IMG/VR virus record: IMGVR_UViG_3300026268_000001
Location: 1 to 32,199 of that record
Direction: 5' to 3' (one strand)
Length of the DNA: 32,199 nt
From: a virus
Shown here: one piece after another, positions 1-32,199 of the stretch
Numbering within the stretch: the stretch's first letter is position 1
How the letters are laid out: every line of letters starts with the position of its first letter
Notes under the pieces: generated by a model
Databases searched by the model: none
Told to the model about the DNA's origin: nothing
The model's input: only the letters and a program-made list of their open reading frames with translations
Position numbers and translations under genes: made by a program

Positions 1-72
1 AACATCCAGAGGATCGACCAGTAAAATATACATTGGATTAACTGAATTTATTGATATATTTATATTATGACA
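1..72. repeat. Exact terminal direct repeat (copy 1)
   Basis: These 72 bases are identical to 32128-32199. They hold the last codons and stop of the final gene (31884-32168), a promoter, and the first two codons of the gene starting at 67. A repeat that joins the end of one gene to the start of the next is what a circular or circularly permuted genome gives when an assembler does not trim the overlap. A true short terminal repeat is less likely but cannot be excluded. The unique genome would be 32,127 bp. Confidence 0.93.
33..60 (+). promoter_or_regulatory. Sigma70-type promoter, apparently for a leaderless mRNA
   Basis: TTGGAT (33-38), 16-bp spacer, TATATT (55-60). Only six bases separate the -10 box from the ATG at 67, so the expected transcription start is at or next to the start codon. 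No Shine-Dalgarno precedes that ATG. The -35 box lies in the last codons of the gene upstream in the circular map. Confidence 0.55.
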
Positions 73-732
73 AAATTAACACATGTTAATTATCCTATGC
101 TACCAACTAAGGATAATGGGTTCATTAATAAAATAAAAAATGAACTCAATGATACTATGGCAAAAAGACAAATGTTTAGAACAGAAACTGAGATGAGGTT
201 TTCTGTTTTAAATGATGGTAAACACCCAACTAAAGCAAGTAAATATTGGCAATGTGTAAGAGAACAAGGAGTATTTATTGAAAATTTACACACATTATCT
301 TTTGAATACAGAAGAAACTTAGTAAAATTAAAGAAGAAACAAAAGAAACTTGAAACAGAAACTGATGAGTTTAAAAAACAAGAATTACAAATTGATATTG
401 ATGAATGCAGGTGGATAAAAGCACAACATGAATCTGTTGCTAAAGATAGAGTAAGAGAGATAGAACATTGGTCAAGATTAAAAAAAGAATTAGATGATGG
501 TAGCTTTAATACTAAAGATGTAAACGACCATCAAGCAAAAAGCTATGAACAAAATTTAATTAATAGAGCTAATACATTAACACCTGGAAGTTCACAAGCA
601 GAAGTTATAAATGTATTAGGACCATTACAAACTTTACAACGATTAAATCGTGGAGATAAGTTAAGTAATGAAACAGGTGGGGTTTCTATACCTAATGAAA
701 ATACCGAGAGAAAAACTATATCTAAGAAATAA
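67..732 (+). CDS. Hypothetical coiled-coil protein
   Basis: A 221-residue protein without a family I recognise. Residues about 79-145 are rich in Lys, Glu and Leu in heptad-like spacing (KLKKKQKKLETE region) and should form a long coiled coil. The C-terminal part is polar and probably flexible. There is no signal peptide or membrane segment. The ATG has no Shine-Dalgarno and sits just after a good -10 box, which favours leaderless expression. The gene leads a rightward cluster of tightly overlapping genes, and its 3' end overlaps the ParB-like gene by about 38 nt. A structural or DNA-packaging accessory role is possible, but the sequence does not show it. Confidence 0.8.
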   Translation: MTKLTHVNYPMLPTKDNGFINKIKNELNDTMAKRQMFRTETEMRFSVLNDGKHPTKASKYWQCVREQGVFIENLHTLSFEYRRNLVKLKKKQKKLETETDEFKKQELQIDIDECRWIKAQHESVAKDRVREIEHWSRLKKELDDGSFNTKDVNDHQAKSYEQNLINRANTLTPGSSQAEVINVLGPLQTLQRLNRGDKLSNETGGVSIPNENTERKTISKK

Positions 733-994
733 AAAATTAGAACAAAATCCAACAAACCAAAAGCAAGGTAACTTTTATAAAAAAGTATTAAACAGTTTGA
801 AAAAGATTGGTCAAGTTAATCCTTTGATTTGTGTTAAAGATGGAGATAAATATAAAGTATGTGTAGGTAACAATCGTTTTCTTGCAGGTTGTGAATTAGG
901 ATTTAAAGAGTTTGATATAGTAATTGTTCCTGATGAAAACAGGGATAAGTTTAGAGAAATAATGAATAGTTACAAAACAGTAAATTTACAATGA
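695..994 (+). CDS. ParB-like N-domain protein (first of a tandem pair)
   Basis: A 99-residue protein made almost only of a ParB/Srx-type N-terminal domain. It opens with an IPREKLYLRN segment, has the IGQVNPLICV strand, and the GNNR signature (residues 58-61) followed by a helix. In ParB and related proteins this motif (usually GxxR/GEHR) lies in the nucleotide (CTP or ATP) site. I chose the ATG at 695 because the domain starts there; an in-frame ATG at 668 would add nine residues with no domain match, and both have only weak upstream purines. The stop overlaps the next gene by 4 nt (ATGA). No helix-turn-helix DNA-binding domain follows, so this is not a complete plasmid-type ParB. Phages use such domains as nucleases, kinases or regulators; which applies here is unknown. 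Confidence 0.72.
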   Translation: MKIPREKLYLRNKKLEQNPTNQKQGNFYKKVLNSLKKIGQVNPLICVKDGDKYKVCVGNNRFLAGCELGFKEFDIVIVPDENRDKFREIMNSYKTVNLQ

Positions 995-1413
995 TTAATA
1001 CCATATTTACTGAAGTACCATTTAATAAAATTGAATATCTGACACGACCAGAATTTATAGATGGAACAGAACAAAAGTTTCACGATTTGTTAAAAAGATC
1101 GATACAAGAAAAAGGACTATTAGATCCATTGTTCTTGAAAAATACAGATGGAAAACTAAAGGTTATTGTTGGAAATAACAGAATGGTAATTTGTAAAGAA
1201 CTCGGAATAAAAACTATACCCTGTGTAATTACACAGATAGGCAATAAGAAACACTTTTTAAAAGGAAAATTATTAACAACAAATAAGGAAATAAAAGATT
1301 TATTTTACCTGCCTGAAGAAGTAACAGTTAGAAGAACCAAAAATGGTTGGATAGATCAAGTTAATGCAACAAAATTTACAATAATAAGGAATAAATATGA
1401 AAAGAAAAGATAG
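991..1413 (+). CDS. ParB-like N-domain protein (second of a tandem pair)
   Basis: A 140-residue protein with another ParB-type domain: VPFNKIEYL strand, a helix ending EKGLLDPLFL (about 40-49), and GNNR at 61-64 followed by the IKTIPCVI strand. The C-terminal 50 residues are basic and unassigned. It overlaps the previous gene by 4 nt (ATGA), and both proteins share the unusual GNNR form, so the pair probably arose by duplication. A third ParB domain in this genome is fused to the methyltransferase at 10807. Known members of the wider family bind CTP or ATP, or cut DNA; the activity here is not shown by the sequence. Confidence 0.75.
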   Translation: MINTIFTEVPFNKIEYLTRPEFIDGTEQKFHDLLKRSIQEKGLLDPLFLKNTDGKLKVIVGNNRMVICKELGIKTIPCVITQIGNKKHFLKGKLLTTNKEIKDLFYLPEEVTVRRTKNGWIDQVNATKFTIIRNKYEKKR

Positions 1414-1612
1414 TGGGCTTAGCTCATTTGAAGAAGGTCGTCTAAAACAAAGTGTCGATCAATTAAGAGAAGATATGAAAAAAATGTCTAGTAAAATTAA
1501 TCATTTAGAATCAAGACTTAATAAAGGAACTGGATTTGCTATTGGTATATTAATTATCTTATCTATTGCTATGTCAGGGCTTAATTCGTTCTGGGCGACA
1601 TGGTTTAAATAA
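1397..1612 (+). CDS. Small membrane protein, coiled coil plus one TM helix
   Basis: 71 residues. The N-terminal 43 form a charged amphipathic helix with heptads (LKQSVDQLREDMKKM...), followed by one hydrophobic segment (GFAIGILIILSIAMSGL, about 46-62) and a short tail ending FK. The plan resembles XhlA-type lysis accessory proteins, which also pair a coiled coil with a C-terminal anchor, but there is no specific sequence match. It overlaps the ParB-like gene by 17 nt, and its TAA overlaps the next ATG (TAATG at 1610). Confidence 0.68.
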   Translation: MKRKDSGLSSFEEGRLKQSVDQLREDMKKMSSKINHLESRLNKGTGFAIGILIILSIAMSGLNSFWATWFK

Positions 1613-1797
1613 TGGGGAGAAAAACTCGTTATGGAGAAAAAGCCAAACCTGAAGATTCAATGAGAAAAATTTACAGAGATGGAAAGTGGATTCCAGTAAA
1701 ACCAACTCTTTATGTTGGAAAAACAAGTAAAATTTGTGGCTTTGTAAATGGACTTTATATCCCATATCAACATGTAGGACCAGTAAAAATTAAATAG
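1612..1797 (+). CDS. Hypothetical small basic protein
   Basis: 61 residues, basic, with many Lys, Gly and Tyr and no membrane segment. It starts in a TAATG junction with the previous gene, and its 3' end provides the AGGAG (about 1797-1801) used by the phosphoesterase gene. I do not recognise a family. Its place in a tight operon with coupled translation is the main support that it is real. Confidence 0.6.
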   Translation: MGRKTRYGEKAKPEDSMRKIYRDGKWIPVKPTLYVGKTSKICGFVNGLYIPYQHVGPVKIK

Positions 1798-1807
1798 GAG
1801 TTTTTTT

Positions 1808-2533
1808 ATGTTTAAAAAATCTGTTAATTATAGTAGGATTTTAATTTGTAGTGATAGTCATTTGCCCAATCATCATGAAGATACAATAGCTTTTTATTCT
1901 GCAATAATAAATAAACTTAAACCAACATATTGTTGTCATGTTGGGGATTTGTGTGATTTTTCTAGCTTACAAGTAAATAGAAATATAGATCCAAACATAG
2001 ATAGTCCTGTATTAGAATTAACTAAAACAAGAGAAGCGATAAAAGAATTTGAAAAATTATTCCCAAAATTAGATATTACCTATGGTAATCACGATTTAAG
2101 ATTACAAAGAAAAAGTGAAAACATGGGTATTCCATCTGATTTTATTAAAGGATTTAACCAATTATTAAATATAACTGCTGACTGGAAATGGCATCAAAAG
2201 TTATTAATTCCATTACCAAGTGGACAAGATTTATTTGTTACACATAATTTTAAAGCAAATATTTTACAATCTGCTATGGGATTAAATTGTTGCTTTGCCT
2301 GTGGACACTTCCACACACAGATGCAACTAAGTTATGCTTCATCGCCAACCCAATTATATTGGGCAATGTGTGTAGGAACAACTTTAAATCCAAAATCTGA
2401 TGCTTTTAAATACCAGAGAACATTTGTCAAAAGACCATTGTTAGGTTGTGGAATTGTCATTGATTCTATACCACAAATTATTCCAATGATATTAGATAAA
2501 CATGGCAGATGGACAGGAAAGATACGAATTTAA
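1808..2533 (+). CDS. Calcineurin-like metallophosphoesterase
   Basis: A 241-residue protein with the full set of dinuclear metallophosphoesterase motifs in order: DSH (16-18), GDLCD (46-50), GNHD (93-96), TH (145-146) and GHFH (166-169). These residues bind two metal ions and catalyse phosphoester hydrolysis. Members act on phosphoproteins, nucleotides, cyclic nucleotides or nucleic-acid ends; the substrate here cannot be read from the motifs. It has an AGGAG upstream and no signal peptide, so it should act in the cytoplasm. Phage copies often sit among accessory genes, as here. A role in DNA-end or nucleotide-signal processing during infection is inference. Confidence 0.9.
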   Translation: MFKKSVNYSRILICSDSHLPNHHEDTIAFYSAIINKLKPTYCCHVGDLCDFSSLQVNRNIDPNIDSPVLELTKTREAIKEFEKLFPKLDITYGNHDLRLQRKSENMGIPSDFIKGFNQLLNITADWKWHQKLLIPLPSGQDLFVTHNFKANILQSAMGLNCCFACGHFHTQMQLSYASSPTQLYWAMCVGTTLNPKSDAFKYQRTFVKRPLLGCGIVIDSIPQIIPMILDKHGRWTGKIRI

Positions 2534-2562
2534 AAAAATTTGGGTGTAGCTTTATTGCTGGG

Positions 2563-2588
2563 CAGTCTTTGACTGGGTGGGTTTTTTT
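2563..2588 (+). terminator. Weak hairpin followed by a T run (possible terminator)
   Basis: CAGTC-TTT-GACTG (2563-2575) forms a 5-bp stem with a 3-base loop, followed by GGTGGG and then seven T (2582-2588). The gap between stem and T run is unusual for an intrinsic terminator. The same bases include the -35 box of the promoter at 2569-2596, so the hairpin may be fortuitous. Confidence 0.3.
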
Positions 2589-2596
2589 GATATAAT
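2569..2596 (+). promoter_or_regulatory. Near-consensus sigma70 promoter, leaderless geometry
   Basis: TTGACT (2569-2574), 16-bp spacer, perfect TATAAT (2591-2596). Seven bases separate the -10 box from the ATG at 2604, so transcription should begin at or next to the start codon. This is one of the best matches to the consensus in the window and is placed in one of the few real gaps of the left gene cluster. Confidence 0.65.
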
Positions 2597-2603
2597 AAAT
2601 AAA

Positions 2604-2924
2604 ATGTATGAAAATTGGAGATTAGAAAGTGAAGTAAACACAATGTGGTACAAGGACAGAAAGCACCATGTAATTTTCAGTTTCAATAAAGGTAAAGTAG
2701 TAAGAGTTAAAATTATTCCAAGTAGCAAGACAGGTCAGGAGCTTCGCAATTTGGCAGAGGATTTGGGAAATTACTTGACGAGTAGATTGTCAAGATGTAA
2801 AAATATGGAAAAATGTTTAAACGATATGTGGGATGAAAGCCCTAGAGATTATGGGAATAAACCTGCAACCATTATGGGTTATATAATAAAAGATTTATTA
2901 AGGAGGAAATTATGGAAAGTATAA
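2604..2924 (+). CDS. Possible TSCPD-like small protein
   Basis: 106 residues from the ATG at 2604. An upstream in-frame GTG (2577) lies inside the promoter and is unlikely. The pattern, a beta strand (HHVIFSFNKGK), a further strand and then helices with GQELRNLAEDLGNYLTSRLSR, resembles the TSCPD fold found at the C terminus of class II ribonucleotide reductases and as stand-alone phage proteins. The cysteines usual in TSCPD are largely absent, so this is tentative. A later ATG at 2643 would also keep the core. It overlaps the next gene by 13 nt, and its last codons supply that gene's AGGAGG. Confidence 0.6.
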   Translation: MYENWRLESEVNTMWYKDRKHHVIFSFNKGKVVRVKIIPSSKTGQELRNLAEDLGNYLTSRLSRCKNMEKCLNDMWDESPRDYGNKPATIMGYIIKDLLRRKLWKV

Positions 2925-3106
2925 TGAGCTTAATCTCAACTTATTGGGGTGTGGTTACATCAATCATTGCTGTGGCATCAGCTTGGGCAGCAGTTACACC
3001 ATCTGTTGTTGATAATAAAATTGTTGCGATAATCAACAAATTTGCAGATTGGGCAGCACTTAATGTTTGGAAAGCCAAAGAATTAAGACCAGAGGAAGAT
3101 GAATAA
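2912..3106 (+). CDS. Small membrane protein, holin candidate
   Basis: 64 residues with a strong AGGAGG 6 nt before the ATG. One hydrophobic helix (about 10-28, GVVTSIIAVASAWAAV) is followed by a TPSVVDNKIV segment, an amphipathic helix and an acidic tail. Short proteins of this pattern lie beside lysis genes in many phages of alphaproteobacteria and are often labelled holin-like. Here it directly precedes a pair resembling Rz/Rz1, which supports a lysis role. Holin function is inferred from size, topology and context only. Confidence 0.65.
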   Translation: MESIMSLISTYWGVVTSIIAVASAWAAVTPSVVDNKIVAIINKFADWAALNVWKAKELRPEEDE

Positions 3107-3321
3107 TGATTTCTTTTATAATTACTCTATTAATCCTAATAGGGTTTTTGCTTGTAGGGATTATTTATTTAGCGATAAAATATGGAAGCAAGAAACAAAA
3201 ACTTGTGGCTGCAAAAGTGCAGAAAAAGGCATCAGACAATGCTCGTAAGATTACTAGGGATATTCGTAATAAGTCTAGTGATTTTATTCGTAAACGCTTG
3301 TCAAAACATTGGAAAAAATGA
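3106..3321 (+). CDS. Small TM protein with basic helical tail, i-spanin (Rz-like) candidate
   Basis: 71 residues beginning in a TAATG junction. An N-terminal hydrophobic segment (about 3-26) is followed by a basic alpha-helical tail (KKQKLVAAKVQKKASDNARK...). The overlapping gene in another frame encodes a lipoprotein-like protein, as in lambda Rz/Rz1. Against this role, the tail is short (about 45 residues) and strongly basic, which the positive-inside rule would place in the cytoplasm. An ordinary membrane protein remains possible. Confidence 0.6.
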   Translation: MISFIITLLILIGFLLVGIIYLAIKYGSKKQKLVAAKVQKKASDNARKITRDIRNKSSDFIRKRLSKHWKK

Positions 3322-3433
3322 GTGTTATTTTGAACCAATTTATTTATCTAGTGATGACATTCTAGTCATATCAGATGACCTTGCACAAGATATATTCACA
3401 CACAATGAGATATGGAGAGCAAACTGTAACTAA
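3239..3433 (+). CDS. Rz1-like o-spanin candidate lipoprotein, overlapping out of frame
   Basis: 64 residues from ATG 3239, in the +1 frame relative to the gene at 3106 and overlapping it by 83 nt. A hydrophobic signal (LLGIFVISLVILFVNA) ends at Cys21, an imperfect lipobox (VNAC). The mature part has a PIYLSSDDIL...THNEIW..NC pattern seen in small proteins encoded next to phage lysis genes. Its TAA forms a TAATG junction with the next gene, which supports real translation. An upstream ATG at 3182 would add a 19-residue basic extension and fits a signal peptide less well. The outer-membrane spanin role is inferred from the overlap, the lipobox and the context. Confidence 0.68.
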   Translation: MLVRLLGIFVISLVILFVNACQNIGKNECYFEPIYLSSDDILVISDDLAQDIFTHNEIWRANCN

Positions 3434-3633
3434 TGGAGTTTATCTTATTAGCATGGTTAAAAATGGACTTTTATTATGTAGATACTTACAAAGATGTGAA
3501 TGAATGTATCAGTAAGGCAGAACTATTATTTAAAAAAGATAGGTCAAAATATATGTGTCTGCCTAAAGATTACATGAATCAACAAAGAATTGTAAAAGGA
3601 ATGTTCCATAAGGATATGTTAAAAAATGAATAA
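3433..3633 (+). CDS. Hypothetical small two-cysteine protein
   Basis: 66 residues starting at a TAATG junction. After a short hydrophobic start (MEFILLAWLKM) it has a YKDVNECISKA...YMCLPK pattern, two cysteines about 18 residues apart. The same layout, a hydrophobic start and then a strand, an EC pair and a second Cys, appears in the 104-residue protein at 23611. Both may be secreted proteins with one disulfide. The function is unknown. Confidence 0.55.
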   Translation: MEFILLAWLKMDFYYVDTYKDVNECISKAELLFKKDRSKYMCLPKDYMNQQRIVKGMFHKDMLKNE

Positions 3634-3817
3634 ACTATTAATATTATCATTACTTGTTCTTAGTGGTTGTTCTAATATTGGAATTGCATCTTTATCATCA
3701 AATATTGTAACTTATAATATAACAGGAAAAACTAATGCAGATCATGCTATTTCTATGTTAATGCAAAGGGATTGTGAAATTAAAAGAGTTTTAAATGAAA
3801 GCGAGATATGTAAATGA
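3626..3817 (+). CDS. Small lipoprotein
   Basis: 63 residues with a clear lipoprotein signal: MNKLLILSLLVLSGC, lipobox LSGC with the lipidated Cys at 15. The mature part holds a NADHAISMLMQRDCEIKR segment and two later cysteines (about 50 and 62) that could form a disulfide. Small lipoproteins with a DHAIS...DC...C pattern occur in phages and bacterial genomes, but I know of no assigned function. The gene overlaps its neighbours by 8 and 4 nt in the lysis-like cluster, so a role at the envelope during infection or lysis is plausible. Confidence 0.7.
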   Translation: MNKLLILSLLVLSGCSNIGIASLSSNIVTYNITGKTNADHAISMLMQRDCEIKRVLNESEICK

Positions 3818-4065
3818 TACATATAATAAAACATTCTAAATTTGATAAGCCAATAAGAGTATATGTTTGTGGCGAGGATTTAGTTTATATAAAAGATTTA
3901 ATAGATAAACATTATAGGATTGGTCCTAAAAAAACAGAGCCAATTAGAGAATCTATTAATTGGTTGTTCCATGATGCTTTAAGACTACTTTGTAAAAAAC
4001 ATAATATAGGTCCTAAATGGCAAGGAACAAAAATTTTAAAACCAAATAGCAACAGGAAAAAATAA
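3814..4065 (+). CDS. Hypothetical protein
   Basis: 83 residues, basic, with no signal or membrane segment. The ATGA overlap with the lipoprotein gene and the TAATG junction with the next gene show coupled translation. The middle (IRESINWLFHDALRLLCKK) looks helical. I do not recognise a family. Confidence 0.6.
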   Translation: MIHIIKHSKFDKPIRVYVCGEDLVYIKDLIDKHYRIGPKKTEPIRESINWLFHDALRLLCKKHNIGPKWQGTKILKPNSNRKK

Positions 4066-4304
4066 TGGAAAAATTAGTATTAGAAGTCATTGCGAGTTTA
4101 CTTGCAATAGTATCAGTATATCTATATGGCAACAAATCTATGAAAGCACCAGTTTTTGGTATGTTAGCACAAATTTATTGGACTTACTTTTGTTATATCC
4201 TCGGTATGTATGGATTATTAATTCTTTGTGTTGTGATGTTTGCAATTCATGTGAGGAATTATTTTAAATGGAAAAGAGAAAAAAATTATTACAAAACCCT
4301 TTAA
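4065..4304 (+). CDS. Small multi-spanning membrane protein
   Basis: 79 residues with two to three hydrophobic helices: about 4-20 (LEVIASLLAIVSVYLY), 30-50 (VFGMLAQIYWTYFCYIL) and 48-66 (GMYGLLILCVVMFAIHV), then a basic tail (FKWKREKNYYK). The pattern loosely resembles part of a PnuC-type nicotinamide riboside transporter, and also many phage membrane proteins of unknown function. It starts in a TAATG junction. No function is assigned. Confidence 0.6.
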   Translation: MEKLVLEVIASLLAIVSVYLYGNKSMKAPVFGMLAQIYWTYFCYILGMYGLLILCVVMFAIHVRNYFKWKREKNYYKTL

Positions 4305-4549
4305 TATTACAAGAAGCAATAGTTGATTTAATGATAAGCTCTAGTTATTTAGGAATGGAAACAGAAATGCCTAAAACAATAGTGTTTAAAATTTGGGACT
4401 ATTACCCTGTCTTTCATTATTCAAAAACAGTAGAAAAACAAATTAAAGAAATGAAATCTCCAGGCGATGAAGTCAGAATCAGAACCACCTATAAAATTAT
4501 AGGATTTAAAGACAAGAGATATTTTGGTATAGAAAAGACTATACACTAA
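4268..4549 (+). CDS. Hypothetical protein
   Basis: 93 residues, overlapping the 3' end of the membrane-protein gene by 37 nt. The C-terminal half looks beta-rich (DEVRIRTTYKIIGFKDKRYFGIEKTI), possibly a small OB-like or Tudor-like fold, but this is only a visual impression. It is the last gene of the left rightward cluster, and its stop overlaps the stop of the convergent minus-strand gene by 3 nt, with no recognisable terminator between them. Confidence 0.55.
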   Translation: MEKRKKLLQNPLILQEAIVDLMISSSYLGMETEMPKTIVFKIWDYYPVFHYSKTVEKQIKEMKSPGDEVRIRTTYKIIGFKDKRYFGIEKTIH

Positions 4550-5046
4550 AACTTTTTTGACAACAGGTCTGCAAGTTCTTGCAAACTTTCCCTAATCCTT
4601 TCCCCTGCATAAGTTTGTTTATAATTATACATTAATTTAATGTCTTTAATGCTATATCCAGCATAGCAAATCAACCATAATAAATGAGCAGTTTTATCTC
4701 CCAATCTAGCATGTATTCTATTTAACTTATTTACAGCATCTAGCTGCGAAGTCATCTTGTCGTGAAATCCAGGTGTCTTATAAAGATTGATGTCCAAACA
4801 TGACTTTAATCTTCCTACTTGGGCATTATAACAAAGTTTAGAAAAGTATTCCCCTGCATTATGTTGTTCCTCTGTAATATATTTTCTACTAGCTAACCAA
4901 GTAATAGGATCAGTTGCAATATTGTATTTTTTATAACTTCCTGCCTTTTGAACATTCTTTAATCTAAATTCATATTCTCGTTGGTCTTCCTTATAAGGAT
5001 CAAATTTATATTTTATTCGTATTTTAGTAAGTGTTTTTTTACTCAT
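4546..5046 (-). CDS. DUF6456-like protein, putative DNA-binding regulator
   Basis: 166 residues. The DPITWLASRKYITEEQHNAG segment (46-65) matches the start of the DUF6456 pattern (DPLxWLxxRxxLTxxQxxAG), and the C-terminal part (AHLLWLICYAGYSIKDI ... ERIRESLQELADLL) resembles its helix-turn-helix-like end. Such proteins are common in phages of alphaproteobacteria and are thought to bind DNA; their precise role is not established. The gene has its own candidate promoter (5058-5085), no Shine-Dalgarno, and lies next to the putative origin. It is a reasonable but unproven candidate for a late-gene or antitermination regulator. Confidence 0.75.
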   Translation of the reverse strand: MSKKTLTKIRIKYKFDPYKEDQREYEFRLKNVQKAGSYKKYNIATDPITWLASRKYITEEQHNAGEYFSKLCYNAQVGRLKSCLDINLYKTPGFHDKMTSQLDAVNKLNRIHARLGDKTAHLLWLICYAGYSIKDIKLMYNYKQTYAGERIRESLQELADLLSKKF

Positions 5047-5057
5047 ATTATCAATAT

Positions 5058-5085
5058 ATTGTATATGTTTATATTGCTAATACAA
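5058..5085 (-). promoter_or_regulatory. Putative minus-strand promoter for the DUF6456-like gene
   Basis: Reading the minus strand: TTGTAT (5085-5080), 16-bp spacer, TACAAT (5063-5058). The ATG at 5046 follows the -10 box by 11 nt, so the leader would be only about 4-6 nt. The local A+T richness makes chance matches common. Confidence 0.45.
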
Positions 5086-5090
5086 TAGGT

Positions 5091-5139
5091 TGTGGATAAG
5101 TGGTAAATTTAGACCTATCCCAACCATAGGATAAGTGGT
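5091..5139. other. Putative replication origin or operator: perfect DnaA box and 11-bp direct repeat
   Basis: The plus strand 5091-5099 reads TGTGGATAA, the exact complement of the DnaA box TTATCCACA. GGATAAGTGGT occurs twice, at 5094-5104 and 5129-5139, 35 bp apart, and CCTAT/ATAGG (5114-5118, 5126-5130) forms a small inverted repeat between them. This 128-bp noncoding gap (5047-5174) is one of the few in the genome. The neighbouring minus-strand gene at 5506-5826 encodes a protein resembling the DnaA box-binding domain. Together these suggest an origin or an operator; neither is proven. Confidence 0.5.
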
Positions 5140-5174
5140 TTTCGCTTACTGGTGGGCTATTTCTGCTTGATTTC

Positions 5175-5537
5175 TTATACAGTATCGTTCAAAACTTTAC
5201 TTTCCATGTATTTTTCAATACCCTCGGCTTTCATATCATCTTTAAAATTTTCATATCTTTCTTTTAGCTCTAAATATTCTCCTTTTGCTATAACAGCATT
5301 ATCAATAAAATCTTTATATTCCATATCATTATAAGCTAAAGATTTGGTTTCATCTATGGATAGTGATTTTCCATCCTGCCTGGTTTTTTGCCTGTATTTT
5401 ATAAATAATTTAGAAAATAAAATCTTTTCGTATTTATCATATTTGAATGATTTTTTTAATGCCTGAACCATCTCAGCTCGTAAGGCATCTCGCATCTCTT
5501 GTCTATCAGTTGGTTGATATGTGCTTACTTTGCTCAT
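5175..5537 (-). CDS. Hypothetical coiled-coil protein
   Basis: 120 residues, largely helical. The N-terminal half is basic (RAEMVQALKKSFKYDKYEK); residues about 75-115 hold YKDFIDNAVIAKGEYLELKERYENFKDD, a heptad-rich stretch typical of small phage coiled-coil proteins encoded beside recombination genes. No catalytic motif is visible. It overlaps the 3' end of the DnaA-like gene by 32 nt, so the two are co-transcribed leftward. Confidence 0.65.
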   Translation of the reverse strand: MSKVSTYQPTDRQEMRDALRAEMVQALKKSFKYDKYEKILFSKLFIKYRQKTRQDGKSLSIDETKSLAYNDMEYKDFIDNAVIAKGEYLELKERYENFKDDMKAEGIEKYMESKVLNDTV

Positions 5538-5826
5538 CTACAAAATCCTTTAAATCTAAATCTCCTTTAATAGCATTAATTGCAAGTTCATTTTTTTTTC
5601 TACCATCTTTAATTAGATTAAATATTTGTTGGTAAGTTCTGTTAAATCTTGCTGCAATTTCAGTTCTGGAATATTTTGTTGTATCTTCCAAAACAGCTAA
5701 TAATATTTTTCTAATATGAACAATATTTTTTTCTCTACTCTTACCAAGAATAGCATTTGCATTAACTAATGGAAAACCATAAGCATCTCCCATACGATCA
5801 GCTATCTTTTGTATTTCTTTTTTCAT
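5506..5826 (-). CDS. DnaA domain IV-like DNA-binding protein
   Basis: 106 residues that look like a stand-alone DnaA C-terminal (domain IV) module. An ILGKSREKNIVHIRKILLAVL helix (26-46) corresponds to the R.R.IV.AR.I segment; KYSRTEIAARFNRTYQQIFNLI (51-72) corresponds to the helix-turn-helix in which DnaA reads its 9-mer. There is no AAA+ ATPase domain, so it cannot melt DNA alone. The usual DnaA signature (GRDHTTV) is altered to FNRTYQQI, so specificity may differ. It could compete with or help recruit host DnaA at the DnaA box at 5091-5099, about 400 bp away. A Trp-repressor-like regulator is the alternative. Confidence 0.68.
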   Translation of the reverse strand: MKKEIQKIADRMGDAYGFPLVNANAILGKSREKNIVHIRKILLAVLEDTTKYSRTEIAARFNRTYQQIFNLIKDGRKKNELAINAIKGDLDLKDFVDEQSKHISTN

Positions 5827-6142
5827 TTTCCAATTCCTTTCTATAACATAACAAATCTGCTATAAAATTAATATCTACAACACATAATGTAACATCATGT
5901 TCCTGAGGTAAAGCTAATATATCTGCTGAACCTTTCCATTTATTTAATTGTTTAAAACCAGCATTACCTTTTCTTGATTTTACCTCAACATATAGCTTAA
6001 AATTCCTAATACACAAATCGTGTGGAAAACTAATTAATCCACCTGATAATGGTTGTCTAACAACTTCAAGACCATATTTTCTTAATTCATCTCTCACTCT
6101 AATCTCATTTCTATATCCTTTTGCTTTTAATTTACTAACCAT
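5798..6142 (-). CDS. Holliday-junction resolvase-like PD-(D/E)XK endonuclease (Hjc type)
   Basis: 114 residues with the archaeal Hjc-like pattern: KGYRNEIRVRDELRKYG with Glu13, VVRQPLSGG (28-35), Asp42 (PHDLCI), and EVK (53-55, YVEVKSRKG). These residues form the PD-(D/E)XK metal site that cuts branched DNA. The role would be to resolve recombination or replication intermediates before packaging. I chose ATG 6142; an in-frame GTG at 6163 would add seven residues. Neither has a clear Shine-Dalgarno. It leads the leftward operon and overlaps the DnaA-like gene by 29 nt. VRR-NUC or other small nucleases of the superfamily are alternatives. Confidence 0.82.
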   Translation of the reverse strand: MVSKLKAKGYRNEIRVRDELRKYGLEVVRQPLSGGLISFPHDLCIRNFKLYVEVKSRKGNAGFKQLNKWKGSADILALPQEHDVTLCVVDINFIADLLCYRKELENEKRNTKDS

Positions 6143-6189
6143 AATGTGTTGCAATAATGACACACTTTGTATAAAAATGCAATATCTTT

Positions 6190-6217
6190 AATATAACCAA
6201 TATATAATATATATCAA
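6190..6217 (-). promoter_or_regulatory. Putative leftward promoter of the resolvase/DnaA-like operon
   Basis: Minus strand: TTGATA (6217-6212), 16-bp spacer, TATATT (6195-6190). It is placed back to back with the rightward promoter at 6244-6271 in the 159-bp divergent gap 6164-6322. The expected start is about 6183, leaving a short leader before the resolvase gene. Confidence 0.5.
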
Positions 6218-6243
6218 CAACATAAAATAATATAAATTAATAC

Positions 6244-6271
6244 TTGACCTGTTTGCAGCATAGTTTATATT
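6244..6271 (+). promoter_or_regulatory. Putative rightward early promoter
   Basis: TTGACC (6244-6249), 16-bp spacer, TATATT (6266-6271); expected start about 6278, giving a leader of about 45 nt before the gene at 6323. It should drive the recombination and replication genes through to the terminator at 9993. Confidence 0.6.
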
Positions 6272-6322
6272 CATAAGTATGAGTTATTTGATATTATTTA
6301 TAAACATTAAATAGGTATAAAT

Positions 6323-6565
6323 ATGATCGTTACATTTTATTTAGAGGGAAGACAAAAGGTTATGACAAGTGTTAGTGTGGTAGAGTGCTTTAAGAAATTC
6401 TTAAAGGAATTTACAGAAGCTGTGCCTGAAGTTAAAGGTTGTAAGATTAATGGTGTTAAAACTATTGCAAAACTAGCTCCAGAACACACTAAAACAATTC
6501 TTGTTGAATTGTCCAAAAAACAAGTGGACAAGGATTTTATTAATGTAATTAATAAATTGGTTTAA
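6323..6565 (+). CDS. Hypothetical protein, first gene of the rightward early operon
   Basis: 80 residues, mixed alpha/beta in appearance (MIVTFYLEG strand; VVECFKKFLKEFTEAV helix; KTILVELSKKQ strand). No family is recognised. As the first gene after a strong promoter it is likely abundant early in infection, a position where phages often place host-takeover proteins. That role is inference from position only. Only a weak AGGT precedes the ATG. Confidence 0.65.
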   Translation: MIVTFYLEGRQKVMTSVSVVECFKKFLKEFTEAVPEVKGCKINGVKTIAKLAPEHTKTILVELSKKQVDKDFINVINKLV

Positions 6566-6566
6566 T

Positions 6567-6719
6567 ATGAAAAAGTTTTCTAAACAAATGGGATTGCTTG
6601 GTCAGATAAAACAACTTGGCATAACTATTAATTATTTAATAGATAATAGAAAAAAACTGGTCAAGCAATTTAATAAAACAGAAAAACCAGGAGAGGGTTT
6701 AGATGAAAGTAAGTATTAA
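6567..6719 (+). CDS. Small basic protein (50 aa) carrying an internal RNA stem
   Basis: 50 residues (MKKFSKQMGLLGQIKQLGIT...), basic, starting one base after the previous stop. It fills the gap to the lipoprotein gene. No Shine-Dalgarno is evident, so coupling to the upstream gene would be needed. Its DNA also encodes a 13- to 15-bp RNA stem (6591-6605 with 6657-6671), so the conserved element may be the RNA rather than the peptide. Confidence 0.45.
   Translation: MKKFSKQMGLLGQIKQLGITINYLIDNRKKLVKQFNKTEKPGEGLDESKY
6591..6671 (+). other. Long RNA stem-loop within a small ORF
   Basis: ATTGCTTGGTCAG (6593-6605) pairs with CTGGTCAAGCAAT (6657-6669) over 13 positions, two of them G-U, and two further G-U pairs (6591-6592 with 6670-6671) may extend it. 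The 51-nt loop is mainly A and T. It could shelter or expose the downstream lipoprotein ribosome site or serve as an RNase site; there is no T run, so it is not a simple terminator. Confidence 0.4.
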
Positions 6720-6737
6720 AAAATGAAAGGAGAAACA

Positions 6738-7055
6738 ATGAAAAAACTAATAATAGCTAGTGCAATACTTTTAAGCTCTTGTGCTTATGATGCTAAAATA
6801 GATAGCAAATCCACTATGACTTCTTGTGTAGATAAAGGTTTAGATAAATCTACATTAATAGAATGTTCCAGCACTTATGCTGATGAAAGAAAAGCATTTT
6901 GTGAAATGAAAGCTAAAGAAGAATATGGTTTGTTTTCAACAGTATCAAACTATGTCTGGATTGGTCCTTTTCGTAGATCCAATCATTCAGATGCTATCTT
7001 TATACAAAGATGTTTAAAGAATAGTGGAGTTGAAGTATATAATGCAGCATATTAA
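6738..7055 (+). CDS. Lipoprotein, early operon
   Basis: 105 residues from ATG 6738, preceded by AAAGGAG at good spacing; an in-frame ATG at 6723 overlaps that site and is less likely. MKKLIIASAILLSSC is a lipoprotein signal (lipobox LSSC, Cys15). The mature part has four more cysteines and a YGLFSTVSNYVWIGPFRRSN segment. An early-expressed phage lipoprotein at the envelope often blocks superinfection; that is a hypothesis from type and position, not from a sequence match. Confidence 0.68.
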   Translation: MKKLIIASAILLSSCAYDAKIDSKSTMTSCVDKGLDKSTLIECSSTYADERKAFCEMKAKEEYGLFSTVSNYVWIGPFRRSNHSDAIFIQRCLKNSGVEVYNAAY

Positions 7056-7073
7056 AAAAGGAGGTGTAAAAAA

Positions 7074-7361
7074 ATGAATGAACCTTTAACACAAAAACAA
7101 AAGTTGATTGAAAAAGTTAAAAATTTGGATACTGACCTAGGAACCTTAGATGTTAGATTAGAAAGGAATGCTCAGATTTTACATCCAAGTTCTTTAATAA
7201 ATAACTTTTTTTCTATCTTGGATAGTTTACCAAATAGAGTTTTGGCTAAAATAATTAGAGATGCTAAAGTTAAACTAAAACAACTAAAGATAGAAGAAAA
7301 AGAATATAAAAGAGAAAAAAAACAAAAAGAAAAGGAGGAAAGAAAGTATGAAGATGTTTAA
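7074..7361 (+). CDS. Hypothetical coiled-coil protein
   Basis: 95 residues with AGGAGG upstream. The C-terminal third is a very charged helix (KVKLKQLKIEEKEYKREKKQ...), and the N-terminal part has a leucine-rich helix. No family is recognised. Its 3' end overlaps the next small membrane-protein gene by 14 nt and supplies that gene's AAGGAGG. Confidence 0.6.
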   Translation: MNEPLTQKQKLIEKVKNLDTDLGTLDVRLERNAQILHPSSLINNFFSILDSLPNRVLAKIIRDAKVKLKQLKIEEKEYKREKKQKEKEERKYEDV

Positions 7362-7491
7362 AGACTTCTGTAAGTGGTGCGATAGACAAGAAGAAAACAA
7401 TAACTGGTGGTTTATGATACCTGCTACTTTCTTGTTTTTTGGATCAGTAATTTGTTTTGTAATATTAATGATAATTATATTTGGAGGTTAA
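7348..7491 (+). CDS. Small membrane protein (47 aa)
   Basis: 47 residues: MKMFKDFCKWCDRQEENNNW, then one hydrophobic helix (about 22-46, FMIPATFLFFGSV...ILMIII). A strong AAGGAGG lies upstream, the start is inside the preceding gene, and its last codons contain the GGAGG for the nuclease gene, so it is well embedded in the operon. A CxxC (8-11) precedes the membrane helix. The function is unknown. Confidence 0.65.
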   Translation: MKMFKDFCKWCDRQEENNNWWFMIPATFLFFGSVICFVILMIIIFGG

Positions 7492-7492
7492 T

Positions 7493-8272
7493 ATGATTAA
7501 AAAAGGTATTAAATTATTATTAAAAAATCACTCTTATTCTACAAAAACCATAGGGGATTTTGTTTTTAAGAGGGTTTTTAAAGAACAATATGAGAATAAA
7601 TATGGAAAAATAGTTCCACACCCATTAGGTGTATGTGGTCATGCTGCAGAAGTAGCATTTATAAAATTATATGATGGTAATGATATTAACAACACTAAGG
7701 AAGCAGTTAAAAAATATTGTCAAAAAATAGATTTAGAATATGGCATTTTAAATGAATTTAGTAATAAAGAATGTGAAGCAGCAATAGGTAGATTATTAGA
7801 TGAATTTATACCTAATATTGCTAACTGGCATTTATTAAAAAAATTAAACATTAAAAAACAGCAACAAGCTTTTATGTGTGAGATTGGTAAATTAGAGATG
7901 CCTGTTAAAATGATTCTTGATTATGTAACAGATTCCAGAATTATTGATTTAAAAAGTGGAAAACCTTGGCACGAACACGATCAACAAATATCTTTATATA
8001 ATTTAATACCACGATATAAAAATTATCATGCTTGTTTATTGTATGGTGTGCCAGTTCCATATTTAAAAACGATTGTTTCACATGAAACTAACGATTTAGC
8101 ACTTCAAGTTATTGATAGATTTGCTAAAATAGAACAAGATTTATCGCAATTTAAAGACTGTAATGAGCTTATTCATTCAGTAAAATTTGATGATATGTGT
8201 AGTGAGAAGTTCCACTCTAATATATTTAAAGAAAGGGGAGCAAAATTATGGAAAACAATCTTAAAGAAGTAG
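7493..8272 (+). CDS. RecB/Cas4-like PD-(D/E)XK exonuclease
   Basis: 259 residues from ATG 7493 (GGAGG 5 nt upstream). The motifs fit the RecB-type nuclease family: GHAAE (49-53), Asp143 (ILDYV), DLK (152-154), and QISLY (165-169, the Q-xxx-Y motif). These residues bind metal and cleave DNA ends. The next gene looks like a strand-annealing protein and the one after it like an SSB, so the three together resemble a Red-type recombination set in which this enzyme makes 3' single strands. There is no helicase domain. A pure DNA-repair or host-DNA degradation role is an alternative. Confidence 0.85.
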   Translation: MIKKGIKLLLKNHSYSTKTIGDFVFKRVFKEQYENKYGKIVPHPLGVCGHAAEVAFIKLYDGNDINNTKEAVKKYCQKIDLEYGILNEFSNKECEAAIGRLLDEFIPNIANWHLLKKLNIKKQQQAFMCEIGKLEMPVKMILDYVTDSRIIDLKSGKPWHEHDQQISLYNLIPRYKNYHACLLYGVPVPYLKTIVSHETNDLALQVIDRFAKIEQDLSQFKDCNELIHSVKFDDMCSEKFHSNIFKERGAKLWKTILKK

Positions 8273-8754
8273 TTTCTATAATCAAGAAAAAAGTGCCTAC
8301 ATTTAAGTTAAAAGAAACTGATGTTTGGACTAAAGGCAATCAAATAATAATAGCATCAAACACCTTGATCCGAGCAGCGATTGAAGCTGGTTTAGATTTT
8401 GTAGATTTAAAACCACAAGTTATAAATTTACCAAAAGGACCAGTTTACATAGTTTCTCAAACTGCAAAACACAATAACAGAACTTACACTTCTGTTGGAG
8501 AAGCAGTTGCAGAAAATCTAAATGGCGATATTCAATTTAAGAATAGAGCTAATATGGCAGAAGTTAGGGCTAAAGGCAGGATCTGTATTGCCTTTTTTGG
8601 TTTAACAGGCAGGGCTTATTCTGACCAAGAATCGCCTGATTTTAATAAAATTAGTGTAAAACCTGCTGCCAATACTAAATTACCAGTTAATCAATTTGCT
8701 GGTAATCCTGATATAATTGTTAAAAAATATAAGGAGGTAAAAAATGTCCGATGA
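8248..8754 (+). CDS. Putative single-strand annealing / recombination protein
   Basis: 168 residues, overlapping the nuclease gene by 25 nt, with GGGGAG upstream. The NMAEVRAKGRICIAFFGL segment (102-119) resembles the AExxAxGRAL helix found in Rad52-, ERF- and RecT-type annealing proteins, and is followed by a GRAYSDQE turn as in those families. The N-terminal half (KGNQIIIASNTLIRAAIEAGLDFVDLK) has no clear match. Together with the nuclease and the SSB-like protein it would anneal complementary strands in recombination. The family assignment is by motif and context only and would need a profile search. Confidence 0.55.
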   Translation: MENNLKEVVSIIKKKVPTFKLKETDVWTKGNQIIIASNTLIRAAIEAGLDFVDLKPQVINLPKGPVYIVSQTAKHNNRTYTSVGEAVAENLNGDIQFKNRANMAEVRAKGRICIAFFGLTGRAYSDQESPDFNKISVKPAANTKLPVNQFAGNPDIIVKKYKEVKNVR

Positions 8755-9067
8755 ACCAATCAAAGGAACTATCTATCCAAACAATGCTTTTTTTAAAGAT
8801 GATAGTAAACCTGGAACACCACCTTTTAAATCCATAAAACCCATTAATATTAATGGGGAAGAAAAAGATGTAGCAATGTGGATTAATACAGCAGATGGCG
8901 AAAAAGTAGAATGGACTGATAAGATGAGAGCTTTTTTTAAAAAGTATAAGTTCTACTTTAAAATATCTGAAAGGTGGATTCCTAAACAGGGGAATGGTAA
9001 TATTCCTAAACAACCTGAGGCAGCACAAAAAAGTGTTGAAACTCAAGATGAGGAAATACCAATATAA
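8744..9067 (+). CDS. Single-stranded DNA-binding protein-like
   Basis: 107 residues with AAGGAGG upstream and an 11-nt overlap with the preceding gene. The first 80 residues are beta-rich with aromatic residues (KGTIYPNNAFFK, VAMWINTADG, KFYFKISERW), as in an OB fold. The C-terminal tail is acidic and ends DEEIPI, close to the DDDIPF tip by which bacterial SSB recruits partner proteins. It would protect single-stranded DNA during phage replication and recombination. It is shorter than E. coli SSB, and the OB fold is inferred from pattern, not from a full alignment. Confidence 0.68.
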   Translation: MSDEPIKGTIYPNNAFFKDDSKPGTPPFKSIKPININGEEKDVAMWINTADGEKVEWTDKMRAFFKKYKFYFKISERWIPKQGNGNIPKQPEAAQKSVETQDEEIPI

Positions 9068-9095
9068 GGAAGATGTGTCGGGACATCTCCTTAAA

Positions 9096-9182
9096 ATGCC
9101 AAAAATTATCTTAGTTAAACAACTTATGGAAGAAATCCAGTTTAATTCAAGATTGCAGAAAATATTAAGTAAACGAAAATGA
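9096..9182 (+). CDS. Possible small ORF (28 aa)
   Basis: MPKIILVKQLMEEIQFNSRL... to 9182, fully between the SSB-like gene and the replication gene, with an ATGA overlap onto the next start. There is no ribosome site at normal spacing, only AAGGAAG about 23 nt upstream. It may be real through coupling, or simply a short leader region. Confidence 0.3.
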   Translation: MPKIILVKQLMEEIQFNSRLQKILSKRK

Positions 9183-9928
9183 GTGGTTATATTAAATTAT
9201 ATCGCACTATATTGACAGATTTGTCAGAGGGCAAATACAAAAAACCTTTGTGTGAGTTATCTGCATGGATCTGTTTATTGCTTTTAGCTGATTACAAAGA
9301 GGGTAAAAGAGGTGTAATTAACACCACCCAGGAATCTTTAGCTACATTATTTGGTTGGAAAAGGTCTAAGGTTATAAGGTTTTTAAAGCGAACAATAAAC
9401 GAACAGAAAATGATACTAAAAACGAACAATAATAGAACCATTATAACCATTGTAAAATATGACCTTTTTCAAGGTAATGGTATTCAAACCGAACAATTAT
9501 CGGACAATAAACGAACAATAAACGAGCACATTATAAGAAGAAAGAAGAAAGAAGAAAGAAGTATATATACTGATTCTTTTGAAAGGTTTTGGAAAAAGCT
9601 AAGTTTCAGGGGTAAATCATCAAAAATGGAAGCATTTAACGAATATAAAAAATATGATGCTAAAACACAATCCACCCTTGCAGGTTTAGTAAACATATAT
9701 ACAAACAGCATAGAGGACAAACAATACCATAAGCATATATGCCGAGTTTTGAAATATAGGGCTTGGGAGGGCATAGAAATGCCTAAAATAATGCCTAGAA
9801 TTGATCTATTAAAGGAAATAGCAGCTAAGATTAAATTAGGTGTTAGATCTACCAGTTTTGGACCACAGGAAGCACAAGAGTGCCTAGATAAGAATTTAAT
9901 AACTAAAAAGGAGTATGATAAATGGTAA
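9179..9928 (+). CDS. Phage replication initiator / replisome organizer, winged-helix N domain
   Basis: 249 residues. The first 100 carry the phage replisome-organizer pattern: GYIKLYRTILTD start, WICLLLLADYKEG, LATLFGWKRSKVIRFLKR (recognition helix), then MILKTNNNRTIITIVKYDLFQ, the beta wing. The middle is a basic linker; residues about 135-200 (FERFWKKLSFRGKSSKMEAFNEYKK) form a second helical domain as in O-like or DnaD-like initiators. Such proteins bind the phage origin and load the host helicase. In lambda and several other phages the origin lies inside this gene; here a separate DnaA-box region exists at 5091. It is the last large gene of the early rightward operon. Confidence 0.8.
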   Translation: MSGYIKLYRTILTDLSEGKYKKPLCELSAWICLLLLADYKEGKRGVINTTQESLATLFGWKRSKVIRFLKRTINEQKMILKTNNNRTIITIVKYDLFQGNGIQTEQLSDNKRTINEHIIRRKKKEERSIYTDSFERFWKKLSFRGKSSKMEAFNEYKKYDAKTQSTLAGLVNIYTNSIEDKQYHKHICRVLKYRAWEGIEMPKIMPRIDLLKEIAAKIKLGVRSTSFGPQEAQECLDKNLITKKEYDKW

Positions 9929-10008
9929 TGGCTATGTTAGCCCAATGTATTGTATTTGGTATAATGGTATTTTGTTTTATTCAAATATGTAAAAAAGGGA
10001 GTTTTTAA
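9922..10008 (+). CDS. Membrane micropeptide (28 aa)
   Basis: 28 residues, almost entirely one hydrophobic helix (MLAQCIVFGIMVFCFIQI) with a short basic end (CKKGSF). AAGGAG (9908-9913) lies 8 nt upstream, and the start overlaps the 3' end of the initiator gene. Its final codons form the first arm of the terminator at 9993-10018. Good ribosome-site spacing argues for translation; the function is unknown. Confidence 0.5.
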   Translation: MVMAMLAQCIVFGIMVFCFIQICKKGSF

Positions 10009-10022
10009 ACTCCCTTTTCTTT
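9993..10022. terminator. Bidirectional intrinsic terminator
   Basis: AAAAGGGAG (9993-10001) pairs with CTCCCTTTT (10010-10018) around an eight-base loop; the arms can extend further into the loop. A-rich and T-rich flanks let it work in both directions. It separates the early rightward operon from the convergent acidic-protein gene. Confidence 0.85.
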
Positions 10023-10155
10023 AATCACTTTCTGCAGTATCATCTGAATCATCATCATCATCATCAGAATCGCCATTATCTCCATTACCATTACCATTTC
10101 CATCATCGTCATCATCAAGAAACATAGTAATAGTATTTTCTATATCATCTAACAT
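10021..10155 (-). CDS. Ultra-acidic micropeptide (44 aa)
   Basis: 44 residues with 18 Asp, 2 Glu and no Lys, Arg or His, a net charge near -20. It opens MLDDIENTITMFLDDDDDGN, continues with a Gly-Asn-Asp stretch and a run of six Asp, and ends in AESD. A perfect AGGAGG lies 7 nt before the ATG on the minus strand, its stop abuts a bidirectional terminator, and a divergent promoter lies upstream, so this is a complete transcription unit rather than a chance ORF. The charge density suggests binding to a basic protein or imitation of DNA, as in known phage anti-restriction or histone-blocking proteins. That is a hypothesis; a repeat-rich GAT tract could also be a low-information linker. Confidence 0.75.
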   Translation of the reverse strand: MLDDIENTITMFLDDDDDGNGNGNGDNGDSDDDDDDSDDTAESD

Positions 10156-10221
10156 AGAAGTCCTCCTATTAAAATAAATTTAATAATTAACCATTTTTTT
10201 AAAAAAATCAACATAAAATGC

Positions 10222-10250
10222 TTGTTTTAATATAACATAATTGTTATATT
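10222..10250 (+). promoter_or_regulatory. Putative late rightward promoter (extended -10)
   Basis: TTGTTT (10222-10227), 17-bp spacer, TATATT (10245-10250) preceded by TGT, so the -10 is of the extended TGn type. Expected start about 10257. It overlaps the right arm of the 24-bp palindrome, and a terminator lies about 105-130 bp downstream. Confidence 0.6.
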
Positions 10251-10251
10251 A
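10228..10251. promoter_or_regulatory. 24-bp perfect palindrome, possible operator and divergent promoter core
   Basis: TAATATAACA (10228-10237), spacer TAAT, TGTTATATTA (10242-10251): two perfect 10-bp arms. Because TGTTATATT is itself an extended -10 motif, each arm gives one on its own strand, facing the acidic-protein gene (minus) and the late operon (plus). A dimeric regulator or simple back-to-back promoters would both fit. Confidence 0.65.
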
Positions 10252-10280
10252 TAGATTATATTGGAAGAATTGTATTTCCA

Positions 10281-10337
10281 ATGGCTAAATTTAAGGACAT
10301 CTATAAGGATGATTTTTTCATTTTAGCTTCCCTTTAA
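10281..10337 (+). CDS. Possible leader micropeptide (18 aa)
   Basis: MAKFKDIYKDDFFILASL, between the late promoter and the terminator. A weak GGAAG lies about 12 nt upstream and part of the ribosome-site region is in a hairpin. It could act in attenuation, but no regulatory codon run is visible. It is listed because nothing else codes here. Confidence 0.2.
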   Translation: MAKFKDIYKDDFFILASL

Positions 10338-10360
10338 AAAAAATATATAAAAGAAAACTG

Positions 10361-10387
10361 CAGCTCTCATACCAGGAGAGCTGTTTT
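10361..10387 (+). terminator. Intrinsic terminator at the head of the late operon
   Basis: CAGCTCTC (10361-10368), loop ATACCAG, GAGAGCTG (10376-10383), then five T. It is a strong, G+C-rich stem in an A+T-rich genome. It stands between a promoter and the first late genes, so late transcription must read through or start again beyond it. Confidence 0.85.
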
Positions 10388-10406
10388 TACATGAGGACAA
10401 AACAAT

Positions 10407-10475
10407 ATGTTAGGAAAAAAAAAAGATTACAAACCATTTTTTAAACCAAAGAAGAAAAGAAAGAAAAAAAAATAA
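10407..10475 (+). CDS. Lysine-rich micropeptide (22 aa)
   Basis: 22 residues, with Lys or Arg at 13 positions and one Asp, net charge about +12 (MLGKKKDYKPFFKPKKK...). GAGG (10393-10396) lies 10 nt upstream. The stop overlaps the next ATG as TAATG. A-rich DNA can give Lys runs by chance, so the coupled start and the ribosome site are the main support. It may bind nucleic acid. Confidence 0.45.
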   Translation: MLGKKKDYKPFFKPKKKRKKKK

Positions 10476-10597
10476 TGGGAAAAAATTATAGATATGCTAA
10501 AAAAAGTATATTAACATTAACAAAAGAATATAGAACAGGATTAAAAAGTGGAAAAGGTAAGTCATATACATACAAAAAGCGAAGATATGGTAAATAA
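10475..10597 (+). CDS. Basic Tyr-rich small protein (40 aa)
   Basis: 40 residues with 10 Lys, 4 Arg, 6 Tyr and one Glu, net charge about +13. It begins in a TAATG junction with the 22-residue ORF and overlaps the DUF3310 gene by 11 nt. It could be a small nucleic-acid-binding protein. No family is recognised. Confidence 0.45.
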   Translation: MGKNYRYAKKSILTLTKEYRTGLKSGKGKSYTYKKRRYGK

Positions 10598-10835
10598 TCC
10601 AAGCCATTATACTGCTGGGAAAGAAGAAGTTATAGATATTATTGATAAATCTTTATCGGATCAGGAATATATAGGATATTTAAAGGGTAATATTTTAAAG
10701 TATCTTTTGCGATTTGGCAAGAAAAAAGGAGCTGCTGCTACTGAAGACATAGGAAAAGCATCTTGGTATATAAACAGATTACATAGAAGATTGCTTACAA
10801 TAGAACATGAAAATAGAAAAAGTAAAGATAGGTAA
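10587..10835 (+). CDS. DUF3310-domain protein
   Basis: 82 residues from ATG 10587. The family hallmarks are present: NPSHYTAGKEEVIDII (4-19), LKGNILKYLLRFGKKKG (about 33-49) and DIGKASWYINRLHR. This small phage protein family (also called SaV-like) is widespread near nucleotide-metabolism and replication genes, but its biochemical role is not settled. An upstream in-frame GTG (10548) would add 13 residues that are not part of the domain. The 3' end overlaps the methyltransferase gene by 29 nt. Confidence 0.85.
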   Translation: MVNNPSHYTAGKEEVIDIIDKSLSDQEYIGYLKGNILKYLLRFGKKKGAAATEDIGKASWYINRLHRRLLTIEHENRKSKDR

Positions 10836-11934
10836 AGTAAAACCATATAATAATAACCCTAGAGATATATCTAAAGCAGCTATTGAAAAAGTAACATTAA
10901 GTATTAAAGAGTTTGGGTTTCAACAACCCATAGTAGTAGACAAAAACAACATTATTATTGCAGGACACACTCGCCTGGAGGCAGCTAAACAATTAAAACT
11001 AAAAGAAGTTCCAGTAGTTGTAGCAAAGAATTTAAGTGATAATCAGGCAAAAGCATATCGTTTAATGGACAATAGGTCTGGACAAGAAAGTAATTGGGAC
11101 AAAAAATTATTAGAATTAGAGTTAAGTTTGTTAAATGATGAAAATATTAATTTAGACTTAACTGGATTTGATGAAGTAGAATTAAGTAAATTAATTGCAG
11201 ATGAGAAAACAGGACTAACTGAAGATGATGCAATACCAGAACCAAAAGAAGCAATATGTAAATTAGGCGATATATGGCAGTTGGGTAAGCATAGATTGTT
11301 ATGTGGGGATGCTGTTAATAAAAAAAGTTTAATAAAATTAATTAATAAAAATAAAATACATTTAGCTTTTGTCGATCCACCCTATAATGTTAATTATAAT
11401 TATAATCAACATTCAGATAATTTAAAGAAAGATGAATATAAGGATTTCTGTAATAATTTTTTAAATTTATTATTAGATATTTGTAATAATGTAGTGGTAA
11501 CATCTGGTTGGGCTAACACACATATATATCCAAAACCCAAACACACAGGAATATGGATAAAAAGAAACGGAATGACAAACTCATCTATTTCACAGTTTAG
11601 TGTTTATGAACCAATTTTATTTTTTGGTGATAAATGGAAGAGGGAGAGAAATATAGATCTTTTTGAACATAACTTAAAAATTACTAAAGAATTAAAGGAT
11701 TTGGGACACACTTGCCCTAAGCCATTGGATTTGATTTTTGATATAATTAAAAATTATTCTTCGACTAATAATAATGTAATAGATACTTTTTTAGGCTCTG
11801 GAACTACACTAATAGCTTGTGAAAAATTAAATAGAATATGTTATGGTATGGAATTAGACCCTACATATTGTGATGTAATTATAGAAAGATGGCAAAATTA
11901 CACAGGTAAAAAAGCCATTAAAATCAACGATTAA
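10807..11934 (+). CDS. ParB-domain / DNA methyltransferase fusion (N4/N6, beta class)
   Basis: 375 residues in two parts. Residues 1-90 are a ParB-like domain (VKPYNNNPRDI, EFGFQQPIVVD, GHTR at 53-56). Residues about 150-375 are a D12/N6_N4-type methyltransferase: DPPY (190-193) is the catalytic motif IV and FLGSG (328-332) is the SAM-binding motif I, so the order IV-then-I marks the beta class. The fusion is common in phages and mobile elements. It would methylate adenine N6 or cytosine N4 at an unknown site, protecting phage DNA or marking it for packaging. No cognate restriction enzyme is present. Confidence 0.93.
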   Translation: MKIEKVKIGKVKPYNNNPRDISKAAIEKVTLSIKEFGFQQPIVVDKNNIIIAGHTRLEAAKQLKLKEVPVVVAKNLSDNQAKAYRLMDNRSGQESNWDKKLLELELSLLNDENINLDLTGFDEVELSKLIADEKTGLTEDDAIPEPKEAICKLGDIWQLGKHRLLCGDAVNKKSLIKLINKNKIHLAFVDPPYNVNYNYNQHSDNLKKDEYKDFCNNFLNLLLDICNNVVVTSGWANTHIYPKPKHTGIWIKRNGMTNSSISQFSVYEPILFFGDKWKRERNIDLFEHNLKITKELKDLGHTCPKPLDLIFDIIKNYSSTNNNVIDTFLGSGTTLIACEKLNRICYGMELDPTYCDVIIERWQNYTGKKAIKIND

Positions 11935-11972
11935 TTTCGGTAAAAGTAACTCATACTTTAAGGAGGTAAAAT

Positions 11973-12281
11973 ATGAAAGAAAAAGGCAGACCAAAAGCAA
12001 AGATAGATACAGAACAATTAGATAAATTAGCAGCAATGCAATGCACATTAGAGGAAATAGCAAATTGGTTTGGTGTAAATAAAAGCACTATATCAAGGAG
12101 ATTTGCAACAAATATTACAAAAGGTAAAAGTAAAGGCAAAATTAGTTTAAGAAGAGCCATGTATACTAAAGCATTAGAGGGAAATGCTGTTATGCAGATA
12201 TGGCTTTCAAAACAATATTTAGGTATGAAAGAAAGGGTAGAAACTAGCGAAGAAGCTAAACCATTGCCTTGGATTGATTAA
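11973..12281 (+). CDS. Putative terminase small subunit (helix-turn-helix)
   Basis: 102 residues with AAGGAGG upstream. A basic start (KEKGRPKAKID) leads to a helix-turn-helix, CTLEEIANWFGVNKSTISRRF (about 24-44), then KGKISLRRAMYTKALEGNAVMQIWLSKQYLGMKE, the helical oligomerisation-like segment seen in small terminases. It would recognise the packaging site and stimulate the large subunit. The gene lies about 0.7 kb before the large terminase gene with the second methyltransferase between them. A transcription regulator is a less likely alternative. Confidence 0.75.
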   Translation: MKEKGRPKAKIDTEQLDKLAAMQCTLEEIANWFGVNKSTISRRFATNITKGKSKGKISLRRAMYTKALEGNAVMQIWLSKQYLGMKERVETSEEAKPLPWID

Positions 12282-12283
12282 TT

Positions 12284-12406
12284 ATGAACAAATTTTACCA
12301 TAATTGGTTCTGGAATTGGGTATCAAAGATACATAATAAGTTTGGTAACTGGTTATGGGCAAAAAGATGGAGAAATTTTAATAGGGATAAAAATGCCAGA
12401 AAATAA
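12284..12406 (+). CDS. Trp-rich small protein (40 aa)
   Basis: 40 residues with six Trp and several Asn, Lys and Arg (NWFWNWVSKI, NWLWAKRWRNF). It starts two bases after the terminase stop with no Shine-Dalgarno, so it would need coupling. An amphipathic, membrane-surface or nucleic-acid-binding peptide is possible. It is not recognised. Confidence 0.4.
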   Translation: MNKFYHNWFWNWVSKIHNKFGNWLWAKRWRNFNRDKNARK

Positions 12407-12473
12407 ATTTAAGGAATATATTGCAATAACAGTATTAACAATATGCTTATTGTATTTAATGTTAAATGTGTAA
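12393..12473 (+). CDS. Membrane micropeptide (26 aa)
   Basis: 26 residues: charged start MPENKFKEY, then one hydrophobic helix (IAITVLTICLLYLMLNV). An AGGGA lies about 6 nt upstream, and the stop directly abuts the ATG of the methyltransferase gene. The function is unknown. Confidence 0.4.
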   Translation: MPENKFKEYIAITVLTICLLYLMLNV

Positions 12474-13022
12474 ATGATACCATTTCCAAATAAGAAATAT
12501 AATATTATTTATGCTGATCCAGCTTGGCACTTTTCTAATTGGAGTGGTAAAGGAACAGTAAAAGCACCTATAAATCATTATAATACAATAAAATTAAAAG
12601 ATATTTGTGCTTTACCAGTTAATGAAATATCAGCAAATAATTGTATTTTATTTATTTGGTGTGTAGATCCATTATTAGATAAAGCATTTGATGTAATTAA
12701 AAGTTGGAATTTTACTTTTAAAACTATGGGTTTTGTTTGGGTAAAAATAACAAAACAAAACAAACCTAAAATGGGATTGGGTTATTGGACAAGAGGTTCA
12801 ACAGAATATTGTTTATTAGCAACAAAAGGAAAACCAAAAAGAATTAATAAAAGTATTAGTAAAACTATTATTGAACGACCAAGAGAACATTCAAGAAAAC
12901 CTGATTGTGTAAGAGATAGAATTGTAGAACTATGTGGAGATTTACCACGAATAGAATTATTTGCTAGAGAAAAAGTAGATGGTTGGGATTGTTGGGGTAA
13001 TGAAGTAAATGCCACTCACTAA
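12474..13022 (+). CDS. MT-A70 family N6-adenine DNA methyltransferase
   Basis: 182 residues with the MT-A70 hallmarks: YNIIYADPAWHF at 9-20 (catalytic DPAW 15-18), the CILFIWCVDPLL strand, TMGFVWVKITK, GLGYWTRGSTEYCLLATKGKP, REHSRKPDCVRDRIVELCGDLPRIELFARE near the end. It should methylate adenine N6 in DNA. Together with the ParB fusion enzyme it gives the phage two methyltransferases of different classes and no nuclease partner, which suggests protection from host restriction or a regulatory mark. The 3' end overlaps the terminase gene by 14 nt. Confidence 0.92.
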   Translation: MIPFPNKKYNIIYADPAWHFSNWSGKGTVKAPINHYNTIKLKDICALPVNEISANNCILFIWCVDPLLDKAFDVIKSWNFTFKTMGFVWVKITKQNKPKMGLGYWTRGSTEYCLLATKGKPKRINKSISKTIIERPREHSRKPDCVRDRIVELCGDLPRIELFAREKVDGWDCWGNEVNATH

Positions 13023-14229
13023 ACACCAAAAAGAAGTAGCAGAATGTAATAGCAGATTTAGAGTGCTAGTTACTGGTAGGCGATTTGGTAAGACTTTCCT
13101 AGCAATAAGAGAGTTAGCTAGATTTGCTATAAAACCAAAACAAAATGTATGGTATGTTGCACCAACTTATAGAATGTGCAAACAGATAGTATGGAATGAA
13201 TTAAAAGATAAACTAATAAAAGTAAACTGGATAGAGGAAACAAACGAACAAGAACTATGTGTAACACTTCGTAACAAAAGTAAAATAATATTAAAAGGTG
13301 CTGATAACTACGATAGTTTAAGAGGAGTAGGATTAAACTTTGTTGTATTAGACGAGTTTGCAGATATTAAAGAAGCTGCTTGGTTTGAAGTGCTGCGACC
13401 AACATTGGCAGACACAAAAGGACATGCTTTGTTCGTAGGCACACCAAGAGGACAATCTAGCTGGAGTTATGAGTTATTTAACAGAGGCAAAGACACAACA
13501 CAAAAAGAATGGAAGAGTTGGAGATTTAAAACAGTTGATGGTGGGCAAGTTACTAAAGAAGAAGTAGAACAGGCAAAACAAGATTTAGATGATAGAACAT
13601 TTAAACAAGAATTTTTAGGCAGCTTTGTTACCTACTCTGGACAAGTGTATTACAACTTTGATAGAGAGAAACATGTTGTTAGATGTAATATTACAGAGGG
13701 AACATTACATATTGGAATGGATTTTAATATTTCGCCTCTATGTGCTGTTATATTCCAGACTGATGGATCAACAGTTAAAGTAGTAAATGAAATAGTATTA
13801 CACACTTCCAATACTGATGAAATAGCAGAGGAAATTAAGAATAGATACGAGAACAAAAGAATTATTATCTATCCTGATCCTGCTTGTAGGCAAAGAAGAA
13901 CAAGTGCAGGAGGGAGGACAGATTTAAGTATATTACAAAATGCTGGATTTTCAGTAAAATGTAAGTATAGACACCCTGAAATAAGGGATAGAATAAATGC
14001 AGTTAATTCAAGGCTGCAAAATAGTGATGGAGAAGTATTATTGTATATTGATCCAAGATGTAAGAGAACTATTCATTCATTAGAAAGACAATTATACAAA
14101 CAAGAATCAAGTGTTCCAGATAAAGATAGTGGTTATGACCACATGAATGATGCTTTAGGATATGCAGTAGAATACTTATTCCCAGTAAAAAATATAGTAA
14201 ATTTTGAACAACCAAGGAGATGGAGTTAA
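13009..14229 (+). CDS. terL: Terminase large subunit
   Basis: 406 residues with ATPase and nuclease motifs. Walker A-like GRRFGKT at 23-29, adenine-contact WYVAPTY (48-54), Walker B VVLDEF (112-117), and coupling motif GTPRG (144-148) in the N-terminal half. The C-terminal RNase H-like nuclease has Asp238 (GMDFN), Asp290 (YPDPA) and Asp381 (HMNDALGY). It pumps DNA into the procapsid and cuts it. The length is at the short end for the family but all motifs are complete. It lies before the portal gene, as is usual. The circular overlap at the window ends would fit headful or cos packaging; the sequence does not decide which. Confidence 0.95.
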   Translation: MPLTKHQKEVAECNSRFRVLVTGRRFGKTFLAIRELARFAIKPKQNVWYVAPTYRMCKQIVWNELKDKLIKVNWIEETNEQELCVTLRNKSKIILKGADNYDSLRGVGLNFVVLDEFADIKEAAWFEVLRPTLADTKGHALFVGTPRGQSSWSYELFNRGKDTTQKEWKSWRFKTVDGGQVTKEEVEQAKQDLDDRTFKQEFLGSFVTYSGQVYYNFDREKHVVRCNITEGTLHIGMDFNISPLCAVIFQTDGSTVKVVNEIVLHTSNTDEIAEEIKNRYENKRIIIYPDPACRQRRTSAGGRTDLSILQNAGFSVKCKYRHPEIRDRINAVNSRLQNSDGEVLLYIDPRCKRTIHSLERQLYKQESSVPDKDSGYDHMNDALGYAVEYLFPVKNIVNFEQPRRWS

Positions 14230-14232
14230 ACA

Positions 14233-15645
14233 ATGGCTTATGACAGAGAATATTTAGAAACAGTCCATGATAATTATAAGAAGCTAACCCAACAATGGGA
14301 GTTTCTAGTAAGAAGTTATTATGGAGGAAAAGAATACAAACTAGGAAATTATTTACACCAATATAACCTGGAATTAGATAACGAATATGATTTAAGATTA
14401 GATTCAACACCTTTAGACAATCATTGTAGAAATGTAGTTCAGGTGTATAGCAGCTTTTTATTTAGGCAACCACCGAAAAGAGATTTAGGTAATTTTGCCC
14501 AAGATGAAGCAGTCCAAGCATTTATGAGAGATGCAGATTTAGATGGTAGAGGATTAGACACACTTATGAAAGATGCTTCTACCTATTCAATGATTTATGG
14601 TAATTGCTGGTTATTTGTAGATAAACCAACCACAAATGTTGGAACAAGAGCAGAAGAATTAAAAGAGGATATAAGACCTTATGTAAGTATAGTTACACCT
14701 GAAAATGTAACTAACTGGGATTATGAAAGATTGCCTAATGGAAAATATGATTTAACAGAAGTTGTTGTTAGAGAAGATATAAATAAAGAGGGAACTATAT
14801 ATCGTGTATGGAAAAAAGACCTTATTAGTTTATGTTTGTTACCAGATAAAGGAGAATCTGTTACTTTGGAAGAATTGCCTAACAAATTGGGTAAGATTCC
14901 TGCTGTAATTCTTTACAATCAAAGATCACCATCTAGGTATATAGGACTTTCGTCATTAGTTGATGTCGCAGAGTTACAGCAGTCAATCTATAATGAATTA
15001 AGTGAAATTGAACAATTAATACGATTAACAAACCACCCATCATTAGTTAAGACAGATAGTGTAGAAGCTAGTGCTGGAGCAGGTAGTGTTGTGTTGTTGC
15101 CTGATGATTTAGACCCTAATTTAAAACCTTATCAATTACAACCAAGTGGAGCAAGTTTGGATAGTGTAATGAATAGTATTAAAGAAAAAGTTAGTGCTAT
15201 TGATAGGATTTCACATTTAGGAGCTGTTAGAACAATAAGAGAAACACCTACATCTGGAATTGCACTTCGCACAGAATTCAACATGTTGAACAGCAAACTG
15301 TCAGAACAGGCAGATTTACTACAATTAGCTGAAGAACAAGTTTGGGATTTATATGCTGATTGGCAGGACATAGTTTTTGATGGGGATATAGAATATCCAA
15401 ATAATTTTGACATAAGAGATTATGCTGGAGATTTAGATTTCTTCCAAAAAGCTAAATTAGCAAGTGTTAAATCAGAAACATTTAACAAAGAAGTAGATAA
15501 GTTAATTGCTGGTGCTGTTGTTCAAGATGAAGAAGTATTACATGAAATTAATACACAAATAGATGAACAAGCTGTATCAATAGGGGAGTTTGAAGCAGAG
15601 AAAGTAGAAACTCCAGCAGAAGAAGTAGTAGAAGAAGAGGAATAA
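14233..15645 (+). CDS. Portal protein
   Basis: 470 residues, between terminase and the MuF-like gene. Portal-type features include PLDNHCRNVVQVYSSFLFRQPPKR (56-79), GRGLDTLMKDAST with SMIYGNCWLF (about 115), SRYIGLSSLVDVAELQQSIYNELSEIEQL (235-264), and a glutamate-rich C terminus ending EEVVEEEE. The pattern fits the DUF4055-type portals. It forms the dodecameric channel at one capsid vertex through which DNA enters and leaves, and to which the terminase and the connector bind. Confidence 0.88.
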   Translation: MAYDREYLETVHDNYKKLTQQWEFLVRSYYGGKEYKLGNYLHQYNLELDNEYDLRLDSTPLDNHCRNVVQVYSSFLFRQPPKRDLGNFAQDEAVQAFMRDADLDGRGLDTLMKDASTYSMIYGNCWLFVDKPTTNVGTRAEELKEDIRPYVSIVTPENVTNWDYERLPNGKYDLTEVVVREDINKEGTIYRVWKKDLISLCLLPDKGESVTLEELPNKLGKIPAVILYNQRSPSRYIGLSSLVDVAELQQSIYNELSEIEQLIRLTNHPSLVKTDSVEASAGAGSVVLLPDDLDPNLKPYQLQPSGASLDSVMNSIKEKVSAIDRISHLGAVRTIRETPTSGIALRTEFNMLNSKLSEQADLLQLAEEQVWDLYADWQDIVFDGDIEYPNNFDIRDYAGDLDFFQKAKLASVKSETFNKEVDKLIAGAVVQDEEVLHEINTQIDEQAVSIGEFEAEKVETPAEEVVEEEE

Positions 15646-15648
15646 TAA

Positions 15649-16599
15649 ATGGCAGCAAAGTGGTTAGACAAACAAGGTGCAAGAACTCAAAACTTCCTTG
15701 ATAAAAAAATAGATAGCCATAGAGCAAAAATGATTAAGTCTTTAGAGGATTTAGAAGATGAGATTATTGCATCTATAAGCACTCTACCCCAAAAAGATGG
15801 TAATTTGTTTAATACAAAAGTTGCCATTGGATTAAGAGCTAATGTTAAACAACTTATAGAGAAAACTTATTTAGTAGCATCTGATAGAAACATTAGAGAT
15901 TACAAAACAATAGTAGATAGAATAGTAAAAGATTTAGATAAATACCCTATTGCTAGAAAGTTTAAATCATTAACACAAGCAGATGCAGATACTGCTGCTA
16001 GATTACAGAAGTTATATTTTAACCAGTTTAAAGAAGCAGGGAATACAATACAAGAAGCTATATCACAAGAAATTTATAATGCTTCATTAATTAATAGACC
16101 ATTTAAAGAAGTTGTTAAAAATATTAGACAACAGATAAATGGTGTGTATATGAAGAGTGATGATGCAGCAATAAATAAATTAGTAAGTATTGCTAATGCT
16201 GATCCAGGTTCAAGAGCTGGTAAGAAAGCAATAGAAAAATTACATGCTATATATGGGAGTGATAGAACAGGACAAAGTTTACAAAGATATGCAAAACAAA
16301 TAGCACATGATTCTGTAATGCAGTTTCATGCCCAAGTTAATATTGCTAAATCAAAAGAGTATGGTTTTGACAAATGGAGATATACAGGTAATATAATAAC
16401 TACAAGCAGAGAGTTCTGTAAAAGAAGAATAGGAAAGACATATACAGAAACAGAGATTAGAAAGATTTGGAGTGCTGCCAGTTGGTCTGGTAAATCTTCA
16501 GGTGATCCTTTTATTGTTAGAGGTGGCTATAATTGCCGACATCATTGGCAACCAATAGCAGAGAGTTTCCTTGATAATAAAGGGGAATTAATTATATAA
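15649..16599 (+). CDS. MuF-like minor head / head morphogenesis protein
   Basis: 316 residues. The N-terminal two thirds is helical; the C terminus has the MuF-type signature with cysteine and histidine: AHDSVMQFHAQVN, a YGFDKWRYTGNI strand, EFCKRRIGKTYTETEI (about 258-273), and a final GGYNCRHHWQPI. Proteins of this type are carried in the head near the portal and may be injected or help assembly. It follows the portal gene by three bases. There is no separate toxin domain after the MuF region, unlike in some phages. Confidence 0.85.
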   Translation: MAAKWLDKQGARTQNFLDKKIDSHRAKMIKSLEDLEDEIIASISTLPQKDGNLFNTKVAIGLRANVKQLIEKTYLVASDRNIRDYKTIVDRIVKDLDKYPIARKFKSLTQADADTAARLQKLYFNQFKEAGNTIQEAISQEIYNASLINRPFKEVVKNIRQQINGVYMKSDDAAINKLVSIANADPGSRAGKKAIEKLHAIYGSDRTGQSLQRYAKQIAHDSVMQFHAQVNIAKSKEYGFDKWRYTGNIITTSREFCKRRIGKTYTETEIRKIWSAASWSGKSSGDPFIVRGGYNCRHHWQPIAESFLDNKGELII

Positions 16600-16623
16600 C
16601 ATATTTACTCATAGGAGGTAATC

Positions 16624-17349
16624 ATGGTTGAAGAACCTAAAACTGTAAAAAAAACGACTGAAACAAAAGAAACCAAAGCTGAAGTAAAGGAAGAGAAGTC
16701 AGCTCTTAAATTTTCTCAAAAAGATGTGGAGGGTGTAGTTCATAAAAGAGTACATCAAGAAAGAAACAAATGGGAAGATAAATTAGCTGGTCATGACATT
16801 GACGACCTTATAAAAGCAAAGGAATCTCAAGATGAAGCTGAAAAAAAAAGGGAAATAGAAAAAGGCAATTTTGAGAAAGTTCTTAATGAAACAGTAGAAA
16901 AAAAAGATGAAATAATTTCTTCTTTAGAATCACAACTGCATAATACGAAAGTTGATGAGGCAATAGTAAATGCTGCTTCAAAGCATAATGCTATCAATCC
17001 AGAACAGGTTAAGACATTAGTTAAACCATCTGTGAAATTAACAAAAGATAGCGATATAGAAATAATAGATGCCAACAATCAAAAACGATATAATGCAGAT
17101 GGTAAACCTTTATCAGTAGATTATGCTGTTAAAGAGTTCCTTACAAATAATCCACATTTCCAAAAGGCAGGTCAATCTGGTTCTGGAAGTGAGGGAAAAA
17201 TTGGTGGAGGTAAAACCAGTCCTTTCGACATCTTAAATATGAGTAGTGATGAACTCGCTGATAAAATGAGAGACCCAGACTTTAGAGATAAATATAATAA
17301 AGAACATAGGTCTAAAAGAAGTTCACGAATAGATGTCAAAACAGGGTAA
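16624..17349 (+). CDS. Capsid scaffolding protein
   Basis: 241 residues with AGGAGG upstream, immediately before the major capsid gene. The sequence is highly charged with long helices (about 35-120, rich in Lys, Glu and Asp), followed by a Gly-Ser stretch (SGSGSEGKIGGG) and a short helical C terminus (PFDILNMSSDELADKM). This is the layout of GP20-like or DUF4355-type scaffolds, which guide capsid assembly and leave the procapsid. No protease is encoded nearby, so exit rather than cleavage is likely. Confidence 0.82.
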   Translation: MVEEPKTVKKTTETKETKAEVKEEKSALKFSQKDVEGVVHKRVHQERNKWEDKLAGHDIDDLIKAKESQDEAEKKREIEKGNFEKVLNETVEKKDEIISSLESQLHNTKVDEAIVNAASKHNAINPEQVKTLVKPSVKLTKDSDIEIIDANNQKRYNADGKPLSVDYAVKEFLTNNPHFQKAGQSGSGSEGKIGGGKTSPFDILNMSSDELADKMRDPDFRDKYNKEHRSKRSSRIDVKTG

Positions 17350-17391
17350 TCATTAAAATTAATTATAAATAAATAAACTTAGGAGGTTTAT

Positions 17392-18237
17392 ATGGCTGAC
17401 GAAACGACAAGCTCAACATTGGGTGAGCTATACACAGAAATCGTTGCTGAAGCCCTTTTTGTTGCACAAGAAGCTAGTGTTTTAAGAAACCTAGTAACTA
17501 ATTACAACATCACAGGTCAAGGTAAAGAAATCTCTGTGCCTATTTATGCTGCAGTAAGTGCTGCTGCTGTTGCAGAAGCAACTGACTTATCTAACACAGC
17601 AGTCAATCCAACAGAAGCAACTTTTACAGCATCTGAACATGGAGTAATGACAACATTAACAGACCTTGGTGCATCAACAGCATCTAGGAATGTTGCAGCT
17701 GACATTGGTAAATTATTTGGTAATGCGATTGCCAAAAGATTAGACCAAGATCTTATCGCTTTATTTGATGGATTCAGCACAGGCAAAGGAGCAGATAATA
17801 CTGCTTTAACTGCGGCAACAGTATTTGAAGTTGCTGCTACATTAAGAAATCAAAATCTACCAATTAACGAGTGTGCTTTAGTATTGCCGCCAACAGTAGC
17901 TTATGATTTAAAAGCGAATGCGACTAACTCTTTTGTAAATCCTGCAGATGCAAGATTACAAAATAGTATAATGGGAACTGGCTTTATTGGTTCAGTAGGA
18001 GGATTGAATGTTTATGAATCATCTAATGTTTCTAATTCAGGAACAACTGGAGATTATAAATGTGGAGCTTTCCATCCTAGTGCAATAGGTCTAGCAATGA
18101 AGCAAGACATTAAAATCGAAACCCAAAGAGATGCAAGTTTACGAGGAACAGAAATCGTAGCTACTGCAGTTTGGGGTGAAGGCGAAATTTACGATTCCTA
18201 TGGAGTTGAAGTTGAAGCCGATTCATCTATTGAGTAA
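17392..18237 (+). CDS. Major capsid protein (HK97-like fold expected)
   Basis: 281 residues with a strong AGGAGG upstream, followed by a good terminator. Features include ETTSSTLGELYTEIVAEALF at the start, VPIYAAVSAAAVAEATDL (about 45-62), HGVMTTLTDLGASTASRN, IAKRLDQDLIALFDGFS (about 112-128), ALVLPPTVAYDLK and a conserved C-terminal VWGEGEIYDSYGVEV. It is relatively short for a capsid protein with a scaffold gene. Codon usage is richer in G+C than its neighbours, as expected for a highly expressed gene. It builds the icosahedral shell. Confidence 0.9.
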   Translation: MADETTSSTLGELYTEIVAEALFVAQEASVLRNLVTNYNITGQGKEISVPIYAAVSAAAVAEATDLSNTAVNPTEATFTASEHGVMTTLTDLGASTASRNVAADIGKLFGNAIAKRLDQDLIALFDGFSTGKGADNTALTAATVFEVAATLRNQNLPINECALVLPPTVAYDLKANATNSFVNPADARLQNSIMGTGFIGSVGGLNVYESSNVSNSGTTGDYKCGAFHPSAIGLAMKQDIKIETQRDASLRGTEIVATAVWGEGEIYDSYGVEVEADSSIE

Positions 18238-18250
18238 TAGATAACTATTA

Positions 18251-18283
18251 AAGTGGGTGGAATATCTGCCCACTTTTTTTTTT
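18251..18283 (+). terminator. Intrinsic terminator after the major capsid gene
   Basis: AAGTGGG (18251-18257) pairs with CCCACTT (18269-18275) around an 11-base loop, followed by ten T (18274-18283). It would make a step down in transcription after the capsid gene, so that capsid protein is made in excess over tail proteins. Confidence 0.85.
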
Positions 18284-18299
18284 AACAAAGGAGGTTAAT

Positions 18300-18515
18300 A
18301 TGACTGTTAAAGAAATTTATGATCCGACTAAATTTGTAAATATAAAGAAAAAAAATGGTAAGATTATTAAAAGAGCTGCTGCTTGGGCAGAAAATAATCC
18401 ATCATTATTAAAACATTTTGGTTGGACTGTTGTTGATGGTAGTGTTAAAAACAAACCAAAACCAAAAACAGAAGTAAAACCAAAAAGAAGAAAAAAAAAA
18501 GTAAGTAAAAAATAA
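18300..18515 (+). CDS. Small head protein of unknown function, basic C terminus
   Basis: 71 residues with AGGAGG upstream. The N-terminal half has an AAAWAENNPSLLKHFGW segment; the C-terminal third is mostly Lys, Arg and Pro (PKPKTEVKPKRRKKK). Many phages place such a small GW-containing, Lys-rich-tailed protein between capsid and connector genes. A similar plan is seen in the 46-residue protein at 19972 (YFETLGYTA...KPKKSKKEDK). Its role is unknown. Confidence 0.6.
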   Translation: MTVKEIYDPTKFVNIKKKNGKIIKRAAAWAENNPSLLKHFGWTVVDGSVKNKPKPKTEVKPKRRKKKVSKK

Positions 18516-18537
18516 CATTATTATATAGGAGAATAAA

Positions 18538-19002
18538 ATGGCTTTTTGCACAGTAGCAAACATATCAGAAATTCTGCCTGAAATATATAACTATGGGATT
18601 AGTTCAGCAAATGTAACAACCTATGGTTGGATAACTAAAGCAGAAAATGATATTAAACGACAATTAAGAAATGAGTGGTGGGCTAAATACCAGTCAGATA
18701 GAGTAAAAGATATTTCCTATCTAGGAACACAAGAGATGGATTCGGATAAATTAACTGAAAGCCAATTTAATAAACTTTGTATTTATAGAGTATTAGGTTG
18801 GTATCTATTTCCATCATTATCTAAATGGAATCCAGATGGACAAGAAGATAAGTTTCAAATGAAAATGAAATATTATAGAAATGAATATGATGCAGAATGG
18901 ACTGCAATATTAAGAGATGGAGTAGAATATGATGCAGATGATGACAGCTCTATAACTAATGTTGAAAAAGAACCACTACATACATTGAGGTTAGTAAGAT
19001 AA
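18538..19002 (+). CDS. Head-tail connector protein
   Basis: 154 residues, between the capsid and tail genes. The helical N-terminal region (VANISEILPEIYNYGIS, WITKAENDIKRQLRNEWW) and the helical bundle with acidic linker (YDADDDSSI) resemble gp6/gp15-type adaptor proteins that bind the portal ring. The placement before the gp10-like neck gene supports this. The TAATG junction leads into a 25-residue membrane peptide. Confidence 0.7.
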   Translation: MAFCTVANISEILPEIYNYGISSANVTTYGWITKAENDIKRQLRNEWWAKYQSDRVKDISYLGTQEMDSDKLTESQFNKLCIYRVLGWYLFPSLSKWNPDGQEDKFQMKMKYYRNEYDAEWTAILRDGVEYDADDDSSITNVEKEPLHTLRLVR

Positions 19003-19079
19003 TGGATTGGGGAGCATATATATTTTTAGCAGTATTAATTGTTGTATTCTTTTGGATAGTTACCTTAACATGGAAATAA
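19002..19079 (+). CDS. Membrane micropeptide (25 aa)
   Basis: 25 residues, nearly all one hydrophobic helix (MDWGAYIFLAVLIVVFFWIV, then TLTWK). It starts in a TAATG junction and overlaps the next gene by 10 nt, filling the whole gap between connector and neck genes. A membrane peptide inside the structural operon is unusual; a function in lysis timing or immunity is possible but unsupported. Confidence 0.45.
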   Translation: MDWGAYIFLAVLIVVFFWIVTLTWK

Positions 19080-19534
19080 CAATTAGAACTAATGCAAAGT
19101 TAATATCAAAGAAGATTAAAAATCTAATGCGAAAAAGACCAAGAGCAACTAGGGCAGCATTAGGTAAAGCAGCAGAGTTTGCTAAAGCAGGTATTAAACA
19201 AAGAACACAAGAGAAATCTTTAGATGCTTTTATGAAACCACTAGCACCATATTCTGAAGCATATATAAAGTTTAAAGGTGGTAAATATACAGGTAAAGTG
19301 GATTTAACATTAACCAGTAAGATGTGGTCAAGTTTAACAACAAAAGCAGATGCAAGAACAGCAAAATTATTTTTTCTTGGAGAACCACAAAGATATGCAG
19401 CATATCAACATTTTGGAATGAGGAGAGGTGGTAAGATTTCTAAACCAAGACCTTTTTTTGCATTATCCGATAAACAACAAAAAGCAATAACAAATATATT
19501 TAGTAACGAATTTAGAAAGAGATTTCATTTATGA
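19070..19534 (+). CDS. Neck / tail-completion protein (HK97 gp10-like)
   Basis: 154 residues from ATG 19070; an upstream in-frame TTG (19007) would read through the micropeptide region and is unlikely. Features include RAALGKAAEFAKAGIKQR (helix), LAPYSEAYIKFKGGKYTGKVDLTLTSKMWSSL and YAAYQHFGMRRGGKISKPRPFFALSDKQ, the typical pattern of phage virion-morphogenesis proteins of the gp10 and gpS type (HFG...RPFF). It joins head to tail. Confidence 0.8.
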   Translation: MEITIRTNAKLISKKIKNLMRKRPRATRAALGKAAEFAKAGIKQRTQEKSLDAFMKPLAPYSEAYIKFKGGKYTGKVDLTLTSKMWSSLTTKADARTAKLFFLGEPQRYAAYQHFGMRRGGKISKPRPFFALSDKQQKAITNIFSNEFRKRFHL

Positions 19535-19959
19535 GTGAACGAGAAGATATAGCAGGAAATATAATAACAGTTTTAGATGCAATGAGTTCTCCTGAATTAA
19601 AAAAAATAACAAGAGAACCATTTAGCGAAGATGAATTGTCTAACTCTCAATTCCCTTGTGCATTTATACAAAGTGGAACAGAGATTAGAGAAGATAGATC
19701 ACTCTCGGCAGATAGAGAGGGAACTATTGATTATGTCATAGTTGGGTTTGTTAAAGGAACAACATCTAACATTGACACTTTAAGAAATGAACTAATAGCT
19801 GGGATAGAAACAGCTTTAGAATCTGACAGAACTAGAGCAGGTAATGCTTTAGATACCCAAGTTGTAGAAGTATCTACTGACGAGGGTGCGATTTACCCCT
19901 ATGGGGGTATTCGAATGACCATAAGAATCCTTTATCATTATGATAAAGGCACACCATAA
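19531..19959 (+). CDS. Tail terminator / tail-completion protein (gpU-like)
   Basis: 142 residues, ATGA overlap with the neck gene. It has the helix IAGNIITVLDAMSSPELKK, the FPCAFIQSGTEIREDRS strand, and the long TLRNELIAGIETALESDR helix, ending in beta strands (GGIRMTIRILYHYDK). This matches tail-terminator proteins, which cap the tail tube and set its end. The identification rests on pattern and on position before the tail-tube gene. Confidence 0.78.
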   Translation: MSEREDIAGNIITVLDAMSSPELKKITREPFSEDELSNSQFPCAFIQSGTEIREDRSLSADREGTIDYVIVGFVKGTTSNIDTLRNELIAGIETALESDRTRAGNALDTQVVEVSTDEGAIYPYGGIRMTIRILYHYDKGTP

Positions 19960-19971
19960 TAGGAGGTAAAT

Positions 19972-20112
19972 ATGGCAGAACGAGTGAAACTAATTATGCC
20001 AAATGGAAAAGATGAAATTGAAGTTTGGGATAGTGATGTTGAATATTTTGAAACATTAGGTTACACAGCAAATGCTGAAAAACCTAAAAAATCTAAAAAG
20101 GAGGATAAATAG
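19972..20112 (+). CDS. Small protein before the tail tube (46 aa)
   Basis: 46 residues with AGGAGG upstream: MAERVKLIMPNGKDEIEVW, a DSDVEYFETLGYT segment, then a Lys-rich tail (EKPKKSKKEDK). Its last codons hold the AAGGAGG of the tail-tube gene, which begins directly after its TAG. Its plan resembles the 71-residue protein at 18300. The role is unknown, probably in the virion or as a small chaperone. Confidence 0.65.
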   Translation: MAERVKLIMPNGKDEIEVWDSDVEYFETLGYTANAEKPKKSKKEDK

Positions 20113-20502
20113 ATGGCGACACATACAGGAAGTGCAGGACTAGTTAAAGTAGGTTCTAATACTTGTGCAGAAGTAAGAAGTTTTACACTAGATACATCTG
20201 CTGAAATTTTAGAAGATACAGCTCTTACAGACACTTCAAGAACCTATGCAGTAGGTAAAAAAGGAGCAACAGTTTCTGTGGAATGTTGGTGGGACGAAAC
20301 TGACACTAATGGACAAATTGCAATAGCAGAGGGAAATCAAGTTACCCTTAATTTATATCCAGAGGGTGCAGATAGTGCCGACTACTATTTTAGTGGAACT
20401 TATATTATTACTGGGCAATCAGTATCTGTTCCAACAGATGGTATTATTGAAGCAACTTTTAGTGCAACAATGACTGGTGCACTGACAAGAGGAACTGTTT
20501 AA
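20113..20502 (+). CDS. Major tail tube protein
   Basis: 129 residues, beta-rich with short conserved turns: MATHTGSAGLVKVG, EVRSFTLDTSAEILEDTALTD, GATVSVECWWDETDTNGQ, VTLNLYPEG, SGTYIITGQSVSVPTDGIIEATFSATMTG. This fits siphovirus tail-tube proteins that stack as hexamers to form the DNA channel. It lies between the terminator and tail-chaperone genes, as usual. It is short for the family, which is common for phages with small genomes. Confidence 0.85.
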   Translation: MATHTGSAGLVKVGSNTCAEVRSFTLDTSAEILEDTALTDTSRTYAVGKKGATVSVECWWDETDTNGQIAIAEGNQVTLNLYPEGADSADYYFSGTYIITGQSVSVPTDGIIEATFSATMTGALTRGTV

Positions 20503-20531
20503 TTGACACGATTCAATTCATAACATATATT
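20503..20531 (+). promoter_or_regulatory. Consensus promoter inside the tail operon, leaderless geometry
   Basis: Perfect TTGACA (20503-20508), 17-bp spacer, TATATT (20526-20531). It starts at the end of the tail-tube gene and ends seven bases before ATG 20539, which has no Shine-Dalgarno. Transcription should start at or next to the ATG. This is the best promoter match in the window. Confidence 0.7.
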
Positions 20532-20538
20532 ATTATTC

Positions 20539-20898
20539 ATGAATAATAAAAAAGACTGGAAAGCGATTGATAGTGTCGTTAATCAATTTAACGAACATAC
20601 AATAAGAAAAATAGAAGTGCCAGAATGGAAAGGTAAAGATGGAGGAGCATTAACTATATATGTAACTCCCTTTACCCTTACAGAAAAACAAAGAGTGTTT
20701 AATAGGGCTAATGTTTCTGATGTAGGAGCATTAGCAGATATTGTTATTATGAAAGCACAAGATGAAAAGGGTAATCAACTATTCACAATGGACGATAAAC
20801 CTGTCTTGATGCAAAAGGCAGATGCCGACATAGTGGCACGAATAGCAAATGAGATAACTACACCGAAGACTGATTTACAGTCAGAAAAAAAAAATTAA
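20539..20898 (+). CDS. Tail assembly chaperone, short form (gpG-like)
   Basis: 119 residues; the start ATG lacks a ribosome site but follows a consensus promoter by seven bases. The sequence (LTIYVTPFTLTEKQRVFNRAN..., IVIMKAQDEKGNQLFTMDDKPVLMQKADADIVARIANEI) fits tail assembly chaperones, which coat the tape measure before tube assembly. The reading frame ends just after a run of ten A, where a -1 shift would open a 50-residue extension (20892-21044). In lambda the equivalent short and long forms are G and GT. Confidence 0.85.
   Translation: MNNKKDWKAIDSVVNQFNEHTIRKIEVPEWKGKDGGALTIYVTPFTLTEKQRVFNRANVSDVGALADIVIMKAQDEKGNQLFTMDDKPVLMQKADADIVARIANEITTPKTDLQSEKKN
20886..20892 (+). promoter_or_regulatory. 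Programmed -1 ribosomal frameshift site
   Basis: In the zero frame the codons read GAA AAA AAA AAT TAA. A AAA AAA (20886-20892) is a slippery heptamer of the X XXY YYZ type, and the zero-frame stop is only one codon further. The -1 frame is open from here to 21044, and its product has the size and place of the T domain of lambda gpGT. A run of ten A and a second run of seven A follow. Confidence 0.85.
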
Positions 20899-21044
20899 AA
20901 AAAGACCATGAGCAATTTGCTGTGATGTTTGTAGCAGAACAGCTAGGTATGTCTTTAACAGAAGTTGGGAAGATGTCTGTTGAGGAATTAATACAATGGA
21001 TTGCTTATTTTGAAGTTAAAACAGAAAAAGGAAATAAAAAATAA
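20892..21044 (+). CDS. Tail assembly chaperone, frameshift extension (T-like domain)
   Basis: 50 residues translated only after a -1 shift from the chaperone gene. It has a KKDHEQFAVMFVAEQLGMSL start and a VGKMSVEELIQWIAYFEVK helix pair typical of the T domain, which contacts the tail tube. Full product is about 168 residues (118 before the shift). Its TAA overlaps the ATG of the tape-measure gene. A separate start codon is not needed and no ribosome site is seen. Confidence 0.8.
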   Translation, partial: KLKKDHEQFAVMFVAEQLGMSLTEVGKMSVEELIQWIAYFEVKTEKGNKK

Positions 21045-22897
21045 TGGCAGCTACACAAAGAATGAACATTGACATTTTAGCACGAGATAAAACAGCTAAA
21101 GCAGTTAATAGTTCAAGAAAAAGATTTGATGGATTAAAGAGAAGTTTATTTAATGTAAAAACTGCAATGGCAGGTATTGGGTTTGGTTTACTTGCAAGAA
21201 ACCTTATTAATACTGGTAAATCCATTGAAAGTTTACAAGTAAGATTAAAGTTCTTATTTGGTTCTGCTGAAGAGGGAGCAAGAGCATTTGATAAGATGGC
21301 AGAATTTGCTAGTAAAGTTCCTTTTTCATTAGAACAAATACAACAAGGTGCTGGAAATCTTGCAGTAGTTACTAATAATGCAGATGAATTAGCACATATA
21401 ATGGAAATTACTGGTAATGTTGCTGCTGCAACAGGACTAGATTTTAGAACAACTGCCGAACAAGTCCAAAGATCATTGTCTGCTGGTATATCTGCTGCTG
21501 ATCTTTTTAGAGATAGAGGTGTAAAAGCAATGCTTGGGTTTAAAGCAGGTGCAACAGTTTCTATTGAAGAAACAAGAAAAGCATTTGACCGAGTATTTGG
21601 GGAGGGTGGACAATATGGAAAAACAACTGAAGAATTAGCTAAAACATTTGAGGGAACACTCTCAATGATTGGAGATAAAGTATTTAATTTTAAAAGAGTA
21701 TTATTAGATGCAGGTTTATTCCCAGAGTTGAAAAGACAATTTGGCGATTTGAATAATTTTCTTGCTGACAATGGAGAACAGGTAGATGAAATAGCAAGAA
21801 AAATAGGAGAAACATTAGGAAAAGCAGTTGCTGGAACTGGAGATGCTGTAAAATTTTTACATCAACATAGTGATGCACTCTTACTTACTTTAAAAGCATT
21901 GGTTGTATTAAAAATTAGTTCTATGTTTTATAATATGGCAACAGCGATTGGTGCAGCAAGTCTTGCTATGGGTAAGCTAAATGCTTTAACAAAAAAGAAT
22001 ATTATTTTATTAACTGCAACTGGTGTAATAGTGTTTTGGGATAAACTTAAAGGCAAAATACAAGAAACATTTGGTGTATTTAAAGATGAGATAGAAGAAT
22101 TAGAAGAAATTGCACCTAAAGCAGAAACTGTGTTACCACCTTTAACTGGAGAAAAGGAAGTAAAAAAAGTTAAAGATATTACAGAAGCAACAACAGACTT
22201 AAAAAAAATAACAGATAAATTATTAACTACTGAAGAAAAAGCTCTCCAAGTAAGAGATGAATCATTAAAACTTTTAACAGAAAATGCAGCATTTCAATCA
22301 TTAAGTTTTGCAGAACAAGTTAAATGGATTGGTAGAGTAACAGATGAATATGAAGAAGCAATTAAAGCAACAGATGAATTAACAGAAGCAGAAGAAAGAG
22401 CCAGAGATATTGGTAAAGAATTAGGTTTAACATTTACATCTGCTTTTGAAGATGCAGTAGTAGAGGGTAAGAAATTTAGAGATATTCTACAAGGTATATA
22501 CAAAGATTTATTGAGAATAATGTTAAGAAAAACTATTACTGAACCAGTCGGAACATTTTTATCAGACACACTTTCTGCTGGAGTAGGAGCTTTATTTCCA
22601 GGCAAACAATTTGGTGGTTCAGTTGCAGGAGGAAAACCACATATAGTAGGAGAAGCTGGACCAGAGTTATTTGTTCCAGGTTCATCTGGTAGTGTAGTTC
22701 CTAATCATCAACTAGGTGGAGGAACAAATGTAGTTCAAAATATTAATGTATCTACTGGTGTTCAACAAACAGTAAGAGCAGAAATTATACAATTAATGCC
22801 AATGATTAAAAAAGCAAGTGTAGAAGCTGTGCTTGAAGAACGATCAAGAGGTGGTCAAATGGCACAAGCAATGGGAGCAGTTTCACAAAACTCATAA
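21044..22897 (+). CDS. Tail tape measure protein
   Basis: 617 residues, which by the usual rule of about 0.15 nm per residue implies a tail near 90 nm, i.e. a siphovirus. The N-terminal half has long helices (KAVNSSRKRFDGLKRSLFNVK), TAMAGIGFGLLARNLINTGKS, and the conserved FEGTLSMIGDKVFNFK segment (about 202-217). Hydrophobic segments (about 270-330, LLLTLKALVVLKISSMFYNMA, IILLTATGVIVFW) may insert in the host membrane during DNA entry. The C terminus is Gly-rich with PHIVGEAGPELFVPG, a motif common at the end of tape-measure proteins. Confidence 0.93.
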   Translation: MAATQRMNIDILARDKTAKAVNSSRKRFDGLKRSLFNVKTAMAGIGFGLLARNLINTGKSIESLQVRLKFLFGSAEEGARAFDKMAEFASKVPFSLEQIQQGAGNLAVVTNNADELAHIMEITGNVAAATGLDFRTTAEQVQRSLSAGISAADLFRDRGVKAMLGFKAGATVSIEETRKAFDRVFGEGGQYGKTTEELAKTFEGTLSMIGDKVFNFKRVLLDAGLFPELKRQFGDLNNFLADNGEQVDEIARKIGETLGKAVAGTGDAVKFLHQHSDALLLTLKALVVLKISSMFYNMATAIGAASLAMGKLNALTKKNIILLTATGVIVFWDKLKGKIQETFGVFKDEIEELEEIAPKAETVLPPLTGEKEVKKVKDITEATTDLKKITDKLLTTEEKALQVRDESLKLLTENAAFQSLSFAEQVKWIGRVTDEYEEAIKATDELTEAEERARDIGKELGLTFTSAFEDAVVEGKKFRDILQGIYKDLLRIMLRKTITEPVGTFLSDTLSAGVGALFPGKQFGGSVAGGKPHIVGEAGPELFVPGSSGSVVPNHQLGGGTNVVQNINVSTGVQQTVRAEIIQLMPMIKKASVEAVLEERSRGGQMAQAMGAVSQNS

Positions 22898-22908
22898 AGG
22901 AAAAATAA

Positions 22909-23520
22909 ATGACAACTTATGCAATGCCAACAACAATAAGTCCAAAATCAGCAAGATTTGGATTAGTAACAAACACAAGAAGTTTTGTAAGTCCATTAAG
23001 TGGAGCAGTTCAAACAACAGCTATGAGTGGAGCAAGATGGACAGCTACATATACTTATCCACCAATGACACATGCAGAAGCAGGAGAATTTCTGGCATTT
23101 CTTATTTCATTACAAGGAAGTGAGAATAGATTTAATGCTTGGGACCCATTACATAAATTAAAAGGTAATAGAGGAACACCTACTGGCACACCATTAGTTA
23201 ATGGTGGCAGTCAAACTGGAACTGCTCTTGTGACAGACGGTTGGAGTGCAAGTACTTTAGTTTTAAAAAAGGGAGACTATTTTGTGGTCAACAACGAACT
23301 CAAAATGGTCACAGCAGATGAAACATCTGATGGTAGTGGAGATTTAACAATTAATTTTGAACCTGCTTTAAGAGCAAGTCCATCTAACAATGCAGCATTA
23401 ACAATATCGTCTTGCACAGCAGTTATGATGTTAGTTGATGATAACCAGACAATGTGGGATCAAACGAGTATAGAAAACTATGGTTTAACATTCTCAGGAA
23501 TAGAAGCTTTTACTTCATAA
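22909..23520 (+). CDS. Distal tail / baseplate-like tail protein
   Basis: 203 residues, directly after the tape measure. It has SPKSARFGLVTNTRSFVSPLSG, RWTATYTYPPMTHAEAGEFLAFL and NRFNAWDPLH, and later beta strands. The pattern is like DUF2460 and TIGR02217-type tail proteins of gene transfer agents and small siphoviruses, which lie between the tape measure and the tip. The exact family is uncertain, but a distal-tail role fits the gene order. The TAATG junction leads to the next small ORF. Confidence 0.75.
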   Translation: MTTYAMPTTISPKSARFGLVTNTRSFVSPLSGAVQTTAMSGARWTATYTYPPMTHAEAGEFLAFLISLQGSENRFNAWDPLHKLKGNRGTPTGTPLVNGGSQTGTALVTDGWSASTLVLKKGDYFVVNNELKMVTADETSDGSGDLTINFEPALRASPSNNAALTISSCTAVMMLVDDNQTMWDQTSIENYGLTFSGIEAFTS

Positions 23521-23609
23521 TGAAATGGCAAAATAAAGGTAAAGGTAGAAGAAAACGAGGTTCTAAACAAAGAAAAGCAAGACGAAGAAGAAACAGAAAA
23601 AGGAGGTAG
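23520..23609 (+). CDS. Arginine-rich micropeptide (29 aa)
   Basis: 29 residues with 11 Arg and 7 Lys and no acidic residue, net charge about +18. It starts in a TAATG junction and its last codons (AGG AGG) are the Shine-Dalgarno of the next gene, so it fills the whole 90-nt gap. It looks like a short protamine or nucleic-acid-binding tail. Because the region also serves as a ribosome-binding leader, translation is likely but not certain. Confidence 0.55.
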   Translation: MKWQNKGKGRRKRGSKQRKARRRRNRKRR

Positions 23610-23610
23610 C

Positions 23611-23925
23611 ATGAAGTGGTTTATGCTAATAATGTTTGTTCATATTTCACAATATGGACTTGAACAACCAAGTAATGTAAAATTTATTAAGATTGAAAAG
23701 GAATACAACTCTATGAAAGAATGTATTGATGATCAACCAAAACAAACGATAGAACAGATAAAGAAATTTGATTTTGATTATGATTGGAAAGTAGCATCAT
23801 GCACAAATAGTAGATTTCACATGTATTTATATCCTAATTATCCTAATAAAACGAAAGAAATATTAAAAGGAGTTCCGATAAAATATGGATATGATAAGAT
23901 TAAAAAAAATAAAAAGACTAATTAA
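23611..23925 (+). CDS. Small secreted-type protein with two cysteines
   Basis: 104 residues with AAGGAGG upstream. The start (MKWFMLIMFVHISQYGLEQP) is a likely signal peptide or membrane anchor. The pattern NSMKECID...DWKVASC resembles the gene at 3433 (VNECISKA...YMC), and both may belong to one group of disulfide-bonded small phage proteins. The tail is basic. Function is unknown. It is an accessory gene inserted among the tail genes. Confidence 0.6.
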   Translation: MKWFMLIMFVHISQYGLEQPSNVKFIKIEKEYNSMKECIDDQPKQTIEQIKKFDFDYDWKVASCTNSRFHMYLYPNYPNKTKEILKGVPIKYGYDKIKKNKKTN

Positions 23926-24004
23926 AGATATTATGACTATTAAAAAAAGTGGTAAGTTACCTGGTCATACAGGACCACATGGAGCAAATCCAGATAAAAG
24001 ATAA
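23885..24004 (+). CDS. Possible small ORF (39 aa)
   Basis: 39 residues (MDMIRLKKIKRLIKDIM..., then GKLPGHTGPHGANPDKR), overlapping the preceding gene by 41 nt. AAAGGAG (about 23866-23872) lies 12 nt upstream. A basic amphipathic helix is followed by a Gly-Pro-His-rich end. No family is recognised. Confidence 0.4.
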   Translation: MDMIRLKKIKRLIKDIMTIKKSGKLPGHTGPHGANPDKR

Positions 24005-24013
24005 ATTAAAAAA

Positions 24014-24063
24014 GAGAGAGTAGTGCCGAGTATATTCAAAACTACTCTCTCAGTATTTGAATA
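24014..24063 (+). other. Pseudoknot-capable hairpin in an intergenic gap
   Basis: GAGAGAGTAGT (24014-24024) pairs perfectly with ACTACTCTCTC (24041-24051) over 11 bp. Within its loop TATTCAAA (24033-24040) is complementary to TTTGAATA (24056-24063) downstream, 8 bp. The two helices interlock as an H-type pseudoknot, though the four-base 3' loop is short for crossing an 11-bp helix, so alternative hairpins are equally possible. There is no T run, so it is not a simple terminator. It fills most of the gap 24005-24116. Confidence 0.55.
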
Positions 24064-24116
24064 AATTAATAAAACATATAAATAACATAATGTTACCTAT
24101 GGGAGAATTATAAACT

Positions 24117-24695
24117 ATGACACGAACAATAGCAACAGCAAATAAAAATGAAACAACAGCAGAAGTCTTTAGACCTGTTTTGTTCTTATTCCTAGACCTT
24201 GATGGTGGAGATGTAACAGTTAATTCTTCAGACCAAGATATAGCATGGGATTTTGATGGGGATAGTAGTGATGAAACATTTACTGGTGTTGGACAATTTG
24301 GAAGTGTATCAGTAATAAATGAAAGTGCTGATTTAAAAGCATCAGGAATACAATGTATGCTTACTGGAGTTCCAACTACTCATATTAGTAATGCTTTATC
24401 AGAAGATTATTCTGGCAGAACAGCAAAACTATATATAGGATTTTTAAATGCTAGTAGAGTATTAGTAGCTGATCCAATGGTTATATTTGCAGGAAGAATA
24501 GATGCTATGGATATTCAAATAGGAAAAACTGCAAGTGTATCTGTTTCAATAGAATCAAAATTAGTAGATTGGGAAAGAGCAAGAATTAGACGATATACCA
24601 ACGAGGATCAAAGAAACTTATATTCTACTGATGAATTTTGTGAATTTGTTGTGCAAACAGTAGAAAAGGAGTTGGTATGGGGACAAAAGACATAA
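24117..24695 (+). CDS. Minor tail protein (DUF2163-like)
   Basis: 192 residues with GGGAG upstream. Beta-rich: VFRPVLFLFLDLDGGDV at the start, FTGVGQFGSVSVINESADLKASGIQC, ALSEDYSGRTAKLYIGFLN, VADPMVIFAGRIDAMDIQIGKTASVSVSIESK and WERARIRRYTNEDQRNLY. This follows the pattern of gene-transfer-agent gp13-like and DUF2163-type tail proteins that build the tip hub. The next gene is the peptidase-like one, as in those systems. It overlaps it by 19 nt. Confidence 0.75.
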   Translation: MTRTIATANKNETTAEVFRPVLFLFLDLDGGDVTVNSSDQDIAWDFDGDSSDETFTGVGQFGSVSVINESADLKASGIQCMLTGVPTTHISNALSEDYSGRTAKLYIGFLNASRVLVADPMVIFAGRIDAMDIQIGKTASVSVSIESKLVDWERARIRRYTNEDQRNLYSTDEFCEFVVQTVEKELVWGQKT

Positions 24696-25099
24696 CTAAA
24701 TTAGCAGCATATTTAAGTAAAGTTCAAAATAAACCTTTTAAATATGGAACTTTAGATTGTGCCATCTTTACTGTAAGTGCTGTTGATAGCCAAATTGGAA
24801 CTAAATTAAAAAGTAAATTGTTTGGTAAATACAAAGACTTAAAAGGTGTGGCTAAACGAATAAAAGAATTAGGCAAAGGCAAGTATATTAATGCCATAGA
24901 AAAGATTTGCAAAGATAATAAATTTAAAGAAATAAGTCCAGATTATGCCCAAAGAGGAGATGTTTGTATTATGAAAGATAAAAACAAAACAGTAATGGGT
25001 ATTATTGGATTAAATAACAAACCTGTGTTTGTAGGTAAAGAGGGTGGTTTAGTAGAATTTGATAAAGATATAATTGAAAGAGTTTGGAGGATTGAATAA
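24677..25099 (+). CDS. NlpC/P60-like tail peptidase (DUF6950-type)
   Basis: 140 residues. PFKYGTLDCAIFTVSAVD (20-37) carries the likely catalytic Cys28. The second half has the RGDVCIMKDKNKTVMGIIG strand and a GGLVEF...RVWRIE end, matching the DUF6950/NlpC-P60 plan. I could not assign the catalytic His with confidence. In the homologous place of other phages such a protein at the tail tip cuts peptidoglycan during DNA entry. It starts inside the tail gene upstream and its stop overlaps the tip gene (TAATG). Confidence 0.75.
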   Translation: MGTKDITKLAAYLSKVQNKPFKYGTLDCAIFTVSAVDSQIGTKLKSKLFGKYKDLKGVAKRIKELGKGKYINAIEKICKDNKFKEISPDYAQRGDVCIMKDKNKTVMGIIGLNNKPVFVGKEGGLVEFDKDIIERVWRIE

Positions 25100-28000
25100 T
25101 GGGTGGAGTAGTAAAATCAGTTGCTATGTTTGGGCTAAAAAATGTTATAGCCGATCCATCATTAGCTGGTATAGGATTTAGTTTTAACCCCTGGACTTTT
25201 GTTGCAAAATTAGCTGTTACTCTTGCTGTTCAATCAGCATTTAATGCAGTTGCTGGAAAAAGAAAACCAACATTACCAAGCCCTGCATTTGAAGAAGAAA
25301 ACGAAACAAGAAAAACAATGGTTCGTTCTACTGTTGCTCATAGGTCAGTAATGTATGGAGAAACACTTACATCAGGACCAATAATTTTTGCAGATACAAG
25401 TGGAACAGATAATAAGTATTTACATTTAGTAATTCCAATATCTCATACTGATTATGGATATGGAATAAATAGTATAGATAAAGTTTATTTAAACGATACA
25501 GCAATTACTTTATCAACTGATTTAGATGGAAGTAATGTAGTTAATACTGGCAATTACAATGGCAAGGTTAGAATAAAAACAGCATTAGGTAAATCAACTC
25601 AAACAGCAGATTCAGATGCTGTAAGTGAAATTACTAATTGGGGTTCAAATCATATTGGGAAAGGTGTCAGTTATTGTTATCTTCGCCTAGAATACAATCA
25701 AGATACATTTCCAACAGGAATACCAAATGTAAGAGTTCAAGCACAGGGAATGAGATGTTTGGACACTAGATACACTACCTTTGCAGCAAACACAGTTATA
25801 AATACTTCAACAGAAATTTTTACTATCTCTAGCCATTCGTTTTCAACCGGTGATGGTTGGATTTATAATAATGCAGGAAATAGTAATATCGGTGGGCTTA
25901 CATCAGGAACAACTTATTATGTTATAAAAGTAGATGCTAATACTTTTAAATTAGCAACTTCATTAGCAAATGCAGAAGCAGGAACAGCAGTTAATATAAC
26001 CTCTTCGCCTTCAGAAACTCACAAATTTCAAAAGATAACTTTTAGTAAAAACCCTGCTGTAATTATTAGACATTATTTGACTTCAGATTATGGATTAAAT
26101 TTATCTGATGACGAAGTAGATACAACAAGTTTTGATGCAGCAGCAAATGTTTGTGATGAAACAATCACTAATAAAGATACTACTACATCTAGTAGATATG
26201 AATGTGGTGGTATGGTTGACCTTGGAAAAACTCCAATGGATATTATTGCACAGCTTTTAACATCTTGTGTCGGACTGCTTGTCTATGAGCAAGGAAAGTA
26301 TAAATTATTTACAGGTGCAGCAACTTCTTCTGTTAAAACATTTACAGAAGATAATCTACGAGGAGAAGTTCAAGTAAGAACAAAACCAAGTAAAAAAGAA
26401 CTCTACAATGCAATCAAGGGGACATTCCAAGATTCAAATAATCAATATCATAGTTCAGAATTTGAGTTGCAAACAAACTCTACCTACGAAACAGCAGATG
26501 GTAGTGAAAGAATTATAAGAGATATAGAGTTACCTTTTACCAGTTCTCGAGTAGCTGCCCAAAGGATTGCAAGATTACATTTAAACAAATCAAGACAAGC
26601 AATAAGTGTGGATTTACCCTGCAATATGAGTGCTATGGAGGTATCGGTGGGAGACACCATATCTTTGACACTATCAGATTTAGGGTGGACAGCAAAAGAA
26701 TTTAAAGTATTAGAATGGAATTTATCTAATGATGGAGGTATTGATTTAAGATTACAGGAAGAAGCAAGTTCAGTTTATTCTTGGACTTCTGCAGATGATG
26801 AAACGACAACAGATGCAGCACCAAATACTACATTACCAAGTAGCTTTAGTGTTACAGCACCAGACACAATAGCTGTATCTGACACATTAGCAAGTTTCTA
26901 TGATGGACAAGTTGTTCCAGCTACAACAATCACTATTGCTTCAACTGATCCTTATTCGCAATTCTTTGAAGTAACTTATAAATTGTCTAGTGATAGCACA
27001 TATATATTATTAGGAGAGGGCAGACAAACAACCTTTACAACACATCAATTAAAAGAGGGCAGCACTTACGACATAAGGGCGAGAGCTAGAAATTATGTTG
27101 GTGTTTATAGTGGTTTTACTACAACATCATATACAGTTGTAGGAGAATTAGATCCACCATCAACAGTAACAAATTTTGCATGTAATATTATTGGGGAAAA
27201 AGCATATTTATCATGGGACCCTGTAACTGATTTGGATTTGGCATTTTATGAAATTAGATATTCTACCGCGACAAGTGGAGCAGATTGGTTTAATAGTGTT
27301 GTCTTAATAGAAAAAGTTTCAAGACCTGGAACTTCTACTACTGTCCCAGCAAGAGTGGGTTCGTATTTAATTAAGGCAGTTGATAAAATGGGTAATTATA
27401 GTATTGCAGAAACTATTGCAATATCTACGATTGCTTCTCTAACAGGTTTAAATTTAGTAACAACAACCACTCAACATAGTGGTTTTACAGGAACAAAGAC
27501 AAATTGTGTAATTGATACAGCTACAACACCAGATGAATTAATTTTAAGTTCAACTACAAATTTTGATGATTTATTAGTAACAACTTTAGATGGTGCAATT
27601 AATAATAGTGTAACTTCTGTAACCTTAACTGATGCTGGTAATTTTCCAGATGGAGCAGGAACAATATTAATTGGATCAGAACAAATAACTTATACAGGAA
27701 AATCTACTAACACTTTAACAGGTTGCACAAGAGGTGCAAATAGCACAAGTGCAGCTTCGCATGTTGATGATGTTGCTGTTAAAGGATTCATAGATGATGC
27801 AGAAATATTCTTTGATTCAGGTGGAGCAAGTGGAACAGTTGAAACAGAGGGAACTTATTTATTTGATAGTGTAGTTGATTTAGGAGCAGTAGTAACAAGC
27901 AGATTGTTTCCTACTATTTCACAAACAGTTACAGACAGAACAAATCTATTTGATAATGTAGCAGATTCTTTTTTCGATAGTAGGTCAGGTTCATTTGATG

Positions 28001-28428
28001 GAGATGCAGTTAGTAGTTGCACAAGTATTTTATATTTTGCTTATTCAGATGATAATTCAAGTTATTCAGATTTTCAAAAAGCATTGGCTTCTTCAGATGT
28101 TACAGCGAGGTATTTAAAGTTTAAATTAGTAATGACATCTAATGGAGATGCAAGTCCAGAGGTTTCTGCATTATCAGTTGAAATAGATATGGTAGATAAA
28201 ATAGTATCTGAAAAAGATAAAAGTATTGGTTCTAGTGGAACTGCAATAACATTTCCTAATAGTGGTTTTAAAGTTACACCAATGGTAGCAATAACTATTC
28301 AAAGTAGTGCTACTGGAGATTATTTTACATTAAGTAGTATATCAGCGACAGGGTTTACTTGTAATATTTATAATTCATCTGCTGCAGGTAAAACTGGAAC
28401 AATTAATTATTTAGCAAGAGGTTATTAA
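25099..28428 (+). CDS. Tail tip / host-specificity protein (gpJ-like)
   Basis: 1109 residues, the largest protein in the window. The N terminus has a hydrophobic segment (about 30-50) and a gpJ-like region (AHRSVMYGETLTSGPIIFADTSG, HLVIPISHTD). An inserted repeat-like segment follows (about 232-310, FTISSHSFSTGDGW...LTSGTTYYVIKVDANTFKLATS). The middle resembles the phage tail tip attachment domain (YECGGMVDLGKTPMDIIAQLL, VSVGDTISLTLSDLGW). Fibronectin type III-like domains occupy about 600-790, and the C terminus is a beta-rich receptor-facing part. It should decide host adsorption. It overlaps the previous stop (TAATG). Confidence 0.9.
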   Translation: MGGVVKSVAMFGLKNVIADPSLAGIGFSFNPWTFVAKLAVTLAVQSAFNAVAGKRKPTLPSPAFEEENETRKTMVRSTVAHRSVMYGETLTSGPIIFADTSGTDNKYLHLVIPISHTDYGYGINSIDKVYLNDTAITLSTDLDGSNVVNTGNYNGKVRIKTALGKSTQTADSDAVSEITNWGSNHIGKGVSYCYLRLEYNQDTFPTGIPNVRVQAQGMRCLDTRYTTFAANTVINTSTEIFTISSHSFSTGDGWIYNNAGNSNIGGLTSGTTYYVIKVDANTFKLATSLANAEAGTAVNITSSPSETHKFQKITFSKNPAVIIRHYLTSDYGLNLSDDEVDTTSFDAAANVCDETITNKDTTTSSRYECGGMVDLGKTPMDIIAQLLTSCVGLLVYEQGKYKLFTGAATSSVKTFTEDNLRGEVQVRTKPSKKELYNAIKGTFQDSNNQYHSSEFELQTNSTYETADGSERIIRDIELPFTSSRVAAQRIARLHLNKSRQAISVDLPCNMSAMEVSVGDTISLTLSDLGWTAKEFKVLEWNLSNDGGIDLRLQEEASSVYSWTSADDETTTDAAPNTTLPSSFSVTAPDTIAVSDTLASFYDGQVVPATTITIASTDPYSQFFEVTYKLSSDSTYILLGEGRQTTFTTHQLKEGSTYDIRARARNYVGVYSGFTTTSYTVVGELDPPSTVTNFACNIIGEKAYLSWDPVTDLDLAFYEIRYSTATSGADWFNSVVLIEKVSRPGTSTTVPARVGSYLIKAVDKMGNYSIAETIAISTIASLTGLNLVTTTTQHSGFTGTKTNCVIDTATTPDELILSSTTNFDDLLVTTLDGAINNSVTSVTLTDAGNFPDGAGTILIGSEQITYTGKSTNTLTGCTRGANSTSAASHVDDVAVKGFIDDAEIFFDSGGASGTVETEGTYLFDSVVDLGAVVTSRLFPTISQTVTDRTNLFDNVADSFFDSRSGSFDGDAVSSCTSILYFAYSDDNSSYSDFQKALASSDVTARYLKFKLVMTSNGDASPEVSALSVEIDMVDKIVSEKDKSIGSSGTAITFPNSGFKVTPMVAITIQSSATGDYFTLSSISATGFTCNIYNSSAAGKTGTINYLARGY

Positions 28429-28661
28429 TGACAAAAATTAGATATTTAGTTAAATTAACTGCACCTTGTGAGTGCTGTAATAATCTATCCTATGGATTTA
28501 GGGGAAACTTTGAAACTGAAGAACAAGCTCGTCAATGGATTGTTCATGCAAAAATTTCCAAAGATTATAAACCAGAAATATTACCAATAACTATTGACAA
28601 AAATTATAACGATAAGATATTATTTAAGTGTGAAAAACAACAGAATTTTAGCATTAACTAA
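28428..28661 (+). CDS. Small cysteine-rich protein (possible zinc binder)
   Basis: 77 residues starting at a TAATG junction. A CECC cluster (14-17) with a later Cys (about 70) and the FETEEQARQWIVHAKISK helix suggests a small metal-binding fold; fewer cysteines than a full zinc ribbon are present. The function is unknown. It sits between the tip and fibre genes. Confidence 0.6.
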   Translation: MTKIRYLVKLTAPCECCNNLSYGFRGNFETEEQARQWIVHAKISKDYKPEILPITIDKNYNDKILFKCEKQQNFSIN

Positions 28662-28787
28662 ATGACTTGTCAAGATTGTTATAAAGTTATAAAATTAAAA
28701 AAGGACAATAAAAAAATGAAGAAAAAAATTAAAGAAATTGAAAAATTATTATTAACAAACAAATATACTTTAGGAGGTAAAAAATGA
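28662..28787 (+). CDS. Small CxxC-type protein (41 aa)
   Basis: 41 residues: MTCQDCYKVIKLKKDNKK..., a CQDC pair at 3-6 and a Lys-rich helix (KEIEKLLLTNKY). It begins directly after the previous stop, and its TGA overlaps the ATG of the fibre gene (ATGA). Its end carries the AGGAGG for that gene. Function unknown; the coupling at both ends supports it. Confidence 0.55.
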   Translation: MTCQDCYKVIKLKKDNKKMKKKIKEIEKLLLTNKYTLGGKK

Positions 28788-29299
28788 GCCAAGTATCAGA
28801 TTATTCTTTGGCGAACCAATCATTTCCAGATTTTAGAACAGAACTTAATAATATATTAGGTGCTGTAAATACATTAAATTCTGGAAGTTCAGCACCAGGC
28901 AATTTAGTTGCAGGTTCGTTATGGTTAGATACATCATCAGCAGGAACACCCACTCTGAAATATTATGATGGATCTGACAGCATTTCATTATGCACAATAG
29001 ACCATAGTGCAAATACAGTTAATTGGTTAGATTCAACTGTATCAATGAGTGGAGCTTATGATTTAGATGGTGGAAAATTAACTTTAGATGCTAATGCTAA
29101 TACTTCTCTACATGCTTCAACAGATGACCAAATAGATGTTGAAATAAGTGGAGCAGATGATTTTACATTTACTGCAAATTCATTTAATGTATTATCAGGT
29201 TCGGCATTAACAATAAATGCAGGAGGTTCATTAGCTAATGCAGGAACTTGGGGAGATAGTATATCTTCAACAGGTAAAGCATTAGTAATGGGATTTTAA
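28784..29299 (+). CDS. Tail fibre-like protein
   Basis: 171 residues. The N terminus (SQVSDYSLANQSFPDFRTELNNILGAVNTLNSGSSAPGN) with the following LWLDTSSAGTPTLKYYDGS is a pattern found at the N termini of many marine phage tail fibres. The remainder is beta-rich with repeats of short hydrophobic strands (ISGADDFTFTANSFNVLSGSALTINAGG). It begins a run of fibre genes after the tip protein and probably contributes to receptor contact. Confidence 0.72.
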   Translation: MSQVSDYSLANQSFPDFRTELNNILGAVNTLNSGSSAPGNLVAGSLWLDTSSAGTPTLKYYDGSDSISLCTIDHSANTVNWLDSTVSMSGAYDLDGGKLTLDANANTSLHASTDDQIDVEISGADDFTFTANSFNVLSGSALTINAGGSLANAGTWGDSISSTGKALVMGF

Positions 29300-29318
29300 A
29301 TTATGGAGGAAATAAACA

Positions 29319-29648
29319 ATGGCGAGTGAAGTTTTAAAAGTAAAACTAAATGCAGCTATGTCAAATAGTGAAGTAGATTTACTTACAGTAGCTAGTGGTC
29401 ATACTTACACAATATTAAGTATCACGATTACAGAAACAGCAGGAGCAGCAGAAACTTTTGATTTATACATCAGAGATGATGCTGGAGTTAATGATTATGA
29501 AATTTATTCAGATCAAGCACTTGCTGCAAATGCAACATTTGAACATACATCTAAACTTGTTTTAGAAGCAGCAGATGTTCTTTCAGGTCAAACTGCAAGT
29601 TCAGCAAATGTTGATGTTGTTATAAGCTATTTAGATCAAACATTATAG
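29319..29648 (+). CDS. Beta-rich structural protein, probable fibre accessory
   Basis: 109 residues with a GGAGG upstream. The sequence alternates strands: VLKVKLNAAMSNSEVDLLTV, TYTILSITITETAGAAETFDLYIRDD, ATFEHTSKLVLEAADVLSG, NVDVVISYLD. Such small beta-sandwich proteins are common next to marine phage fibres and may decorate the tail or link fibres. No catalytic motif. Family not recognised. Confidence 0.65.
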   Translation: MASEVLKVKLNAAMSNSEVDLLTVASGHTYTILSITITETAGAAETFDLYIRDDAGVNDYEIYSDQALAANATFEHTSKLVLEAADVLSGQTASSANVDVVISYLDQTL

Positions 29649-29657
29649 GATATAAAA

Positions 29658-30050
29658 ATGAGTGGTATAGTAGGCGATAATACAGATAGACAATCTGGTG
29701 TAATTGCAGAACCATCAGGTGGAGCAGAAATTCGTTCTGACGATCCATCAGCATCTGCAGGTACAGTATGGTTCAATACAACTTCTGGAACATTAAAGGT
29801 TTATAGAAATATAGGAGCATGGAGTTCTGGAGGAACACTAGGAACTGCTGTAAGATATATGGCAGCTATGGGAACACAAGGTGCTACTTTATCAGTATGT
29901 GGTAATAGTGGTTCAGCAACAGCAGAATGTGAAGAATATAATGGAACTGCATGGACAACAACGAGTGTTGGAGATGCTAACCAAGCAGTAAAAAATACGG
30001 CAGGTTGTGGAACTCAAACTGCAGGTCTTAAATTTGGAGGTGTTGGTTAA
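29658..30050 (+). CDS. Kelch-like fibre, 5' part of a split gene
   Basis: 130 residues: an N-terminal cap (MSGIVGDNTDRQSGVIAEPSGG..., WFNTTSGTLKVYR) and then the first kelch-like repeats (W...GT..GTQ...L...G...EEYNGT). The reading frame ends at TAA (30048-30050) in the middle of the second repeat. The adjacent ORF at 30050, in the -1 frame, continues the same repeat. The intact paralogue at 30868 has 331 residues, close to the sum 130 + 206, so the two ORFs are one gene broken by an indel, or two chains made by reinitiation at TAATG. Confidence 0.8.
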   Translation: MSGIVGDNTDRQSGVIAEPSGGAEIRSDDPSASAGTVWFNTTSGTLKVYRNIGAWSSGGTLGTAVRYMAAMGTQGATLSVCGNSGSATAECEEYNGTAWTTTSVGDANQAVKNTAGCGTQTAGLKFGGVG

Positions 30051-30670
30051 TGGGAAATCAAGCTGTAAGTGAAGAATATAATGGTGCCTCATGGACAACA
30101 GGAAATGCTATGAACACAGCAAGAGAAAGTTTAGGAGGGTTAGGTACTCAAACAGCAGGACTTTCTTTTGGGGGATATACTACTGGAACAGTTGATGAAG
30201 TTGAAGAATATAATGGAACTAGCTGGACAGATGTTGGTGGTAATTTAGGAACAGCAAGATATGGTTCAAATGGAAGTGGAACACAAACAGCAGGACTTTC
30301 GGTAGGTGGGTATGTAAGTGCCCCATTATCAAGTTGTGAAGAGTATAATGGTTCTACTTGGAGTGCAGGTGGTGCTTTAGGAACAGCAAAACAAATGACA
30401 AGTGTGCTCGGAACTTTGACTGATACAGTTTCGTGTGGTGGTGCAACAGATTCAGGAGCAACAGTAGTTAGTGCTGTTGATTCTTATAATGGTACAGCTT
30501 GGTCTACTGGTCATGCCAGTTTAAGCACAGCAAGATCCCAAGCAGGAGGAGCAGGAACAACATCTTTAGGAGTAGTATTTGGTGGTTATACTGATGGTTC
30601 ATATACAAGGTCTACTAGCACAGAAGAATTAGCACAATCAGTAACAGCAAGGACAGTAACAGACAGTTAG
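30050..30670 (+). CDS. Kelch-like fibre, 3' part of a split gene
   Basis: 206 residues that start at a TAATG junction with the previous ORF. It contains the rest of unit 2 and units 3-6 of a kelch-like repeat (W..G..LGTAR...GTQTAGL..GGY.....EEYNG) and ends in the conserved tail TARTVTDS. Combined with the 29658 ORF it gives six repeats, as in a six-bladed propeller. Kelch propellers commonly bind proteins or sugars; receptor binding is likely. No independent ribosome site is visible. Confidence 0.78.
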   Translation: MGNQAVSEEYNGASWTTGNAMNTARESLGGLGTQTAGLSFGGYTTGTVDEVEEYNGTSWTDVGGNLGTARYGSNGSGTQTAGLSVGGYVSAPLSSCEEYNGSTWSAGGALGTAKQMTSVLGTLTDTVSCGGATDSGATVVSAVDSYNGTAWSTGHASLSTARSQAGGAGTTSLGVVFGGYTDGSYTRSTSTEELAQSVTARTVTDS

Positions 30671-30679
30671 GAAAAAATT

Positions 30680-30865
30680 ATGAGTGGATCAACAACAGAT
30701 AATTCAGGAAGACAATCAGGAGTAGTAGCTGCAGCTTCAGCAGGTATAGAAATACTTTCATCTGATCCTGGAAGTCCAACAACAGGACAAATATGGTTTA
30801 ACTCAACAACAAGTTTATTAAAATATTATAATGGTTCAGCAACAAGGACAGTAACGGACAGTTAA
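30680..30865 (+). CDS. Mini fibre paralogue, cap and tail only
   Basis: 61 residues. The N-terminal 50 (MSGSTTDNSGRQSGVVAAASAG..., LSSDPGSPTTGQIWFNSTTSLLKYYNG) align with the caps of the two kelch-like fibres, and the last residues (TRTVTDS) match their shared C-terminal tail. The repeats are completely absent. It may be a deletion product of a fibre gene or a functional short fibre. It is followed within three bases by the intact gene at 30868. Confidence 0.75.
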   Translation: MSGSTTDNSGRQSGVVAAASAGIEILSSDPGSPTTGQIWFNSTTSLLKYYNGSATRTVTDS

Positions 30866-30867
30866 TT

Positions 30868-31863
30868 ATGAGTGGAAAAATAGGAAATAATACAGGATAT
30901 AGTAGTGGTTCAATAACAGCACCATCTGGTGGTGTAGAAATTTTATCATCTGATCCAACCTTAACAGAAGGATTATTATGGTATAACAGCACTTCTAATG
31001 TCTTGAAAGTTGCAAGAACTGTAGGTGCTTGGTCAGCAGTTAATGATTGCAATACAGGAATAACATATTCTTGTGCATTTGGCACACAAACAGCAGGTGT
31101 TAAAGCAGGAGGTGGCACAAGTTCTACTGTTACAGAAGAGTATGATGGAACAGATTGGTCAAGTGTAAATGCTTTAAATACAGGTCGTGGAGAACTGGGT
31201 GCTTGTGGAACATTAACAGCAGGAGTGTCTTATGGTGGAAACACAGGAAGCACAGTTGCAGAAACAGAAGAATATAATGGAACAAATTGGACTGATGTTG
31301 CTGGAGATTTATCTGGTGTAAGAAGACAAATTGGATTGGGTTGTGGAACTCAAACAGCAGCACTTATAACAGCAGGATATAGTGGTTCAAGTTATATAAC
31401 AACGACCGAAGAATATGACGGCACTAATTGGGCTAGTGGTGGTGCTTTAGGAAGAAATGCTACATTTGCTGCATTTGGTGGAATATTAACAGCAGCATTT
31501 ATTGTTGCAGGACATACTGGTTCTGCAGTATCAGCATCTACTTCTGAATATAATGGAACTGCTTGGACAGCAGTTAATGATTGTAATACAGCAGCAGAAC
31601 AAACAGTTGGTGCTGGAACACAAACAGATGGATTAAAATATGGAGGTAATAGTGGTGCAACATATTATGCAGTTTCTGAAACATATAATGGAACGACATG
31701 GACAACAGGAGGTGCATTATCAGAAACAAGATATAGGCATAGTGGAGCAGGAACAGGATCTGCAGCATTTACAGTTACAGGAAATACAGCAACTGGTAAT
31801 AGTGATCCATCAACAGAAGAATATACAGAAGCATTAACAGCAAGGACATTAACTAACAGTTAA
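30868..31863 (+). CDS. Kelch-like fibre protein, six repeats
   Basis: 331 residues: N-terminal cap (about 1-52), six repeats of about 45-48 residues with the signature W(S/T)...(GTQTAG)...(GG)...(EEYNGT), and the tail ALTARTLTNS. Six blades fit a kelch or WD-like beta-propeller. It is the intact member of a three-gene tandem family (with 29658-30670 and 30680-30865). It probably sits at the tail tip and binds the host surface; repeats of this type can diverge quickly by recombination. Confidence 0.82.
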   Translation: MSGKIGNNTGYSSGSITAPSGGVEILSSDPTLTEGLLWYNSTSNVLKVARTVGAWSAVNDCNTGITYSCAFGTQTAGVKAGGGTSSTVTEEYDGTDWSSVNALNTGRGELGACGTLTAGVSYGGNTGSTVAETEEYNGTNWTDVAGDLSGVRRQIGLGCGTQTAALITAGYSGSSYITTTEEYDGTNWASGGALGRNATFAAFGGILTAAFIVAGHTGSAVSASTSEYNGTAWTAVNDCNTAAEQTVGAGTQTDGLKYGGNSGATYYAVSETYNGTTWTTGGALSETRYRHSGAGTGSAAFTVTGNTATGNSDPSTEEYTEALTARTLTNS

Positions 31864-31883
31864 AAATTTTAAGGAGGAAAACT

Positions 31884-32168
31884 ATGGCAAATAAATATTG
31901 GGTAATTGAAAATACAGGCAAAGACTTTTTCACTCATCAAGACAGAGATGATATGCCAGTATTTCAAGGACATCCCGGTGATGTTTGGATTACATCTGAT
32001 AATGCTAAAGCAACAGCTTGGTCAGGTAAATATCCTAATGTTTCTAAAACCAAAGCCGAAGCACAAGCAATTGTTGATGGTAAGGTTGAAGAAGCACAAG
32101 AAGAATGGGATAATCAAGATGAACCAAAACATCCAGAGGATCGACCAGTAAAATATACATTGGATTAA
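31884..32168 (+). CDS. Hypothetical protein after the fibre genes
   Basis: 94 residues with AAGGAGG upstream. The first half (MANKYWVIENTGKDFFTHQDRDD, GDVWITSDNAKATAWS) is mixed alpha/beta; the second half is helical and acidic, with KTKAEAQAIVDGKVEEAQEEWD. Small proteins that follow fibre genes are often fibre-assembly chaperones; this is inference by position. Its stop lies in the terminal repeat, and the next gene in the circular map is that at 67. Confidence 0.65.
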   Translation: MANKYWVIENTGKDFFTHQDRDDMPVFQGHPGDVWITSDNAKATAWSGKYPNVSKTKAEAQAIVDGKVEEAQEEWDNQDEPKHPEDRPVKYTLD

Positions 32169-32199
32169 CTGAATTTATTGATATATTTATATTATGACA
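32128..32199. repeat. Exact terminal direct repeat (copy 2)
   Basis: Second copy of 1-72, identical base for base. It contains the 3' end of the 94-residue last gene and runs through the promoter into the first codons of the gene at 67, so the gene map is continuous across the junction. Confidence 0.93.

Follow-up and report, generated by a model that had tools for sequence, protein, structure and literature searches.

In Salmonella phage P22, the small antisense RNA sar spans the leader of ant, the gene that follows it, and has a terminator at its end. In P22, and likewise in phage epsilon34, sar lies in the 'ant moron' of the late operon region (PMC2629481). OOP of phage lambda is a 77-nt antisense RNA linked to cleavage by RNase III and breakdown of the mRNA it targets, according to a review (PMC5415839). 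For Pseudomonas phage PAK_P3, a 2016 paper lists 20 putative antisense RNAs, of which 8 are small and 15 are in the structural region, reports that early antisense RNAs are stronger early than late, proposes that they hold the late genes down early, and remarks that antisense RNAs are little described in phage genomes (PMC4933390). Within the parts of the literature on phage antisense or small RNAs and on pelagiphages that were available, we found no report of an antisense RNA in pelagiphages.

Here we describe a hairpin locus in the late operon of a pelagiphage-like virus. By analogy, the candidate RNA at this locus would be a further member of the PAK_P3, sar and OOP kind of phage cis-antisense RNA. 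It is proposed to lie opposite late structural genes, as many of the PAK_P3 RNAs do. The PAK_P3 RNAs were detected by RNA-seq and, with one exception, are located inside genes, whereas the RNA proposed here is predicted from the sequence, lies in an intergenic leader and has a clear terminator; the likeness is one of arrangement. With sar it shares the setting of a small antisense RNA inside a moron, meaning a gene cassette that has entered a phage operon, but sar controls an antirepressor and the candidate here faces a tail gene, and the sar promoter was characterised in vitro (judging from a reference title in PMC2629481), whereas the promoter here is predicted. Like OOP, it would be a short phage antisense RNA, but OOP acts near the 3' end of cII and the candidate's target would be a structural gene's leader. 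An 11-bp stem with U6 directly after it is what the locus has in common with intrinsic terminators; it differs from them in its long 16-nt loop with an inner 4-bp helix, and in facing against the operon.

Results

The window, by which we mean the whole 32,199-base stretch of viral DNA that was analysed, carries every gene with a family or homology assignment on the plus strand. Judged from these sequences, it is a tailed phage related to Pelagibacter phages (pelagiphage-like). A search for tRNA and tmRNA genes in the window found none. The following genes are referred to below:

13009-14229, plus strand: terminase, 52.6-54.5% identity to Pelagibacter phages HTVC202P, 111P, 112P and 026P
14233-15645, plus strand: portal
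17392-18237, plus strand: capsid
20113-20502, plus strand: major tail
21044-22897, plus strand: tape measure
22909-23520, plus strand: distal tail
24117-24695, plus strand: minor tail protein L (tail tip), directly downstream of the element described here; phrog_2048 tail protein, E = 9e-41
24677-25099, plus strand: DUF6950 protein
25099-28428, plus strand: J-like tail fibre

The name 'minor tail protein L' (tail L hereafter) is the annotation in some relatives. The first-pass annotation had described the gap in front of tail L as one of the largest of the late operon, and with the operon limits set in this analysis the gap (24005-24116, 112 nt) ranks fourth.

A perfect 11-bp stem is located in this gap at 24014-24024/24041-24051 (GAGAGAGTAGT/ACTACTCTCTC) with a 16-nt loop, exactly where it had been placed before. 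Perfect stems of at least 11 bp with at least 5 G/C and a loop of at most 30 nt occur once in the window, compared with 0.05 per shuffle (60 shuffles), and the local fold of the hairpin region has a z score of -3.2 on the plus strand and -4.6 on the minus strand. The inverted repeat is present in a single copy in the window. When viral contigs were scanned for the exact stem, nine contigs were found, every one at the tail L locus; the same scan of bacterial and archaeal genomes returned two matches, L219 (a Mollicutes MAG) and L220 (a Clostridia MAG), which a rough hand-made expectation led us to take as chance. No sequence in the window matched an Rfam 15 family above its gathering cut-off, and the sole minus-strand match at E ≤ 10 within 23950-24200 scored 13.7 bits against a cut-off of 45.

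The earlier description of the hairpin as one without a T run is true of the plus strand, where no U run is found 3' of the stem and AGTATTTGAA stands there instead, which fails as a plus-strand terminator. It does not apply to the minus strand, which has TTTTTT flush with the stem: the AAAAAA just to the left of the stem on the plus strand becomes a U tract in any minus-strand transcript, and AAAAAA flush on the left is found at 0.4% of positions. With 11 bp, 5 G-C pairs, a gap of 0 and TTTTTT, the minus strand has the anatomy of an intrinsic (Rho-independent) terminator:

24014-24051, minus strand: intrinsic-terminator hairpin, 11-bp stem 24051-24041/24024-24014 plus inner 4-bp helix 24039-24036/24029-24026
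24008-24013, minus strand: U tract TTTTTT, directly 3' of the stem, gap 0

A strict terminator scan (stem of at least 8 perfect pairs, at least 3 G-C, loop of at most 20, at least 5 T in 6) of the window gave five strand hits at four sites, compared with 0.43 per shuffle (40 shuffles, maximum 3), and none of the 40 shuffles gave a terminator stem of at least 10 bp with at least 4 G-C. The sites are:

9995-10016, both strands: strict-scan terminator
10361-10383, plus strand: strict-scan terminator
18250-18276, plus strand: strict-scan terminator after the capsid gene
24051-24014, minus strand: strict-scan terminator at the hairpin described here

As scored, the last site has the longest stem of the four; counting T-run bases or G-T pairs as well gives 11 pairs for 9993-10018 and 12 for 18250-18276. 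Its minus-strand hairpin is the most stable at -20.0 kcal/mol, the other terminators being at -12.6 to -15.2 kcal/mol. The late genes identified by family are all on the plus strand and create no other obvious need for a leftward terminator, which speaks against one here.

Two further features of the window were noted during the scan. The 11-bp hairpin at 9993-10018 scores as a terminator on both strands. Between two terminators, the plus strand at 10200-10400 folds into strong hairpins (z score -3.2; 2 of 200 shuffles fold as well), and this region, including the terminator at 10361-10383, is a candidate for a second small RNA.

On the minus strand, reading leftward from the start of tail L, the sequence runs TTGCTA-17-TATAAT, which matches a promoter in 10 of 12 positions, followed by six bases and then by A24100. 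A24100 is also the first paired base of a 10-bp stem-loop. The candidate features on this strand are:

24008-24100, minus strand: candidate antisense RNA of about 93 nt, predicted 5' end A24100 and 3' end in the U tract
24078-24100, minus strand: 5' stem-loop of 10 bp closed by a 3-nt loop; its two G-U pairs correspond to A.C mismatches in a plus-strand RNA
24052-24077, minus strand: variable A/T-rich linker, which contains 24056-24063, the downstream arm of an 8-bp helix considered below
24107-24112, minus strand: candidate -10 box TATAAT, with A24100 following as the 7th base
24130-24135, minus strand: candidate -35 box TTGCTA, within the coding start of tail L

The layout of the element resembles that of a small RNA gene, from which we infer its transcription. 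With the flanking tail genes on the plus strand and the U tract on the minus strand, the candidate RNA is encoded opposite the phage mRNA. Searching the minus strand of the element for a small ORF yielded only frames of 8-17 codons whose length varies between lineages. The distance from TATAAT to the 5' stem-loop is the same or nearly so in the three variants: the stem-loop starts at the 7th base in the window and in the relative L007 (in the latter as read from the sequence, the stretch used for folding having ended just short of base 7), and at the 7th (a U.G pair) or 8th base in the relative L005. TATAAT is unchanged in all five aligned records, although the adjoining Shine-Dalgarno site varies, and the -35 box in L007 is TTGCAA. 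Promoter-like sites are about as frequent in this A/T-rich genome (74) as in its shuffles (80), and 4 of 50 starts have an ATTATA in the 20 nt before them, so the candidate promoter could be chance.

Folding the whole element gave z scores on the minus strand of -5.5 (window), -6.1 (L005) and -3.8 (L007), and on the plus strand of -5.1, -4.3 and -5.1, respectively, so that the z score favours the minus strand in the window and L005 and the plus strand in L007. The minimum energy is lower on the minus strand in all three (minus/plus: -25.8/-20.7 kcal/mol in the window, -27.3/-20.5 in L005 and -25.7/-23.9 in L007). The consensus fold has -22.0 kcal/mol and 26 pairs on the minus strand versus -17.7 kcal/mol and 19 pairs on the plus strand, on which the 5' stem-loop shrinks to 5 bp. 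The surplus of pairs on the minus strand is largely G-U (A.C on the plus strand), at 24097, 24096, 24038/24027 and 24039/24026; this strand argument is a modest one, involving about four columns and expected one time in 16 by chance. The RNAalifold covariation term is +1.33 on the minus strand (slightly unfavourable) and -0.22 on the plus strand (slightly favourable), and one pair of the inner helix breaks in L005 (A.C). Because of the flush U tract and the G-U pairs, the minus strand is probably the working strand, a choice that rests mainly on the U tract.

A search with the tail L protein found nine loci. All eight with 95-100% identity (L001-L008) carry the stem, and it is absent from the ninth (L009, 39% identity in tail L); a further contig, L017, was found via the stem itself. 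The resulting 10 records fall into three variants, the window type (window, L001-L004), the L005 type (L005, L006, L017) and the L007 type (L007, L008). In scans with tail L, tail J, terminase and capsid, relatives were at least 90% identical or at most 71% identical, with none between among the matches listed.

Changes were counted on the minus-strand alignment, in the window's columns, over the window, L005, L007 and L008. Only 1 of 42 columns in the two stems has changed, versus 21 of 45 unpaired columns (16 by substitution; Fisher test 8e-7, and 7e-5 for substitutions alone). None of the 22 columns of the 11-bp stem has changed, and the single change among the 20 stem columns of the 5' stem-loop turns a G-U into an A-U at a position that is paired on the minus strand only. 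In the linker, 12 of 26 columns are substituted and others are gapped or inserted. The stems are held and their surroundings drift. The U tract is also kept in all three lineages, as TTTTTT in L005 and L017 and as TG followed by TTTTTTT in L007 and L008, whose upstream ORF differs. Because there are three variants with no two-sided compensatory change among them, the constancy of the stems is no proof of a constraint on RNA rather than on DNA.

Between anchors, the three variants (window, L005 and L007 types) have A tracts of 6, 6 and 9, loops of 16, 16 and 19 and linkers of 26, 20 and 29 nt. All length differences are thus multiples of three, which four events would produce by chance about once in 81. 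In the plus-strand frame of the upstream 37-aa ORF (see below), continued past its stop, there is no start codon common to the variants, and third positions of the stem are as invariant as the rest. We therefore do not read the pattern as coding, yet it weighs against an explanation by RNA alone.

The element lies within a stretch inserted between the distal tail and tail L genes:

23521-24116, plus strand: moron-like insertion between the distal tail and minor tail L genes, with three small ORFs and the element
23520-23609, plus strand: small Arg/Lys-rich ORF, 29 aa, with a one-base overlap with the distal tail stop codon
23611-23925, plus strand: 104-aa ORF, no family matched
23891-24004, plus strand: 37-aa ORF with a GHTGPHGA motif

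The insertion measures 596 nt in the window and 591-709 nt in the sister lineages. We compared the distance between the distal tail stop and the tail L start over 119 loci with both flanking genes, several of them from one contig, and found that in other lineages it is at most 2 nt or 164-184 nt, save for two distant loci, L041 and L043. The spacing of 164-184 nt is that of HTVC-type phages, in which one small gene is annotated there. L041 and L043 have insertions of 861 and 606 nt, in which the small ORFs are different ones and perfect stems do not exceed 7 bp; by eye, L041 at 1640-2500 and L043 at 1895-2500 show an ORF that looks like a membrane anchor and a small ORF with Cys residues that is similar to the 104-aa ORF of the window. 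The insertion site seems open to small accessory genes. The window's insertion is absent from relatives at the same place, which is one mark of a moron. A moron would also be expressed independently from a promoter and terminator of its own, and the strict scan places a single terminator inside the insertion, pointing left. Since the spacing layout differs in distant relatives, we assign the element to this moron-like insertion, which most relatives lack.

The small ORFs of the insertion vary independently of the hairpin: the L007 type has an extra zinc-ribbon ORF and has kept the hairpin. The ORF at 23520-23609 encodes a peptide of 28-29 aa, composed largely of Arg, Lys, Gln and Gly, that is conserved in L005, L007 and L008; that such an Arg-rich peptide might bind the hairpin in the manner of lambda N is only an idea. 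The 37-aa ORF, which ends in GKLxGHTGPHGAxP, is also found in eight other viral contigs (L112-L119) with other neighbours. These contigs do not have the exact stem, and the notion that the element is part of the GHTGPHGA ORF was dropped. After the 37-aa ORF, L007 (at about 2750-2878) and L008 encode a zinc-ribbon mini-protein (CKMCFG...PCPRCKTKG), and the same mini-protein follows the GHTGPHGA ORF in L113 and L117, which are contigs of other phages. Read by eye, the window retains only the first 14 codons of the zinc-ribbon ORF, ending inside the hairpin.

A covariance model of the minus-strand RNA scored 99-103 bits in 11 of 87 sources, which are the same 10 records; nothing else in the 87 sources fell below E = 0.01, the plus-strand shadow of the palindrome being at 0.013 and weaker. 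The model also found no match in 30 other records (29 distant, seven of these named phages), a set with no positive control and many fragments, so that this negative shows little; the 30th, a fragment from L124 with 90% identity in terminase, gave no tail L gene either. A pattern scan for the 5' stem-loop returned 13 stretches, of which 4 are in new contigs (L215-L218); these do not have the 11-bp stem, and the 5' stem-loop was discarded as a wider motif.

The first-pass annotation had proposed that the loop of the 11-bp stem pairs with the sequence just downstream, as an H-type pseudoknot or two alternative hairpins. The 8-bp complement is present:

24033-24063, plus strand: 8-bp helix 24033-24040/24056-24063 (TATTCAAA/TTTGAATA) of the first-pass annotation, not conserved as such

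In the window this complement is mildly unusual (p = 0.0055 within 20 nt and 0.0165 within 40 nt; p = 0.05 by duplex energy). Neither its conservation nor its energy supports the proposal. Among relatives, 8 of its 16 columns have changed, 6 of them among the 8 of the downstream arm, and four bases (half) of that arm are gapped in L005 and L017. As a hairpin it has -2.8 kcal/mol versus -17.5 kcal/mol for the 11-bp stem, about 15 kcal/mol weaker. Perfect complementarity extends over at most 8 bp in the window and over at most 5 and 6 bp in its two sister lineages (p = 0.15 and 0.06). With one mismatch allowed, L005 (p = 0.05) and L007 (p = 0.14) each retain 7 of 8 pairs in a shifted register, but by duplex energy (p = 0.76 and 0.32) these pairings do no better than shuffles. 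Moreover, 4 nt separate the stem from the downstream arm, and a 3' loop of 4 nt is too short to cross an 11-bp stem, a doubt already voiced in the first-pass annotation. A pseudoknot or two-state switch on the plus strand is, in our judgement, highly improbable.

Discussion

We propose with moderate confidence that the hairpin is a leftward intrinsic terminator ending an antisense RNA of about 93 nt that likely damps the tail-tip genes. In this model, the hairpin would act as a Rho-independent terminator opposite the late genes, and transcription, starting at about A24100, would be driven by a promoter situated partly in the interval from the tail L Shine-Dalgarno site to the start codon and partly within the first codons of that gene. 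The RNA would consist of the 5' stem-loop from its first base, the variable A/U-rich linker and the terminator hairpin, and would be complementary to the mRNA at 24008-24100, up to the tail L Shine-Dalgarno site (about 24101-24105). We infer that it may form a duplex beside the tail L ribosome-binding site, with RNase III cutting; alternatively, antisense transcription opposing the late polymerase may act by transcription interference. The outcome would most likely be lower or later expression of the tail-tip genes (L, the DUF6950 protein and J). Tail-tip proteins are needed in few copies per virion. A regulatory role had been suggested at the outset, and for a conserved structured element before the tail-tip genes such a role remains plausible; the switch is what falls away, and the strand was probably the wrong one.

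The hairpin could instead be a leftward terminator that has no dedicated small RNA and serves as an insulator against stray or early antisense transcription from the right, shielding the cassette genes or preventing polymerase collisions. Such an insulator would account for the terminator anatomy, the strongest single fact, and would suit the weak promoter, but it leaves unexplained both the second stem-loop (24078-24100), which starts where the invariant TATAAT predicts, and the low rate of change in it (1 of 20 columns); we consider it unlikely. Somewhat less likely still is a hairpin of the plus-strand mRNA which would protect the upstream mRNA, be a site for RNase III or RNase E, or shape the tail L leader and so set the ratio of tip proteins. 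The flush A tract, kept in three lineages, would then have no role, the 5' stem-loop would have only its 5 bp, and a terminator on that strand would need the U tract that is absent, even though the plus strand is the coding strand of the late genes and its folds (z scores of -5.1, -4.3 and -5.1) are stronger in L007 than those of the minus strand.

The 11-bp inverted repeat is invariant in sequence and not just in pairing, and it lies near the edge of an inserted cassette, as might be expected of a DNA-level site, either a protein-binding inverted repeat or a trace left by insertion of the cassette. Its single copy in the window speaks against such a site, and DNA binding would leave the flush U tract and the second stem-loop unexplained, so that we regard this reading as very improbable. 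We give even less credence, in fact almost none, to a programmed -1 frameshift at A AAA AAG (24008-24014) followed by the hairpin. By eye, the heptamer is in frame in the 14-codon ORF remnant of the window (about 23978-24022), and the length differences between lineages are multiples of three. The signal was nevertheless rejected: the spacer is zero, the heptamer is lost in L007 and L008, where AAAAAAACAG replaces it, the frame that would be joined has no recognised product, and the Rfam frameshift match scored 20.1 bits against a cut-off of 88.

Returning to the terminator-ended antisense RNA, we tentatively suggest, as a possible though doubtful extension, that a moron-like cassette carries its own antisense RNA with a promoter embedded in the facing structural gene, across the first codons and the ribosome-binding region, an RNA that would close the cassette and throttle or time the tail-tip genes. 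The predicted RNA has fixed ends, which permits an exact test in strand-specific marine metatranscriptomes, and the locus teaches that both strands should be read before a hairpin 'without a T run' is taken for a switch. If the proposal is true, accessory cassettes in late operons could bring with them a dimmer for the gene that they precede.
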